Shown one piece after another: positions 1 through 64,000 of a DNA stretch of 64,000 bases. The stretch is from assembly GCA_902768435.1 (NCBI GenBank), contig CACXLJ010000007.1:124001-188000 (forward strand), written 5' to 3'. The number at the start of each line of letters is the position of its first letter. Within the stretch, counting starts at the first letter, position 1. The position numbers and the translations under genes were made by a program. The DNA comes from an uncultured Bacteroidales bacterium (lineage in GTDB: Bacteria; Bacteroidota; Bacteroidia; Bacteroidales; Muribaculaceae). The notes under the pieces were generated by a model. It saw only the letters and a program-made list of their open reading frames with translations, ran no database searches and had not been told where the DNA came from.

Positions 1-368
1 CGCATGAGTTCGGCCGCCTCTTCTTGTGTGATGCCGAAATAGTCCTTGAGTCGGGGCACCGAGATGGCGTTGCATGTCTTGATGTAGGCCACTGCATCGT
101 CGTAGAGCGGGTGCTTGTTTGCCACATCGCCATGAAACGGAGGAGGAGTCTCGTCGTCGTCAATCTCAACCGCCTCGACAGGCTGTGCCTGCTGCAACTC
201 CTCATCGGCCACATCCATGGCAGGCTCTTCGAGCGGAATGTAGGCAAACTCGCCCTCAATCTTCAGGGGCGAGATACACTTAGGGCACACGGCCTGATAG
301 CCCGTTGCCTCGAGTTGTTCCTGAGTCAGTTCAAGTTCTTCACCACATTTAGGACACTTATATTTCAT
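1..368 (-). CDS. Zinc ribbon plus FtsK-gamma-like winged helix (partial)
   Basis: Last visible gene of the tubulin/actin operon; it runs off the left edge, so only about 122 N-terminal residues are seen. Residues 5-31 form a four-cysteine zinc ribbon (C5, C8, C28, C31). An acidic, Pro-rich linker follows, then from about residue 85 a segment beginning HPLYDDAVAYI and containing KDYFGITQEEAAELM. This resembles the gamma winged-helix domain of FtsK, which in that family reads octameric DNA sites (KOPS). The cysteine spacing equals that of the neighbouring zinc-ribbon protein at 395-874. The start ATG lies 26 bp after that gene. Function is unknown; a DNA- or protein-binding adaptor is an inference from the fold resemblance. 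The domain could continue into more sequence outside the window. Confidence 0.7.
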   Translation of the reverse strand, partial: MKYKCPKCGEELELTQEQLEATGYQAVCPKCISPLKIEGEFAYIPLEEPAMDVADEELQQAQPVEAVEIDDDETPPPFHGDVANKHPLYDDAVAYIKTCNAISVPRLKDYFGITQEEAAELM

Positions 369-394
369 AGTGCAAGTTCTGTTTTATTTCAGCA

Positions 395-874
395 TCAATG
401 CAAGAGTTTTCCAAAAATATAATAAAACGCAAAGAATACGAGGGCAATCACCACGCTCAGCGTCAGGCAGCCTAGCGGAGTCATGTTTCCCAAACCGATG
501 CCAAACAGCGGTTTCTTGGCATTCTTGCCAGCTGCCTTCTTGCGGGTTGTCGGCCTAGCAGCCTGTTTGCGAGGCGAAGATGTTGACGACCTCGTATTAT
601 TATAATGTGTAGTATTGGTTGCTGCAGTGACCCTCACCGGTGTGCGGCGTTGCTGGACCGGAGCTGCCTTGGCGCGGCGCTGCGGCACGGGCGGGACCTC
701 GTCGGCCGGTTTCTTCTTGTTCGACTTTGCTGGGACGGGTGGCGGCAGGGCATCGGTGCGCGGCACCTTGAACACCGACAGACACTGCGGGCACACGATC
801 TGGCCTTGCTGGGCATTCAGCTCGCCCTTGGTCATCTCAATCTTGCGACCACACTTGTTGCAATAGTACACCAT
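395..874 (-). CDS. Zinc-ribbon protein with C-terminal membrane anchor
   Basis: 159 residues. The N-terminus carries a zinc ribbon (C5, C8, C28, C31), followed by a long basic, Pro/Lys/Arg-rich and probably disordered linker. A hydrophobic helix at about residues 132-154 is followed by a short tail, so the ribbon should face the cytoplasm on a tail anchor. The frame stays open upstream to 1027, but that would overlap the preceding gene; the ATG at 874 places the zinc ribbon at the very start as in its paralogue at 1-368, and leaves a 23-bp gap. It is co-directional with the tubulin-like and actin-like genes. No enzymatic motif is seen. A membrane-docking adaptor for the operon's cytoskeletal proteins is an inference only. 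Confidence 0.75.
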   Translation of the reverse strand: MVYYCNKCGRKIEMTKGELNAQQGQIVCPQCLSVFKVPRTDALPPPVPAKSNKKKPADEVPPVPQRRAKAAPVQQRRTPVRVTAATNTTHYNNTRSSTSSPRKQAARPTTRKKAAGKNAKKPLFGIGLGNMTPLGCLTLSVVIALVFFAFYYIFGKLLH

Positions 875-897
875 GACAGTTCCCCCACCCGTTATAA

Positions 898-1593
898 TCA
901 ATTGTGATAGCTGATTCTTGCCATTTCGGTCACGCGCCAAGCACCATTCTCGCACACGGCCTTGCCTGGGGCCTCGGTCACAATGCGACGCATGCCGCCC
1001 GACACCTGAATATTGTTGCCAGTGCAAGCACGAGTGAGGTTCTCGGTGGGCATCATGAGTGCCAGGTGATGCACATCGGCATCGTCAATCACCTTGAACG
1101 AACCGGTGCGGCCATCGGGCGTGGTGAGTTCGAACAAGGAGTTGCCGGGTTCGAAAACCGACGACACACCCATGAACACGCCTCGTTCGTCGGGACGGGT
1201 CAAGTAGAGTTGTTTTGGAAACTTCTCACGCTCTATCTGTGGTTTGTGTGCAACCTTTACCACAGTTTCGGCAGGGCGCTGCTTCAGTTGCAGTTTCAGG
1301 TCAGCTATTTCACGGTTCAAGCGATCCAGTTCAGACTGCGTTTCCTCCTGGCGTTTTTTCAGCGCCACCTTCAGGGCATTGATCTCGGCCACCGAGCGTG
1401 CCTGTTCGGCCTTAAAGTCCTTGCGCAGAAAATAGGCAAACACAGCCGCACTAGCAGCAATCAGAAAAATCACAATGTCGGCAAATGTGTGGAAACTGGC
1501 ATAGTCACTATTGCCATTTTGAGCCAAGGCAGGCAATGCTGTAATCAACATCGCCATAAGGCCAAAGAATCTATGTTTCATATTATGAGTCAT
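898..1593 (-). CDS. Membrane-anchored coiled-coil protein of the tubulin/actin operon
   Basis: 231 residues. An N-terminal signal-like segment (MKHRFFGLMAMLITALPALAQ) is followed by a transmembrane helix at roughly residues 35-56, a charged coiled coil at about 60-108, and a C-terminal folded region (about 125-231) rich in Gly, Thr and hydrophobic residues that I do not recognise. A second possible start, four codons in at 1581, would place the signal segment at the exact N-terminus. It starts 7 bp after the actin-like ATPase gene. The topology suggests a cytoplasmic C-terminal domain on a membrane anchor, with the coiled coil available for oligomerisation or partner binding. No family name can be given from sequence alone. 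Confidence 0.7.
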   Translation of the reverse strand: MTHNMKHRFFGLMAMLITALPALAQNGNSDYASFHTFADIVIFLIAASAAVFAYFLRKDFKAEQARSVAEINALKVALKKRQEETQSELDRLNREIADLKLQLKQRPAETVVKVAHKPQIEREKFPKQLYLTRPDERGVFMGVSSVFEPGNSLFELTTPDGRTGSFKVIDDADVHHLALMMPTENLTRACTGNNIQVSGGMRRIVTEAPGKAVCENGAWRVTEMARISYHN

Positions 1594-1600
1594 TGTTGAA

Positions 1601-4600
1601 TTATAACTTCGAAATCACTTCATTGCACAGGTTGGTGAGCAGGTTGTGCCTGATGATGCCAATGATGGGATAGAAGAAGGGAACATCCTCGATGGCCACA
1701 TCGTCGTCATATCGGCCTTGCAAGAAGGTGTTGATGCCGGCAATCAGGTAGTTGCTCACATTGTCGTTGAGCACCTGCTTGAAGAGGTTCATCACCTTGT
1801 TGTCGATGCCAAACTCGTCGCGCGTCACATTGTCGCACAAGTCAATGAAGAACTGGTTGAACTCCTTGACTTTCTCCACCAGCCTCTCGCGCACCTCCAG
1901 GTCGTTGACCTTGGCCATGGTGAGCGACTCGTCACCCACCATCGAGAAGCAATACTTCATGGCATTAATGTTGCGTGGACGCATGAGGTCGATGGTCGCC
2001 ACAGTCTCGGGCGTGGGATGCGGGTCGGTGCGCAGGTTCTCGATGCGCACGCCGCCACGGCAGGTAATCTGCTTGGGGCACTCGCTCTCGATCTTGATGG
2101 TGAACTGCTCGGTATATTTCTCGCCAAAGACACGCTCCAGTATCTCCTGCGTGAGTTCGTTGATCTGCGTCTTCGAACCTACAATATTCAATATCTTCGA
2201 ACCCGTGCCGCTGAAATACATTTGCTTGGGTTTCACATAGCCACGGTGCTTCATGGCACAGGCAATGTAATAGACAATGGCCGAGTAGAAGTACATGAAC
2301 ACCAGTTTGCGCTGGTCGTCGTTCTTCAAGAGTGCATTGTAACTGTAAAGGTTGCGGTCCATGGGCGGCAGGTTGCGCAACTGCTCCACATTCTCGATTG
2401 AGAACAGGAAGGCATTCACATCCTCCGACCGTTTCTGACCCATAATCACATTCAGGATGCTGTTCAGGTAGGTCACATCGCTGTTGCGCTCCACCAGTTT
2501 CTTGAAGTACTCGCTGTAGTGGCGGATGAGCGGATTGTTTTCGGCATCACGCTCACTGAAGGCATCGCCGAATATGGCATCGCCGGCAAAGCGGAACGAC
2601 GAGATGGCCACTGGTATGGTCTTGTTCTGGTCGGCTGTGGTCTGATACACCACCACATCGCTGGTGCCGCCGCCAATGTCCACACTCACGAAGTTGCTGC
2701 CTGCCACATCGGCGCTCTTGTAGTAGAACGAGGGCGCAATCGACTCGGGATAGGCATGCAGGTTGATGTCGGCATCACCGCCAAAGTAGGTGCGATACAG
2801 GTCTTGCCATGTCTGTTCCAGTTTGCCGCGGTCGCTGCCGCCCATGCTCACGGGATAGAAGTAGATGACCCGCACCTTGTCGAGCGGAGCGTGCTCCAGC
2901 AGTGCCTTGGCACGGATGAGCAGCACCATCTCGCGCAGGAACTCCTTCGAGAGCACATTGTTGCCCATCCACTTCAGGTTAGTGGTCACCTGATAGCCGT
3001 CGAAGTACTGACGCTCATAGAGGAAAGGCACATTGATGTCGCTGAACAGTGTGGTGTCGCCACTGCCGTTCACATTGCTCGCCAGCGCACTGCGCAACGG
3101 GAAACCATACACATCGTCGATGTCGCGCGGCAGGAACTCGATGCGCTGCAGCTGGTCGGCAATGAGCAGCGAATCCTTCTTAAGCAGCGAGGCGATGAGA
3201 GTGGCCGACTCGTTGTGAGCAAAAGTGAGCGGTTGCGACTCGTGGCCCCGCTCGGCCCACTCGATATGGCTGTTGGTCGTACCGAAGTCGACGGCAAATA
3301 TCAGTTCCTTGGCAGCCTCGTTGTAGGGTTTCCACAAGGGCAGTATCATGCCAGTGAAAGTGCCCAGTTCGGTCTGCACCGTGGCTTCCATATAGTCGAA
3401 ACCTCCCTGCACATCGTAGTAGGTGGTGCTGAACGAGGCCTTGGTGCGTTCCTTGCCGGTCACAGCCACATTGCCCTCATGGGCATGGAACTTGAGTTGG
3501 GCGTTGCCGTTGCGCAGGTAGGCGAACAGCTGCACCTTGTAGGCATTGGCCCCAGAAGTGCGCACAAAGGGGAACACGGCGGTGCTCAACTGCACACCGC
3601 TCACAATGCGGCCCGTGCCCATCTGCTCGTTGAACTGCCAGTTGGGGTCGGTCACGGTGAGATAGGTGCGCGAAAGTTCCATGAAGCGCTTGCGCACCGG
3701 GATGCGCAAGGTCACGGTCACACTGCCATCGGTGTTCTCCACAACCTGTAACAAAGGCTGGCCCTGAACCGAGCCCTGCAGGTCGGCGGCTGTGAAGTAG
3801 TCGAAGAAGAGCGGCTTCACGGGCAGCAGATAGCTGGCTGTGGAACCGTAGTTGGCACGCACGATGTTGCCGTCGAAGTAGTGGTCGCTGTCGATGGCGC
3901 CACTCAGCTTCACAATGCTCTCGGCCAGGAAATCGGCCGTGGTGAGGAAGGGATACTGTATGTTAGTGCCCGGCAGCTTGCGGTCGGCAAGCGCTATGCC
4001 CGAAGCATAGACCTGCGTGGCGCTGTCCCACTCGCGGTTCACATAGCGGTAGTGGTCGATGCTGCCGTTGAAGTTGTTGCGCAGCACCAGGGGCAGCACG
4101 GTGCCATCGGCCATGGGGCGCGTGGGGACAATCACGAAGTCGCTCTCGCCAGCCATGTGACGGATGTCGACACTGCGCTTGTGGTAGAGCGGCGCCGAGA
4201 GAATGGTGATTTCCTCCTCGCCCACAAAGGGGCTGTACTGCTGGTCGAGCATCTGGCGCACCAGCGGCTCGCGGTCGGCCTGCAAGGCAGTGGGATTGGG
4301 CAACGCCTGCAATATGCGCTGGTAGAGTTGCGGCTTGTTGCGCTCAATGAGCGGCAGATTCTTCACCATGTAGGCATACACATTGCCCAGTTTATAACGC
4401 AGTTGCGTGTAGGCATTGAACAGCAGGAACAGGTGATAGACAAACTCCTCGTCACGCTCCCACAGGTCGCGCACGGTCCCGAACAGCTTCACATTCTGCT
4501 CCACATTCACCGTTTCCTCGGCGGGCGCAAAAGGCGCTGCCATGGTGAACGACGAGGGCGAAGTGGCGCCCAGCACCTTGTTGCCAAACATCACTATATA

Positions 4601-5041
4601 CCAGTCGTTGAGGTCGGCAAAGTTATACACCGTGTCGCTCTGCATGAACAGTGCCAGCGTTTCGCCATAGAGGCGGTGACGCGGGTCGCTCTTGAGTTTC
4701 TCGATCTCGGTGGCCTTGTTCCAGCGCACCACATGCAGGTTGTCGCGGTGGTTCTCATACTCGAAGAAGAGCTGTGCCACATCGAGCGCATCGCTCACCA
4801 TCTTCAGTTCGCTCACGATGCCCGTCATGCGGGTGCCGCCGTTAGTCAGGTGGTCAAAAGCGTTCTTCACGAGGTCGAGCTGCGCAAAGGGGCTGGGGAT
4901 GGCTGTGCGGGGATTCTGCGACAGGCCGCCATTGGGGTCTTTGATTTGACGAATGTCGTCATCGCCATAAGGCTCCACAGGAATCCAGTCCTGAGCCCCG
5001 CTCTTCGCCGTCTTGTTGTTATAGGATAGTATGTTGCTCAT
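1601..5041 (-). CDS. Very large actin/Hsp70-like ATPase
   Basis: 1146 residues. The C-terminal half carries all three nucleotide-site motifs of the actin/Hsp70 superfamily: phosphate-1 (VDFGTTNS, D585-N590), phosphate-2 (VDIGGGTSD, D788-D795) and the adenosine motif (FSGTGSK, G945-G947). The first about 570 residues are a separate region with no motif I know, and about 180 residues follow the adenosine motif. This is much longer than FtsA, MreB or DnaK. No signal peptide or membrane helix is obvious, so the protein is probably cytoplasmic. The start is 2 bp after the tubulin-like gene, which suggests translational coupling and matched expression. ATP binding is well supported; filament formation and the role are inferences. 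A DnaK-type chaperone is less likely because no substrate-binding domain is recognisable. Confidence 0.85.
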   Translation of the reverse strand: MSNILSYNNKTAKSGAQDWIPVEPYGDDDIRQIKDPNGGLSQNPRTAIPSPFAQLDLVKNAFDHLTNGGTRMTGIVSELKMVSDALDVAQLFFEYENHRDNLHVVRWNKATEIEKLKSDPRHRLYGETLALFMQSDTVYNFADLNDWYIVMFGNKVLGATSPSSFTMAAPFAPAEETVNVEQNVKLFGTVRDLWERDEEFVYHLFLLFNAYTQLRYKLGNVYAYMVKNLPLIERNKPQLYQRILQALPNPTALQADREPLVRQMLDQQYSPFVGEEEITILSAPLYHKRSVDIRHMAGESDFVIVPTRPMADGTVLPLVLRNNFNGSIDHYRYVNREWDSATQVYASGIALADRKLPGTNIQYPFLTTADFLAESIVKLSGAIDSDHYFDGNIVRANYGSTASYLLPVKPLFFDYFTAADLQGSVQGQPLLQVVENTDGSVTVTLRIPVRKRFMELSRTYLTVTDPNWQFNEQMGTGRIVSGVQLSTAVFPFVRTSGANAYKVQLFAYLRNGNAQLKFHAHEGNVAVTGKERTKASFSTTYYDVQGGFDYMEATVQTELGTFTGMILPLWKPYNEAAKELIFAVDFGTTNSHIEWAERGHESQPLTFAHNESATLIASLLKKDSLLIADQLQRIEFLPRDIDDVYGFPLRSALASNVNGSGDTTLFSDINVPFLYERQYFDGYQVTTNLKWMGNNVLSKEFLREMVLLIRAKALLEHAPLDKVRVIYFYPVSMGGSDRGKLEQTWQDLYRTYFGGDADINLHAYPESIAPSFYYKSADVAGSNFVSVDIGGGTSDVVVYQTTADQNKTIPVAISSFRFAGDAIFGDAFSERDAENNPLIRHYSEYFKKLVERNSDVTYLNSILNVIMGQKRSEDVNAFLFSIENVEQLRNLPPMDRNLYSYNALLKNDDQRKLVFMYFYSAIVYYIACAMKHRGYVKPKQMYFSGTGSKILNIVGSKTQINELTQEILERVFGEKYTEQFTIKIESECPKQITCRGGVRIENLRTDPHPTPETVATIDLMRPRNINAMKYCFSMVGDESLTMAKVNDLEVRERLVEKVKEFNQFFIDLCDNVTRDEFGIDNKVMNLFKQVLNDNVSNYLIAGINTFLQGRYDDDVAIEDVPFFYPIIGIIRHNLLTNLCNEVISKL

Positions 5042-5043
5042 TG

Positions 5044-6564
5044 TCAGTTGATGTTTTCATATTTGTCGTCAAGCACCTTGCCTGCCGCCTTGTTGAAGAG
5101 GTCGAGCAGCTTGTATTCTACCGTGCGGTCGGAGTAGTGTTTGGCATCGCGGCTCAAGCGGTTGAGTTCGGCATTCAGGGTGTTATTGTCAACGCTCTTG
5201 CGGCCAAAGAAAGTCTTGCGCGTAGTCACATTCTTGATGATGTTGGCAAGGTTTTCCTCGCCCACATTGAATAGTTGCACATGGCGCAGGTTCTGGTGCA
5301 GTTCGGTGAGCCACTCTGTGTAGTAGTCAAAGAAATGCTCGGTGAGCTGGCGATAGAACTGCGAGGTGGCGAAGTCGCTCTTGATTTTGGGTTCGTCTTG
5401 CGTGTAGCCCTGACCAATGATGCTCTTGAAGCCGGTGCGCAGATACACAAAAAGCATGTGGAACTTCACAAGAGGCTTGTAGAGCAACTGGCGGGTTTCA
5501 AGTCCAAAGGTTGCGAAATCCACATCGAGCAGGTCGTGCTCAAGGCCATATTCAAAGGCCTTGGCGGGTTGGAAACCGCCCACGCTGTCATAGATCTGGT
5601 TGCCTGCTATGCCGGCAAACTTGAGCGGGGCCATCGCACCCACCAGTTCCACGAGATGGGCTGGGTCGTGCTGGTCGCGCACATTGCCCGGGTCGTAGTC
5701 ATAGGGTATCGACGATGTCTGGTCGCCCAGGTAGTATATCACATTCACATTGCGGTCGTTAGGACCGGTGAGTGTCTCGTTGTAGTATTGCAACGCCGAC
5801 TGCGTCTTCACCACAAAGTCGGCCTTGTCGATGCTCTTGCCCTGGCTGTTGTTCAGGTTGAAGTAAGGCAGCACCGTGAGGCCACCAATGGGGGCATGCT
5901 GCAGGAAACTCTTGTTGCTCACATCGATGTTCTGCGCCTGGCGTATGTTCTTCACCAAGATGGGGAAGCCTGCCGCACCCGTGCCGCCAAAGATGCTGCT
6001 GATGAAGAAGATGCGGTCGCCCTCGTTGAACACATTGGCAAAGGCCTTGAATTCCTCGCTGTCCTTCACCATGTTGAGCGCCACACTGCCAATGTTGGGC
6101 GAACCCACAAAGCCAATGTTCATCTTGTTCTCGAGCTGATAGTCGGCAAAGAGTAGCGACGACAGCGCCTGGTTGGGCTCGTTCATGGTGTCGTAGCCAA
6201 TGAAGTCGCGGAACTTGCACTGGCCCACAGCCTCCATGTTCATCACAAAGCTGTCGTTGATTTGCGCCGTGGTGAGTCCCATGATTTCCTGCAAGGTCGA
6301 AATCTTCATCGCAAAGAATCCGTCGCCGTTTACCTGACGGCCATACAGTTTCTCGCGAATCATGCGGTAGCTGTTGAGCAGTGACTCGGTGCGCTTCAGG
6401 TCTTCATTGCTCTTGTGCGGGTCGATGATGAGGGGCACCAGCTCGAAGTTCTCCAGCGGCTTGCCGTCTTCGTCGAGCGGACGCACTCCGGCGGCGGCAA
6501 GCATCACGAGCGACTTGAGCACTCGCGAACCGGTTCCGCCTATGGCAAATACAAATAGTCTCAT
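5044..6564 (-). CDS. Tubulin/FtsZ-like GTPase (divergent)
   Basis: 506 residues. The N-terminus has a Rossmann-type glycine loop (FAIGGTGSR, G9-S13). The tubulin signature loop appears as FGGTGAAG with glycines G193-G199, equivalent to GGGTGTG of FtsZ. The pattern fits the bacterial 'tubulin-like' group rather than FtsZ; a true FtsZ is encoded at 61145-62506. The signature lies later in the chain than in FtsZ, indicating insertions in the N-terminal half. No transmembrane segment is seen. The gene is packed between a four-helix membrane protein and the actin-like ATPase. In this superfamily such proteins bind GTP and often form filaments; whether this one polymerises is unknown. A GTP-dependent switch or scaffold at the membrane is the favoured inference. 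Confidence 0.85.
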   Translation of the reverse strand: MRLFVFAIGGTGSRVLKSLVMLAAAGVRPLDEDGKPLENFELVPLIIDPHKSNEDLKRTESLLNSYRMIREKLYGRQVNGDGFFAMKISTLQEIMGLTTAQINDSFVMNMEAVGQCKFRDFIGYDTMNEPNQALSSLLFADYQLENKMNIGFVGSPNIGSVALNMVKDSEEFKAFANVFNEGDRIFFISSIFGGTGAAGFPILVKNIRQAQNIDVSNKSFLQHAPIGGLTVLPYFNLNNSQGKSIDKADFVVKTQSALQYYNETLTGPNDRNVNVIYYLGDQTSSIPYDYDPGNVRDQHDPAHLVELVGAMAPLKFAGIAGNQIYDSVGGFQPAKAFEYGLEHDLLDVDFATFGLETRQLLYKPLVKFHMLFVYLRTGFKSIIGQGYTQDEPKIKSDFATSQFYRQLTEHFFDYYTEWLTELHQNLRHVQLFNVGEENLANIIKNVTTRKTFFGRKSVDNNTLNAELNRLSRDAKHYSDRTVEYKLLDLFNKAAGKVLDDKYENIN

Positions 6565-6605
6565 ATATTGATAGGTCTAATATTTTTTCTCTTAAATCAA
6601 AAACA

Positions 6606-7052
6606 TCACTGCGGAATGGGCGTGTGACGGCAGTTGCTGCTCCACCACCTGATGGAGAACGATGCAATCACAAAGAGCACCGCCACGGTGAGCAGGTTGC
6701 TCACGCTAAAGGCCATTGCCTCGTGGGCATAGTCCTTGCCGGCGCTGTTGAAGATGCCCGTGGTCACAAAGTAGCAGATGATGGGTGTGATGAGGGTCAC
6801 GATCACCAGCATGCTCAGCCAGTGCCACCAGCGTGCAAACCGCACCGAGTTAATCACATAGTAGTAGATGGCAGCCACCAGCCAGGCCATGCCTATGCTG
6901 ATGGCGGTAACGATGCCATAGATGCTGTTGTTATACATCTCATCGCTGAAACCTTGGGCATAGTAGAGTTTTTCAAGAATCTCTACCTTGAAAATCCAGT
7001 ACAGCACAGTCACGATAATGCCCGTCACCAGATATGTCACTTTTTTCTCCAT
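6606..7052 (-). CDS. Four-helix integral membrane protein
   Basis: 148 residues with four clear hydrophobic segments (about residues 5-22, 43-67, 77-103 and 116-136) and little soluble sequence. No family is recognised. It starts 17 bp downstream of the vWA-like lipoprotein gene and ends 41 bp before the tubulin-like gene. As the only multi-span membrane protein in the operon it is the natural candidate for linking the envelope lipoprotein to the cytoplasmic tubulin-like and actin-like proteins, but that is inference from gene order alone. Confidence 0.7.
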   Translation of the reverse strand: MEKKVTYLVTGIIVTVLYWIFKVEILEKLYYAQGFSDEMYNNSIYGIVTAISIGMAWLVAAIYYYVINSVRFARWWHWLSMLVIVTLITPIICYFVTTGIFNSAGKDYAHEAMAFSVSNLLTVAVLFVIASFSIRWWSSNCRHTPIPQ

Positions 7053-7069
7053 CGTATATCAGTTTTTTG

Positions 7070-8530
7070 TTATTTCTCAATTTCTATTGTCAATGTCGCA
7101 TAGTTGCTCTCGCCAGCCGTGAATGCATCGTAGATGCCGCGCAGGAACTGCTCGAGCCCGAAGGTGGTGCTGGCAAAGTCGCCGCCAGCGTGGCTGTCGT
7201 CACGGCTGGTGCATCGGCTAATCCACTCGGGGAAGTCATTACGCAGGCTCAGAGTCACCGCGTCGCGGGGCGATTGGGGCTTGCCTGTGATGGTGATGAG
7301 GTGCGACATGCCCTCCAGGTAGTCCTTGTTGTTGCCGTTGATGTCGGCAGACTCCACCTTGCGCACCTTGATGGCATAGCCGTCGTGCGACTGAACAGTA
7401 TAATTGTTCACATCGGTCAAGAAGGCATCGCTCTTGCGCAGGCCGTTGAGCGCTGCCGCCACCGAGAAGCACAACACGCCCGTCTCGCGGTCGCCCTCAC
7501 ACTGGGTGAGTGCACCCTGCTTGTCGCGGCTGATGCGGAAGCGGCCCACATCGTCTTTCCAGCTGGGCAGTATCCTGTACTTCAACTGGCTCTGGGCCTG
7601 GTTGAAGCGATAGGTCTGCAGCACGCCAGGCAGGTTCAAGAAGCGGTCGAAACGCGCATCGCCCGCCATGCGGTCCATCACCTGAGCATCGGCTATCACA
7701 ATCACATAGAAAGGCCTGCGGCCGCGATAGTCAAAGGGCTCGCCGTTGTAGGGGTAGTACTTGCCGTCGAAGTCGCCCATGAGCTGGTTCACGATAATCG
7801 ACTTGCCCTTATATTGCTTGAAGATGGCGGTGGCGAGGCTGTTCTCCTCGTTGAGTATCTTTTCCACGCTCACATCGGCCGTATTCTTGGGCGAGTAGAT
7901 GAGGTCGGTCACCAGCACGCTCACATTGCCGGGCTTCTGCGCCTTGAAAATCTTGTCGAAGATGAGTTGGAAGTCGGTAAAGCTGGCGTCGCCCGTGCCG
8001 CGCGTGCTTTCGTAGATGTTGCGGTCTTGCAAGAAGCTGGCGGTGGTGCCGTTATAGGGATAAATGTCGTTGTTCACGATGTTGATGCTCACCTGCTGCT
8101 CGTCGGCAGGGAAGTAGTTGATGAGGTCGTTCACCGCCTTCTTCAGCTGGCCGCCGCCACTCGTCTGGTCATAGGGCACCATCGAGCCACTGCGCTCGAA
8201 ATAGACTGTGAGCGAGTAGCTCGCCACGCCATAGGCCTTCACATTCCAGTGCATGGGCGGACGCAGGCTGCTGCCCACCTCCTCTACCATCTTGCTCAGG
8301 TTCTCGATGTTGATCTCGCCATTCTCGTCAACATAATCCTTATAGCGGTCGGGACTTGCCTTAATGATGCTGCAAATGCTGTCGAAGCGAGCCTGTGTAG
8401 TATCGCCTTGCAGGAAGGCGTCCTTCACCATCTTCTCGACAGGAGAACCTCCACAGGCACCCAGCACAAGGCTCAAGGCCAGCGCAACTGCGCCCAAAAG
8501 CAAAGAAAAGGTCGGTTTCCGTTTCAACAT
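7070..8530 (-). CDS. vWA-like domain lipoprotein
   Basis: 486 residues, first gene of the operon. A lipoprotein signal ends in LVLGAC with the lipidated Cys at residue 26, so the protein is probably outside the cytoplasmic membrane. From about residue 105 a von Willebrand A-like fold begins: the strand LTVYFERSGSM holds a MIDAS-like motif in which the usual first Asp is Glu (E112, S114, S116), and a later VSVLVTDLIYS segment resembles the second metal-site strand. The C-terminal about 200 residues are not recognised. vWA domains bind partners through a metal; the E-for-D change may weaken or alter this. A sensor or adhesive partner for the operon's membrane components is inferred. Confidence 0.75.
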   Translation of the reverse strand: MLKRKPTFSLLLGAVALALSLVLGACGGSPVEKMVKDAFLQGDTTQARFDSICSIIKASPDRYKDYVDENGEINIENLSKMVEEVGSSLRPPMHWNVKAYGVASYSLTVYFERSGSMVPYDQTSGGGQLKKAVNDLINYFPADEQQVSINIVNNDIYPYNGTTASFLQDRNIYESTRGTGDASFTDFQLIFDKIFKAQKPGNVSVLVTDLIYSPKNTADVSVEKILNEENSLATAIFKQYKGKSIIVNQLMGDFDGKYYPYNGEPFDYRGRRPFYVIVIADAQVMDRMAGDARFDRFLNLPGVLQTYRFNQAQSQLKYRILPSWKDDVGRFRISRDKQGALTQCEGDRETGVLCFSVAAALNGLRKSDAFLTDVNNYTVQSHDGYAIKVRKVESADINGNNKDYLEGMSHLITITGKPQSPRDAVTLSLRNDFPEWISRCTSRDDSHAGGDFASTTFGLEQFLRGIYDAFTAGESNYATLTIEIEK

Positions 8531-8582
8531 ATCTATAATAAAATTAAATGTTTTGTAAGCCTAAAAATATATATAAAACTTA

Positions 8583-8616
8583 CAAATATACATACTTTTA
8601 TCCAAACCACAGCAAA
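8583..8616 (-). promoter_or_regulatory. Promoter of the tubulin/actin operon
   Basis: On the minus strand TTTG (8613-8616) is separated by 22 bp from TATATTTG (8583-8590), matching the Bacteroidetes -33/-7 consensus (TTTG and TAnnTTTG) with a slightly long spacer; a second TTTG lies at 8603-8606. The predicted start of transcription is about 45 bp ahead of the lipoprotein ATG. No other promoter of this type stands out inside the seven genes, where gaps are 2-41 bp. Confidence 0.6.
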
Positions 8617-8661
8617 CCACCCGTTAAAAAAAGTTTTGACACCCCCTGATGTGACGTCAAT

Positions 8662-9717
8662 TCAATCCACACTCCTATTGCTGCTTTTGTTGAAATCCTG
8701 GTAGGTTTGCCATGCTTTTGCTACATCCTCAACGCTGAATTCGTTGTCAAAAAATCTCACTTGGCATTCATCTTTGTATGGCGCCCAGTTACCGCATATC
8801 GTACCGTCGTGGGCTATGATAGGTTGGAAAATGCCGCTGTTGTTGTGGGCACGATGCCTGTGTTCTTGCGGAAGCACAATGTCACGGCTCTTGTAACTGA
8901 TGAGGTATTCGTCATAGGGGGGAATCAAGAGGAACTTGCCACGCCTCAATCCTCGAGTGCGGCAATCGTCTGTCAGGTAGAAATCCCGCCCTTTCCATCT
9001 CTCCAGATGCAGGGTGTCGCCCAAGAGTGCTATACCTTTCCTGCATTCACTCACGTTCAACCCCGACCACCACACAAAATCTTCCAAAGTTGCCGGTTGT
9101 CGGCTCTGAAAGTACTTGAGGGTGAAGCGTATCAACGTTTCGTCATGGTCGGTCCTGGTGGTTGGTTTCACCTTGTCGGCAGCAAGTGCGTAGGTTGCCT
9201 TCATGGGCAGCAGTTCACCGCTACACAGGAAACCCGACAACTCCGCCATGCGTATGTGGTATGACAAGCGATGGTCGTCCATCTTTATGTGTTTCTCCTC
9301 CAAGGCCCTAATAAAATCCTCTTTCGTAGCACTTCCCTTATCTGCCGCCGTTTGAGCAAGTATATCCCTGATGTGCATCAGTTCCTCATCTGGGATTGTG
9401 ATTCTATTGCTGTGCATCCATCCTTTTGTCACTGCGATGGCTTTGGGTGCACACAGGTCGATCCATGACCAGTAATTCTCGGCCGGAACCAGTTGCCATG
9501 TGCCTCTCATCAAGTGCAGACGTACAATCTCACCGCGGTCGAAAGCCCGTTTGAAAGCCTTGGCCGAGGGTTTGCGTGTCCGCATACCCACGGCCCACCG
9601 CATCATGCGATAGTCCTGCGCCTGTATGGCTCCCATATAACGGACCACATCGGCAGGATCATCAAACTGCTGCGCGATAAGCTGCTGGTTGAGAAGTCGA
9701 ATGGCTTTAGGATTCAT
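8662..9717 (-). CDS. AlkZ-like winged-helix DNA-binding protein (HTH_42 family)
   Basis: 351 residues, matching in length and pattern the 'winged helix DNA-binding domain-containing' family that includes the DNA glycosylases AlkZ and AlkX (YcaQ). These use tandem winged helices and a short Gln-x-Gln or Gln-x-Asp motif to remove alkylated or cross-linked bases. Here a QAQ motif is visible at residues 32-34 (YMGAIQAQDYRMMRWAVG) in the expected N-terminal place, and conserved stretches such as MRGTWQLV and LIPPYDEYLISY follow. The gene stands alone, with no adjacent biosynthetic cluster, so a general repair or uncharacterised DNA-binding role is more likely than self-resistance. Glycosylase activity is inferred from the motif. 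Confidence 0.75.
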   Translation of the reverse strand: MNPKAIRLLNQQLIAQQFDDPADVVRYMGAIQAQDYRMMRWAVGMRTRKPSAKAFKRAFDRGEIVRLHLMRGTWQLVPAENYWSWIDLCAPKAIAVTKGWMHSNRITIPDEELMHIRDILAQTAADKGSATKEDFIRALEEKHIKMDDHRLSYHIRMAELSGFLCSGELLPMKATYALAADKVKPTTRTDHDETLIRFTLKYFQSRQPATLEDFVWWSGLNVSECRKGIALLGDTLHLERWKGRDFYLTDDCRTRGLRRGKFLLIPPYDEYLISYKSRDIVLPQEHRHRAHNNSGIFQPIIAHDGTICGNWAPYKDECQVRFFDNEFSVEDVAKAWQTYQDFNKSSNRSVD

Positions 9718-9761
9718 GCTCTATTATACAAGACATTCACCAACTACATTCCTGAGTATCT

Positions 9762-9854
9762 CTAACTCCAGAACCACCACTTCAATGGTTCCTGGAGAAT
9801 GTTGCGTATAGGGCAATCGGGATAATGCAGATCTACAATAATGTCTCGGAACAT
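9762..9854 (-). CDS. Possible 30-residue small protein or gene remnant
   Basis: A short frame beginning MFRDIIVDLH and ending PLKWWFWS, about 40 bp downstream of a good promoter at 9901-9931. The middle (CPIRNIL...KW) recalls the first residues of HxlR-type regulators, so it could be the remnant of a lost regulator. It could equally be a true small peptide, or only the leader of the gene at 8662-9717. Evidence is the promoter spacing and the start codon only. Confidence 0.25.
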   Translation of the reverse strand: MFRDIIVDLHYPDCPIRNILQEPLKWWFWS

Positions 9855-9900
9855 ATCACTTACTGTTTTAGCGTTAATATCTTTTCATTCGTTGGCGTCG

Positions 9901-9931
9901 CAAAGTTATAAACAAAGCGCCAATGGGCAAA
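9901..9931 (-). promoter_or_regulatory. Promoter ahead of 30-codon frame and AlkZ-like gene
   Basis: Minus-strand TTTG (9928-9931), 19-bp spacer, TAACTTTG (9901-9908): a full match to the Bacteroidetes consensus. Transcription would start near 9894, giving a leader of about 177 nt for the AlkZ-like gene. Confidence 0.55.
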
Positions 9932-10120
9932 GAACAGCACAAAACACGTGCAACGCATCTTTATGCTAGTAGTTTGAACATCAGTACATTATCAGATCAA
10001 CTTTTATACTTTATTAAGACAAACCGCCTCATCAAGCTTTTTCTGCGCTCACTCTCATCGAAACTCCTGTGCTCACACAGCTTTTAGGCGAGAGAACTTG
10101 CAGGATTTTGGGGTTTCTTG

Positions 10121-10128
10121 TATCTTTG
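10121..10128 (+). promoter_or_regulatory. -7 promoter element of PAS gene
   Basis: TATCTTTG fits TAnnTTTG and lies 34 bp before the ATG at 10163. A TTG codon at 10118 is in frame with the gene but overlaps this box, so it is not the start. No clear TTTG is found at the -33 distance. Confidence 0.45.
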
Positions 10129-10162
10129 CAATATTGATAACCTAAAAACACATTTTACTGCT

Positions 10163-10495
10163 ATGAACGATTGGGCTGAACACATGCACTGCGCCATCAC
10201 GGTGTGCGACCGCGAGGGTACCGTTATCTACATGAACGAGCGTTCGCGCGAGACTTTTAATAAAAACGGCGAATCGATGGTGGGCAAGAACCTGTTTCCC
10301 TGCCACCAGAAGCGGTCGCAGGACATGATTCGCCACATGATGGAATCCGACACCACCAACTGTTACACCATCAGCAAGAACGGTGCTAAAAAAATTATTT
10401 TCCAATCGCCCTGGAAAGACGACAACGGCGAGGTGCAAGGCATGGTCGAGGTCTCCATCATTCTGCCCGAAGAACTCCCCCACTACCAGCGCTAA
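10163..10495 (+). CDS. Single PAS-domain protein
   Basis: 110 residues that make up one PAS domain and nothing else. The pattern HCAITVCDREGTVIYMNERS is the first strands of a PAS fold, followed by the helix region (FNKNGESMVGKNLFPCH) and the closing strands ending in EVQGMVEVSIILPEE. There is no kinase, HTH or output domain and no adjacent two-component gene, so it would have to act by binding a ligand and a separate partner. The ATG at 10163 is preferred because the promoter box lies just upstream. It converges with the thioesterase gene; only 18 bp separate the two stops, with a weak CTGTAA/TTACAG hairpin between. Confidence 0.75.
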   Translation: MNDWAEHMHCAITVCDREGTVIYMNERSRETFNKNGESMVGKNLFPCHQKRSQDMIRHMMESDTTNCYTISKNGAKKIIFQSPWKDDNGEVQGMVEVSIILPEELPHYQR

Positions 10496-10513
10496 CACGC
10501 TGTAATATAATCG

Positions 10514-10885
10514 TTACAGTTTACTCAAGAACTTCTCGCGGTCAACGATGAAGCGCAGATGCGTGCCCTCACCCAGGAGCGCGTCGCCCTCGTGTGCCGT
10601 TACGGCAAAGTGCAGTTTGCGGCCCTCTACCTTGGTCAGCGTAGCTGTAGCGGTCACCTCACCGCCCAGCGCCGTGGGTTTCACATGACTCGAGGCAATG
10701 TGTCCGCCCACTGTGGTTGCCCCCTCGGGCAAATGCGGCGCAACCGCAAGCATCGCGGCATTCTCCATGAGTGCCAGCATGGCGGGAGTGGCAAGCACCG
10801 CCATATCGCCCGACCCCATCTTCGCCGCTGTTACCGCCTCGGTCACCACCAGGCGGCTCGTGTGTGTCAATCCTTCTTTCAGCAT
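10514..10885 (-). CDS. Hotdog-fold thioesterase (FlK-like)
   Basis: 123 residues with the pattern of the fluoroacetyl-CoA thioesterase-like hotdog family found widely in Bacteroidetes and Firmicutes: VVTEAVTAAKMGSGDMAVLATPAMLALMENAA at the N-terminus, then a strand holding TTVGGHIASSHVKPTALG and a C-terminal GEGTHLRFIVD. The Thr, Glu and His used for catalysis in FlK have plausible counterparts in these segments (for example E in LMENAA, H in GGHIASSH). It probably hydrolyses a small acyl-CoA; the substrate cannot be told and fluoroacetate is unlikely in this setting. The gene is monocistronic. Confidence 0.8.
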   Translation of the reverse strand: MLKEGLTHTSRLVVTEAVTAAKMGSGDMAVLATPAMLALMENAAMLAVAPHLPEGATTVGGHIASSHVKPTALGGEVTATATLTKVEGRKLHFAVTAHEGDALLGEGTHLRFIVDREKFLSKL

Positions 10886-10985
10886 AATCGTTTTCCTTTC
10901 TTTGATGACAAATTTACGAATTCATGTTCACCCACGCAAACAAAAAAAACACCCCAAACACGATAAAACATTTCTCATGGGCAAA

Positions 10986-11027
10986 CAAAAAAAGAAGAAC
11001 GATTATCCTTGCGAATAACCGTCCTTC
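10986..11027 (-). terminator. Rho-independent terminator after tRNA-Phe
   Basis: On the minus strand a 15-bp stem (arms 11013-11027 and 10994-11008, with a few G-U pairs) closes on a GCAA tetraloop and is followed by seven U residues. It begins 4 nt after the tRNA. Confidence 0.85.
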
Positions 11028-11030
11028 TTG

Positions 11031-11103
11031 TGGTACCTCCAGGATTCGAACCGGGGACACATGGATTTTCAGTCCATTGCTCTACCACCTGAGCTAAGGC
11101 ACC
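11031..11103 (-). tRNA. tRNA-Phe (GAA)
   Basis: 73-nt cloverleaf on the minus strand. The acceptor GGTGCCT pairs with AGGTACC; the anticodon loop CTGAAAA gives GAA; the T-arm has GGTTCGAATCC. The 3' CCA is not encoded. Confidence 0.95.
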
Positions 11104-11122
11104 ATTGCACAAATTTGCGGTG

Positions 11123-11154
11123 CAAAATTACGGCAAAGTTTTGAATCTCGCAAA
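11123..11154 (-). promoter_or_regulatory. Promoter of tRNA-Phe
   Basis: Minus-strand TTTG (11151-11154), 20-bp spacer, TAATTTTG (11123-11130), predicted to start transcription about 13 nt before the tRNA. Confidence 0.65.
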
Positions 11155-11338
11155 ACTTTCGCACAATTTTTTTCAAAAAAAATGCCGCCGATTAATCTAT
11201 GGTGTTGATTTTCAGTCTAATCAAAAACAAGAGAAATTATAGGCGAAATTCACGACATCATTTTTCGTGGCCGAGAATGCTCGCAATACGGAAAAAATGT
11301 GTAATTTCGTCGGTTTTTACAATCATACGCTCGTGGCA

Positions 11339-12628
11339 ATGGAGAAACTCTTGCACTACATTTGGCAACATCGCCTGTGGAACTATGCCGACATGACGAC
11401 CAACGATGGCCGCCGTGTGCGTGTGATTGATGTGGGCCTGCACAACAACGACGCAGGTCCCGACTTCTTCAATGCCAAGGTGGAAATTGACGGACAGATG
11501 TGGGTGGGCAACATCGAGATTCACACCCGCGCCACCGACTGGAAACGCCACCATCACGACACCGACCCGGCCTACGACAATGTGATATTGCATGTGGTGC
11601 AGAAGGACGATGCCCCGGTGTATCGCACCAACGGTGAACGCATACCGCAGGTGGAACTCAGGGTGTCGCCCCAATTCAACGAACAATACGACGCCCTTGT
11701 CAATGCCAAGCAAGATGTGCCCTGCATGGCGCGCCTCAAAGAGGTGCCCCAACTCACCATCACCGAGTGGATTGAGCGACTTGCCTTTGAGCGACTGCTC
11801 GACAAGGTTGACCGCACGCGCACCATGCTCGACTCGCTGGCTGGCAGTTGGGAGGAGGTGTGCTACATTACCCTGGCGCGCACGCTGGGATTTGGCATCA
11901 ACAACGACGCTTTCGAACGCCTTGCCCGCCGCACACCGCTGCGACTGGTGGGCAAGCACAGCGACTCGCTGCTGCAGGTCGAGGCGCTGCTCTTTGGGCA
12001 GGCCGGCATGCTCGACCCCACGCAGCACACCGCCGACACCTACTACCAGCACTTGTGCCGCGAATATGCCTTCCTTGCCAACAAATTCTCGCTCACGCCC
12101 ATTGAGCCCCAGGCTTGGAAGCTGTTCCGCATCAGGCCACAGAATTTCCCCTATCGCCGCATTGCCATGCTGGCACACTACCTGCACGGTGGTTTCAAAC
12201 TCATGAACAACATTCTCGAGGCCCCCGACGAGAAAGCCCTGCGAGCACTCTTCGAGGTGAATCTCACGGGCTACTGGGCAACGCATTTCAACTTTGGCAA
12301 ACCTGTTGACCAGCCCTCGCCGGCCCTGAGTCAGCGATCAATCGACATTGTGCTCATCAACACAGTGGCGCCGCTGCTCTATGCCCGCGGCGAACTTGCC
12401 GGCGACTACGCCATGACCGAGAAGGCAGTGGCACTGCTCGAGTCGCTCAAACCCGAGAAAAACTCGATTGTGGACCATTTTGTCTATGCCGGCATCCCGT
12501 GCCCCGATGCCCTCACCTCGCAGGCACTCATCCAGCTCAAGCGCAACTATTGCGAGAGCCGCAAGTGCATCTATTGCAAGATAGGGCACTGGCTACTAAG
12601 TGAAACGATACATCAAAACAACAATTAA
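11339..12628 (+). CDS. DUF2851 family protein
   Basis: 429 residues, the normal size for DUF2851, a family nearly restricted to Bacteroidetes and of unknown function. Typical landmarks are seen: MEKLLHYIWQHRLW at the start, VGLHNNDAGPDFFNAKVEIDG with WVGNIEIHTRATDW (a pattern reminiscent of a nuclease-like core with D, E and H residues), and a C-terminal Cys cluster (CESRKCIYCKIG) that could bind metal. The frame is open 24 codons upstream, but the ATG at 11339 gives the family's usual N-terminus. It is followed after 22 bp by the PCMD gene. Its role is unknown; a metal-dependent enzyme is possible. Confidence 0.85.
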   Translation: MEKLLHYIWQHRLWNYADMTTNDGRRVRVIDVGLHNNDAGPDFFNAKVEIDGQMWVGNIEIHTRATDWKRHHHDTDPAYDNVILHVVQKDDAPVYRTNGERIPQVELRVSPQFNEQYDALVNAKQDVPCMARLKEVPQLTITEWIERLAFERLLDKVDRTRTMLDSLAGSWEEVCYITLARTLGFGINNDAFERLARRTPLRLVGKHSDSLLQVEALLFGQAGMLDPTQHTADTYYQHLCREYAFLANKFSLTPIEPQAWKLFRIRPQNFPYRRIAMLAHYLHGGFKLMNNILEAPDEKALRALFEVNLTGYWATHFNFGKPVDQPSPALSQRSIDIVLINTVAPLLYARGELAGDYAMTEKAVALLESLKPEKNSIVDHFVYAGIPCPDALTSQALIQLKRNYCESRKCIYCKIGHWLLSETIHQNNN

Positions 12629-12650
12629 ATAATACACAACTAAACAACTT

Positions 12651-13610
12651 ATGAAAAAAACTGCTTTAATCTTTAGTGCTATTGCACTGTTTTTCAGCAC
12701 CTTGAATGCTGAGCAGATTGTACCCATCAAGTATGGTGACTTCGAGAACTGGATTACCCGCGAAATCAAGGAGTCGGGTATTATTGGCGGCAAAGAAAAG
12801 ACCGTCTACGCCATTGGCCCCAACCAGACCATCAAGGGTTCAGTTGCCTATACCAACAAGGGTGGTTCGCCCTGGGCTTCGTCGAACATCATGGCCAAGG
12901 TGATGGGTGTTACCAAAACCAGCAATGCCGTGTTCCCCGACAAGCACAACGGCGGCCGCTGCGTGAAACTCACCACCATGCTCGACCATGTCAAGGCCAT
13001 CGGCATCATCAACATGGATGTGCTGGTGTCGGGCACCATTTTCCTGGGTGAGATGCTCGAGCCCATCAAGAGCACCAAGAGCCCCTACAGCAAGATGAAC
13101 ATGGGCATTCCCTTCAAGCAGAGGCCCAAATTCTTGCAGTTCGACTACCGCGTAGTGGCTCCCGAAGGCGCTCCCATCTACTCGAGCGGTTTCGGAAAGA
13201 AGAAAACACTTACTGGCCAGAAGGACTATGCCGAGGTATTCATCCTGCTGCAACGCCGCTGGGAAGACGCCAAGGGCAACATCCACGCCGCTCGCGTGGG
13301 CACTGGCCGCGAACGCTTTGGCAAGACCACCACAGGCTGGGTGAACAAGCACCGCATTCCCATCTGGTATGGCGACATCACCAAACATGCCGGCTACAAG
13401 CCCTATATGGGCCTTATCAACAGCAAGGACAAGACCTACTATGCCAAGAACAGCAAGGGCAAAATGGTGCCTATCCATGAAGAGAAGTGGGACGATGCCA
13501 ATGCTACCCCCACCCATGTAGTGGTGATGATCTCGTCGGGCTGCGGTACTGCTTATACCGGCACCGTGGGCATGACACTGTGGGTCGACAATGTGAGCTA
13601 TGTGCTCTGA
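12651..13610 (+). CDS. Secreted PCMD-domain protein
   Basis: 319 residues with a signal peptide (MKKTALIFSAIALFFSTLNA) and a beta-rich body typical of the 'putative carbohydrate metabolism domain' (PCMD) of Bacteroidetes. This includes the early YGDFENW motif and the closing strand GTVGMTLWVDNVSYVL. No Cys follows the signal region, so it appears secreted or periplasmic rather than lipidated. Such proteins are often found with surface glycan systems, and binding of a carbohydrate or protein ligand is the usual guess, without direct proof. It sits between DUF2851 and aroQ in a run of four co-directional genes, but the neighbours do not indicate a shared pathway. Confidence 0.75.
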   Translation: MKKTALIFSAIALFFSTLNAEQIVPIKYGDFENWITREIKESGIIGGKEKTVYAIGPNQTIKGSVAYTNKGGSPWASSNIMAKVMGVTKTSNAVFPDKHNGGRCVKLTTMLDHVKAIGIINMDVLVSGTIFLGEMLEPIKSTKSPYSKMNMGIPFKQRPKFLQFDYRVVAPEGAPIYSSGFGKKKTLTGQKDYAEVFILLQRRWEDAKGNIHAARVGTGRERFGKTTTGWVNKHRIPIWYGDITKHAGYKPYMGLINSKDKTYYAKNSKGKMVPIHEEKWDDANATPTHVVVMISSGCGTAYTGTVGMTLWVDNVSYVL

Positions 13611-13629
13611 TACACAGCCGTCTCGCAAT

Positions 13630-14055
13630 ATGAAAATTGCCATCATCAACGGCCCCAACCTGAATCTCGTGGGAGTGCGCGAGCCGCACATCTACGGCAC
13701 CACATCGCTCACCGATTATCTCGAGTCGCTACGGGGCAAGTATCCTAATGTGGAGTTCAGCTTCTTCCAGAGCAACCACGAGGGTGACCTCATCGACGAG
13801 ATTCAGATTCAAGGATTTGAGTGTGAGGGCATTGTGCTCAATGCCGGTGCCCTCACGCACTATTCCTATGCCCTTGCCGACGCCGTGCGCGCCGTGGAGA
13901 CGCCCGTCATCGAGGTGCACATCAGCGATGTGAACGCGCGCGAACCCTTCCGCCGCATCTCGGTCATCAAAGATGCCTGTGTGGCGGTGATTGCCGGCTT
14001 CGGCCTCAAGAGCTACGACATGGCAGTAGAGTGGTTTATCGAGAACGCAAACTGA
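13630..14055 (+). CDS. aroQ: Type II 3-dehydroquinate dehydratase
   Basis: 141 residues, the normal length for AroQ, which dehydrates 3-dehydroquinate to 3-dehydroshikimate in the shikimate pathway in the cytoplasm. The family signatures are all present: NGPNLNLVGVREP with the following Tyr of HIYGTT (catalytic Tyr loop), FFQSNHEGDLID, LNAGALTHYSYAL, and EVHISDVNAREPFR containing the catalytic His. The ATG at 13630 is chosen because it begins the family's N-terminus (MKIAIINGPN), although the frame is open upstream into the end of the PCMD gene. The methyltransferase gene begins 4 bp after the stop, so the two are probably co-transcribed. Confidence 0.95.
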   Translation: MKIAIINGPNLNLVGVREPHIYGTTSLTDYLESLRGKYPNVEFSFFQSNHEGDLIDEIQIQGFECEGIVLNAGALTHYSYALADAVRAVETPVIEVHISDVNAREPFRRISVIKDACVAVIAGFGLKSYDMAVEWFIENAN

Positions 14056-14059
14056 CGCC

Positions 14060-14698
14060 ATGGACGAAGCACTCGAAGCCTATATCCAATCGCACATCGA
14101 GGCCGAGCCTCAGAACCTGCAAAGACTCGACCGTGACACGCACCTGCGGCTGCTCTATCCCCGCATGTGCTCGGGCCACATTCAGGGCCGCCTGCTCAAG
14201 ATGCTGGTGCGCATGACCAACCCGCTCAATGTGCTTGAACTGGGCACCTACTCGGCCTACTCGGCTCTGTGTCTGGCCGAAGGGCTCACCCGCGAAGGTG
14301 CCCACATCGACACGATAGAGATTGACGACGAACTCGAGGATTTCATCCGTGAACACCTGAAGCAGTCGCCCTATGGCAGCCGCATCACCCTGCACATAGG
14401 CGACGCGCTCAACATTGTGCCGACGCTGGGCAAGCACTACGACCTGGTGTATGTCGATGCCAACAAGCGGCACTATCCGCAATACTACGAACTGGTGATG
14501 CAATACCTCAAACCAGGCGGCTTCATCATCGCCGACAACACCCTGTGGGACGGCAAGGTGGCCGAACCCGAGCACAAGCAGAGCGACCGCCAGACGCAGG
14601 GCATCGTGGAATTTAACCGCATGGTTGCCCAAGACCCGCGCGTAGAGGTGGTGATCATACCCGTGCGCGATGGCCTCACCCTCATCCACAAGCGCTAA
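14060..14698 (+). CDS. SAM-dependent O-methyltransferase (COMT-like family)
   Basis: 212 residues of the Methyltransf_3 family. The SAM-binding motif I is VLELGTYSAYSALCLAEGL, the acidic end of strand 2 is TIEIDDELEDF, and the metal/substrate region is YDLVYVDANKRHYPQYYELVMQYLKPGGFIIADN. Asp of VDAN and Asp-Asn of ADN match the divalent metal ligands of this group. Relatives include bacterial catechol O-methyltransferases and TrmR, a tRNA uridine-5-oxyacetate-type methylase, so the substrate is open. It lies 4 bp after aroQ; co-transcription with a shikimate gene does not prove an aromatic substrate. Confidence 0.85.
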   Translation: MDEALEAYIQSHIEAEPQNLQRLDRDTHLRLLYPRMCSGHIQGRLLKMLVRMTNPLNVLELGTYSAYSALCLAEGLTREGAHIDTIEIDDELEDFIREHLKQSPYGSRITLHIGDALNIVPTLGKHYDLVYVDANKRHYPQYYELVMQYLKPGGFIIADNTLWDGKVAEPEHKQSDRQTQGIVEFNRMVAQDPRVEVVIIPVRDGLTLIHKR

Positions 14699-14773
14699 TC
14701 AGCTTTTTGACAATAGAATCGGAATCCATAATATATTTTTTTCAATAAAACCATGAATAATAATATTTTTTAT

Positions 14774-14781
14774 TATATTTG
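14774..14781 (+). promoter_or_regulatory. -7 promoter element ahead of BspA-like gene
   Basis: TATATTTG fits TAnnTTTG in an AT-rich 139-bp gap, about 57 bp before the ATG at 14838. No good TTTG is found at -33. Confidence 0.4.
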
Positions 14782-14837
14782 TGGTTTAACATCGGTATTG
14801 CAAACCTGAAAATACAAACAAATAAATATACACCGCT

Positions 14838-16535
14838 ATGAAAAAATTATTCACCACCCTCTTAATTGCCCTGACAGGTATTGCCGTGGTTCATGCAGCC
14901 CAAGGAAGTGCCGTCTATAATGCCAGCACCAAGACCCTCACATTCTACTACGATTCTGAAGCACATAGCGGGGATGTGGGACCGTTGCCTTCCAACGCTA
15001 CCTCCATGCCGTGGTGGGTACAGGATGCCAATGTCAGGGACAATGTGGAAAAGGTGGTGATTGATCCCTCGTTTGCCGGTTTGCACATTACCAGTGCCTA
15101 CTACTGGTTTTCAGGCATGAGCAATCTCACCACCATCACAGGCATGCAGTATTTCAATACCGACCGGATAACCAGTATGCAAGGCATGTTCCGCAATTGC
15201 AGTAAACTCAAGGGCATAGACTTGAGATATTTCAATACGCGGAATGTAACCAACATGTATAATATGTTCTCAGGCTGCAGTGGTCTCACCAGCCTGGACC
15301 TGAACCATTTCGAGACGGCAAATGTGACCAATATGGGTTATATGTTCTATAACTGCAGTAACCTCACAACGCTTGATGTGACTCCGTTACGCACCCCTGT
15401 GGTGACCACTATGGAAGACATGTTTGCGGGCTGCAGCAAGCTCGTCTATCTTGATTTGATTCACTTCAATACCAATAGAGTGACCGACATGACCGGCATG
15501 TTCTCGGGCTGTAGCTCGCTGGTGACCATCTATGCGAGTGATGACTACTGGAATGTGACTGGTGTGACTCAGTCGAACTCCATGTTCCGCAACTGCACGC
15601 GCCTTGTGGGTGGCAGGGGAACCACTTATAATTCCAGCCATATCGACAAGAGTTATGCTCGCATCGACCTTGGCCCGAATTCTGCTGAGCCCGGCTACTT
15701 GACACGGCCCTTATTAGCCTATGCAGCCTATGCCTCAAGCAATGCTACGCTAACCTTCTATTTTGATGATAACTACGCTGACCGAAATTATTATGCACTC
15801 AATAGTGGAAATGCCGTGCCTGGGTGGAGTTCGGTGGCACAGAATGTGCGTAATGTGGTCTTCGACCCCTCGTTTGCCGATATTTATCCACTTACCACCT
15901 ACTTGTGGTTTGCCAATATGGAGAATCTCACTTCCATTACAGGCATTGAGAATTTGAACACCAGCGAGGTGACTAATATGTGCGGCATGTTTCAGGGAGC
16001 TCGTAATCTCAAGAGTGTTGACCTGAGCCGTTTCGACACCCATAATGTGGTGAACATGTCAAGTATGTTCCAGGGTTGCCACGGTTTCACCAGTCTGGAC
16101 TTGCGTAGTTTCGACACGAGGAAAGTGGGCACAATGGCCATGATGTTTGAATATTGCGACCACCTCGCCACCATAGCCGTGGGTGACAACTGGAGCACGG
16201 CAAACCTGACCAGCAACTATTCTTACAGTATGTTCCAGAATTGCACCGCAATCAGGGGCTGCAAGGGCACTACCTATGATGCCAATCACACCGACCATGC
16301 CTATGCACACATCGATGGCGGCTCCAGTAATCCGGGTTACTTGAGCGACAGCATGATATTGCGTGGCGATGTGAATGGTGACGGAAAGGTGAATGTGAGT
16401 GATGTGACCGCCCTGATTAACATGATTCTGGGCCTCACCCCCATGAATCAGGCTCGTGCCGATGTGAACGGTGACAGCCGTGTGAATGTGAGCGATGTGA
16501 CAGCGCTCATTAACATTATCTTGGGCATTGGTTAG
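14838..16535 (+). CDS. Secreted BspA-like (DUF285) repeat protein with C-terminal dockerin
   Basis: 565 residues. The signal peptide is MKKLFTTLLIALTGIAVVHA. Two homologous modules follow (about 22-285 and 290-510). Each opens with a strand pattern ending in VVIDPSFA or VVFDPSFA and continues into leucine-rich-like DUF285 repeats of about 23-25 residues built on 'F-T-VTNM--MF-GC--L-SLDL'. Such proteins are surface exposed and bind host or bacterial ligands in known cases (BspA). The end is a type I dockerin-like pair of EF-loop repeats (DVNGDGKVNVSDV and DVNGDSRVNVSDV) from about residue 510. No cellulosome is expected here; in Bacteroidales such modules may act as calcium-stabilised linkers or anchors. 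The neighbouring gene carries a near-identical dockerin pair. Confidence 0.85.
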   Translation: MKKLFTTLLIALTGIAVVHAAQGSAVYNASTKTLTFYYDSEAHSGDVGPLPSNATSMPWWVQDANVRDNVEKVVIDPSFAGLHITSAYYWFSGMSNLTTITGMQYFNTDRITSMQGMFRNCSKLKGIDLRYFNTRNVTNMYNMFSGCSGLTSLDLNHFETANVTNMGYMFYNCSNLTTLDVTPLRTPVVTTMEDMFAGCSKLVYLDLIHFNTNRVTDMTGMFSGCSSLVTIYASDDYWNVTGVTQSNSMFRNCTRLVGGRGTTYNSSHIDKSYARIDLGPNSAEPGYLTRPLLAYAAYASSNATLTFYFDDNYADRNYYALNSGNAVPGWSSVAQNVRNVVFDPSFADIYPLTTYLWFANMENLTSITGIENLNTSEVTNMCGMFQGARNLKSVDLSRFDTHNVVNMSSMFQGCHGFTSLDLRSFDTRKVGTMAMMFEYCDHLATIAVGDNWSTANLTSNYSYSMFQNCTAIRGCKGTTYDANHTDHAYAHIDGGSSNPGYLSDSMILRGDVNGDGKVNVSDVTALINMILGLTPMNQARADVNGDSRVNVSDVTALINIILGIG

Positions 16536-16571
16536 CAGAAACTAAGAATTAATAACCTAAAACTTAATGAT

Positions 16572-18827
16572 ATGAAAAAATTAACAGCATTCTTACTGAC
16601 TTGCTTAGTGGCACTTGTGGCGTTTAACGCCAGTGCTGTGGATGTGAGCGACTTTGTGATTGACGAGGGCAAGCCCGCGGGCGATGTGAACAATGACGAA
16701 CGCGTGAATGTGAGCGATGTGAGTACGCTCATCAACATGATTCTGGGCAGCACCGCCATGGACCAGAGCCGTGCCGATGTGAACGGCGACGGCCGTGTGA
16801 ATGTGAGCGATGTGTCGACGCTCATCAACATCATTCTGGGCACCGCCAGCGGTGGAAGCACTGGCGGCTCGGTGATAACCATGGCCGATTTCATCCCCAA
16901 TTCGGGTTCCACATCGGGTACTGCGCCCCTGCATCAGTGGGCCGAGGGCGACGTGATTTTCATTGCCGTAGACCCCGACTACACCAGCGCTTGCCAGAAT
17001 GTGTATGCCATGGTGCGCACCGGCGGCAAGTGGGTGCTGCAGGATGTGAAAGGCAGCAACAAGCAGGGAGTGCCGCCAACTACACGGTTACCCCTAAGAA
17101 CGGAAAATTCTATATCAAAATCAACGACATCATCCTTTATCACTTTGTGTCGAGAATCGATGTCTATGCCGCCAACGAGGGCGACTATTTCTACGGCAGT
17201 GTGACACATCTCGATGCTCTCACAGAGATTAGGTGGCAGCCTTTCTATACTTACGCCTCATTCCAGACGAGCAGCCGTGCGCCGGTCATCGACATCGATA
17301 GCCAGCACCGCGGTCATGCATACGGTGTGTGGAAGAAAGGAACTCGCACTGACGGCTGGCTGACGCTCAACTATGCCAAGAGTAATGGATATGCCTACTG
17401 GTGGAACTACACACAGGACGAACTCAGCCAAGGCAGATACCTGACCAACATTTACTCGCCCTGGCAAAACGGATGGAACCGTGACCTATATATGAATTAC
17501 TACAACGGCGACGAGCGAAAGAGCTATCGTCTCAATGCCGGCAGCCTCAGCGCTCAGCAGGTTGACATCAACGTGGGCACCAACATCATCTTCCGCCCAT
17601 GTGATGGTGCCACCACCGACGACCGGGGCACTATGACCAGTGTCACATCGTCAAATAGCGGCATAATCGACGTTAACTACGACAACACGCAGGTGATACA
17701 ACCACACTCACCATCAAGTTCAAGACCAAAGACGGCATCAACACAACCTATACCTACAATGTCACCGTCAATCCCACTGTGTGGGCCGCCGGCAAGAGCG
17801 CTGACGACAAGCCTATCTTGTGGCGCAACTGGCAGGACAAGAGCGGCTGGCTGGGTGGAAAAGACAATTATGTGGCTGCAACAAGAATTTTTGTGCACGG
17901 AAGCAATGCTACCGTTTTGTACCGTAAGGACAATGTTGGATACAAGACTTATTATGACGAAACATATGATGGTACAATAGTATCTTATGATCATTATTAC
18001 TACAAAGGAGGAACAGCAGCTATTGCCAAGGCCTCTGGAGCTCATGGCGGCGGATATTTCAACATCTACACTTCAGAACTTGAAGGATCACAACATAAAT
18101 TAAACCGATACTTTAATTTTGAGGGGGCTCCCCGCATGTGGACTGATAAAAACGGCAATGTTTACTACACCACATCGACAAGAAGCACTCAAACCGATAC
18201 CGAAGGAGAAGACAATGGCTGTGTAGTGAATACTTCTCTCTACAAGAACAAAACAAAATTGCTCACGCAAAATAATTTTGTTATCACCGATTTAGCGGTG
18301 AGTGAATCGACAGGTAAAATTTATGTGATTGGTAATAGCACCAATAAATTAAAAGCAGTTGCTTATCTTGGGGTCATCGATGGAACCGTTACACTGCAAG
18401 CAACGGTTTGAGCCAATACACCGACGTTGATTTAAAAACTGCCAGCAATTACTGCTTTTTAAATAGTAAATCTGTTTGGGACCGAACGCTTGGCGTGAAT
18501 GAAGGATTGCGAAATTATCCATTCATCTTAAATGCCAATAAGTTCTATGTCTTCAACGATGGTGCTAGTGGTAATGCTTATAACAAGATTTACACCTATC
18601 AGCTGGGAACAAGCCAAATTGCAGAATATACTACTTATCCCAATGGCACAAAACCAATGTTTTTCGATATTAAGAACAACATGATTGGCATGGTTCTATA
18701 TAGCGCAGCGCACCCCTATCAAGTGATGAGTTGCAGTCTTAATTCAGCCAAAACGGGCGTTGCGATGGAGAACTCGGCTGGTGCTTTGATTTACGACGTG
18801 TACATGCAGACGAGCCTCGACGACTGA
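16572..18827 (+). pseudogene. Frameshifted secreted protein with N-terminal dockerin pair
   Basis: A signal peptide (MKKLTAFLLTCLVALVAFNASA) is followed by two dockerin-like EF repeats and a long beta-rich region. The reading frame breaks three times, always by -1: near 17066-17068 (GGG where GGGG would restore KQGSAANYTV), near 17692-17693 (GG where GGG restores NTQGDTTTLTIKF) and near 18398-18399 (AA where AAA restores LQSNGLSQYT). Repaired, it would encode about 752 residues ending DD. As read, the first product stops at 17204 after 210 residues. The last kilobase is AT-richer than the neighbours. Either this is a decayed gene or the bases were lost in sequencing; the coding sense between breaks is well preserved, suggesting recent loss or error. 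Function unknown; the second half resembles large Bacteroidales surface proteins. Confidence 0.8.
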
Positions 18828-18846
18828 TAACTGATAACTGACAACT
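18819..18846 (+). repeat. Heptamer array (GAYAACT)n, four units
   Basis: Four 7-bp units (GACGACT, GATAACT, GATAACT, GACAACT) start in the last codons of the broken gene, so that the stop TGA lies inside the array, and end just before the terminator. The same unit recurs at 19388-19436, 25971-26068 and 46212-46232. Confidence 0.8.
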
Positions 18847-18847
18847 A

Positions 18848-18882
18848 AAAAGGGACTGCTCCATCGGGTGCAGTCTCTTTTT
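18848..18882 (+). terminator. Rho-independent terminator
   Basis: Stem GGGACTGC (18852-18859) with GCAGTCTC (18870-18877), 10-nt loop, then a run of five T residues; an A run on the other side could allow use in both directions. Confidence 0.8.
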
Positions 18883-18975
18883 CATTTCATCCCTTTTTAT
18901 GGCTTTTTCACCTCAACCTCGCCCCAATCAGTCACTTTACACCGCCCTATAGTTCACCTTCTCATTTTTTTTAGT

Positions 18976-18983
18976 TAACTTTG
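18976..18983 (+). promoter_or_regulatory. -7 promoter element of rbfA
   Basis: TAACTTTG, 38 bp before the rbfA ATG. The -33 region is a T run (TTTTTTTT) rather than a clean TTTG. Confidence 0.45.
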
Positions 18984-19021
18984 CCCCCCATATCTATAAT
19001 ACAAGAAATATAATATATACT

Positions 19022-19396
19022 ATGCAAGGAACAAGATTAGAGAAAATAGCAAGGCTCATCCAGAAGGAACTGAGCGAAATCTTCCGCCTCGAGACCGCCA
19101 AGACACGCGGCACACTCGTGAGCGTGAGCACCGTGAGGGTGTCGCCCGACCTGAGCATCGCGCGCATCTACCTGAGCGTGTTTCCCAGCGACCAGGGCGC
19201 CGCTGTGGTAAAGAATGTGAACGACAACGAGAAACAGGTGCGCTACAATCTGGCTCAGCGTGTGCGCTACCAGCTCAGACGCACGCCCGAACTCGTGTTC
19301 TACCTCGACGACTCGCTCGACTACATCGAGCACATCGACGAACTGCTGCAGTCCGACAAGCCCGCTACCGATAATTCAGAGAAAGAAGACAACTGA
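19022..19396 (+). CDS. rbfA: Ribosome-binding factor A
   Basis: 124 residues. RbfA binds the 30S subunit late in assembly and helps mature the 5' end of 16S rRNA, and matters most in the cold. The family pattern is clear: TRLEKIARLIQKELSEIF at the start, then GTLVSVSTVRVSPDLSIARIYLSVFP (KH-like strands) and VRYQLRRTPELVFYLDDSLDYIEHIDELL near the end. The last codons (GAC AAC TGA) are the first units of a 7-bp repeat array that fills the gap to the next gene, so the very C-terminus (KEDN) may have been shaped by the repeat. The FtsX-like permease gene follows 47 bp later. Confidence 0.95.
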   Translation: MQGTRLEKIARLIQKELSEIFRLETAKTRGTLVSVSTVRVSPDLSIARIYLSVFPSDQGAAVVKNVNDNEKQVRYNLAQRVRYQLRRTPELVFYLDDSLDYIEHIDELLQSDKPATDNSEKEDN

Positions 19397-19436
19397 CAAC
19401 TGACAACTGATAACTGATAACTGACAACTGACATCT
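19388..19436 (+). repeat. Heptamer array (GAYAACT)n, seven units
   Basis: Seven contiguous 7-bp units, GACAACT or GATAACT with a last degenerate GACATCT, run from the end of rbfA almost to the ATG at 19444. As at 18819 the host gene's TGA stop is part of the array, and the orientation relative to the gene is the same. Confidence 0.85.
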
Positions 19437-19443
19437 GTCCCCC

Positions 19444-20664
19444 ATGAATCTGCCTCTGAAAATAGCCGCTCGCTACCTGCGCTCGAAAAAGGCGCATAGC
19501 GCCGTCAACATCATCTCGATCATCTCGATAGGTGGTGTGGTGGTCACCACGGCAGCACTGGTGTGCGTGCTGAGCGTGTTCAACGGCTTCAAGGGAATGA
19601 TCATGGGCCGGCTCTCGATGCTCGACCCGCAAATCGCCATCACCGCCACACTGGGCAAGACCATTGAAAATGCCGACAGCGTGTTGCGGGCCGTCTCGGC
19701 CGTTGAGGGCGTACAGAAGGCGTTGCCCGTCGTCGAGGACCATGCGCTCGCCATCTTTGCCGACTTCCAGATGCCGGTGAGACTCAAAGGCGTGACCGAC
19801 GATTATCCGCTCATCAACGATATCAAGAGCACCATTGTCGAAGGCGACTTTCTGTTGCGCGACGATGTGTCGCGCTATGCCGTGATTGGCGTAGGGCCAG
19901 CCGCAAAACTCAACGCACGGCCTGGCTACCTGCGCATGATTCAGCTCTATGCGCCACGTCGCCAAGGGCGAGTGAACATCAACGATCCCGTGAACGCTTT
20001 CACTGCCGACTCGGTTTTCACTGCCGGCATCTTCCAGCTGCAGCAAAAGAACTATGACGAGGACTTGGTTTTTGTGCACATCGACCTCGCCCGCGAACTC
20101 TTTGACTATGACACACAAGCCACTCAAATTGAACTGAAACTGGCTCCTGGCGCCGATGAGCAGCAGGTCATGAAACAGCTCAACGCGGTGCTTGGCAAGG
20201 GCTACAGTGTCAAGAATCGGCTCATGCAACAGGCCTCCAGCTACAAACTGGTGAACATGGAGAAATGGATCACCTTCCTGCTGCTTGCATTCATCCTCGT
20301 GATTGCCACCTTCAATGTGATTAGTGCCCTTTCGCTCCTCATCATCGAGAAGGACGACAGCATACACACCCTGCACAACCTGGGAGCCACCGACAAGCAA
20401 ATCACACGCATCTTTGTGCTCGAGGGATGGCTCATTGCGCTCATAGGCGCCAGTCTGGGCATTGTGCTGGGACTCATCTTGTGCCTGTGCCAGCAGGCCT
20501 TCGGGTGGCTCAAACTCTCGACCGACGCTTCGGCGGTCATCATTCAGGCCTATCCCGTGCAGGTGCAGTGGACCGACATCATCGTCATCTTTGCACTGGT
20601 AGCACTCATTGGCTTTGTCACCTCGCTCATCACCTCACTCATTGTTCGCCGACGACTAAACTGA
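19444..20664 (+). CDS. FtsX-like ABC transporter permease (LolC/E type)
   Basis: 406 residues with the layout of a lipoprotein-releasing permease: one N-terminal helix (about 20-45, IISIISIGGVVVTTAALVCVLSVFNG), a periplasmic domain of about 220 residues, then three helices near 275-300, 320-345 and 370-395. The N-terminal motif RYLRSKKAHSAVNIISIIS is typical of Bacteroidetes members of the LolC/LolE/MacB_PCD group. These work with an ABC ATPase to extract lipoproteins from the inner membrane; no ATPase gene is adjacent, so a partner encoded elsewhere (LolD-like) must be assumed. It may be co-transcribed with rbfA upstream and the membrane protein downstream. Confidence 0.85.
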   Translation: MNLPLKIAARYLRSKKAHSAVNIISIISIGGVVVTTAALVCVLSVFNGFKGMIMGRLSMLDPQIAITATLGKTIENADSVLRAVSAVEGVQKALPVVEDHALAIFADFQMPVRLKGVTDDYPLINDIKSTIVEGDFLLRDDVSRYAVIGVGPAAKLNARPGYLRMIQLYAPRRQGRVNINDPVNAFTADSVFTAGIFQLQQKNYDEDLVFVHIDLARELFDYDTQATQIELKLAPGADEQQVMKQLNAVLGKGYSVKNRLMQQASSYKLVNMEKWITFLLLAFILVIATFNVISALSLLIIEKDDSIHTLHNLGATDKQITRIFVLEGWLIALIGASLGIVLGLILCLCQQAFGWLKLSTDASAVIIQAYPVQVQWTDIIVIFALVALIGFVTSLITSLIVRRRLN

Positions 20665-20674
20665 TGTGACGCGC

Positions 20675-21727
20675 ATGGATTGGAACTATGAAATAAGATC
20701 ATTCAGCGTTGCAGTGCGCAGGTTTTGGCGCCACACTGCCACCAATCACAAGATGCTGGCACTCATGCTGCTTGCTGTCACATCGCTCCTGTGCGTGGTC
20801 ATCTACTATCACTCCGACAAGCGACTCTCTAACGGCCCCTGGTCGACCTATGAAGACGGCATGTTCAGCGTCAACGAACCCCGCAACGAGGATTTCGAGA
20901 AATTCAACATACCACGCGACTTCAGGGCACGACTCGAGGACCGCAGCGGTGGCCGCCTGCTCTGCGCCTATCAAAAGTCGCACACAACCCCAATAGGCGA
21001 TGTGGCCGAAATCATACACATCAATGTGTTTGAACTCTCGCCAAAGTACCGCGGCATTTATCAATACGAGCCCACGCTGCTCAAGAAACTCACCACCCAG
21101 CTGCCCTACTTCAAGAACCTCGACACCAAGCCTTTGGACAAGACCTTCGGACACGAAGCAGTGGCCTTCAAGGAGCGCACACGCGATGCTGGCGGATACT
21201 ACAGCTGCGGCGTGATGGCCTGCGCCCACAAGCGCATCTACTACTACGAGTACTACTCGCACTACAGCCCATTCCACGACTGGGAAAACGACTCACTCAC
21301 CTATTTCTACCACACCGACAGCAACTACCCACTCAACTTCACCGTCGACAACATGAACGGTATCGAGAACCGGTTCCTTTTGTGGTCGGTATTCCTCTTC
21401 GCCCTCTTCATTGGCACACTTTATGTGCTTTACAGACTGAGCACCAGCGGGCTGCACCATGACCCTAACGAAAAGAAGCGACCCATAGTATATCCGCCTT
21501 CGCGCCAGCGTTTCACCATAGTGGTGGCCATCACGGTGCTCATGCTCATCACCATGCTCATCACGCTCATTGCACTGTGGCAGTTCAAGGTCGACAGTGC
21601 AGTGCCGTCGGTTACCTATGTGTTCATTGGCACCCTGCTGCTGGCGGTGAATCTGCCCGCACTCGTCCACCTCTACAAAAAGGCCCGCGGACTCCTCCCC
21701 CAGCAAATCTTCCACCACAAGCCCTAA
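20675..21727 (+). CDS. Membrane protein of unknown function
   Basis: 350 residues from the ATG at 20675; a GTG three codons earlier (20666) overlaps the same spacing and is possible. One transmembrane helix lies near the N-terminus (about 28-45), then a soluble domain of about 170 residues that should be outside the cytoplasm (many Tyr, KRIYYYEYYSHYSPFHDWEND), then three helices (about 235-255, 275-300, 310-330). I do not recognise the family. The start codon lies 10 bp after the permease stop, suggesting co-transcription and perhaps a shared envelope role. Confidence 0.7.
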   Translation: MDWNYEIRSFSVAVRRFWRHTATNHKMLALMLLAVTSLLCVVIYYHSDKRLSNGPWSTYEDGMFSVNEPRNEDFEKFNIPRDFRARLEDRSGGRLLCAYQKSHTTPIGDVAEIIHINVFELSPKYRGIYQYEPTLLKKLTTQLPYFKNLDTKPLDKTFGHEAVAFKERTRDAGGYYSCGVMACAHKRIYYYEYYSHYSPFHDWENDSLTYFYHTDSNYPLNFTVDNMNGIENRFLLWSVFLFALFIGTLYVLYRLSTSGLHHDPNEKKRPIVYPPSRQRFTIVVAITVLMLITMLITLIALWQFKVDSAVPSVTYVFIGTLLLAVNLPALVHLYKKARGLLPQQIFHHKP

Positions 21728-21759
21728 CCACCCTCTGGCATAATCTTTTTAAATATTTC

Positions 21760-21790
21760 TTGCAAGACTCAGAATAATCTATTAATTTTG
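21760..21790 (+). promoter_or_regulatory. Promoter of AbiE-type operon
   Basis: TTG within TTCTTG (21760-21762), 20-bp spacer, TAATTTTG (21783-21790). The predicted transcription start falls at the left arm of the palindrome at 21798. Confidence 0.6.
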
Positions 21791-21797
21791 CATTATG

Positions 21798-21830
21798 AAA
21801 TTCACAAAAACTTTAGATATTTGTGAATTT
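21798..21830 (+). promoter_or_regulatory. Leader palindrome, likely operator of AbiE operon
   Basis: Perfect 11-bp inverted repeat AAATTCACAAA (21798-21808) and TTTGTGAATTT (21820-21830) with an 11-bp centre, 22-bp centre-to-centre, two helical turns. It lies directly after the -7 box and 17 bp before the antitoxin ATG. AbiEi proteins are known to repress their own operon by binding inverted repeats, so an operator is the first choice. The right arm is followed by TTTTAAAA, so an RNA hairpin role is the alternative. Confidence 0.6.
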
Positions 21831-21847
21831 TTTAAAAGGTTTAAGCA

Positions 21848-22459
21848 ATGGAAACAACTGAACAAAAGATACTTGCAAAATTAAAAAAAGCAGGAAGAGG
21901 AAAAGTTTTCTTCCCTGACTATTTTGCGGGAATTGCATCTTCTGACAGCATACGAAAATCTCTTGAGCTGCTAACCACTAAAGGTGAAATCATCAGAGTT
22001 GCCAGAGGAATTTATTGCTATCCTAAGATCGACGAGGAACTTGGATTGGGTGTTCTATATCCTTCGGTTGATGAGATTGTGGGCGCCATTGCCAAGCGCG
22101 ACCACATGAAGGTTGTGCCCACGGGCGTTCATGCCCAGAATCTATTGGGTTTATCTACACAAGTGCCCATGAACTTCGTGTATCTCACTAACGGGTGGTC
22201 ACGACAAATCACAGTGCTCAACAACATAACCGTAAAGCTAAAACAGACTGCTCTCAAAAACCTGGAGTTCAATAGTCAGCTCGCTATGCTCATCACCTTT
22301 GCGCTAAAAGACATTGGCAAAGATAATGTAACCGAAGAGCAGCTAACCAGAATCAGCCAACTTCTTCACAACGAGCAGCAAAGCGTCGTTGAGAAGGATT
22401 TGACTTTGATGCCCGTTTGGATTAGAAAAATTGTGAAAGCTGCTTATGGACAAGAATAA
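21848..22459 (+). CDS. AbiEi-type antitoxin (DUF6088-like)
   Basis: 203 residues. The N-terminal about 60 residues form a winged helix (RGKVFFPDYFAGIASSDSIRKSLELLTTKGEIIRVARGIYCYP), typical of AbiEi/DUF6088 antitoxins that act as transcriptional autorepressors. The C-terminal domain (from about 70) should neutralise the toxin. Its last 14 bp overlap the toxin start, a common toxin-antitoxin coupling. The pair is AT-richer than the surrounding genes, which fits acquisition by transfer. The palindrome in the leader is the expected autoregulatory site. Confidence 0.85.
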   Translation: METTEQKILAKLKKAGRGKVFFPDYFAGIASSDSIRKSLELLTTKGEIIRVARGIYCYPKIDEELGLGVLYPSVDEIVGAIAKRDHMKVVPTGVHAQNLLGLSTQVPMNFVYLTNGWSRQITVLNNITVKLKQTALKNLEFNSQLAMLITFALKDIGKDNVTEEQLTRISQLLHNEQQSVVEKDLTLMPVWIRKIVKAAYGQE

Positions 22460-23456
22460 TTACTTTATGCTCGATGTCGTTAGACAGCGTTACCTGCTCG
22501 AGCAAGCAACAGGCAGGACGGGGCTTCCTCCTCAAGCTATAGAGAAAGACATTTGGGTTTCCACCATCTTGCAACTTGTGTTCACATTGCCTTTCGCCAA
22601 CAAACTGATTTTCAAAGGAGGAACATCGCTTTCAAAAGTCTGGGGAGTTATTAACCGCTTCTCCGAAGACATTGATTTAGCTATTGACCGTTCATTGTTT
22701 GGTTTTGAAGGTGAAATAACCAAGAAACAACTCAAGAAATTGCGCAAAACCTCATCAATATTTGTACGGGAAAATTTCAAAAACGAACTTTTACAAGCTC
22801 TTGAAAATCACGGATTAAATCATCTTTGCACGCTTGATGCCGAACCTGATGGAGAAGGCGACAACACCTATCCTGAACCTCGCAAACTGTTTCTACATTA
22901 CTCAAGTGCATTGACAGGTAAGTTAGAATACATAAAACCTATGGTCATGTTAGAGATAGGCTCACGGTCACTGTTTGAACCCAACAAGTGGTCAAACATT
23001 CGCAGCATAATAGAGGACAAATTTCCCTCCATTCAAACCTCGTTGGCTGATGTGAAAGTTGCAACTGCCACTCCCGGGAAAACTTTTCTTGAAAAGGTGT
23101 TCCTGCTTCATGAGCTGTTCTCAATTCCAGGTCATGGCATGAACGCCGACCGCAAGTCGCGCCATCTCTATGACCTGTATCGCATGATGAATGATGACTA
23201 TGCCTTAACTGCTGTGAACGACTCCAAGTTGTGGGAAGCCATACGACACCATCGCGAAACCTACACCTCGATTCATGACATGGACTACACGCCCGACATC
23301 AGAAAACGCCTTGTATTGGTGCCCCGTGAAGACATCATCGACAACTGGCGCCGCGACTATGAAGAAATGAGCCAAACCATGATTTACGGCGACAAACCAA
23401 CCTTCAACGAATTGCTTGAAGCAATGCGTGAGTTGGAACACCGCTTCAAAAGTTGA
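22446..23456 (+). CDS. AbiEii-type nucleotidyltransferase toxin
   Basis: 336 residues of the nucleotidyl transferase AbiEii/AbiGii family. The DNA-polymerase-beta-like signature is intact: FKGGTSLSK (G58-G59, S61) and RFSEDIDLAID (D75 and D77 as metal ligands). A further conserved Lys region is seen in KTFLEKVFLLHELF. Members such as MenA3 transfer nucleotides to tRNA acceptor ends and block translation; AbiEii of lactococci gives phage abortive infection. The catalytic residues are present, so this copy should be active unless held by AbiEi. It starts inside the antitoxin gene. The role here, phage defence or plasmid-like addiction, is not decided by context. Confidence 0.88.
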   Translation: MDKNNYFMLDVVRQRYLLEQATGRTGLPPQAIEKDIWVSTILQLVFTLPFANKLIFKGGTSLSKVWGVINRFSEDIDLAIDRSLFGFEGEITKKQLKKLRKTSSIFVRENFKNELLQALENHGLNHLCTLDAEPDGEGDNTYPEPRKLFLHYSSALTGKLEYIKPMVMLEIGSRSLFEPNKWSNIRSIIEDKFPSIQTSLADVKVATATPGKTFLEKVFLLHELFSIPGHGMNADRKSRHLYDLYRMMNDDYALTAVNDSKLWEAIRHHRETYTSIHDMDYTPDIRKRLVLVPREDIIDNWRRDYEEMSQTMIYGDKPTFNELLEAMRELEHRFKS

Positions 23457-23526
23457 TTGCCATAATAGAATCTGCTGCGAAGTATTCCCGTGTGTGATAT
23501 TCGCAAACATTATTGCAGTGATAGGA

Positions 23527-24441
23527 TTACTGGCGGGAGGCGGGGGCGTAGTTGGCGAGGGCTTTTTTCAATTCGCTCACAATCTGTGCTTTGAATTCGG
23601 GTGGCGACAGCACTTCCACATCGCTGCCATGCGACATGATTTCTTCTTTCAGGTCATAGGTCATGCGCATCTTGTAGCGAAAAATCGAATAACTGTCGTG
23701 AATCTCCTCTTGCTGCGAGGGGTGCAGCGGCAAAGCACGGAAATACTTGGCCTGCGTAGTAGACACGCGCAGCACAATGTCCTTGGGCGCGGTGTGGCTC
23801 GTGGTGATGCCGAAGCAGTCCTTGAAGAAATCGGCAGGGTCGAAGCCCTCGGGCATTTCAAAGGTTTCGGGCGTAATCACCAGTTTCGACATGCGGTCGA
23901 GCGCATAGGTCTTGATGATGCCGTCTTTCACATTCATGCCCACCACATACCACAACTGCTTGAAAATCTTCACAAAGTAGGGTTCTATCACGATGCCGTC
24001 GACAGCGTTGACGCGCTTGTAGGACTTATAACTGAACTTGATGCGCTTGTTGTCGCGCATGGCATCGATCACCACCGACAAATACAGGCGCGCCGATGGC
24101 ACATTCTCGAGCACGATGCGATGGGAGATGTCGCGCGAGTTGGTCAGCATGCCGCTCATCGACATGCTGTCGAGCAGCCACTGCTGCATGCGCGAGTCAT
24201 TCTCACTCTCCTCCTCATCGATATAGTATTCAAAGGTGGAGCGGTTGCACTTGAGCGAGATGCTGAACATCTCCTCGATGGCGTCGCGATAGTGGAAAAA
24301 AGTGCGGCGGGGTATGGGGTTGCCGTCGCCCGCCGGCGATTTCTTCCACAGTTCGTTGAGTTGCGCCAGTGTGAGCGCACCATAGCGCTGGATGGTGTCG
24401 ATAATCCAGATATAGACTGTGATAAGGTTTCTGCGTGCCAT
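23527..24441 (-). CDS. WYL-domain transcriptional regulator
   Basis: 304 residues. The N-terminus (MARRNLITVYIWIIDTIQRYGALTLAQLNELWKK and PIPRRTFFHYRDAIEEMFSISL) is a helix-turn-helix region; residues about 145-200 form the WYL domain, with RIKFSYKSYK and KQLWYVVGMN, followed by a WCX-like C-terminal region. WYL proteins sense ligands, sometimes nucleic acids or sugars, and regulate transcription. The start lies 21 bp after the SSS symporter gene, so it is the third gene of the namZ operon and may control uptake or use of peptidoglycan sugars; this is inferred from position only. Confidence 0.85.
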   Translation of the reverse strand: MARRNLITVYIWIIDTIQRYGALTLAQLNELWKKSPAGDGNPIPRRTFFHYRDAIEEMFSISLKCNRSTFEYYIDEEESENDSRMQQWLLDSMSMSGMLTNSRDISHRIVLENVPSARLYLSVVIDAMRDNKRIKFSYKSYKRVNAVDGIVIEPYFVKIFKQLWYVVGMNVKDGIIKTYALDRMSKLVITPETFEMPEGFDPADFFKDCFGITTSHTAPKDIVLRVSTTQAKYFRALPLHPSQQEEIHDSYSIFRYKMRMTYDLKEEIMSHGSDVEVLSPPEFKAQIVSELKKALANYAPASRQ

Positions 24442-24462
24442 GGTTTTCAGTTGTTTGCGTGA

Positions 24463-25947
24463 TTACACTTCTTGAGCCACTTGCTGCGTAGCATCCTGCT
24501 TTTTGCCGGTGCGCAACAGCAGCAGGCCGATGATGGTGAATGCTGCATTGTAGAGCAACAGTTCGAAGCCCACCTGATAGTCGCAATACCTGTTGAGCGA
24601 CCACTGCATCACCCAGCTCAGCACCGGTGCAAGGATGCAAACCACAGGCACCCACTTGTCGCGCACATTGCCACGGAAGAACATGCCATAGGCAAACAGG
24701 CCGAGGATGGGGCCATAGGTGTAGCTGGCAATGCTATAGACAGCGCTGATGGCATCCTCACTGCTCAGCAGGTAGAACACATAGATGACCACACCCATGC
24801 ACACCGCCATGCACACATGCACCAGCTTGCGGGTGCGAGCCAGCTGGGCATCGTCGCCCTTCTGGTCGGTCTTGAGAATGTCGACGGTAAACGAGGTGGT
24901 CAGTGCTGTGAGTGCCGAACCGGCTGCCGAGTAGGCTGCCGACACCAGACCCAGAATAAACAGCACACCCACCACCACGGGAATAGTGCTGTGGAAGGCC
25001 ACCTTGCCAAAGAGTTCGTCGGTCTTTTGCGGTATCTCAATGCCATTCTTGCGGCTGTAGAGCAGCAGCAATGTGCCCAGCACCAGGAACAGGCCCACTA
25101 CAAACACTTGCACAATGCCGCTCACTATCAAGCCCTTCTTCGATTCTTGAGCATTCTTGCTCGCCAATGTGCGCTGCATCAGGTCCTGATCGAGTCCGGT
25201 CATGGCTATCACCATGAAGATGCCAGCCAGGAACTGCTTCCAGAAATAGGTGCCCTCCTTGGGGTTGTCGAAGAAGAAGATGCGCGAAGAGTCGTCGTTA
25301 GCAATCGCCGAGCACATCTCGCCCAAGTTGTAACCCAAGCCTTTAGCAATGAAGTAGATGCACAGCACCACCGACATGATGAGGCAGAACGACTTGAGCG
25401 TGTCGGTCCATATCACCGTCTTCACGCCGCCCTGCAGCGTGTAGAGGAAGATGAGCGCGATGGTCACGATGATGTTGAACACAAAGGGAATGCCCAGCGG
25501 GTCAAACACCAGCAACTGCAGCGTGACGCACACTACAAAGAAGCGCACGGCAGCGCCCAGCATCTTGCTCACGAAGAAGAACCAGGCTCCCGTCTTGTGG
25601 GTGCTCGCTCCAAATCGCTGCTCCAGGTAGCCATAGATCGACACCAGGTTGCGCTTGAAGAATAGCGGCACCAGCACATAGGCTATCACAAAGTAGCCTA
25701 CGGCGAAACCAAGCACCATCTGCATATAGGCAAATGACTTGGTGGCCACCTGACCCGGAACCGAAACAAAGGTCACACCCGAGATGGGTGCGCCAATCAT
25801 GGCGATTGCCACAATGAACCACGGCGCCTGCCGGCCTCCGGTGAGCGCAGTAGAGGTGTCGGCCTTGCGCGAGGCAAGCCACGAGATGATAAACAAGAGT
25901 ATGAAATAGCCAACAATGGTGGCAAGTACAATCCAAGCGTTGTTCAT
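24463..25947 (-). CDS. Sodium:solute symporter (SSS family)
   Basis: 494 residues and about 13 hydrophobic segments, with typical SSS motifs: GGRQAPWFIVAIAMIGAPISGVTFVSVPG in the first helices (Na+/substrate region), GGVKTVIWTDTLKSF in helix 5-6, and SAAYSAAGSALTALTTSFTVDI near the C-terminal half. It should import a sugar or other solute with sodium across the inner membrane. The upstream gene encodes a NamZ-type muramidase that releases MurNAc, and in Tannerella a MurNAc transporter (MurT) is known next to salvage genes, so MurNAc or a related amino sugar is the favoured cargo; sialic acid is another possibility for this family. A 98-bp heptamer array fills the gap to namZ. Confidence 0.85.
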   Translation of the reverse strand: MNNAWIVLATIVGYFILLFIISWLASRKADTSTALTGGRQAPWFIVAIAMIGAPISGVTFVSVPGQVATKSFAYMQMVLGFAVGYFVIAYVLVPLFFKRNLVSIYGYLEQRFGASTHKTGAWFFFVSKMLGAAVRFFVVCVTLQLLVFDPLGIPFVFNIIVTIALIFLYTLQGGVKTVIWTDTLKSFCLIMSVVLCIYFIAKGLGYNLGEMCSAIANDDSSRIFFFDNPKEGTYFWKQFLAGIFMVIAMTGLDQDLMQRTLASKNAQESKKGLIVSGIVQVFVVGLFLVLGTLLLLYSRKNGIEIPQKTDELFGKVAFHSTIPVVVGVLFILGLVSAAYSAAGSALTALTTSFTVDILKTDQKGDDAQLARTRKLVHVCMAVCMGVVIYVFYLLSSEDAISAVYSIASYTYGPILGLFAYGMFFRGNVRDKWVPVVCILAPVLSWVMQWSLNRYCDYQVGFELLLYNAAFTIIGLLLLRTGKKQDATQQVAQEV

Positions 25948-25970
25948 AATTTTATAGTAGAATAGTGAAT

Positions 25971-26068
25971 AGTTATCAGTTGTCAGTTTTCAGTTGTCAG
26001 TTATCAGTTGTCAGTTGTCAGTTGTCAGTTTTCAGTTGACAGTTATCAGTTTTCAGTTGTCAGTTGAG
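25971..26068 (-). repeat. Heptamer array, fourteen units, between namZ and symporter
   Basis: Fourteen contiguous 7-bp units (plus strand AGTTRTC with AGTTTTC and AGTTGAC variants) occupy exactly 98 bp, from the namZ stop codon to 23 bp before the symporter ATG. Read along the gene (minus strand) the unit is AACTGAY, the same unit and orientation as at 18819 and 19388. Confidence 0.9.
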
Positions 26069-27307
26069 TTATTCGGGATAGAGCAGATAGGGCTTGCGCT
26101 GCTTCTTGAAGATTTCGATGCCTTCCTTCCAGGTGGCCTTGATTTGTGCGGCGGTCTTGCCCTCGGCAATCATCTGGCGCACGCGCGTGTTGCCCATGAG
26201 CAGGTCGAAGAAGCGGTTCTTCAGGTAGAACTGCGCCCCAGCCTTCTTCAGGTTGTTGTAGGCATCAATCACATATTCCAGGTTGATGCCTTGTGCAATC
26301 ACCGTCTCGGGGTCGAGGCCGCGCAAGTCCACACCGTGGCACAATTTGTCCTGTTGCGGCGGCGTCTTGGCGCCGAAGCGGCTCACGGGCGTGAACGAGA
26401 AGTCGTAACCCGTCATCTGCGGATGCCCGTAGCACTGGAAGGGGAAGTCGGTGCCACGCCCCAGGCTCACCGTCGTGCCCTCGAAATAGCACAGCGAGGG
26501 ATAGAGGTAAATCGAGAGCATATTGGGCAGGTTGGGCGACGGGGCGATGGGCAACTCATAGCGCGTCTGGTGCGTGTAGTTCTTGCAGGGAATCACTTGC
26601 AGGTTCTTCACCTTCACGCCATTCTTGAGCCAGCCCTCACCATTGGCCATGAGAGCAAGTTCGCCCATGGTCATGCCATAGACTGTGGGGATGGGCAGAC
26701 GGCCCACACCGCTCTTGAGGTTCATGTCCAGGATGGGGCCATCGACGGTCATGCCGTTGGGGTTGGGGCGGTCAAAGACCACAAAATCCTTGCCGTGCTC
26801 GGCAGCGGCCTCCATCAGGTTGATCATCGTTACATAATAGGTATAGAATCGCAGTCCCACATCTTGCAGGTCGGTGACAATGACATCGAACTTGTCCATC
26901 GTCTCCTTGCTGGGATAGCGCGACTTGCCGTCGTAGAGCGAGGCGATGGGGATGCCCGTCTTCTCGTCGACGCTGCTGCTCACATGTTCACCGGCATCGG
27001 CCTTGCCGCGAAATCCGTGCTCGGGCGAGAAAATGACGGTCACATTCAATCCTTTCTCGAGCATCACATCGAGCACATGCTTGTCGCCCACCGTGCCGGT
27101 CTGGTTGCTCAGCAGGGCTATGCGCTTGCCCTTGAGCAACGGCACATACTGGTCGGTGCAGGCAGCACCCGTTATCACCGGCTGGGTTTTAGTCACTTGG
27201 GTGGCGGGGGCAGCGGTGCTCCCCGTCTTTTCTGATTTATTACAGGCTCCTGTGGTCAGCACAGCCGAGCAGCACAGCAGCAACAATAAGTGTTTCAGTA
27301 AATTCAT
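26069..27307 (-). CDS. namZ: Exo-beta-N-acetylmuramidase (DUF1343 family), lipoprotein
   Basis: 412 residues from the ATG at 27307; an open frame to 27355 would pass through the promoter. A lipoprotein signal ends TTGAC with lipidated Cys, so it acts in the periplasm. The body matches DUF1343, now GH171 NamZ, which removes MurNAc from the non-reducing end of peptidoglycan fragments: LLSNQTGTVG, VIFSPEHGFRGKADAGE, DVIVTDLQDVGLRFYTY, FDRPNP and SLGRGTDFPFQ. Catalytic Glu of SPEHGFRG and nearby His/Asp are intact. It is the first gene of an operon with an SSS symporter and a WYL regulator, pointing to recycling or scavenging of wall sugars. A 9-bp inverted repeat overlaps its promoter. Confidence 0.88.
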   Translation of the reverse strand: MNLLKHLLLLLCCSAVLTTGACNKSEKTGSTAAPATQVTKTQPVITGAACTDQYVPLLKGKRIALLSNQTGTVGDKHVLDVMLEKGLNVTVIFSPEHGFRGKADAGEHVSSSVDEKTGIPIASLYDGKSRYPSKETMDKFDVIVTDLQDVGLRFYTYYVTMINLMEAAAEHGKDFVVFDRPNPNGMTVDGPILDMNLKSGVGRLPIPTVYGMTMGELALMANGEGWLKNGVKVKNLQVIPCKNYTHQTRYELPIAPSPNLPNMLSIYLYPSLCYFEGTTVSLGRGTDFPFQCYGHPQMTGYDFSFTPVSRFGAKTPPQQDKLCHGVDLRGLDPETVIAQGINLEYVIDAYNNLKKAGAQFYLKNRFFDLLMGNTRVRQMIAEGKTAAQIKATWKEGIEIFKKQRKPYLLYPE

Positions 27308-27342
27308 CACTTCAATATGTTTTAAATGATTGTATTTGCACA

Positions 27343-27374
27343 CAAAGTTAACCATTTTATGTGATTAAAATGGT
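27343..27374 (-). promoter_or_regulatory. namZ promoter with overlapping palindrome
   Basis: Minus-strand TAACTTTG (27343-27350) is the -7 box. Directly upstream is the perfect palindrome ACCATTTTA-TGTGAT-TAAAATGGT (27351-27374), which fills the -33/-7 spacer region; a bound protein would block polymerase, so a repressor site is likely. Confidence 0.55.
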
Positions 27375-27428
27375 ATAATATGGGCAAAAAAGTTGCACAA
27401 TTAGTGCTCAGCCTGCAATAGGCACGGC

Positions 27429-27944
27429 TCAGTAAGCGATTTTCATGTCGCCGGTGAACGAAATGCCGGTGCGGTTCTCGCCCATCACATCAACGTAGCT
27501 CTTGCCGTTGTCAAAAATCTGAATCGTGTACAGGAAGCGGTCTTCTTCGGTCTCGGTCTCAAACTGAATGTGGTATTCGCCCGGCTTCACCATCACAGCG
27601 TTATAATTATAAATAGTGCTTGTGAAGTTGAGTCCTTTTTGCTGACCATAAGCCACCGACCGGGTGGCATAGACCTCGCCAAAGTAGGGCAAATAAGAAA
27701 TAACCGTGTCGCCTTTTATCTCCAGTTCATATCCATGAGACAATGTGCGCATGCCACCACGCCGCTGAGTCATGTGACTCACCTCAATGGTGTAGTGCAT
27801 ATCGTTCAGGCCGTTATACACCTGCTCGGCCACATAGGCCTTGCGCTCGGCCTTGCTCATGCCACTGGTCACGCTTGATGTTGTGCGGCAACTCACCAGC
27901 AATGCGGCTACCACTATCGCCATCAATAAAGCAATTTTCTTCAT
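27429..27944 (-). CDS. DUF4251 lipoprotein
   Basis: 171 residues. The signal segment MKKIALLMAIVVAALLVSC has a lipobox with Cys at residue 19. The core shows the DUF4251 pattern: ISYLPYFGEVYATRSVAYGQQKGLNFTSTIYNY and later KSYVDVMGENRTGISFTGDM. The family is confined to Bacteroidetes, and its function is unknown; an outer-membrane or periplasmic lipoprotein is expected. It has its own promoter (27974-28004) and appears monocistronic. Confidence 0.85.
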   Translation of the reverse strand: MKKIALLMAIVVAALLVSCRTTSSVTSGMSKAERKAYVAEQVYNGLNDMHYTIEVSHMTQRRGGMRTLSHGYELEIKGDTVISYLPYFGEVYATRSVAYGQQKGLNFTSTIYNYNAVMVKPGEYHIQFETETEEDRFLYTIQIFDNGKSYVDVMGENRTGISFTGDMKIAY

Positions 27945-27973
27945 AATTCTTTAGTGTTTAGTGTTTCTACCCA

Positions 27974-28004
27974 CAAATATAGACTATAATTCCCTTATTT
28001 CAAA
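27974..28004 (-). promoter_or_regulatory. Promoter of DUF4251 gene
   Basis: Minus-strand TTTG (28001-28004), 19-bp spacer, TATATTTG (27974-27981): a full consensus match, about 30 bp ahead of the ATG. Confidence 0.7.
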
Positions 28005-28015
28005 GCGATAGGGAC

Positions 28016-28162
28016 AAAAAAAATCCTCAATATCACTATCGAGGATTGCTTAACTAATTAACCTTCTAATACCATTAACATAAACCTTAAATGATGAAAA
28101 TGCGCAATCGCCATCTCGGCGCCTGGATTTTCATAACCTTAAAAACTAATACCATGAAAAAC
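28016..28162 (-). ncRNA. Candidate small RNA with own promoter and terminator
   Basis: A minus-strand unit of about 147 nt in a gene-free stretch. A -7 box TAACTTTG lies at 28168-28175 (-33 is poor). Inside is a perfect 8-bp helix ATGAAAAT (28094-28101) with ATTTTCAT (28126-28133), enclosing a GC-rich inner hairpin. The end is a terminator: AATCCTC (28022-28028) with GAGGATT (28041-28047), then eight U residues. An open frame of 72 codons crosses the region but its composition is not protein-like and its start lies upstream of the promoter. The family is not recognised. Confidence 0.5.
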
Positions 28163-28167
28163 CGATG

Positions 28168-28175
28168 CAAAGTTA
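28168..28175 (-). promoter_or_regulatory. -7 element of candidate small RNA
   Basis: TAACTTTG on the minus strand, 6-8 bp upstream of the predicted 5' end; a TTATG at the -33 distance replaces TTTG. Confidence 0.45.
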
Positions 28176-28335
28176 ATGCGTCCCATGTTATATAACATAA
28201 TTTTTCGGGAAAAATCTTCTTGAATTTTGCATTTTTTAAGATTTGAACCCTTATTTTAAATATTTTCCAACCGTTTTCAGTAGTGTTTTCCTCACTATCT
28301 CGCAATCATCCATCCACACCCTCATCACGCCCATT

Positions 28336-28425
28336 TGCCAATTTTATGAGGGAATAATCGCGTGTTTCTGCCAATTTTATGAGGGAATAATCGCGCATTA
28401 CTGCCAGTTTTATGAGGGAATGTGG
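28336..28425 (+). repeat. Three direct copies of a 33-bp repeat
   Basis: Units begin at 28336, 28369 and 28402, exactly 33 bp apart. They share TGCCARTTTTATGAGGGAAT followed by AATCGCG in the first two. The array sits about 65 bp upstream of the -7 box of the gene at 28528. The three-turn spacing would put bound proteins on one face of the helix. Translated it reads CQFYEGII three times, but no start or family supports coding. Confidence 0.8.
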
Positions 28426-28489
28426 CCTGATTTGCGGTGCAGGAACCGAAAAAAGTTGGGCAGTTTCGCGACATTTTCGCGATTATTTG

Positions 28490-28497
28490 TAATTTTG
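28490..28497 (+). promoter_or_regulatory. -7 element of Rieske-like lipoprotein gene
   Basis: TAATTTTG, 31 bp before the GTG at 28528; the upstream -33 region has TTTCGCGA twice but no TTTG. Confidence 0.45.
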
Positions 28498-28527
28498 CCA
28501 TTGATTATAACCCAATTTTCTCACTGC

Positions 28528-29037
28528 GTGAAACCAATATCAATCATACTGGCAGCCATCGCATGCCTCGCCACCTGCACCTCGTGCAACAAGGTCGATA
28601 ACCATGTAGTTCCCAACTTCATGGTGCGCATCAATTTGGGCACCTACGCCCTGTGGACCACCTATGGGGTGAACGGCGTGGGCGAATACATGATCTTCAA
28701 CCGCGAGAAACAGCTGCCCAAGAACTTTGCCTACACTGCCAACACCTACACAGGCTATGGCGGTGTGCTGCTCATCAAGGGACTTGATGTGTCGACAAGC
28801 ACCTACGAGCCGCTTGCCTACGACCTCGCATGCCCAGTCGAGTACAGGGCCGATGTGGTCTTGAGCATTGACCCCGACAACTTTGAGGCCTTCTGCCCCA
28901 AGTGCAACTCACGCTATAATGTGCTCACTGGCTCAGGTGGCCCCGTCAAAGGCACAGCACTGGCGCAAAAGGTGGGCCTACGCACCTACAAGGTCTATGC
29001 TTCGACCAACGGTGGCTACCTCATCACCTCCTACTAA
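28528..29037 (+). CDS. Lipoprotein with Rieske-like C-terminal pattern
   Basis: 169 residues from a GTG start. The frame is open to 28243, but that would run through the 33-bp repeats and the promoter, and the GTG immediately precedes a lipoprotein signal (KPISIILAAIACLATCTSC). The second half (YDLACPVEY ... FCPKCNSRYNVLTGSGGPVKGTALAQKVGLRTYKVY) resembles a Rieske [2Fe-2S] domain, with a 'CPKC-S-Y' loop and the G-GP--G turn. The His ligands are missing, as in a number of Bacteroidales lipoproteins, so it probably has no cluster or binds a different metal. Function unknown. It ends just before a 9-bp CTAG array and a terminator shared with tRNA-Leu. Confidence 0.7.
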   Translation: MKPISIILAAIACLATCTSCNKVDNHVVPNFMVRINLGTYALWTTYGVNGVGEYMIFNREKQLPKNFAYTANTYTGYGGVLLIKGLDVSTSTYEPLAYDLACPVEYRADVVLSIDPDNFEAFCPKCNSRYNVLTGSGGPVKGTALAQKVGLRTYKVYASTNGGYLITSY

Positions 29038-29048
29038 GCATTGCTGGG

Positions 29049-29093
29049 AACTAGCACATCTAGAGCAACTAGAGTTTCTAGAAAGACTAGTGG
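29049..29093 (+). repeat. Nonamer array with CTAG every 9 bp, five units
   Basis: CTAG occurs at 29051, 29060, 29069, 29078 and 29087, exactly 9 bp apart, in units NNCTAGNNN. It begins 12 bp after the stop of the lipoprotein gene. A second array of the same kind lies at 46241-46296. Confidence 0.85.
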
Positions 29094-29115
29094 CGAGAGC
29101 GGCCCTGAAAGAAAC

Positions 29116-29150
29116 AAAAAACTGCTGGCGAAATTCGTCAGCAGTTTTTT
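29116..29150. terminator. Bidirectional terminator
   Basis: A near-perfect hairpin (ACTGCTGGCGAA with TTCGTCAGCAGT, one G-U) is flanked by an A run on the left and a T run on the right. It can end both the lipoprotein transcript (+) and tRNA-Leu (-). Confidence 0.85.
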
Positions 29151-29154
29151 TCGG

Positions 29155-29239
29155 TACTCGGAGCGGGACTTGAACCCGCACAGCCGTAATGGCCAAGGGA
29201 TTTTAAGTCCCTCGTGTCTACCGATTCCACCATCCGAGC
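29155..29239 (-). tRNA. tRNA-Leu (TAA)
   Basis: 85-nt type II tRNA on the minus strand: acceptor GCTCGGA with TCCGAGT, anticodon loop CTTAAAA (anticodon TAA), long variable arm (TTGGCC...), T-arm GGTTCAAGTCC. CCA is not encoded. Confidence 0.95.
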
Positions 29240-29276
29240 AGCTATTTTTGGTAGACTTGCGCCTAAAAATGCGCTG

Positions 29277-29307
29277 CAAAGATAGTAAATTATTGGCAAC
29301 TGACAAT
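29277..29307 (-). promoter_or_regulatory. Promoter of tRNA-Leu
   Basis: Minus-strand TATCTTTG (29277-29284) with ATTG (29304-29307) 19 bp upstream. Confidence 0.5.
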
Positions 29308-29375
29308 TATTACACCCCATTTTTTTGATTTTAGCACATTTTTGCCAGTCATTACCCGGTAAAACAAAGCTGCTA

Positions 29376-29389
29376 AGCAAACGATTGCA
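29376..29389 (+). promoter_or_regulatory. LacI-type operator upstream of galM
   Basis: GCAAACGATTGC with a central CG, in the context AGCAAACGATTGCA. The same 12-mer stands at 32266-32279. It ends 54 bp before the -7 box of galM. Confidence 0.55.
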
Positions 29390-29443
29390 CAACGAAATGC
29401 AACAAGCAGCAGCAAATTATTTTTATTCTGAATAAATAATGTG

Positions 29444-29451
29444 TAAATTTG
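29444..29451 (+). promoter_or_regulatory. -7 element of galM-MFS operon
   Basis: TAAATTTG fits TAnnTTTG, 34 bp before the galM ATG. No TTTG is found at -33, as often for activated promoters. Confidence 0.5.
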
Positions 29452-29484
29452 CCATAATTGAAAACTAAAACTCAACACTCTATC

Positions 29485-30531
29485 ATGACCATTACGAAAG
29501 AAACTATAGAATCAGCCAAAGGAAGATTCAACATCTATACCTTGGTAAATGCCACTGGCGCCGCTGTGCGCCTGAGCGAGATTGGCGCTGGCATCGTGGC
29601 GCTCACAGCACCCGACTGTCACGGACGCCTGGCCGATGTGGTGCTGGGCTACGCTCAACCCACCGACTACTTCTACGACGGCCCCTGTGCCGGCAAAATT
29701 CCCGGCCGCTATGCCAACCGCATTGCGCGCGGTCAGTTCAACCTCGACGGCACCGACTACCAGCTTGCCATCAACAACGGACCTAACGCGCTGCATGGCG
29801 GTCCCGAGGGCTTCAGCAACAAGATTTGGCAAAGCGAACCCACCGAGAGCGGCGTGGTATTCACGCTCACCAGCCCCGACGGCGACGAGAACTATCCCGG
29901 AACCCTGCAGGTGCGTGCCGAGTACATCTGGAACGACAAGAACGAACTGCGGCTCAACATCAGTGCCACTACTGACAAGAAAACGGTGGTGAACCTCACC
30001 AACCACACCTACTGGAACCTGTGTGGCGAGAACCGTGGCACAGTGCTCAACCACCACATGCAACTCATGTGCTCGCGCTACCTGCCTACCGACGACACCC
30101 TCATCCCCACAGGCGAGATGGCTCCCGTGGCCGGCACGCCCATGGACTTCACAAGGCCCAAACGGCTGGGGATGCACCTGAAAAAGGACTTTCCCGCACT
30201 CAACTACGGCAAGGGATATGACAACTGCTGGGTGGTAGACGACTGGAAACCGGGAGAACTGAAACTCGTGGCACGCCTCATGGAACCCTTCAGCTGCCGT
30301 CTGCTCGAAGTCTCGACTACACAGCCCGCCGCACAGGTCTATACCGGCAACTGGCTCGCCGGTTCGCCCCTGAACAAGGGTGGATTGCGCCCCTATAACG
30401 ACTACGAGGGCGTGGCCATCGAGTGCCAGGGCATGCCCGACGCACCCAACCATCCCAACTTCCCCTCGCAGGTGCTCAGCCCAGGCGAGACCTACCGACA
30501 CACCATCGTGTTTGCGCTCAAAACGATTTAA
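29485..30531 (+). CDS. galM: Aldose 1-epimerase
   Basis: 348 residues from the ATG at 29485; an upstream TTG would overlap the promoter. GalM interconverts alpha and beta anomers of glucose, galactose or maltose. Family motifs: GRYANRIARGQF, NNGPNALHGGPEGF (substrate Asn/Arg/His region), TNHTYWNL with the catalytic His, and EGVAIECQGMPDAPNHPNFP with the catalytic Glu. The MFS gene follows after 18 bp, so the pair forms one transcription unit upstream of the malQ cluster, consistent with handling of maltose or glucose anomers released by the downstream hydrolases. No signal peptide is seen, so it is cytoplasmic. Confidence 0.93.
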   Translation: MTITKETIESAKGRFNIYTLVNATGAAVRLSEIGAGIVALTAPDCHGRLADVVLGYAQPTDYFYDGPCAGKIPGRYANRIARGQFNLDGTDYQLAINNGPNALHGGPEGFSNKIWQSEPTESGVVFTLTSPDGDENYPGTLQVRAEYIWNDKNELRLNISATTDKKTVVNLTNHTYWNLCGENRGTVLNHHMQLMCSRYLPTDDTLIPTGEMAPVAGTPMDFTRPKRLGMHLKKDFPALNYGKGYDNCWVVDDWKPGELKLVARLMEPFSCRLLEVSTTQPAAQVYTGNWLAGSPLNKGGLRPYNDYEGVAIECQGMPDAPNHPNFPSQVLSPGETYRHTIVFALKTI

Positions 30532-30549
30532 TTATCAAAATTCTACAAT

Positions 30550-32007
30550 ATGAAAACAAAACCGGATTTGAAATTTTGGAAACTGTTCAACATCAGTTTC
30601 GGATTCTTTGGCGTGCAGATTGCCTACGCACTGCAAAGCGCCAACATCAGCCGCATCTTCTCGACCCTTGGAGCCGACCCGCACAACCTGAGCTACTTCT
30701 GGATTCTGCCGCCGCTCATGGGTATGATTGTACAGCCTCTCGTGGGTCTGTTCAGCGACAAGACCTGGACACGCTTTGGTCGCCGCATCCCCTATCTGTT
30801 TGTGGGTGCTGCCGTGGCTGTTGCCGTGATGTGTCTGCTGCCTAACGCCGGCTCGTTCGGCCTCACTGTGGGCGCCGCCATGACCTTTGGTCTCATCTCG
30901 CTCATGCTGCTCGACACCAGCATCAACATGGCCATGCAGCCCTTCAAGATGATGGTGGGCGATATGGTGAACGAGAAACAGAAAGCCAAAGCCTACTCCA
31001 TCCAGTCATTCCTGTGCAATGCCGGTTCGCTGGTGGGCTACCTCTTCCCCATCATCTTCACCTGGATTGGCATCCAGAGCATTGCTCCGCAGGGCGAAAT
31101 TCCCGACTCGGTGAAGTGGTCGTTCTATGCCGGTGCCGCCATCCTCATTGCTTGCGTGTTCTACACCACCATCAAGGTGAAGGAGTACACTCCTGCCGAG
31201 ATGGCCGAGTTCCAGGCAGCCGCCAATGCCGAGAACGAAGAGAATGCCAAGGCAGCCGCCAAGGGTCAGGCACAGTACAAAGCCAGTCCGCTCAAGGTGT
31301 TCATGCAAGTGGGCATTGTGCAGTTCTTCTGCTGGGCAGCTTTCATGTACATGTGGACTTACACCAATGGCTCCATTGCCGAGACCGCCTTTGGCGTAGA
31401 TATGCATGCCGAGGGCTATGCCGCCACCAAGGCTTACCAGAACGCTGGCGACTGGGTGGGCGTGCTCTTTGCCGTGCAGGCCATTGGCAGTGTCATCTGG
31501 GCTGTGTTCCTGCCCAAGTTCAAGAATGTGAAGTGGGCCTATGCCGTGAGTCTGCTCGTGGGAGCTGTCGGCTTTATCATGGTTCCCATGATGAGTGACA
31601 AGTACATGCTCTTCCTGCCCTACTTCCTGATTGGTTTTGCATGGGCTGCTATGCTTGCCATGCCATTCACCCTCATTACCAACGCACTCGAGGGCAGCAA
31701 CCGCATGGGCACTTATCTGGGCCTGTTCAACTGCACCATCTGCATCCCGCAGATTGTGGCCGCCGCATTGGGTGGCGTGCTCCTCTCGCTGCTGGGCAGT
31801 GTGCAGGGCCACATGCTCATTCTGGCCGGTGTATTCCTCATCCTTGGAGCCCTCTTCGTGCCGCTCATCAACCGCGAGTCGAACCGCGAGATCATGAAGG
31901 GCATCCGCAGCCAGCTCAACGAGCTCCAGGCACAGATTGCCGGAAACAAGAAAGAGATTCGCTCCGAACTCGATGCCATCAAGGCAAAACTCACCGACAA
32001 GAAGTAA
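30550..32007 (+). CDS. MFS sugar transporter (SLC45/GPH-like)
   Basis: 485 residues with 12 hydrophobic segments and a charged C-terminal tail predicted to be a coiled coil (ESNREIMKGIRSQLNELQAQI...). The N-terminal pattern FWKLFNISFGFFGVQIAYALQSANISRIF and the helix 2-3 loop GLFSDKTWTRFGRRIPY are typical of the SLC45-like proton-coupled sucrose/maltose group of Bacteroidetes. The partner genes (galM, malQ, GH97, GH13 enzymes) indicate maltose or maltodextrin as the cargo across the inner membrane. A terminator follows at 32038. Confidence 0.88.
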   Translation: MKTKPDLKFWKLFNISFGFFGVQIAYALQSANISRIFSTLGADPHNLSYFWILPPLMGMIVQPLVGLFSDKTWTRFGRRIPYLFVGAAVAVAVMCLLPNAGSFGLTVGAAMTFGLISLMLLDTSINMAMQPFKMMVGDMVNEKQKAKAYSIQSFLCNAGSLVGYLFPIIFTWIGIQSIAPQGEIPDSVKWSFYAGAAILIACVFYTTIKVKEYTPAEMAEFQAAANAENEENAKAAAKGQAQYKASPLKVFMQVGIVQFFCWAAFMYMWTYTNGSIAETAFGVDMHAEGYAATKAYQNAGDWVGVLFAVQAIGSVIWAVFLPKFKNVKWAYAVSLLVGAVGFIMVPMMSDKYMLFLPYFLIGFAWAAMLAMPFTLITNALEGSNRMGTYLGLFNCTICIPQIVAAALGGVLLSLLGSVQGHMLILAGVFLILGALFVPLINRESNREIMKGIRSQLNELQAQIAGNKKEIRSELDAIKAKLTDKK

Positions 32008-32037
32008 AAGTGCGCTTTGTGCGCTATTCATCGCACC

Positions 32038-32074
32038 AAGTGTGCTGCCCCCACCGGGCGGCACACTTTGTTTT
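32038..32074 (+). terminator. Terminator of galM-MFS operon
   Basis: 12-bp stem AAGTGTGCTGCC (32038-32049) with GGCGGCACACTT (32057-32068), one G-T pair, then TTGTTTT. Confidence 0.8.
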
Positions 32075-32219
32075 GCCCCCCTTTGGTCTCCCTGAAGAGG
32101 GGAAACAAGAAAGTGGCACAAATTTTTGTTGACGATGTGACTGATAATCATGGACAACAGGCTGACGCTCCTGCCTGATCGTTGTCGAGCCTAACGACCC
32201 TCAAAAAGGGCAGGGGGGT

Positions 32220-32239
32220 GGTCGCCACAGGTGGCGACC
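32220..32239. repeat. Dispersed palindromic repeat, copy 1
   Basis: GGTCGCCAC-AG-GTGGCGACC, followed by CTACA. A longer imperfect form of the same sequence is at 44407-44439. Confidence 0.7.
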
Positions 32240-32265
32240 CTACAGGGGGGCTGGGGGCGGGATAT

Positions 32266-32279
32266 TGCAAACGATTGCA
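32266..32279 (+). promoter_or_regulatory. LacI-type operator upstream of malQ
   Basis: TGCAAACGATTGCA, whose inner 12 bp are identical to the site upstream of galM. It ends 55 bp before the -7 box of malQ, nearly the same distance as at galM. Confidence 0.6.
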
Positions 32280-32334
32280 TGAAATAATCGGTTATTTTAT
32301 AATAATGTGTGAACATATTATTAGACATTGATTG

Positions 32335-32342
32335 TAAATTTA
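32335..32342 (+). promoter_or_regulatory. -7 element of malQ operon
   Basis: TAAATTTA (one mismatch to TAnnTTTG), preceded by TTG just as in the galM promoter (tGTAAATTT shared). About 58 bp before the ATG. Confidence 0.4.
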
Positions 32343-32400
32343 CACACTAATAACTATTAACCCAAATCAGTGCATCTGAATTCAAAAACAATATATATCT

Positions 32401-37331
<4,931 letters not shown>

Positions 37332-37338
37332 CAAGAAA

Positions 37339-39291
37339 ATGAAAACAATCATCAACTTAATCGCTATTATAATGATGACCTTGGGGACTTTAACGGCCAA
37401 CGCCCAGAAGGGCAACGAGATGACCTACACCCCGCAGGCCACCACATTCAGACTCGCCACCCTCGGCAACACCCAGGCGGTGACGCTGCGCATCTACAAC
37501 GAAGGCATTGGCGGAAAAGCAGCCAAGACCATCAAGATGTCGCCCGCCAAGGACAAGACCTCGTGGCATGCCACCGTCAAGGGCGACCTGAAAGGCAAGT
37601 TCTACACCTTTGAGGTGAAAGTGAACGGCAAACTCTACGGCGAGACTCCGGGCATCTGGGCCAAAGCTGTGGGCGTGAACGGCAAGCGTGGCGCCATCAT
37701 CGACATGAAGAGCACCAATCCCGCTGGCTGGAGCACCGACAAGCGACCCGCCATTGCCGCCAAAGACCTCATCATCTATGAGCTACACCATCGCGACTTC
37801 TCGGCAGCACGCAATATCAATCTCGACCCGCAGCTGCACATCAAGCGCGTGAGCAGCAACTACCCGGGCAAGTTCATGGCACTCACCGAGGAGTGGGCCA
37901 TTGGCCACCTCAAGGAACTGGGCGTGAACGCTGTGCACATCCTGCCATCGTTCGACTACGCCTCGGTCGATGAGACGCGTCTCAACACCCCGCAATACAA
38001 CTGGGGCTACGACCCGGTGAACTACAATGTGCCCGAAGGCGGCTACTCGACCGACCCCACCAAACCCGAAGTGCGCATCAACGAGTTCAAGCAAATGGTG
38101 CAGGCGCTGCACAGTGCCGGCATCAAGGTGATACTGGATGTGGTGTATAACCACACCTTCAACATTGACGGCAGCAACTTCCAGCGCACCATGCCCGACT
38201 ACTTCTACCGCAAGAACGCCGACGGCAGTTACAGCAACGGCTCGGGCTGCGGCAACGAGACCGCCAGTGAGCAGCCGCTCATGCGCCAGTTCATGGTCGA
38301 GAGCGTGAAGTATTGGGTCGACGAGTATCACATCGACGGATTCCGCTTCGACCTGATGGGCGTGCACGACATCGAGACGATGAATGCCATTCGCAAGGCT
38401 GTGCCTGCCGACATCTTCATCTATGGTGAAGGCTGGAGTGCCGGTTCGTGCGCCTATCCTCAAGAGAAACTCGGCATGAAGGCCCACATTCAGCAAATGC
38501 CAGGCATCGCCGCCTTTAGCGACGAAATGCGCGACGGTCTGCGCGGCCCGTGGGACGGCGACGACAAGACCGCCTTCCTGGGTGCCGTGGCTGGCAACGA
38601 GGAAAGCGTGAAATATGGCATCGTGGGTGCCATCAGCCATCCGCAGGTCGACATGAAGAAGGTGAACTACGCCGATGTGGCCTGGGCCAACCAGCCCACG
38701 CAGATGATTGCCTATGTGAGCTGCCACGACGACATGTGCCTCGTAGACCGACTGAAAGCCAGTATCCCTGGCATCAGCGAGAGCGAACTCATTCGCCTCG
38801 ACCAGCTGGGACAGACGGCCGTGCTCACCTCGCAGGGTGTGCCTTTCCTGCTCAGCGGCGAGGAACTGCTGCGCAACAAGAAAGGCGTGCACAACAGCTA
38901 TGAGTCGCCCGACAGCATCAATCAGCTCAACTGGAACAACCGCTTCAAGTATCCGCAGGTGTTCAACTACTACCGTGGGCTCATCAGCCTGCGCAAGCAT
39001 CACCCTGCATTCCACATGGGCGATGCCGACCTGGTGCGCCGTCACCTCGAGTTCCTGCCTTCACAGGAGAATGTGGTGGCATACCGCCTGAAGAATCATG
39101 CCGGCGGCGACGAGTGGAACAACATCTATGTGGTGCTCAACGGCAGCCGCAAGGAGTGTGTGATTGATGTGCCACAAGGCCGTTACACCGTGGTGGTGAA
39201 CTGCGGATTTGTGAACGAGAAAGGCATTGATGTGATGGAAGGCACTCAAATTCGCATTCCCAGCCAAACCGCCCTCATCATGCACGACTAA
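37339..39291 (+). CDS. Type I pullulanase-like GH13 enzyme
   Basis: 650 residues from the ATG at 37339. The signal peptide (MKTIINLIAIIMMTLGTLTANA) indicates the periplasm. An N-terminal CBM48-like domain (about 30-125) is followed by a GH13 barrel: nucleophile D338 (GFRFDLMGV), acid/base E364 (YGEGWSAG), third Asp D464 (SCHDDMCLVDR), with YNHTF earlier. The pattern resembles pullulanase (GH13_14), which cuts alpha-1,6 links. It is shorter than many pullulanases and lacks extra binding domains. Between susB and susA in the operon, it would debranch limit dextrins for them. Confidence 0.85.
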   Translation: MKTIINLIAIIMMTLGTLTANAQKGNEMTYTPQATTFRLATLGNTQAVTLRIYNEGIGGKAAKTIKMSPAKDKTSWHATVKGDLKGKFYTFEVKVNGKLYGETPGIWAKAVGVNGKRGAIIDMKSTNPAGWSTDKRPAIAAKDLIIYELHHRDFSAARNINLDPQLHIKRVSSNYPGKFMALTEEWAIGHLKELGVNAVHILPSFDYASVDETRLNTPQYNWGYDPVNYNVPEGGYSTDPTKPEVRINEFKQMVQALHSAGIKVILDVVYNHTFNIDGSNFQRTMPDYFYRKNADGSYSNGSGCGNETASEQPLMRQFMVESVKYWVDEYHIDGFRFDLMGVHDIETMNAIRKAVPADIFIYGEGWSAGSCAYPQEKLGMKAHIQQMPGIAAFSDEMRDGLRGPWDGDDKTAFLGAVAGNEESVKYGIVGAISHPQVDMKKVNYADVAWANQPTQMIAYVSCHDDMCLVDRLKASIPGISESELIRLDQLGQTAVLTSQGVPFLLSGEELLRNKKGVHNSYESPDSINQLNWNNRFKYPQVFNYYRGLISLRKHHPAFHMGDADLVRRHLEFLPSQENVVAYRLKNHAGGDEWNNIYVVLNGSRKECVIDVPQGRYTVVVNCGFVNEKGIDVMEGTQIRIPSQTALIMHD

Positions 39292-39328
39292 ACAGTAACA
39301 TTATTTCAACGCTAAACGATCAACAACA

Positions 39329-41224
39329 ATGAAAAGAGTTTTTTTAGCCGCTATGCTTCTTGTGGCTTTTGCCGCGCAGGCTGCCAAGCTCAATATCGAC
39401 CGGGTTGAGCCCGAGAACTGGTATGCAGGACTCAAATACAACTCGCTCGAAATCATGGTCTATGGCGAGGGCATCGGTGCCGCCACCGTCACCACCGACT
39501 ACCCCGGGGTGACCATCGACAGCATCGCACAGCTGCAGAGCCCCAACTACCTCATCATTTGCATGAGTCTGCACGGGGTGCAACCAGGCACCATGAACCT
39601 CAACTTCCAGCTCGAGAAGAAGAAAAAGACCGTGCCCTTCGTCTTCAAGCCGCGCAGCAACAGCGGTAAGCAGGGTTTCTCGAATGCCGATGTGCTCTAC
39701 ATGCTCATGCCCGACCGCTTTGCCAACGGCAACCCCGCCAACGACAAGGTGCGCGGGATGCGCAGCCAGGTGTGCGACCGCAATCACCCAAGTTACCGCC
39801 ACGGCGGTGACCTGGAAGGCATACGCCAACACCTCGACTACTTCAACGATCTGGGAGTGACTACCCTGTGGTTCACGCCCGTGCTCGAGAACGACTCCCC
39901 CGAGAGTCCCTGGAACGACACCTATCACGGCTACGCCACCACCAACTACTACCGCGTTGACCCCCGTTTCGGCACCAACGACGAGTATAAGCGACTCGTC
40001 GACGAAGCCCATGCCAAGGGGCTGAAGGTGGTGATGGACATGATTTTCAACCACTGCGGATTTGAACATCCCTGGGTGGCCGACATGCCCACCAACGACT
40101 GGTTCAACCTGCACGAGTGGCTCAAGAAGTCGAAAGGCACCAGCGATGCTCGCGGCACCAGCTTCCAGCAAACCAGCTACAAGCTGGCGCCCGTGCTCGA
40201 CCCCTATGCCAGCCAAATCGACAAGAAGGAGACCGTGCAGGGCTGGTTTGTATCAACCATGCCCGACCTCAACCAGAACAATTCGCATGTGATGAACTAC
40301 CTCATCCAGAACAGCATCTGGTGGATCGAGACAGTGGGCATCGACGGCATTCGCATGGACACCTACCCATACGCCTACGCCGAACCCATGGCACGGTGGA
40401 TGAAGATCATCAACAACGAGTACCCCAACTTCAATGTTGTGGGCGAAACCTGGTTTGAACAGCCTGCCTACACGGCCGCTTGGCAGCAAGGCAGCAAGGT
40501 GGCCAAGACCGATAGCCACCTGAAGACGGTGATGGACTTCGCCTTCCGTGCCGCCATCGACTCGGCAAGCGTGGAGGAAACCGACAACCAGTGGCGCGGC
40601 TTCAACCGCGTGTACAACAACCTGGTGTTTGACTACCTCTACCCCGATCCCAGCAGCGTGATGGCGTTCATCGAGAATCACGACACCGACCGCTTCCTCA
40701 AAGACGGACAGGATGCCGACAAACTCAAGCAAGCGCTTGCCCTGCTGCTCACCATGAACCGCATACCGCAGCTCTATTACGGCACCGAGATTCTCATGAA
40801 CGGCACCAAGGCTGTGACCGACGGCAATGTGCGCAAGGACTTCCCGGGCGGATTCCCGGGCGATGAGCACAACTGCTTCACTGCCGAAGGACGCAACAAG
40901 GAGCAGAACGAAATGTACAACTGGCTCCGCAGTTTGCTGCACTGGCGCAACGGCGCAGGCAAAGACCTGATAACAAAGGGCAAACAGATTCAGTTCCTGC
41001 CCAACAACGGTTTCTATGTGCTGGCACGCCAGCTGGGCAACCATGCCGTGCTCACCATTGTGAACGGCACCAGCGATTCGCAGATATTCAACACCAGGCG
41101 CTATGACGAGATTATTGGCAACCACACCTACGGTGTTGAGGTGACTAACGGATTCAAAATCAGTCTCACCAACATTCTAGCCGTACCGGCCCGACAGACA
41201 CTCATACTTGAACTATTACCATAA
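39329..41224 (+). CDS. susA: GH13 neopullulanase/cyclomaltodextrinase (SusA-like)
   Basis: 631 residues. A signal peptide (MKRVFLAAMLLVAFAAQAA) precedes the N-terminal cyclomaltodextrinase-type domain (about 20-115) and a GH13 barrel with VLYMLMPDRFANGN. Nucleophile D344 (GIDGIRMDTYPYA), acid/base E373 (VVGETWFEQ) and D452 (IENHDTDRF) are intact. SusA of Bacteroides is a periplasmic neopullulanase that cuts maltodextrins to short sugars. There is no SusC/SusD/SusE/SusF gene in the window, so outer membrane import is encoded elsewhere. Terminator at 41247. Confidence 0.9.
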   Translation: MKRVFLAAMLLVAFAAQAAKLNIDRVEPENWYAGLKYNSLEIMVYGEGIGAATVTTDYPGVTIDSIAQLQSPNYLIICMSLHGVQPGTMNLNFQLEKKKKTVPFVFKPRSNSGKQGFSNADVLYMLMPDRFANGNPANDKVRGMRSQVCDRNHPSYRHGGDLEGIRQHLDYFNDLGVTTLWFTPVLENDSPESPWNDTYHGYATTNYYRVDPRFGTNDEYKRLVDEAHAKGLKVVMDMIFNHCGFEHPWVADMPTNDWFNLHEWLKKSKGTSDARGTSFQQTSYKLAPVLDPYASQIDKKETVQGWFVSTMPDLNQNNSHVMNYLIQNSIWWIETVGIDGIRMDTYPYAYAEPMARWMKIINNEYPNFNVVGETWFEQPAYTAAWQQGSKVAKTDSHLKTVMDFAFRAAIDSASVEETDNQWRGFNRVYNNLVFDYLYPDPSSVMAFIENHDTDRFLKDGQDADKLKQALALLLTMNRIPQLYYGTEILMNGTKAVTDGNVRKDFPGGFPGDEHNCFTAEGRNKEQNEMYNWLRSLLHWRNGAGKDLITKGKQIQFLPNNGFYVLARQLGNHAVLTIVNGTSDSQIFNTRRYDEIIGNHTYGVEVTNGFKISLTNILAVPARQTLILELLP

Positions 41225-41246
41225 CACTCCTATTATAACCAATGGC

Positions 41247-41281
41247 AAATCCCCGTCAGACGCATGTGCTGACGGGGATTT
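41247..41281. terminator. Bidirectional terminator between convergent genes
   Basis: A perfect 13-bp stem AAATCCCCGTCAG with CTGACGGGGATTT and a 9-nt loop, between susA (+) and the vWA/macro-like gene (-). Confidence 0.85.
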
Positions 41282-41351
41282 CCTTTTCAAACGAATCGGA
41301 CATTAAACCCATCTCGGTTTAACCCGAAACGACTGCCAAATTGTCTGAATC

Positions 41352-42443
41352 TCAGAAGTTCATGTTCAGGCCCAGTTCTGCCCAGAAGTCGGCAGGCAGT
41401 GCCACATTCTCGAGCCTGATGCAATCCTTGAACAGCGGTGCCACCTGCTGCACACGATAACCGGCGATGCCGCAACCAATGCGGGTCACCAAGAACCTCA
41501 GTTCAGGATGCTGAGCGGCAAACTGCGTGAATCGCTCCACTGCAGCCCTCATCGAATCCATACCCTCCATGGTTGGCAAGGCGTAGCTCTGTCCCTGCAG
41601 GCCCTCGCCCTGACCCCACACGGCGCCAAAGTTGTGCATAGCAGCTGCTGCTGCACCGCCGGCGTGGAATCCGTTCACATTCGACCCGAACACGAAAATC
41701 TCGTCCGGCTGGAGCGTGCTGATGTGATCGGGTGTCACGCGATCCATGTAGTAGTCATTGGCCATTTCACGCTTCTTATTCATCCATTCTTCCTTAGAGT
41801 GACTGCGACCCTTGCGATATTCATCATTCATTCTCCTGTAGTAGCGAAGCTTAGCCGAGCTATCGCGCGCCCATGAACTGTCCATACCCATCTCGTCATG
41901 ACTGAACTCGACAAAGTTGTCGATCGAGAGTTCTACGGTCACGCCCTTCACATTGTGCGCACTGCCCATGTAGGAGAACGACCAGCCCTCGCCTTTCAGT
42001 TTCTCGATGAGTTCCTTCACCCCTTTTGCATCCCACTCTTCCGAGGCGTTCTCGAGTCCATCGGTAAGCACGGTAACCACCGCCGAAGCATCGTCGTCGT
42101 CCTTGATGCGATTGTACAAAGCCGTAATCGACTTGCCCATGGCATCGTAGAGCGGCGTACCGCCCCATGGGTCATACTCCTTGAAATCCTCAACCTCGGC
42201 AATGGGCTTGCAGTCGATGAGCGTGCGCACCGATTCCCGTTGACCGTGAGTGTCGTCGAAGGTGACCAGCGTCAGGAAGTGCTCCTGCGTGTCGGCAAAC
42301 TGCTGCTGCGCACTGCGAATGCTGTTAATTGTCTCGGTCACTCCACCCATTGTTGCATGCACCAGATTCTGCATCGACCCACTTTCATCCACAATAATCA
42401 GGTTGTAGATTCTTGCTTTTTTGTTTTCGTTTTGCTCTTCCAT
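41352..42443 (-). CDS. vWA domain fused to A1S_2505-type (macro-like) domain
   Basis: 363 residues, no signal peptide. Residues about 10-190 form a vWA domain with an intact MIDAS: DESGSM (D19, S21, S23), the Thr of GGTPLYDA and the Asp of VLTDGLEN. After a charged linker, residues about 245-363 match the 'A1S_2505 family phage non-structural protein' type: IFVFGSNVNGFHAGGAAAAA, GLQGQSYALPTM, FLVTRIGCGIAGY and a closing NVALPADFW. This group is macro-domain-like and could bind ADP-ribose or a related nucleotide. The fusion of a metal-dependent adhesion domain with such a module is uncommon. The gene stands alone with its own promoter and a palindrome at the transcription start. Role unknown; stress or conflict functions are inferred from the domain types. 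Confidence 0.8.
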   Translation of the reverse strand: MEEQNENKKARIYNLIIVDESGSMQNLVHATMGGVTETINSIRSAQQQFADTQEHFLTLVTFDDTHGQRESVRTLIDCKPIAEVEDFKEYDPWGGTPLYDAMGKSITALYNRIKDDDDASAVVTVLTDGLENASEEWDAKGVKELIEKLKGEGWSFSYMGSAHNVKGVTVELSIDNFVEFSHDEMGMDSSWARDSSAKLRYYRRMNDEYRKGRSHSKEEWMNKKREMANDYYMDRVTPDHISTLQPDEIFVFGSNVNGFHAGGAAAAAMHNFGAVWGQGEGLQGQSYALPTMEGMDSMRAAVERFTQFAAQHPELRFLVTRIGCGIAGYRVQQVAPLFKDCIRLENVALPADFWAELGLNMNF

Positions 42444-42511
42444 TGTTTTTTCGTTAAAAAAGTTAGTAAACGGTTTATGAAATCTCTTCGTGAAGTTTTT
42501 GAAGTTTTCTC

Positions 42512-42559
42512 GTGTAAGTTTTACACTGCAAAAATAGTGCCAATTTTTGAAACGGCAAA
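42512..42559 (-). promoter_or_regulatory. Promoter and start-site palindrome of vWA/macro-like gene
   Basis: Minus-strand TTTG (42556-42559), 19-bp spacer, TATTTTTG (42529-42536), a full consensus match. The palindrome GTGTAA-GTT-TTACAC (42512-42526) lies directly downstream over the expected start of transcription, a repressor-type position. Confidence 0.65.
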
Positions 42560-42670
42560 ATTTCTTGTGTAAAAATTACGCATTTAACATTTTTTAGTAG
42601 TTTATGACTAAGATGGCGATTATTTACTGAAATATTTCTTTATTTCGTTTTTTAATCCGTGATAATATAG

Positions 42671-42678
42671 TATCTTTG
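42671..42678 (+). promoter_or_regulatory. -7 element of nhaD
   Basis: TATCTTTG, 43 bp before the ATG; a T-rich stretch at the -33 distance. Confidence 0.5.
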
Positions 42679-42721
42679 CACCCAAAACCGTCATGGTTTT
42701 CAAGTTACACATTAATATATT

Positions 42722-44056
42722 ATGTCAACGCTCACTCTTGTCATCGTCATCGTGTTCATTATAGGTTATGCATGCATAGCCCTTGAAAGCGTGATCAAAG
42801 TGAACAAGGCTGCCATCGCCTTGCTCATGTTCATTGCATGCTGGACCCTGTTCATGATCGACCCGAATGCCTACCTCATACTTGAAAGTGGCGAAGACAT
42901 CATCAGGAAAGCGACCGAAATCATTGAAGATCACTTGGGTGAGACCTCGTCGACGCTATTCTTCTTGATGGGAGCAATGACCATTGTGGAACTGGTTGAC
43001 CAGAACGGCGGCTTCGACTTTGTGCGCACCTCGCTGCGCACCACCAACAAGCGTAAACTGCTGTGGCGCATTGTGTTCATGACATTCTTCCTGAGTGCCA
43101 TCCTCGACAATCTCACCACCAGCATCGTGATGATCATGGTGCTGCACAAACTGGTGGCTGAACGCACCGACCGGCTCATCTACGCCAGCATGGTGGTGAT
43201 TGCCGCCAACTCGGGTGGTGCGTTCTCGCCCATCGGCGATGTGACCACCATCATGCTGTGGAATGTGGGCGCTGTGACCTCGACCGGTGTGATTACCGAG
43301 ATTTTTGTGCCTTCGCTCGTGTCGATGGTGATTCCCGCCTTCATCTTGCAATACTCGCTCAAGGGCAAACTGGAGATGCCTGAAAACGACGGCGACGCCG
43401 AGGAGCAGGAACTGAGCAAGCACGAGCGCCGCACAGTGTTCTTCATGGGTGTGGGCGGCCTCATCTTCGTGCCTATCTTCAAGGGCTTAACAGGTCTGCC
43501 CCCGTTCATGGGCATCTTGCTGGTGCTGGGTCTGTTGTGGCTCGTGACCGAGTTTTTCTACGGCCGTCGCAAAAACGAGAAAAAGAAATTCAAGAAACGC
43601 GTTACCCGTGTGCTCGGAAGCATCGACATGGCCACCATCCTCTTCTTCCTGGGCATCCTCATGGCAGTGAGCTGTCTGCAAGAGACAGGTGTGCTTACTA
43701 CCACCGGCCAGTGGCTCAACGATGTGAGCAAAGGCAACCACTACCTGGTGACGGGCTCCATTGGCGTGATATCGAGTATTGTGGACAATGTGCCGCTGGT
43801 GGCAGGCTGTATGGGTATGTACGACATAGCAGCAGTGGGCGACTTTGCCGTTGACGGCATCTTCTGGCAACTGCTGGCCTACTGTGCCGGCGTGGGTGGC
43901 AGCATGCTCATCATCGGTTCAGCCGCAGGTGTGGTAGTCATGGGCCTGGAACGCATTACCTTTGGCTGGTATCTGAAAAAAATTACATGGATAGCCTTCG
44001 TGGGCTATTTGACAGGCATCATCTGCTACTGGGGCATCAACGCCGTAATTCGCTAA
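42722..44056 (+). CDS. nhaD: Na+/H+ antiporter, NhaD family
   Basis: 444 residues and about 11-12 membrane helices. NhaD exchanges cytoplasmic Na+ (or Li+) for H+ and helps with salt and pH balance. Recognised by the ion-transporter family segments FFLMGAMTIVELVDQNGGFDFV, FFLSAILDNLTTSIVMIMVLHKL (Asp-Asn in the transport core), IAANSGGAFSPIGDVTTIMLW and the second-half repeat FFLGILMAVSCLQETGVL and IGVISSIVDNVPLVAGCMGM. The two inverted repeats with paired DN motifs are expected for the family. Monocistronic, own promoter; no clear terminator follows, only a repeat-rich gap. Confidence 0.92.
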   Translation: MSTLTLVIVIVFIIGYACIALESVIKVNKAAIALLMFIACWTLFMIDPNAYLILESGEDIIRKATEIIEDHLGETSSTLFFLMGAMTIVELVDQNGGFDFVRTSLRTTNKRKLLWRIVFMTFFLSAILDNLTTSIVMIMVLHKLVAERTDRLIYASMVVIAANSGGAFSPIGDVTTIMLWNVGAVTSTGVITEIFVPSLVSMVIPAFILQYSLKGKLEMPENDGDAEEQELSKHERRTVFFMGVGGLIFVPIFKGLTGLPPFMGILLVLGLLWLVTEFFYGRRKNEKKKFKKRVTRVLGSIDMATILFFLGILMAVSCLQETGVLTTTGQWLNDVSKGNHYLVTGSIGVISSIVDNVPLVAGCMGMYDIAAVGDFAVDGIFWQLLAYCAGVGGSMLIIGSAAGVVVMGLERITFGWYLKKITWIAFVGYLTGIICYWGINAVIR

Positions 44057-44273
44057 ATCACTGGTTATTTGGGGTGGCGCTTGCGCGCGAGAAATTCCAC
44101 TAATCCAGGAACAAATCTATCATATTTTTTTCTGTCGCCCTGACGGGGCTAATGGATAAAACATGCTTTGTTTACAGGGGCTCACGCCCCTGCCTATTCT
44201 CACACGCCCCTACGGGGCTTGCGACTGGGTGGCTCGGAGCACTCGGGATAGATGAATTTTTTTGGAAAAGAAG

Positions 44274-44320
44274 GAAATTGTGGAATTCTGGGAAAAAGGG
44301 GAAATCGTGGAATTCTGGGA
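44274..44320 (+). repeat. Two copies of a 27-bp direct repeat
   Basis: GAAATYGTGGAATTCTGGGA at 44274-44293 and 44301-44320, one base different, period 27. Confidence 0.75.
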
Positions 44321-44406
44321 AAGGCGGGAAAGTTGCGGATTTTTGTGGCCGACAAGGCGTACCTTATCCCCGGCGATTAAATGATACCAACCTGAATAAC
44401 AGCTTT

Positions 44407-44439
44407 GTAGGGTGCGGTCGCCACAGGTTGCGACCCTAC
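44407..44439. repeat. Dispersed palindromic repeat, copy 2
   Basis: GTAGGGT ... ACCCTAC outer arms with GGTCGC and GCGACC inside and a CACAGG centre; related to the palindrome at 32220-32239. Confidence 0.7.
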
Positions 44440-44949
44440 ATGATGGCAATAAACATTGTACTGCTTTTGTGGAGAGAATGTGTACTTTCGAGGCTTTTTG
44501 TGTACTTTCGTTGATAATCATACTGCGATCGTGCATGAGACATGCTTCGCACTTAAAAATGATTGCGCTGGCGCGCTAAAACAAGGCGGGACAGAGATTA
44601 TAAACTACGGATGAATCTGATTTATCTGATTTTCAGCGGCGGGGGCAGGGTAATAATCAAAAAGTTGCGAACAAAGTTCGTCAAAAAGCTTCAAAAAGCC
44701 TGCTTCGCAGGAAATTTATCTTTTGGGGTGGTGGATGAGAGGACTTGTCAAAGAGCGCTTGCGCGGGTGGACGCATGGGCAAAGATATGGGATGGGAGGA
44801 GGGTTGTAAATGGCAAAAACTCTTTTCTCAGTAGAAAAGTCGGGTTAAAGAGCAGGGCAAAAACGGAATGATACTCCCCTAAAAATCTTAAATGGTTGAA
44901 TAATATGCGGTTAATGATTAAATTTGAAACGCTTTTTTTGCCCAAAAAA

Positions 44950-44981
44950 TTTGGATTGTCCATTTTATGGTAGTAATTTTG
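44950..44981 (+). promoter_or_regulatory. Promoter of small secreted protein gene
   Basis: TTTG (44950-44953), 20-bp spacer, TAATTTTG (44974-44981), a full consensus match, 42 bp before the ATG at 45024. Confidence 0.75.
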
Positions 44982-45023
44982 CACCAAACCAAAACAGCAA
45001 AATCGATTAAATAATAAGAATCA

Positions 45024-45620
45024 ATGAAACGATTTATATTACTTTCGATAACAGTGATTTTCGTATCCATATTCTCTTTGTCTTCAGATATGCAGACAAA
45101 AGGGACGGATTTTGCTCGCTATTTGTCCAATATAAAGGCTGATAGCATCAGTTTAGAATTGACTCTGCCATTTTACCATACTCAACTTATTGTAAACATC
45201 ACTCCCTGTAAACAGGAAATCGAGTACTATTTTCATCCAAAAAGTTCACTTTTCTGCCATCCCGATGATTCAATAGCACCTTTAAATAAGGCCCAAAGTC
45301 TTCAGCTATTGAGCGAAATAGATTCACTGTATATTTCAAAACAGAAAAAGGTTTGTGAAAAAATTGTCAAAGGAGAACTGGAGATGGACCAAACACCACC
45401 ACCTCCTGATATAACAATCAGGATTTACAGAACAAGAAGAAAAACTATTGAAGATGTGATTTCATTGAAGGATTTGGGAATAAGAAGAGAAGACAATGTG
45501 ACCTTTAAAGTGTTCTCTAAGACATTTCTTCATATCGTTGACACACTATATTCGTTAGCCCAACAAGGAGGTCTAATGGAATACAAGAGAGAACCTAAAG
45601 CATTAATTAGAAAGTATTAA
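45024..45620 (+). CDS. Small secreted protein of unknown family
   Basis: 198 residues. The N-terminus (MKRFILLSITVIFVSIFSLSS) looks like a signal peptide or anchor. The rest is mixed alpha/beta with many Lys, Ile and Ser and an unusual PPPPD run near residue 130. No motif or family is recognised. The gene is much AT-richer than its neighbours, has a very good promoter, and lies alone after the repeat-rich gap, so it may have arrived by transfer. The coding call rests on the promoter, the signal segment and protein-like composition. Confidence 0.7.
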   Translation: MKRFILLSITVIFVSIFSLSSDMQTKGTDFARYLSNIKADSISLELTLPFYHTQLIVNITPCKQEIEYYFHPKSSLFCHPDDSIAPLNKAQSLQLLSEIDSLYISKQKKVCEKIVKGELEMDQTPPPPDITIRIYRTRRKTIEDVISLKDLGIRREDNVTFKVFSKTFLHIVDTLYSLAQQGGLMEYKREPKALIRKY

Positions 45621-45702
45621 TGATAATCAAAACAAACATCAAGCACTTTTATATTAGGTCAGCCCTTAATGTTATTATGACAAGCACAAAAAGTGAGAGT
45701 CA

Positions 45703-46209
45703 TCACTGATCACTAATCTTTTTGAGTGTGACGAAGGTGTAGTCGTAGGGGTTACGGTCGTCGGCTTGATGCGCCTCTTGCTCAAGCACTTGCCACTGCT
45801 CGGGGTCGATGGTGGGGAAGAAGGCGTCGGCATCGGGGAAGGTGGCGTGCAACTGCGTGAGATAGAGCGTGCTGACGCGGTCGATGGTGGCGGCATAGAG
45901 CTGGGCTCCACCTATTATAAACACCTCGCCGGGCATCTCGGCCTTGCGGAGTGCCGCATCGATGGTGTGTGCCACCGTGACGCCCTCGGGGCGATAGTTG
46001 CGGTTGCGCGTCACCACTATGTTCTGGCGGCCTGGCAGCGGCCCCTTGGGAAACGACTCGAAGGTCTTGCGGCCCATCACGATGGAATGACCCATGGTGA
46101 GATTCTTGAAGTGCTTGAGGTCGGCAGGCAGGTGACACAACAGGTCACCATTCTTGCCAATCGCGCCATTTTCGGCCACCACCACTATTGCCGAGAGGTT
46201 CTTTTTCAT
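45703..46209 (-). CDS. folA: Dihydrofolate reductase
   Basis: 168 residues, the usual length. FolA reduces dihydrofolate to tetrahydrofolate with NADPH, restoring the cofactor consumed by ThyA. Motifs: VVVAENGAIGKNGDLLCHLPADLKHFKNLT (substrate region with Asp of LPAD), IVMGRKTFESF, GRQNIVVTRN and VFIIGGAQLYAATID (NADPH loop). It lies downstream of thyA on the same strand, the classic thyA-folA order, but with a 146-bp gap filled by CTAG nonamers and heptamers. No separate promoter is evident. Confidence 0.95.
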   Translation of the reverse strand: MKKNLSAIVVVAENGAIGKNGDLLCHLPADLKHFKNLTMGHSIVMGRKTFESFPKGPLPGRQNIVVTRNRNYRPEGVTVAHTIDAALRKAEMPGEVFIIGGAQLYAATIDRVSTLYLTQLHATFPDADAFFPTIDPEQWQVLEQEAHQADDRNPYDYTFVTLKKISDQ

Positions 46210-46211
46210 AA

Positions 46212-46232
46212 GTCAGTTGTTAGTTAGCAGTT
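46212..46232 (-). repeat. Heptamer array remnant upstream of folA
   Basis: Three units of the 7-bp type (minus strand AACTGCT, AACTAAC, AACTGAC), 3 bp from the folA start and in the same orientation relative to transcription as the other heptamer arrays. Confidence 0.6.
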
Positions 46233-46240
46233 ATTAGATA

Positions 46241-46296
46241 TTCTAGATGTTCTAGATATTCTAGATTCTCTAGATTTTCTAGGTTTTCTAGACTTA
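46241..46296 (-). repeat. Nonamer array with CTAG every 9 bp, six units
   Basis: CTAG at 46243, 46252, 46261, 46270, 46279 and 46288, exactly 9 bp apart; units on the minus strand are TCTAGANNA-like. Located between thyA and folA. Confidence 0.9.
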
Positions 46297-46355
46297 TAGA
46301 GCGGCTGGAAAGACTACCAGTTCCCCCTTCAGGGGGTTAGGGGACTCTCAACCCG

Positions 46356-47150
46356 CTACACAGCCACAGGTGCCTTGATGCCGGGATAGGGGTCGTAGCC
46401 CTCGAGTGTGAAGTCCTCGTACTGGAAGTCGAAGATGCTCTTCACCTCGGGGTTGAGCACCATGCGCGGCAACTGACGCGGCGTGCGGCTCAACTGCAAC
46501 TGCACCTGGTCTAAATGGTTGAGATAGATGTGCGCATCGCCAAAGGTATGAATAAACTCACCGGGTTCCAGACCTGTGACCTGCGCCATCATCATGAGCA
46601 GCAGCGAATAGGATGCTATGTTGAAGGGCACGCCCAGAAACAGGTCGGCACTGCGCTGGTAGAGCTGCAGGCTCAACTTGCCGTCGGCTACATAGAACTG
46701 GAAGAGCGAGTGGCACGGAGGCAGCTTCATGCTGGGCACATCGGCCACATTCCAGGCACTCACCATGATGCGGCGCGAGTCGGGGTTGTGCTTCAGCAAA
46801 TCGACCACCTGTGCAATCTGGTCGATGGTGCCGCCATGGCCATCGGGCCAGGAACGCCACTGGTGCCCATAGACGGGACCCAGGTCGCCATTCGCGTCGG
46901 CCCACTCGTCCCAGATGCTCACGCCATGATCTTTGAGATACTTGATGTTGGTATCACCCTGCAGGAACCACAGCAGTTCGTAGATAATTGACTTGAGATG
47001 AACCTTTTTGGTGGTGAGCAGAGGGAAGCCGTCGGCCAGGTTGCAGCGCAACTGATAGCCAAAGATGCTCTTGGTGCCGGTGCCCGTACGGTCGGTCTTG
47101 AGGGTGCCATTCTGCATCACATGACGCAGCAGGTCGAGATACTGTTTCAT
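46356..47150 (-). CDS. thyA: Thymidylate synthase
   Basis: 264 residues from the ATG at 47150, the same length as E. coli ThyA. It methylates dUMP to dTMP using methylene-tetrahydrofolate. Motifs: [35 protein letters not shown] with the catalytic Cys, [21 protein letters not shown] and [15 protein letters not shown]. The frame is open to 47411, but a full promoter (47170-47201) sits inside that extension, which fixes the start with a leader of about 12 nt. folA follows. Confidence 0.96.
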
Positions 47151-47169
47151 GACGGTGTTTAGTTTCTTG

Positions 47170-47201
47170 CAAAAATAGTGAAAATAATCCACACGCACAA
47201 A
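47170..47201 (-). promoter_or_regulatory. Promoter of thyA
   Basis: Minus-strand TTTG (47198-47201), 20-bp spacer, TATTTTTG (47170-47177): a full consensus match. Confidence 0.75.
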
Positions 47202-47396
47202 CCACACACAAAAACACAGACCTAAAAACCAGCAAAAAACAAAAAAACCGCCAAAGACTACCGAAAAACACAAAAATTTACAAATCCAAATATTTTTACA
47301 AAATTTTACATTTAACCAAAACCTAGTATTCATCGGCCTTTGCGTGGGGTTGTTAATAACTTTTTGTGTGTAAATGAAAATTTTTTGCTGTTTAGA

Positions 47397-47429
47397 TTTG
47401 TAAACTTCCATAAATTATAACTAACTTTA
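47397..47429 (+). promoter_or_regulatory. Promoter of the dcw cluster
   Basis: TTTG (47397-47400), 21-bp spacer, TAACTTTA (47422-47429), one mismatch. The predicted leader is about 65 nt and contains a terminator-like hairpin. Confidence 0.6.
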
Positions 47430-47440
47430 CAAGCGAATTA

Positions 47441-47470
47441 AAAAAAGGATGCTCATCGGCTCCTTTTTCT
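47441..47470 (+). terminator. Terminator-like hairpin in dcw leader
   Basis: AAAAAGGA (47442-47449) pairs with TCCTTTTT (47461-47468), with a GC/GC inner pair and a small loop, followed by CTTTC. It lies between the promoter and the rsmH ATG, so it could act as an attenuator, or end a transcript from upstream. Confidence 0.5.
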
Positions 47471-47500
47471 TTCTAAATCAATACTATTAACGCTTGTTGC

Positions 47501-48412
47501 ATGAACAGTGAAACTTACCATATTCCGGCGCTTCTTGAGCAATGTATGGCAGGCCTTGACATCAAGGCCGACGGGACCTATGTCGACGCCACCTTTGGTG
47601 GTGGCGGCCATAGCCGCGCTATCATGCAACAACTTGGTAGTGAGGGACATTTATTCAGTTTTGACCAAGACCTTGACGCCTACAGGAACCGAATTGACGA
47701 CGAGCGGTTTACATTTGTACACGGAAACTTTGCATTTCTAAAGAATTTTCTGCGTTACTATCACTGCGAGCAGGTAGATGGCATCCTGGCCGACCTAGGC
47801 GTGTCGTTCCACCACTTCGACGACGCTGAGCGCGGATTCTCGTTCCGCTTTGAGGACAGCGCCCTGGACATGCGCATGAACAAGAACGCCCAGCACGACG
47901 CCGCATGGGTGCTGATGAACTACAGCGAGGAGCAGCTGGCCGATGTCCTTTACCTGTACGGCGAACTGAAGCAGGCCCGCCGCATGGCACACGCCATTGT
48001 CACGAGCCGCTCGAGCAGCCCCATAGGCACCACCGCCCAGTTGCTTGCCATCGTCAAGCCATTCATCAGGCCTGCACAGGAAAAGAAAGAACTGGCACAG
48101 GTGTTCCAGGCACTGCGCATCGAGGTGAACCACGAGATTGATGTGCTCAAGCAAATGCTCAACCAGTCGCTCGAGGTGCTCAAGCCCGGTGGCCGCCTCG
48201 CCATCATCACCTATCACTCGCTCGAAGACCGCCTGGTGAAGAACTTCATGCGCAGCGGTAACATTGAGGGAAAGATTGAGAAAGACTTCTTCGGTCAGGT
48301 GAACACGCCCTGGAAACTTGTGAACAACAAGGTGATAGTGCCCGACGAAGCCGAGATAGCAAACAACCCACGGTCGAGAAGCGCCAAACTGCGCGTGGCC
48401 GAGAAGATATAA
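47501..48412 (+). CDS. rsmH: 16S rRNA m4C1402 methyltransferase
   Basis: 303 residues. RsmH methylates N4 of C1402 in the ribosomal P site. Motifs: YHIPALLEQCMAGL, DATFGGGGHSRAI (SAM motif I), FSFDQDLDA, GILADLGVSFHHFDDAERGFSFR, LDMRM and ITYHSLEDRLVKNFM. The end (NNPRSRSAKLRVAEKI) is typical. First gene of the dcw cluster; mraZ is missing upstream. The FtsL-like gene follows after 31 bp. Confidence 0.95.
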   Translation: MNSETYHIPALLEQCMAGLDIKADGTYVDATFGGGGHSRAIMQQLGSEGHLFSFDQDLDAYRNRIDDERFTFVHGNFAFLKNFLRYYHCEQVDGILADLGVSFHHFDDAERGFSFRFEDSALDMRMNKNAQHDAAWVLMNYSEEQLADVLYLYGELKQARRMAHAIVTSRSSSPIGTTAQLLAIVKPFIRPAQEKKELAQVFQALRIEVNHEIDVLKQMLNQSLEVLKPGGRLAIITYHSLEDRLVKNFMRSGNIEGKIEKDFFGQVNTPWKLVNNKVIVPDEAEIANNPRSRSAKLRVAEKI

Positions 48413-48443
48413 AAAACCACAAAACCCCGATAATAAACAGACT

Positions 48444-48779
48444 ATGGCATCACAAAACAATAACAGCTCGAAAATCGTGCGCAATGTTGTGCAAGGACGC
48501 ATTTTTCTCACGCTCAACTTCTTCAAGAAGAACTGGGTGTATGCGCTCGCCTTCATCGTGCTCATGCTCATGTACATCAGCAACAAGTATATGTGCCAGA
48601 ACCATCTGCAGCAAGTGATGCAACTGCGACTTGAACTCGACAATGCGCGCACCGATTGTGTGACGGCCAGCGCCAAATACAACTCCATGATACGCGAAAG
48701 CCAAATGAAGAATCTTGTAGACACGATGCATCTTGGACTAACATCACCCGATCAGCCACCCTACAAATTATTTGAATAA
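48444..48779 (+). CDS. ftsL: FtsL-like division protein
   Basis: 111 residues: a short cytoplasmic tail, one transmembrane helix (about 31-48, WVYALAFIVLMLMYISNKY) and a periplasmic coiled coil (HLQQVMQLRLELDNARTDCVTASAKYN). This is the size and topology of FtsL of Bacteroidetes, and its place between rsmH and ftsI supports the call. FtsL forms a complex with FtsQ and FtsB to activate FtsWI. Sequence identity in this family is low, so the name rests largely on context. Confidence 0.85.
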   Translation: MASQNNNSSKIVRNVVQGRIFLTLNFFKKNWVYALAFIVLMLMYISNKYMCQNHLQQVMQLRLELDNARTDCVTASAKYNSMIRESQMKNLVDTMHLGLTSPDQPPYKLFE

Positions 48780-48780
48780 T

Positions 48781-50838
48781 ATGAAACAGTCAAACAAAAA
48801 ACACATTTTGATGCGTTACTCACTGATAGTGGGTTTCATGCTTCTTTTCTCGACACTCATCATCTATGACATGTTCAAGACCACCGTGGTCTACGGTTCG
48901 CTCTGGAACAAGAAAGCAGCCGAGATTCTTTCTGACACTACAATCATCGAACCCGAACGAGGTATGATTCTGGCCGACGACGGCTCGGTGCTCGCAGCCA
49001 ACCTGCGATTCTTCACCGCCCGCGTCGACTGGAAGACATCGGGATTCGACCAACAAGCCTTCACCGACTCGCTGCCGGCTTTGTGCGACAGTCTGCACAG
49101 TTTCGACCCATCAAAGACACAGGACCAGTGGCGCAACGAACTGCTCGCCGCCAAGGCAAAGGGCAAACGCGCTTACCGCCTGTTCTCTCGACTCTCCCAC
49201 TCTGAATACAAGCGCATCAAGAGTTTCCCGTTCTTCAACATGAAGCCCGGCAAGACGGGGCTTTATGCCGAACTCAAGATGTCGCGTTGCAAACCCTATG
49301 GAAAAATGGCATCACGAAGCATCGGCAGCACCGGTGAGGACAAGACAAGCAAAAGCATTCACGGACGCTCGGGCCTGGAAATGGCACTCGACACGCCCCT
49401 CTACGGCGTGCCCGGGCAAGCCAAGCGCATCCAGCTCACCAACAGCATCGTGGACTGGGAAAATGTGCCTGCCGTGAAAGGCTATGACATCACCACCACC
49501 ATCAACATTCAGCTGCAAGACATCGTGGAGAACGAACTCTACAGCATGCTCGTGAAGAGCGAGGCCCAGTGGGGCACCGCCGTGCTCATGGAGGTGGCAA
49601 CCGGCGAAATCAAGGCCATATCGAACCTGGAGAAAAACGAAGAAGGGACCGACTATGTTGAAGGTCGCAACAATGCTGTGACGGGTTACGAGCCTGGCTC
49701 GGTGATGAAACCCATCTCGATGCTGGTGGCGCTGGAAGACGGCATTGTGAAGAGCATCGACGAGCAATGGGCAACCGGCTCGGTGTGGAACTACTGCAAC
49801 CGCCCCATCAAGGACCACTACGGCAGCGCCACCCTCTCGCCCAAGGAAATCATCGAGCGCTCGTCGAACATTGGCATGTCGAAAATCATCATCTCGAAAT
49901 ATGGCGAGAACCCCGACGGTTTCCGCAAGCGTCTGGAGCAAATGGGATTCTTCGACGAGTTCCACTCGGGTATCGGGGGTGAAATGATTCCCAGATTCCC
50001 GAAACTCAAGAACGACAATGGCGGCCGCATCTCGCTCTCGCGCATGGCATTCGGCTACACCACCGAAATCCCGCCGCTGCGCACACTCGCCATCTACAAC
50101 GCCATTGCCAACGACGGCAAGTTTGTGCGTCCGCACCTGGTGAAGAAATACTCGCGCGAAGGGCAACCCGACTCCATCGTGCCCGTGACCTACATTCGCG
50201 AACACATCTGCTCGCCTGAGAACGCCGCCAAACTGCGCCAGTGTCTGCGCGAGGTGGTGTGGGGCAGCCGAGGCACCGCCCGCAAGTGGGTGCAGGACGA
50301 AAGAGTGATGATTGCCGGCAAGACCGGAACTGCCTATACCCTGGAAGGCGGCCACTACGGCAGTCAAAAGCGATATGCCTTCTGCGGATTCTTCCCCTAT
50401 GACAAGCCCAAATACTCGTGCATGGTGCTCATTCGTGGCGGTCAAATCGCCTCGGCGGGAGCCAGCAGCGGCACCGTGCTCAAGAACATTGCCCTGCGCA
50501 TGTATGCCCGCGGCATGCTGGGCACCGACAGCGACTACAAGGCCAACAACGAGAATGCCGACAAGCAGCCCCGACTCTTTGCCACGCTCAACCCCGAGCG
50601 CAACAAGAACCTGCGCAACGGCATCGGCCTGGGCGCCCTCAAGGTGTTTGCCAAGGCTAAAGACAACAACAAGGGCGTGCCCAATGTGCTGGGCTTGAAT
50701 GTGCGCGACGCAGTGGCCACGCTCGAACGCCGCGGCATCAATGTGCGCGTACACGGAAACGGCTGTGTGACAGGACAGAGCCTGGCGGCTGGCAGTGCCT
50801 ATCACCGCGGCGACCAAATATTGCTAACTCTCAGATAA
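48781..50838 (+). CDS. ftsI: Penicillin-binding protein 3 / FtsI with C-terminal PASTA domain
   Basis: 685 residues from the ATG at 48781; a TTG three codons upstream overlaps ftsL. Class B PBP: N-terminal anchor helix (about 13-33), dimerisation domain, then transpeptidase with S307-x-x-K (EPGSVMKP), SSN (361-363) and KTGT (K514). A PASTA domain closes the protein (about 628-685, [23 protein letters not shown]). It crosslinks septal peptidoglycan with FtsW. Such PASTA-bearing FtsI forms are usual in Bacteroidetes dcw clusters. Confidence 0.95.
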
Positions 50839-50864
50839 TGTTAACTTTAAATCAACAATACATC

Positions 50865-52331
50865 ATGACAAAGACTCTAAAGCAATTAATACAGGCCATC
50901 GACACCCTGAAAATTGTGGGTGACGAGCAAGTGACTATCAGCGGCATCACATGCGACTCGCGCGAAGCGAGCCAAGGCGCACTGTTCATCGCCGTCAAGG
51001 GTGTTGCAGTCGATGCCCACCGCTTTATTCCCGATGTGATTGCCAAAGGGGCAGCAGCCATTGTGTGCCAGGACCTGCCCGACGAGCAGCCACAGGGCGT
51101 AACCTTTGTGCAGGTAGCCGACTCGCAAATCGCACTTGCCAAACTCGCCTCGGAATGGTTCGACCGCCCCTCCGAGAAACTGAAACTGGTGGGCGTGACC
51201 GGCACCAACGGCAAGACTACCACCGCCACGCTGCTCTATGAAATGGCACAACTCATGGGCTACAAGGCTGGCCTGCTCTCGACCGTGCAGAACATCATCG
51301 ACAAGAAGGTGATTCCTGCCAAGCAGACCACCCCCGACCATATAACCCTGAACAGCATGCTTCACGACATGGTGATGGCAGGCTGCGACTATGCCTTTAT
51401 GGAAGTGAGTTCGCATGCATGCTCGCAGCACCGCATCGACGGCCTCACCTTCAAGGGTGGCATCTTCACCAACCTCACCCGCGACCACCTGGACTATCAC
51501 AAGACCGTCGAGAACTATATCGAGGCCAAGAAGATGTTCTTCGACGCCCTGCCCGCCACAGCCTTTGCGCTGGTGAACATCGACGACAAGGTGGGCCAGG
51601 TGATGGTGCAGAACACCAAGGCCAGCAAGTACACCTACTCACTGCGCAGCATAGCCGACTTCAAGGGAAAAATGCTTGAAGACCGCATCGACGGCACCCT
51701 GCTCGAAATCAATGGCAAGGAAATCGAGGTGATGTTCACCGGCCGTTTCAATGCCTACAACCTGCTCTCGGTGTACGGCGCCTCAACACTGCTCGGTTTC
51801 CCCGAAGACGAACTACTCGTGAAGATGTCGCTGCTCAAGCCCGTTGCCGGACGCTTCCAGACGATGCGTTCGCCCCGTGGCTACACGGCCATTGTCGACT
51901 ATGCCCACACCCCCGATGCACTGGTGAATGTGCTCAATGCCATCAGCGAGGTGCTGAACGGCAAGGGCGACATCATCACCGTGTGCGGCTGCGGCGGCGA
52001 CCGTGACAAGGGCAAACGCCCCATCATGGCGCGCGAGGCTGCCACACGCAGCGACAAGGTGATACTCACAAGCGACAACCCCCGCACCGAGGACCCCGAA
52101 GCCATACTGCGCGACATGCAGGCCGGCATCAACAGTTACCAGAGCACCAAGGTGGTGAAAATCACCGACCGCCGTCAGGCCATAGCCACTGCATGCATGC
52201 TTGCCAAGGCGGGCGATGTGGTGCTGGTTGCCGGCAAGGGGCACGAAGACTACCAGGAGATTAACGGCGTGAAGCATCACTTCGACGACCGTGAAGTGAT
52301 TCAGGAAATATTCAAGAACGAAAAACTCTAA
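50865..52331 (+). CDS. murE: UDP-MurNAc-tripeptide ligase (meso-DAP adding)
   Basis: 488 residues from the ATG at 50865; an in-frame ATG at 50838 overlaps the ftsI stop and would add nine residues. MurE adds the third amino acid to UDP-MurNAc-L-Ala-D-Glu. ATP motif GTNGKT begins at G113. The DNPR motif (D404-R407, SDNPRTEDP) indicates meso-diaminopimelate rather than lysine. Further signatures: [37 protein letters not shown] and [12 protein letters not shown]. mraY follows after 12 bp. Confidence 0.95.
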
Positions 52332-52343
52332 ATCTATCGCAAT

Positions 52344-53603
52344 ATGTTTTACCACTTATTTCACTTTCTGCAGGAATACAACATTCCAGGTGCACGACTC
52401 TTTGACTACATCACATTCAGGGCAGGATTTGCACTGCTGCTGTCACTGTTCATCGCCATTGTGATAGGCCGCCGCATCATCGACCGACTGCAAATCATGC
52501 AGGTGGGCGAACTCGTGCGCAACCTGGGTCTGCAAGGGCAACTGGAGAAGAAAGGCACCCCCACCATGGGCGGTATCATCATCATCATCTCCATCCTCAT
52601 TCCTTGCCTGTTGCTGGGTAAACTCAACAATGTGTACATGATTCTCATGATTGTGTCGACCATCTGGTGCGGTGCGCTGGGCTTTGCCGACGACTACATC
52701 AAGGTGGCTCACCACAACAAAGAGGGCATGAAGGGCAAATTCAAGATTGTGGGTCAGGTGGGTCTGGGACTCATTGTGGGCCTCACCATGTACTTGAGCC
52801 CTGCCGTTGTCATGAGCGAGAATGTGGAAGTGGTCGACCCTGAAACACACGAACTGGTCATCGAACACAAGGCGCAAAACATCAAGTCGACGCAAACCAC
52901 CATCCCCTTTGTGAAGAACCACAACTTCGACTATGCCTACCTCACCAAGTGGATGGGCGACAGCGCGCAAACTGGCGGATGGATTGTGTTCATCCTTGTC
53001 ACCATCTTCGTGATTACTGCAGTGAGCAACGGTGCCAACCTGACCGACGGACTTGACGGACTTGCGACCGGAACCTCGGCCATCATAGGCGTTGCCCTCG
53101 CCATCATGTGTTACCTGGGGGGCAATGTCATCTACTCTACCTACCTGAACATCATGTATATCCCCGACAGTTCAGAGCTGGTGGTGTATGCTGCGGCATT
53201 TATCGGCGCCACCATCGGCTTCCTGTGGTACAACTCCTATCCGGCGCAGGTGTTCATGGGCGATACGGGCAGCCTGTGCCTGGGTGGCATCATTGCCGTG
53301 TTTGCCATCCTCATACGCAAGGAGCTGCTCATTCCCATCCTGTGCGCCATCTTCTTTGTTGAAGATCTCTCGGTGATGATTCAGGTGCTCTACTTCAAGA
53401 TCACGAAGCGCAAGAGCGGCGTGGGCAAGCGCATCTTCAAGATGACGCCTTTGCATCACCACTTCCAGGTGCCAGCCGGGCAGGTCGATGCCAAATGGCA
53501 AAATCCCAAGGGAGCCATCCCGGAATCGAAGATTGTGATGCGCTTCTTCCTGGTAGCCATCTTCCTCGCTGTAATTACTTTCGTAACTCTCAAAATTCGC
53601 TAA
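52344..53603 (+). CDS. mraY: Phospho-MurNAc-pentapeptide transferase
   Basis: 419 residues, ten membrane helices expected. MraY transfers phospho-MurNAc-pentapeptide to undecaprenyl phosphate, forming lipid I. Motifs: KKGTPTMGGIIII, FADDYIKV (DD metal/catalytic site), NGANLTDGLDGLATG, NSYPAQVFMGDTGSL and KRIFKMTPLHHHFQ. A hydrophilic insertion of about 45 residues (ENVEVVDPETHELVIEHKAQ...) lies between helices, as in other Bacteroidetes MraY, making it longer than the E. coli enzyme (360). Confidence 0.96.
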   Translation: MFYHLFHFLQEYNIPGARLFDYITFRAGFALLLSLFIAIVIGRRIIDRLQIMQVGELVRNLGLQGQLEKKGTPTMGGIIIIISILIPCLLLGKLNNVYMILMIVSTIWCGALGFADDYIKVAHHNKEGMKGKFKIVGQVGLGLIVGLTMYLSPAVVMSENVEVVDPETHELVIEHKAQNIKSTQTTIPFVKNHNFDYAYLTKWMGDSAQTGGWIVFILVTIFVITAVSNGANLTDGLDGLATGTSAIIGVALAIMCYLGGNVIYSTYLNIMYIPDSSELVVYAAAFIGATIGFLWYNSYPAQVFMGDTGSLCLGGIIAVFAILIRKELLIPILCAIFFVEDLSVMIQVLYFKITKRKSGVGKRIFKMTPLHHHFQVPAGQVDAKWQNPKGAIPESKIVMRFFLVAIFLAVITFVTLKIR

Positions 53604-53632
53604 TTTACACATCAAAAATAGATTAAAATAAA

Positions 53633-54985
53633 ATGGAGAACAATTTAACTAAAAACATCGTGATTCTGGGCGGCGCCGAGAGCGGCGTGGGCGCTGCTGT
53701 GCTTGCCAAAGTGAAAGGGTTCAATGTGTGGCTCTCGGACATGGGCACCATCAAACCCAAATTCAAGGAAAAACTTGAAGAGTACCACATCGACTGGGAA
53801 GAAGGTGGCCACACCGAGGCAAAAATTCTCGCTGCACACGAGATTATCAAGAGCCCGGGCATCCCCGAGACGGCACCCATTGTGAAAAAGGCTATTGCCA
53901 AGAACATTCCCATCATCAGTGAAATAGAGTTTGCAGGCCGCTATACCGACGCCAAGATGGTGTGCATCACCGGCAGCAACGGCAAGACTACCACCACACT
54001 GCTCACCTACCACATTCTGCAGAAAGCAGGTCTCAATGTGGGTCTTGCAGGCAATGTGGGCAACAGCCTTGCCTATCAGGTAGCCACCACGCACCACGAT
54101 GTGTATGTGATTGAGCTGAGCAGTTTCCAGCTCGACAATATGTATGAATTTAAAGCCAATGTGGCGGTGCTGCTCAACATCACGCCCGACCACCTGGACC
54201 GCTACGACTTCAAGATGGAGAACTATGCCGCCGCCAAATTCCGCATCATGCAGAACCAGACGAGCGACGACACCTTCATCTTTTGGTACGACGACCCCAT
54301 TATCGCTGCACAACTCAAGCAGGTGAACACCGAGGCAAGACTCTTGCCCTTCACCGCACGCAACGACGAGAATTGTGCCGCCTTCATGGCCGACGATGTG
54401 CTCCACTTCAACCTGCCCGAGAATGCTTGGGAGATAAATCGCAGCGAACTCTCGCTCAAGGGATTGCACAATATCTACAACTCTATGGCTGCCAGCCTCT
54501 CGGCATCGGTGCTCGACATCAAGAACGAGGTGATTCGCGCCGCGCTTGCCGACTTTGAGGCAGTAGAACACAGGCTCCAGTTCATCAGGAAAGTGGGCGG
54601 TGTGACCTATATCAACGACTCCAAAGCCACCAATGTGAACGCTACCTGGTATGCCCTGGAAAGCATGACCGAACCCGTGGTGCTCATCCTGGGCGGTGTG
54701 GACAAGGGCAACGACTACAGCGAAATTGAGCCCCTGGTGAAGGAAAAGGTGAAAGCCATTGTGTGCCTGGGCGTTGACAATGCCAAGCTGCACAACTTCT
54801 TTGACGGCAAAGTGCCCGTTGTGACCGATGCCCGCAGCATGGCCGAGTGTGTGGAGAAGTGCCACGCCCTTGCCGAGAGCGGCAACACCGTGCTGCTGTC
54901 GCCCTGCTGTGCCAGTTTTGACCTGTTCAAGAACATGGAAGATCGCGGTGAGCAATTTAAAGAAAATGTGAACAAAATCTCTTAA
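53633..54985 (+). CDS. murD: UDP-MurNAc-L-Ala D-glutamate ligase
   Basis: 450 residues. MurD adds D-Glu to UDP-MurNAc-L-Ala in the cytoplasm. The N-terminal Rossmann segment is IVILGGAESGVGAAVLAK; ATP motif CITGSNGKTTTT; VIELSSFQLDN; LNITPDHLDRY; EHRLQFIRKVGGVTYINDSKATN; and LILGGVDKGNDY. All are typical. The stop overlaps the ftsW start by one base (TAATG), which points to coupled translation. Confidence 0.95.
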   Translation: MENNLTKNIVILGGAESGVGAAVLAKVKGFNVWLSDMGTIKPKFKEKLEEYHIDWEEGGHTEAKILAAHEIIKSPGIPETAPIVKKAIAKNIPIISEIEFAGRYTDAKMVCITGSNGKTTTTLLTYHILQKAGLNVGLAGNVGNSLAYQVATTHHDVYVIELSSFQLDNMYEFKANVAVLLNITPDHLDRYDFKMENYAAAKFRIMQNQTSDDTFIFWYDDPIIAAQLKQVNTEARLLPFTARNDENCAAFMADDVLHFNLPENAWEINRSELSLKGLHNIYNSMAASLSASVLDIKNEVIRAALADFEAVEHRLQFIRKVGGVTYINDSKATNVNATWYALESMTEPVVLILGGVDKGNDYSEIEPLVKEKVKAIVCLGVDNAKLHNFFDGKVPVVTDARSMAECVEKCHALAESGNTVLLSPCCASFDLFKNMEDRGEQFKENVNKIS

Positions 54986-56349
54986 TGCCCCGCCCCATGT
55001 CAGAAGTCAAACACGATAAAGTGAACAAATATGAAGAGGTGACCAAGAAATATGGTGACCCCTGGATTTGGGGCATCTATTTCACGCTCATCATCATCTC
55101 GATTATCGAGTCGTACAGCGCATCGAGCCGCGAAGTGGCAAAGGCCGGCGTTTATATGCCCATCATCAAGCATTGTGTGTTTCTTGCCGTGGGCTTTGCG
55201 TGCGTCTTTTTCCTGTACCGCTCTAACTACAACAGCAAGAACCTGTTGGCACTCATGATACCGGGGTTGGGGGTGTTCACCATCATCTGCCTTGTTTATG
55301 TAATGCTCTTTGGTGAGGTGATTAACGGCGCCCAGCGAGCCATCTCGCTCCCGGGCGGATTCACCCTGCAGCCTGCCGAACTCGCCAAGTTGTCGATTGT
55401 AACGCTGCTGGCCTACATTCTTGCACGCTCGCAAAAGAACAAGGATGTGACCACCGGCGGCATCATCATGGCGGCATTCATAGTGGCGGTCTTTGGCGGT
55501 CTGCTGCTGCAGAGCGGTTTGACCAACACGCTGCTGCTCATGTGCATCAGCATGTCGATGCTGCTGATAGGCGGCACCCGGTGGAAAAAAATCATCTGCG
55601 TAATGGTGCTTTACGGCATCGTATTCGGGTGTTTCATGCTCATCAAGAAGAACAACGACAGCAAGGAGGCCAATCTGCTTGCTGCCGAGAATGTGGTGAT
55701 GGAAGGCGACACCATTGCCGATAACATGGTAGTTGATTCGAAAAACAAGGTGGACCGCAGCGGCACCTGGAAAAACCGTGTCAAGGAGTGGTGGAACAGC
55801 GACTCGCTCGTTTACCGCCCGCTGACCGACAAGAACCAGCAGGAAATGTTCTCGCGCATGGCGCAGGCACACGGCGGCATCACCGGCGTGGGCATCGGCA
55901 ACTCGCGCGAATGCAGCCGCCTGCCACTGGCATTCAGCGACTACATCTACTCCATCATCGTCGAGGAAACGGGACTCATTGGCGGCGTGTTCGTCATCAT
56001 CCTGTATCTGTGGCTATTGGCACGAGCGGCCATGATTGCGCGCCGATGCCGGCGCGTGCTGCCGGCACTGCTCATCATTGGTATGGCTTCAATGATTGCC
56101 TACCAGGCCCTGTTCCACATGGCCATCAATGCGGGCGTGTTCCCCGTTTCGGGACAACCCTTGCCGCTTGTTTCAAAGGGCGGTACCTCAATCATCGTCA
56201 CTAGCATTGCCTTCGGCATCATGCTCAGCGTGAGCCGAACCATTGCCAACGGAACCAACAAGAGTAACAAATCGGAGGAGAATCAGCTGCCCGAAGGTCT
56301 TGGCGCTGAGAATCCAACACAATTGATTCGCAAAAATGAATGGAAATAA
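54985..56349 (+). CDS. ftsW: Lipid II polymerase / flippase-family protein FtsW
   Basis: 454 residues of the SEDS family, about ten helices. FtsW polymerises lipid II at the septum together with FtsI. Motifs: GAQRAISLPGGFTLQPAELAKLSIV, then a large periplasmic loop (about 225-295), GIGNSRECSRLPLAFSDYIYSIIVEETGLIGG and GVFPVSGQPLPLVSKGGTSIIVTSIAFG. The catalytic Asp of SEDS proteins is expected in the large loop (PLAFSDYI). An ATG four codons in (54997) is an alternative start. Its end overlaps murG by 14 bp. Confidence 0.95.
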   Translation: MPRPMSEVKHDKVNKYEEVTKKYGDPWIWGIYFTLIIISIIESYSASSREVAKAGVYMPIIKHCVFLAVGFACVFFLYRSNYNSKNLLALMIPGLGVFTIICLVYVMLFGEVINGAQRAISLPGGFTLQPAELAKLSIVTLLAYILARSQKNKDVTTGGIIMAAFIVAVFGGLLLQSGLTNTLLLMCISMSMLLIGGTRWKKIICVMVLYGIVFGCFMLIKKNNDSKEANLLAAENVVMEGDTIADNMVVDSKNKVDRSGTWKNRVKEWWNSDSLVYRPLTDKNQQEMFSRMAQAHGGITGVGIGNSRECSRLPLAFSDYIYSIIVEETGLIGGVFVIILYLWLLARAAMIARRCRRVLPALLIIGMASMIAYQALFHMAINAGVFPVSGQPLPLVSKGGTSIIVTSIAFGIMLSVSRTIANGTNKSNKSEENQLPEGLGAENPTQLIRKNEWK

Positions 56350-57448
56350 ACTGAACTTTCTCGTGAGTGGTGGTGGCACAGGCGGACACATTTTCCCAGC
56401 CCTGTCGATCGCCAACGAAATCAAGCGCCGTTACCCCGAAGCCCACATCCTGTTTGTGGGTGCCGAGGGACGCATGGAGATGGAACGCGTGCCGGCGGCA
56501 GGTTATGAAATCAAGGGCCTGCCCGTGAGCGGTTTCGACCGCAAACGCATTTGGCGCAACTTCAAGGTGCTCTACCGCTTGCGCAAGAGCATGAGCATTG
56601 CCAAGGGCATTCTGCGCGACTTCAAGCCCGACATCGCCATAGGCGTGGGCGGCTATGCCAGCGGTCCCATGCTCAAGATTGCCCAGAAAAAAGGCATTCC
56701 CACCCTGCTGCAGGAACAAAATTCCTATGCTGGGGTGACCAACAAGCTGCTGGCCAAGAAGGCCAACTGCATCTGCGTGGCCTACGAGGGCATGGAGCGC
56801 TTCTTCCCTGCCGAGAAAATAGTGCTCACCGGCAACCCCGTGAGGCGCAACCTGCTCGAATGCACCTCGTCGCCCCAAGAGGCACGCGAGGCACTGCAAC
56901 TCGACCCGGGAAAGAAGACCATTCTGGTGGTGGGCGGCAGCCTGGGTGCACGCACCATCAACAACAGCATCATTGCCGGGCTCAACAGCATTGCCAACTC
57001 GCCCGATGTGCAGGTGCTCTGGCAATCAGGCAAAATCTACAACGAGCGCTGTGCGGCAGCCTTGAGCCAGTCGGGAGCCAAGAATGTGAAACAAATGCCC
57101 TTCATCAGTTCGATGGACCTTGCCTATCGCGCCGCCGACCTCGTCATCTCGCGTGCCGGAGCCAGTTCAATCTCTGAACTGCAGTTGCTGGGCAAGCCCT
57201 CGATTCTCGTACCCTCGCCCAATGTGGCTGAAGACCACCAGACCAAGAATGCCCTTGCACTGGTCAACAAGAATGCGGCTCGCATGATTACCGACGCCGA
57301 GGCCGAGGCCAAGCTGGTGGATGAGATGCTGAGCGTGGTAGCCGAGCAAAATCTGCTCGACACGCTTGCTATCAATGTCAAGAGAATGGCGCTCAACAAT
57401 GCTGCCGAGCACATTGTCGACGAAATTGAAAAGATTCTTACCGATTAA
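56336..57448 (+). CDS. murG: UDP-GlcNAc:lipid I GlcNAc transferase
   Basis: 370 residues, GT28. MurG adds GlcNAc to lipid I to form lipid II on the inner face of the membrane. Signatures: FLVSGGGTGGHIFPALSIA (lipid-binding G loop), AIGVGGYASGPML, LLQEQNSYAGVTNKLLAK and the C-terminal ISRAGASSISELQLLGKPSILVPSPNVAEDHQTKNA, which holds the UDP-GlcNAc site. Start overlaps the end of ftsW. murC starts 13 bp later. Confidence 0.96.
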   Translation: MNGNKLNFLVSGGGTGGHIFPALSIANEIKRRYPEAHILFVGAEGRMEMERVPAAGYEIKGLPVSGFDRKRIWRNFKVLYRLRKSMSIAKGILRDFKPDIAIGVGGYASGPMLKIAQKKGIPTLLQEQNSYAGVTNKLLAKKANCICVAYEGMERFFPAEKIVLTGNPVRRNLLECTSSPQEAREALQLDPGKKTILVVGGSLGARTINNSIIAGLNSIANSPDVQVLWQSGKIYNERCAAALSQSGAKNVKQMPFISSMDLAYRAADLVISRAGASSISELQLLGKPSILVPSPNVAEDHQTKNALALVNKNAARMITDAEAEAKLVDEMLSVVAEQNLLDTLAINVKRMALNNAAEHIVDEIEKILTD

Positions 57449-57461
57449 AACACTTGCTTTC

Positions 57462-58844
57462 ATGAAAGACTTCAGTTCATTATACTTCATTGGAGCCGGC
57501 GGCATAGGCATGGCAGCCCTCGAGCGCTACTTCCTGGCCAAGGGCAAACGCATTGCCGGCTACGACCGTACCCCGTCGGAACTCACCCAGGCCTTGCAGG
57601 ACGAAGGCGTGGAAATCACTTTTGACGAGAACCCCGACCTCATCCCCGACTATTGCCGCGACCCCGAAACCACACTGGTGGTGTACACCCCTGCTGTGCC
57701 CGACAGTCATGCCGGCATGCAATATTTCAGGAACAACGGATTCGAGGTAGTGAAACGCGCCAAACTGCTGGGCATCGTCACCGACGACACGCTGGGCCTG
57801 TGCTTTGCCGGCACACACGGCAAGACTACCACCTCGAGCATGATGGCACACATCCTTGAAGTATCAGGAATGGGCAGCAACGCCTTTTTGGGCGGTGTGC
57901 TGCGCAACTATAACAGCAACTTTTTGCTTTCAGAGAGCAGCCCATTCTCGGTAATTGAAGCCGACGAGTTCGACCGCTCGTTCCACCACCTGAGGCCCTA
58001 TATTGCCGTGGTGACCTCGACCGACCCCGACCACCTCGACATCTACGGCACCTATGAAGCCTATCTCGAGAGTTTCGCACACTTCACCAGTCTCATCAAG
58101 CCCAGCGGCTCACTCATTGTGCACGAGGGACTTGCTTTGAAACCACGCGTACAAGAAGGAGTATACACCTACACCTACTCGCTCGACAAGGGCGACTTCC
58201 ACGCCCAGAATGTGCGCAAGGGCAATGGCAAAATCCTGTTCGACTTCGTGCATCCTGATGGCATCATTGCCGATGTTGACCTGGGTGTGCCCGTGAGCAT
58301 CAACATCGAGAACGCCATCGCCGCCATGGCAGTGGCTTGGCTCATTCATGTGCCCCAAGAGGCCATGAAACAGGCTATGGCCACTTTCCAGGGTCCCAAG
58401 CGCCGCTTCGAGTTCTGGCTCAAGGAAGACGGCCCGCACGGCAAAGTGGTGATCGACGACTATGCCCACCACCCCAACGAAATCGAGGCCAGCATCAAGT
58501 CGGTGCGCGACCTGTATCCCGACCGCCGCATCTCGGTCATTTTCCAGCCGCACCTCTACACGCGCACGCGTGACCTTGCACCCGATTTTGCCCGCGCCCT
58601 GTCGCTCGCCGACGAGGTGATTTTGCTGCCCATCTACCCTGCAAGAGAGGAACCCATACCCGGTGTGACCAGCGAAATCATCCTCAAAGACCTCACTTGT
58701 CCGAAAAAAACGATTTATAGCAAAGAAAATTTGATTAATTCGCTAAAATTGTGTAACTTTGATATCTTGTTGACAGTCGGGGCCGGTGACATCATCAATC
58801 TGTTGCCCCAAATCTGCCAAGAAGTTAAAAAACAGAAGCGTTGA
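57462..58844 (+). CDS. murC: UDP-MurNAc L-alanine ligase
   Basis: 460 residues from the ATG at 57462; the frame is open upstream into murG but the ATG gives the family N-terminus (YFIGAGGIGMAALERYF). MurC adds L-Ala to UDP-MurNAc. ATP motif FAGTHGKTTTSSM; VIEADEFDRSFHHL; TSTDPDHLDIYG; RRFEFWL; VIDDYAHHPNEIEAS; FQPHLYTRTRDL. The stop overlaps the ftsQ TTG start in TTGA. Confidence 0.96.
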   Translation: MKDFSSLYFIGAGGIGMAALERYFLAKGKRIAGYDRTPSELTQALQDEGVEITFDENPDLIPDYCRDPETTLVVYTPAVPDSHAGMQYFRNNGFEVVKRAKLLGIVTDDTLGLCFAGTHGKTTTSSMMAHILEVSGMGSNAFLGGVLRNYNSNFLLSESSPFSVIEADEFDRSFHHLRPYIAVVTSTDPDHLDIYGTYEAYLESFAHFTSLIKPSGSLIVHEGLALKPRVQEGVYTYTYSLDKGDFHAQNVRKGNGKILFDFVHPDGIIADVDLGVPVSINIENAIAAMAVAWLIHVPQEAMKQAMATFQGPKRRFEFWLKEDGPHGKVVIDDYAHHPNEIEASIKSVRDLYPDRRISVIFQPHLYTRTRDLAPDFARALSLADEVILLPIYPAREEPIPGVTSEIILKDLTCPKKTIYSKENLINSLKLCNFDILLTVGAGDIINLLPQICQEVKKQKR

Positions 58845-59764
58845 AAATAGTCCGATACATAATATTGCTCATCATCTCGGCACTGCTCGTGTGGGGTGTG
58901 TTCTGGGCTCGCAACAAGGCTTCGGCACAACTCTGCAAATCGATTGATGTGGTCATTGAAAACAATGAAAAGGCTACATTTGTCACCCCTCAGGGCGTCA
59001 TCAACGACCTGCAGAAGATGAACTTCAAGATTGTGGGACTGCCCATGTGGCAAATCAACAGCGACAGCATCGAGAGGGCGCTCTCCAAGTCACAGTTCCT
59101 GGAATCGGCCCAGTGCATCAAGGGGCAAAACGGCGTTTTCCAGATCAAGGTCAAGCAACTCATACCGGTGCTGCGTGTGTTTGACGGCGACGACTCCTAC
59201 TATGTGAACCGCGAGGGCAAGAGGATTCCTGCAACGGTCAACTTCTTTACCGATGTGCCCATTGTCGAGGGTCACTTCACCAAGGAATTCGGTCCCGAGA
59301 AACTGCTGCCTATGGTCGACTATGTGAACCACGACTCTACACTTGCCAGCATTGTCACCATGTACAAGTATCGCGACCCCCAGAACATCATGATTGTTCC
59401 CTGCTTCAACGGACACATCGTGAACATGGGCAGCGTCGACAAGTACAAGGAGAAGTTCAGGAAACTCATGCTCTTCTACCGCAAGGTGATGCCCGAAAAG
59501 GGATGGAACACCTACGACACCATCTCGGTGAAGTGGAACTATCAGGTGGTGGCAACCCTGGCCAAGAAAAAGGTGGTGCCCGAATTCAACACCGACTATG
59601 AAGACGAAGACCCCGCCCCCGACTTCGAGACCATGACCGTTGGCGATGAGCAGCGACCCATAGGGGCCGAAAAGAAACCCGCCGAAAGCGAGAAGCCCAA
59701 AAACAACGACAGCAACAACAATAACAACAAAGAGAAAGAGAAAAATAATAATCCACATAATTAA
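58841..59764 (+). CDS. ftsQ: Cell division protein FtsQ
   Basis: 307 residues starting at TTG in a 4-bp overlap with murC. One N-terminal membrane helix (about 6-23), then a POTRA-like domain (SIDVVIENNEKATFVTPQGVINDLQK) and the beta domain (YYVNREGKRIPATVNFFTDVPIVEGH). The tail from about residue 250 is acidic then Lys/Asn-rich (ending in runs of Asn and Lys-Glu), longer than in E. coli and probably disordered. FtsQ links FtsL/FtsB and the divisome. Weak family similarity is backed by its place before ftsA-ftsZ. Confidence 0.9.
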   Translation: MKIVRYIILLIISALLVWGVFWARNKASAQLCKSIDVVIENNEKATFVTPQGVINDLQKMNFKIVGLPMWQINSDSIERALSKSQFLESAQCIKGQNGVFQIKVKQLIPVLRVFDGDDSYYVNREGKRIPATVNFFTDVPIVEGHFTKEFGPEKLLPMVDYVNHDSTLASIVTMYKYRDPQNIMIVPCFNGHIVNMGSVDKYKEKFRKLMLFYRKVMPEKGWNTYDTISVKWNYQVVATLAKKKVVPEFNTDYEDEDPAPDFETMTVGDEQRPIGAEKKPAESEKPKNNDSNNNNNKEKEKNNNPHN

Positions 59765-59776
59765 TCATTACACATT

Positions 59777-61093
59777 ATGGAGAAGAACCAATATATCGTA
59801 GCCTTTGAAATTGGCAGCTCCAAGATAGTAGGAGCCATTGCCGACAAATCTTCGTCGGGCTATGTCACTGTGCGCATGCTTGAGGAAGAACGCCTCATCA
59901 ACAGTGTGCGACATGGCGAAGTGAAGAATGTAGAGAATATAAAAGGGGCCATTACTCGTATTCTCAAGAAGCTCGAAAACCGGATAGACGGACGCATCTC
60001 AGATGTCTTTGTAGGCATCAGCGGCAGGTCGCTTCACTCTGAGATTTCAGAGGTGAGCCGTGACCTGGACTCGTCGAATGCCATTACCGACCAAATCATT
60101 GAGCGCATCATCCAAGATTCGCTTCGCAGCAACAACAGCAACTACGACACCATCGACATTGTTCCGCGCGCTTTCTATGTCGACAAGAAAGAAACCGAGA
60201 ATCCGAGCGGACAATTCGGTTCTAAAATCAGCATCAAGCTCAACCGCATCGTGGCCAAACCCGCCATTAAGATTAGCCTCAAGCGTGTAACCGACAATGT
60301 GGTGAAGGTGCGCCGCTACATCGTGACCCCGCTTGCCACTGCCGAAAAAGTGCTCACGCCCGAAGAGAAATCGCTGGGCTGCATGTTAGTGGATTTGGGT
60401 GCCGAAACCACCGAAGTATCAATCTATAAAAACGGTTCTCTCCTCTATTTCACGACACTCCCGCTGGGCGGACGCAATATAACCAAAGACATTGAAAACG
60501 GACTCTCGGTTGTTGAAGATGTGGCCGAGCGTGTCAAGAAAAACATCAACAATCCGCTCGAACCCTCGAACGAATCGACCAATATTGAAGGTGTCAACTC
60601 AGCCGACGCTTCACAGTACATCTCGGCTCGAGCCGGCGAGATCATTGCCAACATCATCAGGCAAATCTCCTATGCCAACCTCAATATCGAAGATATCAAG
60701 AGCATTGTGGTGATTGGCGGTGGCGCTCAACTGCAAGGTTTCAACAAGAAACTGGAAGAAACCGCAAAAATCACCGTGAAGGCCGGAACGGTTCCCCACA
60801 CATTCAACATCCTCGACTACACCATCAACAAGCCCGAATACATTCAGATTTTGTCACTGCTTGCTAAAGGCGCCGAACTTCTCCCCACAGGTGAAACCTG
60901 CATGGAAATCAACTCCTACGACGATGGTGCCGGACTCCGCGTCAACACTGCACCAAAACCTCAAGTTGACGAGCAACCCGAAGAAACCGAGGTTAAAAAA
61001 GACAAGAAAAGCGGAAAGAAGCCAGGGAGGTGGAAATTCTTTAAAGATAAGCTGAGCGGATTGCTCGAAGAAGGCGATAACGAAACCATGTAA
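59777..61093 (+). CDS. ftsA: Cell division protein FtsA (actin-like)
   Basis: 438 residues. FtsA is the actin-fold ATPase that tethers FtsZ filaments to the membrane. Phosphate-1 VAFEIGSSKIVGAIADK, SHS2 insert (about 85-165), phosphate-2 LVDLGAETTEVSIYKNG and adenosine VVIGGGAQLQGF are present. A charged linker leads to a C-terminal amphipathic helix (GRWKFFKDKLSGLLEEG) for membrane binding. Unlike the actin-like protein at 1601-5041, size and domains are standard. Confidence 0.95.
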   Translation: MEKNQYIVAFEIGSSKIVGAIADKSSSGYVTVRMLEEERLINSVRHGEVKNVENIKGAITRILKKLENRIDGRISDVFVGISGRSLHSEISEVSRDLDSSNAITDQIIERIIQDSLRSNNSNYDTIDIVPRAFYVDKKETENPSGQFGSKISIKLNRIVAKPAIKISLKRVTDNVVKVRRYIVTPLATAEKVLTPEEKSLGCMLVDLGAETTEVSIYKNGSLLYFTTLPLGGRNITKDIENGLSVVEDVAERVKKNINNPLEPSNESTNIEGVNSADASQYISARAGEIIANIIRQISYANLNIEDIKSIVVIGGGAQLQGFNKKLEETAKITVKAGTVPHTFNILDYTINKPEYIQILSLLAKGAELLPTGETCMEINSYDDGAGLRVNTAPKPQVDEQPEETEVKKDKKSGKKPGRWKFFKDKLSGLLEEGDNETM

Positions 61094-61144
61094 CAATAAC
61101 CCGAGTGAATTATTCAATTGTTTCATCAAAAAAATTACTGAATT

Positions 61145-62506
61145 ATGCCTAACTTAAAAGACAACATAGACAGCAACATTCTCGATACCATCGAACAAGG
61201 CTCGGGCAGTTTCAAAATCGACGATAAGATGCCTACCATCATCAAAGTAGTGGGCGTGGGTGGCGGCGGCAACAATGCCATCAACCACATGTATGCACAA
61301 AATATCAGCGGAGTGTCGTTTGTGGTCATCAACACCGACCGTCAGGCGCTCCAGAACTCTCCAGTGCCTAACCGGCTGCTCATTGGCCCCAACACCACCT
61401 TCGGTCTGGGTGCCGGCAACGACCCTGCCAAGGCTAAAGCCGCTGCCGAAGAGAGCGCCGACGACATTGCCGCCCTGTTTGACGACGACACCAAGATGGT
61501 GTTCATCACCGCTGGTATGGGTGGTGGCACAGGTACCGGTGCAGCGCCTGTGGTGGCACGCATCGCCCGCGACAAGGGCATCCTCACCATTGGCATCGTG
61601 ACCATCCCCTTCCTGTTCGAAGGCACCAAGAAGATTCTCAAGGCACTCAATGGCGCCGATGAGATGCAAGAATATGTAGATGCACTGCTCATCATCAACA
61701 ATGAGCGACTCACCGAGATATATCCCGACCTCGACTTTGTGAACGCATTCGGCAAGGCCGACGACACCCTCTCGATTGCCGCCCGAAGCATTTCGGAACT
61801 CATCACCACCGACGGCAAGATTAACCTCGACTTCAACGATGTGAACACCACCCTGCGCGATGGCGGCGTGGCAATCATCAGTTCGGGTTACGGCGAGGGC
61901 GAGCACCGCGTGACCAAGGCCATCGAAGATGCGCTGGAGTCACCGCTGCTGCGCAACCGCGATGTTTACGGTTCGAAACGCATCTTGATGAACTTCTATT
62001 TCAACCCCAACTCCAACAACCCCTTCCGCATGGCCGAGGTCGACGAGATGCGCCAGTTCATGACCAACTTTGGCGCCGAGGTCGATGTCATTTGGGGTGT
62101 TGCATTCGACGACACGCTCGACGAGCGCATCAAGATCACCATCCTGGCTGCCGGATTTGATGTGACGCTTGGCGATGAGGCTCCTGCCGAGAAAGCAGCG
62201 CCTGTCAAGACCGCAACCACCGAGAAAACTGAAATTCAGCGCATCAAGGAAGAGTACGGCACCGACAAGATCACCCAGCAGAACAACGAAATGGCCGAAG
62301 CCCGCTTCTTCGTGTTCAGGCCTAACGACATCGACAACGACGACATCATCGACCTGCTCGAGAAGGTTCCTGTGGTGGATCGTAGCCAGAAAACCAAGTC
62401 AAGACTCAAGGAAATGCAGGAGAATCCTGTTACTGCACCCGTGCGCAAAGCCGAACCGGCACCTGCCAAGAAAGGCACTGCCACCACCATTGAATTTGAC
62501 AGTTAA
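61145..62506 (+). CDS. ftsZ: Cell division protein FtsZ (tubulin-like)
   Basis: 453 residues. FtsZ forms the GTP-dependent division ring. The tubulin signature MGGGTGTGAAPVVA has glycines from G126; N-terminal KVVGVGGGGNNAINHM and T7-loop region LDFNDVNTTLRDGG are standard. The C-terminal about 110 residues are a variable linker with RFFVFRPNDIDNDDIIDLLEKVPVVDR; the last residues are TTIEFDS and I do not see the usual IPxFLR-type tail. A terminator-like hairpin follows at 62561. Confidence 0.96.
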   Translation: MPNLKDNIDSNILDTIEQGSGSFKIDDKMPTIIKVVGVGGGGNNAINHMYAQNISGVSFVVINTDRQALQNSPVPNRLLIGPNTTFGLGAGNDPAKAKAAAEESADDIAALFDDDTKMVFITAGMGGGTGTGAAPVVARIARDKGILTIGIVTIPFLFEGTKKILKALNGADEMQEYVDALLIINNERLTEIYPDLDFVNAFGKADDTLSIAARSISELITTDGKINLDFNDVNTTLRDGGVAIISSGYGEGEHRVTKAIEDALESPLLRNRDVYGSKRILMNFYFNPNSNNPFRMAEVDEMRQFMTNFGAEVDVIWGVAFDDTLDERIKITILAAGFDVTLGDEAPAEKAAPVKTATTEKTEIQRIKEEYGTDKITQQNNEMAEARFFVFRPNDIDNDDIIDLLEKVPVVDRSQKTKSRLKEMQENPVTAPVRKAEPAPAKKGTATTIEFDS

Positions 62507-62550
62507 ACATTTTCTCCACAATACACACCATTAATTACAAATTAATTGTG

Positions 62551-62558
62551 TAATTTTG
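62551..62558 (+). promoter_or_regulatory. -7 element of serS
   Basis: TAATTTTG, 70 bp before the serS ATG and 2 bp before a terminator-like hairpin; no TTTG at -33. Confidence 0.4.
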
Positions 62559-62560
62559 CA

Positions 62561-62597
62561 CTGCCGCACAGCCTTAACAGGGTGCGGCAGTTATTTA
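62561..62597 (+). terminator. Terminator-like hairpin after ftsZ
   Basis: Perfect 9-bp stem CTGCCGCAC (62561-62569) with GTGCGGCAG (62582-62590), then TTATTTATTT. It probably ends the dcw transcript. Confidence 0.65.
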
Positions 62598-62628
62598 TTT
62601 ACTGCATTTTTAGTTATATTTCAATATT

Positions 62629-63900
62629 ATGCTCACGCTACAACTCATCAACAACGACCCGCAAGAGGTCATCCGCCGATTAGCCATTAAGCAATTCGAC
62701 GCTCAAGAACCCATCATGCGCATTGTCGACCTTGACAAGCAGCGCCGCGCCGCTCAAAAGAACCGCGACGACAATGCCGCTCAACTCAATAAGATGGCAG
62801 CCCAGATTGGCGCACTCATGAAACAAGGCAGCCGCGACGAGGCCGAGCAAGTGAAGGCACAAGTGGCTCAACTCAAGACCGCCAACAAGGAGATTGACGA
62901 CAATCTCAAGGCCATCGAAAACGAAATCACTACCATCTTGCTTTCCATCCCCAATGTGCCCTACGAGGGCGTGCCCGAAGGCAAGACTGCCGAGGACAAC
63001 ATCGTGGAAAAGACTGGTGGCAACATTCCCGAACTGCCTGCCGACGCCCTGCCCCACTGGGACCTCGCCAAGAAATATAACCTCATTGACTTTGACCTGG
63101 GCGTGAAAATCACTGGCGCAGGCTTCCCCGTTTATATTGGCAAGGGTGCCAAACTGCAGCGCGCGCTCGTTCAGTTCTTCCTCGACGAGGCCTCGAAGGC
63201 TGGCTACACCGAGATTGAACCGCCGCTGGTAGTGAACGAAGATTCGGGTCTGGGTACTGGTCAATTGCCCGACAAGGAGGGTCAGATGTACCACTGCCAG
63301 GTCGACAACTTCTACCTCATCCCCACTGCCGAGGTGCCCGTGACCAACATCTACCGCGATGTGATTATCCCGCAGGACGAACTGCCCAAGAAGAATTGCG
63401 CATTCTCGGCTTGTTTCCGCCGTGAGGCCGGTTCTTATGGCAAGGATGTGCGAGGCCTGAACCGCCTGCATCAGTTCGACAAGGTAGAAATCGTGCGCAT
63501 CGAGAAACCCGAAAACTCCTATCAGGCTCTCGAGGAAATGAAGGACCATGTGCAGTCGCTGCTCGAGAAACTCGAACTGCCCTGGCACATCTTGCGCCTG
63601 TGCGGCGGCGACATGAGCTTCACCAGCGCCATCACCTTTGACTTTGAGGTGTGGTCGGCAGCCCAGCAGCGCTGGCTCGAGGTGAGTTCGGTATCGAACT
63701 TCGAGACCTATCAGGCCAACCGCCTCAAATGCCGCTATCGTGGCGACGACAAGAAGACCCACCTGTGCCACACCCTGAACGGTTCGGCACTGGCATTGCC
63801 CCGCATCGTAGCCGCATTGCTCGAGAACAACCAGACGCCCGAGGGCATTCGCATTCCCAAGGCATTGCAACCCTACACCGGATTCGACATCATCGACTAA
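62629..63900 (+). CDS. serS: Seryl-tRNA synthetase
   Basis: 423 residues. SerRS charges tRNA-Ser (and tRNA-Sec where present). An N-terminal coiled-coil arm (about 28-100, DLDKQRRAAQKNRDDNAAQLNKM...) binds the tRNA long arm. Class II motif 2 is FSACFRREAGSYGKDVRGLNRLHQFDKVE; motif 3 is LNGSALALPRIVAALLENNQ; TAEVPVTNIYRD and GDMSFTSAITFDFEVWSAAQQRWLEVSSVSNFETYQANR are typical. Standard length. Confidence 0.97.
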   Translation: MLTLQLINNDPQEVIRRLAIKQFDAQEPIMRIVDLDKQRRAAQKNRDDNAAQLNKMAAQIGALMKQGSRDEAEQVKAQVAQLKTANKEIDDNLKAIENEITTILLSIPNVPYEGVPEGKTAEDNIVEKTGGNIPELPADALPHWDLAKKYNLIDFDLGVKITGAGFPVYIGKGAKLQRALVQFFLDEASKAGYTEIEPPLVVNEDSGLGTGQLPDKEGQMYHCQVDNFYLIPTAEVPVTNIYRDVIIPQDELPKKNCAFSACFRREAGSYGKDVRGLNRLHQFDKVEIVRIEKPENSYQALEEMKDHVQSLLEKLELPWHILRLCGGDMSFTSAITFDFEVWSAAQQRWLEVSSVSNFETYQANRLKCRYRGDDKKTHLCHTLNGSALALPRIVAALLENNQTPEGIRIPKALQPYTGFDIID

Positions 63901-63915
63901 ACGCAACCTTTTGCG

Positions 63916-64000
63916 ATGGACCTGAACTTGACCTATAACGCGCAGGAAAGCGGCAAGCATCTGCTGCTCGAGACCTACGGCTGCCAAATGAATGTAGCCG
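63916..64000 (+). CDS. miaB: tRNA-2-methylthio-N6-isopentenyladenosine synthase (start only)
   Basis: Only the first 28 residues are inside the window. The segment LLLETYGCQMNVA matches the N-terminal UPF0004 domain of MiaB, with the first cluster-binding Cys in YGCQMN. MiaB methylthiolates A37 of tRNAs. It starts 15 bp after serS and is probably co-transcribed. Another MiaB-family methylthiotransferase (MtaB, RimO) is possible, but the QMN form favours MiaB. Confidence 0.75.
   Translation, partial: MDLNLTYNAQESGKHLLLETYGCQMNVA

What the first reader, a model, noticed from the sequence alone, without database searches (positions are those of the whole stretch)
1..8616. Operon pairing a divergent tubulin with a giant actin/Hsp70-like ATPase and envelope partners
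Seven co-directional genes with gaps of 2-41 bp follow a single promoter: vWA-like lipoprotein, four-helix membrane protein, tubulin-like GTPase (GGTGAAG loop), actin/Hsp70-like ATPase (three nucleotide motifs), coiled-coil membrane protein, and two zinc-ribbon proteins. The tubulin and actin folds are 2 bp apart. The same genome encodes the canonical FtsA-FtsZ pair at 59777-62506, so this is a second actin-tubulin module. A predicted membrane-remodelling system joining an FtsZ-like family with a vWA protein was proposed earlier (Makarova and Koonin, 2010); the large actin-like subunit and paired zinc ribbons here are, to my knowledge, not part of that description. A membrane-linked NTP-driven scaffold is my inference; defence or envelope remodelling are both open.
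Basis: partly seen in the sequence, partly recalled or inferred. Interest (0 to 1): 0.92.

Follow-up and report, generated by a model that had tools for sequence, protein, structure and literature searches.

The report
Paired tubulin-actin envelope operon in Bacteroidota
Many gut and soil bacteria carry a conserved gene set that pairs a relative of tubulin with a very large relative of actin/Hsp70 and membrane proteins, usually next to an ion-driven motor like that of the Zorya phage-defence system and to exported DNA- or protein-cutting enzymes, so it may be an undescribed envelope defence machine, of which this window holds a motorless form that is fixed in its genus.

Summary
Confirmed: window 3-8530 (minus strand) holds seven co-directional genes, gaps 2-41 bp. 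AlphaFold plus structure search show that the 506-aa protein has the tubulin/FtsZ fold (VIA Z 15.7) and residues 577-1026 of the 1146-aa protein the actin/Hsp70 fold (Z 19.0 to MreB). Among 80 relatives fetched by the tubulin, all 76 with enough contig carry lipoprotein, 4-TM protein, tubulin, actin-like in this order; 19 loci fetched by the actin-like protein all carry the tubulin too. Cyanobacterial plasmids have the module as well. The lipoprotein has invariant vWA-type metal-site residues, but no profile search confirmed the fold. The zinc ribbons are not core: only this genus and a few motorless relatives have them. The family therefore looks like a Zorya-like envelope conflict system. 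The window's genus has a motorless form, present in nearly all species, so there an envelope housekeeping role is about equally likely. No paper found describes this operon; nearest are Makarova and Koonin 2010 and Kaur 2020.

The parts
7070..8530 (-). lip: lipoprotein with vWA-type metal-site residues, 486 aa (signal peptide II, Cys26; ExSxS 112-116, T185, D209)
   Evidence: Cys26 invariant in the 18-member alignment; E112 105/105, S116 105/105, T/S185 105/105, D209 106/106; no acidic surface-export signal after the Cys. No profile search returned a vWA match above threshold
6606..7052 (-). tm4: small membrane protein with four predicted TM helices, 148 aa
   Evidence: homologue between lip and tub in all 76 complete named loci
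5044..6564 (-). tub: tubulin/FtsZ-superfamily GTPase, 506 aa
   Evidence: Pfam Tubulin in 26/27 relatives, best 3.1e-9, Tubulin_2 25/27; AlphaFold pLDDT 90.1, pTM 0.93; Foldseek top 50 tubulin/FtsZ entries, one of them TRiC with tubulin bound; VIA Z 15.7 to FtsZ 5mn8, 2.9 A over 196 residues; G9 G10 T11 G12 R14 and F192-G196 121/121
1601..5041 (-). act: large actin/Hsp70-superfamily ATPase, 1146 aa; ATPase domain about 577-1026, preceded by a long N-terminal region whose fold was not identified
   Evidence: profile hit MreB 1.9e-5; AlphaFold pLDDT 84.4, pTM 0.75; Foldseek MreB-like/Hsp70 7.7e-9; VIA Z 19.0 to MreB 4czk, 3.6 A over 280 residues, Hsp70 18.6; nucleotide motifs near-invariant
898..1593 (-). 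cc: signal peptide, one TM helix and coiled coil, 231 aa
   Evidence: homologues after act in most relatives
395..874 (-). zr1: N-terminal zinc ribbon, C-terminal TM helix, 159 aa; genus-specific extra
3..368 (-). zr2: N-terminal zinc ribbon, C-terminal TM helix; cut by the window start, full length 209 aa
   Evidence: runs to G000:C7:123739
8583..8616 (-). candidate promoter: TATATTTG (8583-8590) and TTTG (8613-8616)
   Evidence: consensus match only, TAnnTTTG occurs 39 times in the window (both strands)

Best explanation
A trans-envelope NTPase machine. Shown: a tubulin-fold GTPase and a large actin/Hsp70-fold ATPase are encoded as an invariant adjacent pair together with a four-TM protein and a lipoprotein with vWA-type residues. 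Inferred: tub and act act together in the cytoplasm on a shared, nucleotide-controlled scaffold or switch; tm4 and cc anchor it at the inner membrane; the lipoprotein sits in the periplasm or inner leaflet of the outer membrane and reports envelope damage by ligand or metal binding. In the widespread full form the signal is passed to or from a MotA/MotB(ZorAB)-like peptidoglycan-binding ion motor, and exported proteases and nucleases (trypsin-like or retropepsin-like; SNase-, Endonuclease_NS- or EEP-type) act in the periplasm on invading DNA or proteins, most likely of a phage or another mobile element. The window has the motorless core form with two membrane zinc-ribbon proteins; it is fixed in its genus and may have been turned to a standing envelope function.
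For: Four-gene core in order on one strand in 76/76 named loci with enough contig; median tub-act gap 5 bp, 66/76 at most 30 bp. Act-first searches also always bring tub (19 loci). Tub and act distances correlate at r 0.95 over 94 loci, the highest of all pairs. Nucleotide motifs (near-)invariant, so both NTPases are probably active. Same core in Cyanobacteria. MotA-like gene X in 52/64 relatives, ZorB/MotB-like Y in 46 (PADLOC ZorB1 1.1e-15; PDB MotB-related 8vvn_B 1.9e-14, ZorB 8qyd 1.4e-6; X to MotA/TolQ/ExbB 8vvn_C 7e-4). Exported hydrolases after the motor in 41/52 against 4/12 motorless loci (Fisher p 0.004), none of X, Y, TRYP, SN or NUC1 in 225 kb of control DNA from the same genomes; trypsin-like and retropepsin-like exclude one another (p 5e-4); 61 of 65 carry an N-terminal export segment. 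Patchy distribution, about 3% of Bacteroidota genomes; tyrosine integrase directly upstream of lip in five loci. Zorya couples ZorAB sensing to a nuclease (PMC11890865).
Against: In the window's own genus the operon is nearly universal (tub 36/37, lip 39/41 and 20/20 good genomes) and lacks motor and effectors (Y in 1/41), which looks like housekeeping, not defence. No core protein matches a PADLOC model at a convincing score. Flanking genes are not clearly richer in defence genes than controls. The exported location of the hydrolases differs from Zorya, whose effectors are cytoplasmic, and would also fit scavenging of DNA and protein. No phage challenge, localisation or biochemical data exist.
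Confidence: 0.45

Rival explanations
1. Envelope housekeeping or membrane-remodelling machine: the tubulin-actin pair shapes or maintains the envelope (vesicle formation, outer-membrane or peptidoglycan maintenance), as Makarova and Koonin proposed for FtsZl1 operons; the motor supplies force across the periplasm and the exported proteases and nucleases are accessory clean-up enzymes.
For: Genus-core status with non-conserved flanks; membrane and periplasmic partners throughout; purifying conservation of both NTPases; prediction in PMC2875224.
Against: Absent from the three sampled sister genera and from about 97% of Bacteroidota; effector swapping and mutual exclusion and adjacent integrases are not expected of housekeeping.
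Confidence: 0.35
2. Macromolecule scavenging: a motor-driven envelope machine that captures extracellular DNA or protein and lets exported nucleases and proteases digest it.
For: The accessory enzymes are exported or lipoproteins and include general nucleases and proteases.
Against: No transporter or SusCD-type gene was noticed among the recurrent neighbours; a cytoplasmic tubulin-actin pair has no obvious role; core-only forms without any hydrolase are common.
Confidence: 0.1
3. DNA or plasmid segregation module (TubZ- or ParM-like) that happens to sit next to membrane genes.
For: Actin- and tubulin-fold filaments segregate plasmids (established knowledge); cyanobacterial copies lie on plasmids.
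Against: Mostly chromosomal in Bacteroidota; invariant lipoprotein and 4-TM partners; no DNA-binding adaptor noticed among the recurrent neighbours.
Confidence: 0.04

Closest known systems
FtsZl1 / Tubulin_2 (PF13809) operons, Makarova and Koonin 2010 (PMC2875224)
   Same: Divergent FtsZ-superfamily protein, vWA protein with signal peptide, membrane proteins, OmpA-like proteins (compare Y); predicted membrane machinery distinct from FtsZ. 25/27 relatives match Tubulin_2, best 3.2e-9.
   Different: Most FtsZl1 proteins have an extended coiled coil and a helical C-terminal domain; their operons feature a P-loop GTPase and protein kinases, not seen here; an actin/Hsp70 ATPase partner is not mentioned in the main text. 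Additional files were not readable here.
GTPase-centric (GAP1-N2) conflict systems with tubulin, vWA or HSP70, Kaur et al. 2020 (PMC7159879)
   Same: Predicted conflict systems combining tubulin with vWA proteins near the membrane; HSP70 in related neighbourhoods; zinc ribbons.
   Different: Centred on a TRAFAC-clade GTPase and GAP1; tubulin and HSP70 themes described as non-overlapping; Firmicutes and Actinobacteria; no such GTPase in this operon.
Zorya anti-phage systems (ZorAB; PMC11890865)
   Same: In most relatives a ZorB/MotB-like protein (1.1e-15 to PADLOC ZorB1) next to a MotA-like protein, followed by nuclease or protease genes.
   Different: No ZorC-ZorG match among the proteins scanned; the tubulin-actin-lipoprotein core is foreign to Zorya; effectors are exported; window and genus lack the motor.
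FtsA-FtsZ
   Same: Adjacent actin-fold and tubulin-fold genes, membrane linked.
   Different: The same genome has its own FtsA-FtsZ (59777-62506); tub and act are longer, highly divergent and not their orthologues.
SrfB (PF07520)
   Same: About 1000-residue protein family with a short match around the phosphate-2 motif.
   Different: 11.9 bits against a cut-off of 27.1; 4/23 relatives match weakly.

Membership tests
Tubulin/FtsZ superfamily | Tubulin/FtsZ GTPase fold with glycine-rich T4 loop | tested here: met
Actin/Hsp70 ATPase superfamily | Actin-type ATPase fold with phosphate-1, phosphate-2 and adenosine motifs | tested here: met
FtsZl1 (Tubulin_2, PF13809) | Score above the Pfam cut-off | tested here: not met
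   window protein 16.1 bits, cut-off 27; best relative 3.2e-9, so related but not a clear member
FtsZl1 (Tubulin_2, PF13809) | Extended coiled coil plus helical C-terminal domain after the FtsZ-like domain | tested here: inconclusive
   506 aa, helical C-terminal part but no long coiled coil evident in the model's secondary structure
vWA domain | MIDAS DxSxS...T...D | tested here: inconclusive
   ExSxS-T/S-D near-invariant, Asp replaced by Glu in Bacteroidota, DxSxS in the cyanobacterial homologue; no profile hit above threshold; no structure predicted
Zorya | ZorA-ZorB pair in the operon (window) | tested here: not met
   no X or Y match in the window or L003; no Y in G000
Zorya | ZorA-ZorB pair in the operon (relatives) | tested here: inconclusive
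   X in 52/64, Y in 46; Y clearly ZorB/MotB-like; X only weakly matched to MotA/TolQ/ExbB
Zorya | ZorC/D, ZorE or ZorF/G effector | tested here: inconclusive
   none of the six accessory and four core proteins scanned matches a ZorC-ZorG model; other operon genes were not scanned one by one
GAP1-N2 GTPase-centric conflict systems | TRAFAC GTPase and GAP1 gene | tested here: not met
   no P-loop GTPase among the seven window genes; neighbours of relatives were sampled, not scanned exhaustively
Anti-phage defence system | Protection against phage | not testable with these tools
   needs experiment

The most novel reading that the evidence does not exclude
An undescribed class of bacterial immune machine in which a dedicated tubulin-family GTPase and a giant actin-family ATPase work as an obligate pair, linked across the envelope to a vWA-like lipoprotein and, in most species, to a ZorAB-like ion motor that controls exported proteases and nucleases.
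Probability: 0.35. Interest if true: 0.92.

Novelty: new variant of a known kind. Interest (0 to 1): 0.78.

Why it matters
FtsA-FtsZ is the best-known dedicated actin-tubulin pair in bacteria (own knowledge). A second, unrelated pair, kept adjacent in every relative examined across Bacteroidota and found in Cyanobacteria, and mostly wired to an ion motor and to exchangeable exported enzymes, would show that cytoskeletal NTPases form their own envelope machines, perhaps for immunity. Culturable carriers (Parabacteroides, Spirosoma, Pedobacter, Flavobacteriaceae) make it directly testable.

Tried and rejected
Single-sequence Pfam, NCBIfam and PADLOC scans gave no assignment over cut-off for the core; alignments were needed. 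SrfB relationship: only a short motif match. Lipoprotein profile against PDB gave no vWA hit, so the vWA call rests on motif residues and position. Defence-island test (140 flanking against 140 control proteins, PADLOC at 1e-10): type I restriction genes in three flank proteins, type II methyltransferase and others in controls; inconclusive. Phage collection: no match; only three viral contigs match, so it is not a phage cytoskeleton. X had no Pfam match singly. The alignments A11 and A12 are only containers for scanning, not real alignments. The N-terminal region of act was not folded and searched by itself (no jobs left), so no claim is made about its fold. My first gene caller chose antisense ORFs and was replaced by a codon-based one.
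Full report
OBSERVATION. The seven genes are real and lie on the minus strand of window 3-8530, transcribed lip, tm4, tub, act, cc, zr1, zr2 with gaps of 17, 41, 2, 7, 23 and 26 bp and ATG starts. The last gene runs past the window start; in the genome (window = G000:C7:124001-188000) it is 209 aa long. The gene upstream of lip is an AlkZ-like glycosylase on the same strand, 131 bp away. A Bacteroidota-type -7 box stands 53 bp before lip. FtsA and FtsZ of the same genome are at 59777-61093 and 61145-62506 on the plus strand.

FOLDS. The window sequence alone matches Pfam only below cut-off, but 26 of 27 tub relatives match Tubulin (best 3.1e-9) and 25 match Tubulin_2 (best 3.2e-9). The AlphaFold model of tub (pLDDT 90.1, pTM 0.93) finds tubulin and FtsZ structures throughout the top 50 of the Foldseek list, one of them a TRiC entry with tubulin bound (best E 5.9e-4), and VIA gives Z 15.7 over 196 residues to FtsZ. 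The act profile hits MreB at 1.9e-5; its model (pLDDT 84.4, pTM 0.75) matches actin-superfamily proteins over 577-1026: Foldseek 7.7e-9, VIA Z 19.0 to MreB, 18.6 to Hsp70, 18.5 to MamK, so the data do not choose between the actin and Hsp70 branches. The first 570 residues were not tested alone. Nucleotide-binding residues are invariant or nearly so in 121 tub and about 118 act sequences.

LIPOPROTEIN AND MEMBRANE PARTNERS. Lip has a lipobox and a near-invariant ExSxS, T/S, D set that resembles the vWA metal site with Asp replaced by Glu; the cyanobacterial homologue has DGSGS. Profile searches did not confirm vWA. tm4 has four predicted TM helices, cc a signal peptide, TM and coiled coil, zr1 and zr2 a zinc ribbon and a C-terminal TM.

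CONSERVATION. In the window's genus tub is found in 36 of 37 genomes (G019, 74% complete, lacks it) and lip in 39 of 41 (20 of 20 good genomes), although the flanking genes are mostly not shared. Three sampled sister genera lack act. In the phylum 13 of 395 genomes match tub. The one genome-contig scan found 538 or more relatives, of which the 80 best were kept, so those loci are the more similar part of the family. In these, all 76 loci with enough contig have lip, tm4, tub, act in order on one strand; the four exceptions are contigs of 3-6.5 kb. Searching with act first gave 19 loci, some of them in genomes that also appear among the 80, again all with tub next to act. Distances of tub and act correlate at 0.95. 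Cyanobacterial plasmids carry tub and act, in Gloeothece adjacent, with a lip homologue on the opposite strand, a small membrane protein and a coiled-coil protein.

WHAT FOLLOWS THE CORE ELSEWHERE. Of 64 named loci with at least 5 kb after act, 52 have X (about 526 aa) and 46 of these Y (about 216 aa). Y matches ZorB1 at 1.1e-15 and a MotB-related motor protein at 1.9e-14; X has the TolQ/MotA-type helix pattern by eye and hits a MotA/TolQ/ExbB chain at 7e-4, a weak match among coiled-coil hits that its position before Y supports. After them come exported hydrolases: Trypsin_2, retropepsin-like, SNase, Endonuclease_NS, EEP; at least one of the first four in 41 of 52 motor loci and 4 of 12 motorless loci. 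Trypsin-like and retropepsin-like genes occur together once where about 6.6 are expected. Control DNA from 15 of the same genomes (225 kb) has no X, Y, TRYP, SN or NUC1 match and one retropepsin-like match. Five loci have a tyrosine integrase directly before lip. Zinc-ribbon proteins occur mainly in motorless loci. These counts come from related genomes and are not corrected for phylogeny.

READING. For the family as a whole the exchangeable exported enzymes, the Zorya-like motor, patchy presence and integrases favour a conflict function; nothing here proves it. For the window's genus, fixed presence without motor or enzymes leaves housekeeping about equally likely. The membrane positions, the trigger and any joint polymer of tub and act are inference.

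KNOWN WORK. Makarova and Koonin (PMC2875224) described FtsZl1 with vWA, GTPase and OmpA-like partners; Kaur et al. (PMC7159879) described tubulin and HSP70 in GTPase-centred conflict systems; Zorya (PMC11890865) shares the motor. Ten paper searches found no description of the tubulin-actin operon; subscription papers and supplements were not readable, so an earlier description cannot be excluded.

Noticed in passing
L029:10973-12544 and L039:10667-11935: In two genus members a gene is inserted between tub and act: AAA-ATPase_like with PDDEXK_9, and a DUF1016/YhcG PDDEXK nuclease.
   Followed up: partly
L025 (G033:C14) and L207 (G033:C13): One genus member has a second, divergent operon with a duplicated partial act, and an X-Y motor pair on another contig, the only Y found in 41 genus genomes.
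   Followed up: partly
L027:4722-9866 and L028:5003-10190: A divergent tub-act branch in Bacteroidales (act E 1e-16 to 1e-22), in L027 with a trypsin-PDZ (HtrA-like) gene on the other side of tub.
   Followed up: partly
L090:13497-14489: Zinc-ribbon protein of a motorless relative that also carries a bacterial SH3 domain, hinting at peptidoglycan binding.
   Followed up: no
L003:7043-8113: GYF_2-domain protein with PQYQEPVQP-type repeats, a few genes downstream of the operon, outside the window.
   Followed up: no
L168 and L169: Two IMG/VR contigs called viral carry the core, X, Y and an Endonuclease_NS gene; no clear phage genes were seen in the stretch read, so the viral call is doubtful.
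   Followed up: partly

Follow-up and report, generated by a model that had tools for sequence, protein, structure and literature searches.

A chromosomal vWA-A1S_2505 fusion protein of Muribaculaceae and its predicted place in an NrtR-controlled ADP-ribose regulon

Introduction

Host systems that may counter ADP-ribosylation have been predicted by Iyer et al. in 2022 (PMC9503650). They combine a Nudix or WYL repressor with an ADP-ribosylglycohydrolase (ARG), often a phosphatase, a chaperone-like vWA protein and sometimes a Macro or NADAR protein, and their predicted purpose is to reverse viral ADP-ribosylation. A coupled phosphatase is given there for about 55% of the ARG loci. Repressors of the NrtR family respond to ADP-ribose in the characterised cases, and family members of Bacteroidota can answer arabinose (PMC4666351). 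AraR and XylR are such sugar sensors (PMC4666351, PMC3878776). The Nudix signature is impaired in described NrtR and AraR proteins (PMC4666351). Another family of interest, A1S_2505, is labelled in NCBIfam only as 'phage non-structural protein'. Here we analyse a chromosomal gene in which a vWA domain is joined to a domain of this last family. It lies in a stretch of 64,000 nucleotides, hereafter the window, from an uncultured bacterium of the Muribaculaceae.

A vWA domain joined to a predicted macrodomain

The fusion gene (Table 1) lies between a glycoside hydrolase cluster and the gene of an NhaD-type antiporter, as named by eye among the window ORFs. By layout it is a single transcription unit: its left neighbour converges on it and the antiporter gene on its right diverges. 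A GC-rich hairpin with a T-run between the convergent genes (window 41226-41290) resembles by eye a shared terminator.

Table 1. Features of the fusion gene and its promoter region, in window coordinates
Feature	Position	Strand	Basis or remark
Fusion CDS, vWA + A1S_2505 macrodomain (predicted)	41352..42443	-	ATG start, 363 aa
A1S_2505 domain, predicted macrodomain fold, about residues 247-357	41373..41705	-	NF049995, predicted model, macrodomain matches
Loop 2, TRIGCGIAG, residues 320-328, aligned with TARG1 IGCGLDRL	41460..41486	-	PDB profile alignment
Loop 1 (residues 252-265), FGSN-x2-G-x-H-x-GGAA; includes N255 and H260; candidate loop for ADP-ribose	41649..41690	-	alignment; putative role
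Helical linker, about residues 184-235	41739..41894	-	DSSP of full-length model, lower confidence
vWA domain, about residues 8-205	41829..42422	-	phrog_7371 and fold-model matches
MIDAS aspartate D128	42060..42062	-	invariant, 18-row fusion alignment
MIDAS threonine T96	42156..42158	-	invariant, 18-row fusion alignment
MIDAS DxSxS, DESGS, residues 19-23 (D19, S21, S23)	42375..42389	-	sequence and 18-row alignment
Proximal operator GTGTAAGTTTTACAC, exact palindrome GTGTAA-N3-TTACAC	42512..42526	.	directly downstream of the -7 element
Promoter TTTG-N19-TATTTTTG (TTTG-N19-TAnnTTTG)	42529..42559	-	read between fusion and antiporter genes
Distal operator GTGTAAAAATTACGC	42567..42581	.	one mismatch, 55 bp from proximal operator

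The N-terminal half matches phrog_7371 of PHROGs over residues 12-207 (E 3.4e-36). The Pfam VWA_2 match is below threshold (17.6 bits against a gathering score of 27, E 0.0062), and the assignment to the vWA domains is based on phrog_7371, the MIDAS and the fold. In the model, this part matches vWA and integrin I domains, the best match having a Z of 18.8 and an rmsd of 2.7 over 172 residues. Throughout an 18-row alignment of fusions the full MIDAS is retained, save that one row is truncated before residue 24 and shows T96 and D128 only. An intact MIDAS had been claimed in the original prediction and is indeed complete, and the model confirms the vWA fold around it. Searched against solved structures, the sequence of the entire protein gave chance matches only.

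The C-terminal half had been described as related to a group known from phage genes, and its score lies above the NCBIfam cut-off for A1S_2505 (NF049995, A1S_2505_Nterm): residues 249-353 reach 139.8 bits against a cut-off of 45 (E 3.7e-41), with positions 1-109 of the 109 in the profile covered. This half also matches phrog_2072 of PHROGs (E 7.4e-34); no Pfam model matches it. The same joining of a MIDAS domain to an A1S_2505-type module recurs across genomes. A chance fusion, a frame error or an assembly accident is ruled out by this recurrence of the identical fusion in many genomes.

The C-terminal domain was modelled from a 62-row alignment of the window domain with its IMG/VR relatives (mean pLDDT 95.1, pTM 0.90). 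Macrodomains lead the Foldseek matches in the PDB, with 5e3b of S. coelicolor, which is SCO6735 (PMC9411070), and 2fg1 of B. thetaiotaomicron at their head; the best E-value is 0.0046 and none passes 0.001. After re-alignment of 999 candidates, ADP-ribose-bound alphavirus macrodomains, for example that of CHIKV, reach Z 11.9 (rmsd 2.9, 129 of 132 residues) and TARG1 reaches Z 11.4 (rmsd 2.7 over 118 residues). The rows shown of this re-alignment are macrodomains, with designed hydrolases and one Vtc4 crystal as the only other titles. In a profile search of the PDB, five TARG1/C6orf130 sequences rank first, at E 0.03. By Z-score, the macrodomains of alphaviruses and TARG1 are tied, and the sequence profile leans weakly to TARG1; the domain is perhaps of the ALC1-like class. 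The original prediction depended on a macro-like fold in this half, and the modelled fold came out as that of a macrodomain. We predict with high confidence that the A1S_2505 domain is a macrodomain, an assignment that is absent from Pfam, NCBIfam and PHROGs.

In the 62-row alignment, six residues of loop 1 (F, G, S, N, G, H) are invariant. By eye, N255 is at the place of an asparagine that is conserved in almost all active macrodomains (PMC9411070). The catalytic Lys84 and Asp125 of TARG1, whose roles are taken from PMC9411070, have no counterpart in the profile alignment, where the position opposite Lys84 is variable and that opposite Asp125 is Ala (numbering by eye). Some fusions lose macrodomain residues: Asp replaces N255 in two rows, Leu replaces C324 in two, and GGAA is lost in one. 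The protein could be a reader only: its macrodomain would bind clients that bear ADP-ribose, and its vWA domain would pass these on for cleavage by the co-regulated ADP-ribosylglycohydrolase. This falls a little short of an even chance in our judgement. The missing TARG1 dyad argues for it, as do the few fusions that lose macrodomain residues yet keep the MIDAS, the presence of a separate glycohydrolase in the predicted regulon, and the glycohydrolase genes that adjoin the fusion in three other genomes. However, SCO6735 is an active hydrolase though it is without both TARG1 residues (PMC9411070, PMC7050489), and the fusion has retained N255.

Promoter, operators and the nrtR operon of the same genome

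The original prediction spoke of a regulated-looking promoter, and the promoter core is bracketed by two palindromic operators, one on each side. By its consensus we take this promoter to be of the Bacteroidota -33/-7 type. The exact palindrome occurs in three places in the genome (2,752,041 bases, 44 contigs) against none in a reversed control. One place is the fusion promoter. The other two, 56 bp apart, precede an nrtR gene on contig C34, which is followed by an ADP-ribosylglycohydrolase gene. The C34 nrtR promoter has the same layout, with TTTG-N20-TAnnTTTG between its operators. Its product contains a Nudix domain (PF00293) and a winged helix (PF21906), both above the Pfam cut-offs. The NCBIfam equivalog for NrtR (NF050029) has a cut-off of 400 bits, and the NrtR proteins of two relatives score 144 and 141.

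When one mismatch is allowed, five places in the genome compare with 11 in the reversed control, so the genome-wide evidence is limited to the exact sites and to the positions of the sites. Four of the five are in the two regulon promoters and one is beside other genes. Since it was the window promoter that supplied the motif in the first place, the independent evidence consists of the two C34 sites and of the relatives. The gene had been called isolated. This is true of its position, as a single gene, but not of its regulation, in which it has rare operators in common with the nrtR operon elsewhere in the genome. We infer that NrtR binds both operators, and the nrtR-glycohydrolase operon and the fusion gene are predicted to form one regulon. 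Among the five places there is no sign of operators at the NAD-synthesis genes of this genome. A role of NrtR as repressor of NAD synthesis was rejected here, as the operator places give it no support.

Of 30 full-length nrtR genes, 18 encode a strictly intact Nudix signature, and the gene on C34 is one of the 18. NrtR repressors with an intact signature might hydrolyse ADP-ribose in addition to repressing transcription. Since the NrtR family includes sugar sensors in Bacteroidota, the ligand of these NrtR proteins could differ from ADP-ribose.

Distribution of the fusion and its linkage to nrtR

Among 61 genomes searched, full-length fusions were found in 16 of the 37 that belong to the genus, the one studied here included, and in one genome from another family (G039). 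Across the order, 7 of 393 genomes drawn contain one (again with our own), and these belong to six genera. A fusion on the Muribaculaceae contig L032 is 85% identical. In trees of both domains, the fusions fall into three clades each. One fusion was detected by an alignment-based scan on IMG/VR contig L147, a putative viral contig; a single-protein scan of viral sequences gave no fusion match. Phages commonly carry relatives of either domain (494 of 50,697 records). A phage-borne gene was rejected for the window, where the surroundings are by eye chromosomal housekeeping genes.

There are 24 distinct fusion loci, and nrtR is in the same stretch in 16 of them (L036, L038, L040-L045, L047, L048, L147, L232-L236). 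Seven others are without adjacent nrtR and have operators upstream of the fusion (the window, L032, L033, L034, L035, L037, L046). The remaining locus, L039, starts at a contig edge and its upstream sequence is missing. A check for other vWA fusions of this type and their neighbours had been suggested: such fusions recur, with the neighbours and operators just given. Outside the genus, nrtR adjoins the fusion in all six genomes whose neighbourhood was read. Within it, nrtR is present in 15 of the 16 fusion genomes versus 4 of the 21 others (Fisher p 6.7e-6, kinship uncorrected), and two of these last four matches cover about residues 1-198 only. The exception among the 16 is G010, in which no nrtR was found in a genome that is 97% complete; the fusion, DUF6717 and operators are present there on contig C26 (L035).

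Operator sites with at most one mismatch, counted mechanically over the surveyed loci, number 44 in the 33.4 kb that lie upstream of regulon-type genes versus 8 in 589 kb elsewhere. Of these eight, five are in front of genes that had been assigned a start too far upstream (L034, L043, L047), two are in front of the NADAR gene at the head of an nrtR operon (L211) and one is unexplained (L049). The nrtR-linked fusion loci L036, L232 and L233 show no site within one mismatch. The exact motif is found in 13 of the 61 genomes, and some of its places are not beside regulon genes.

Gene neighbourhoods in relatives

The domain survey omitted L001-L031, L051-L054, L057-L061 and L186-L210 (short loci) and five IMG/VR duplicates; it reported loci with at least two of seven domain kinds, and L211 and L212 always. 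An ADP-ribosylglycohydrolase gene (ADP_ribosyl_GH) adjoins the fusion in L048 and L233, in the order nrtR-fusion-glycohydrolase, and in L232, in the order nrtR-DUF6717-glycohydrolase-fusion. The order fusion-nrtR-A1S_2505 is seen in L235 and L236, and a split form, nrtR-vWA-A1S_2505, in G054 (L049). Where A1S_2505 occurs without vWA, it can be fused to an ADP-ribosylglycohydrolase (ADP_ribosyl_GH; L212, L215), to a microbial PARG (L213) or, on IMG/VR contig L097, to a DSP-type phosphatase. The nrtR loci also hold SIR2 (L214, L216, L221), NADAR (L211, L213) and KptA (L213), and A1S_2505 sits together with all three kinds. In G001, a second glycohydrolase gene has an exact operator in front of it (L192/L226). 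The IMG/VR contigs L065, L066, L069 and L070 combine glycohydrolase and Nudix genes with a vWA gene and a gene whose product has A1S_2505 at its C-terminus; L066 has in addition SIR2 and a weak sigma-like/HTH match. This genomic evidence, i.e. NrtR, ADP-ribosylglycohydrolase, PARG, NADAR, sirtuin, KptA and the common operators, points to ADP-ribose.

Several other arrangements were observed. L213 (G005:C47, 4013-7324) is operon-like, with NADAR, nrtR, A1S_2505-microbial PARG and Tpt1/KptA RNA 2'-phosphotransferase. DUF6717, a family of unassigned function, recurs beside the fusion (L033, L035, L040, L042-L045, L232), often between nrtR and the fusion and sometimes with an operator of its own; it may be part of ADP-ribose metabolism. 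In L219 (G052:C411, 149-1811), from another family, an exact operator and nrtR are followed by a gene that is nicotinamidase-like by eye, with no match in Pfam. An exonuclease-like N-terminus (by eye) is fused to A1S_2505 in L086 (17-1042, IMG/VR). In the IMG/VR contigs L062, L064, L065, L066, L069 and L070, the vWA gene diverges from the gene of a protein whose N-terminus is HTH- or sigma-like and whose C-terminus is A1S_2505; this protein is possibly a transcription switch with an ADP-ribose sensor. A further vWA gene, of the family seen in the fusion but standalone, is present in the genome studied here (L050, G000:C32:11776-12426), with no operators in the surrounding 20 kb and no ADP-ribose gene recognised. 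Neither nrtR nor operators accompany this gene or the A1S_2505 loci L222-L225.

The neighbours bear on three further readings. The fusion could belong to a vWA stress system of the TerY type, unrelated to ADP-ribose and with a degenerate macrodomain. A vWA domain with MIDAS is present as this would require, but no Ter, PP2C or kinase neighbours were recognised in the loci read, where ADP-ribose partners are found instead, and we consider such a system very improbable. A TerY-like system was rejected, as the supporting neighbours were not found.

Alternatively, the regulon could have a housekeeping role: it would keep NAD in balance and clear ADP-ribose by-products, such as O-acetyl-ADP-ribose from sirtuins or what RNA repair of the KptA type yields. 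The nrtR-SIR2 and nrtR-SIR2-A1S_2505 operons (L214, L216, L221) and KptA beside A1S-PARG (L213) agree with this, whereas small molecules need no vWA domain and the operators show no sign of reaching NAD synthesis in the genome studied. We entertain this role tentatively, as possible and on balance somewhat doubtful.

The third reading, for which we would claim a minority share of the probability, is defence: the regulon would undo ADP-ribosylation by phage enzymes or by the toxins of rivals, as in Iyer et al. 2022. The sirtuin or KptA genes of several nrtR loci speak against it, being an endogenous source of ADP-ribose products, and so does the position of the window locus amid chromosomal metabolic genes, with no mobile element recognised in the window ORFs. 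The parts list is nevertheless that of Iyer et al. (Nudix-type repressor, glycohydrolase, vWA 'chaperone', occasional Macro or NADAR; PMC9503650), the distribution is patchy, and the frequency of either domain in phages noted above is in keeping with defence. In the PADLOC defence library, the fusion, glycohydrolase, sirtuin, A1S and DUF6717 proteins have no match, a further point against; the Nudix part of nrtR matches one candidate model, PDC-S07. A known defence system was rejected, PADLOC giving no match for the fusion.

Proposed role

We propose that the fusion is probably an NrtR-controlled chromosomal adaptor that reads or erases ADP-ribosylation and is inducible by ADP-ribose together with the nrtR-glycohydrolase operon. 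In this proposal, NrtR on both operators flanking the promoter core would block the fusion gene until ADP-ribose or a related NAD product releases it, and the operon and the fusion gene would then be switched on together. The vWA domain would bind a protein client via Mg2+ at the MIDAS. The A1S_2505 macrodomain, perhaps ALC1-like, would bind ADP-ribose on the protein held by the vWA domain or on nucleic acid, or else a free ADP-ribose derivative. It would possibly also cleave the ADP-ribose off, by a mechanism that does without the Lys/Asp pair of TARG1. The original idea that metal-dependent binding is coupled to recognition of ADP-ribose or nucleotides is supported by the predicted vWA and macrodomain folds and by the ADP-ribose gene partners.

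A broader view, which we regard as unlikely, is that A1S_2505 is a separate, unrecognised class of ADP-ribose macrodomains common to phages and hosts, with an active site of its own (the invariant Asn and His of GSN-x2-G-x-H), and is central to an immunity regulon of Bacteroidota that NrtR controls, that ADP-ribose induces and in which the vWA-macro adaptor captures and delivers ADP-ribosylated clients to glycohydrolases.

In the open-licence literature, taken without supplements, we found no description of a vWA-A1S_2505 or similar vWA-macrodomain fusion, nor of A1S_2505 as a macrodomain. The present analysis gives a predicted fold and role to this phage-widespread family, which is tied to ADP-ribose through its fusions and the common operator. 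It also defines, by prediction, a compact regulon of gut bacteria consisting of repressor, operator, eraser and adaptor, and bears on how reversible ADP-ribosylation is used and sensed in bacteria.

Comparison with known systems

The C-terminal domain resembles the ALC1-like macrodomains TARG1, DarG and SCO6735 in its predicted fold and in the IGCG loop aligned with TARG1, and SCO6735 also in being without the TARG1 Lys/Asp dyad. It differs from all three in its distant sequence (PDB profile E 0.03), in its GSN-x2-G-x-H-x-GGAA loop and in being fused to a vWA domain. As in the SirTM/macrodomain operons, a sirtuin gene adjoins a macrodomain gene in L214; in contrast to those operons as presented in PMC4518038, the window locus is without a sirtuin, the regulator is NrtR and the macrodomain is of the A1S_2505 kind. 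The domain is a member of the A1S_2505 phage non-structural proteins (NF049995) above the cut-off, and is set apart from them by its host chromosomal location, its fusion to vWA and its assigned predicted fold.

There is also a close likeness to the ARG-centred systems of PMC9503650, in the Nudix-type (NrtR-like) repressor, the ADP-ribosylglycohydrolase, the vWA domain and the occasional Macro or NADAR genes. An ARG with a Nudix repressor and without a coupled ADP-ribosyltransferase fits the nrtR-ARG operon of the genome studied, where no transferase was recognised among the listed ORFs. Some relatives differ from it in that their loci contain SIR2 or KptA. No phosphatase gene was recognised in the operon. 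Compared with the systems described in PMC9503650, vWA and macrodomain are here in one protein, and the operator ties together unlinked genes, the fusion and the nrtR-ARG operon. The genomes are of Bacteroidota, whereas the text of that paper names actinobacteria, planctomycetes and proteobacteria. The vWA-macro system is best read as a variant of the systems for reversing ADP-ribosylation that Iyer et al. predicted in 2022 (PMC9503650).
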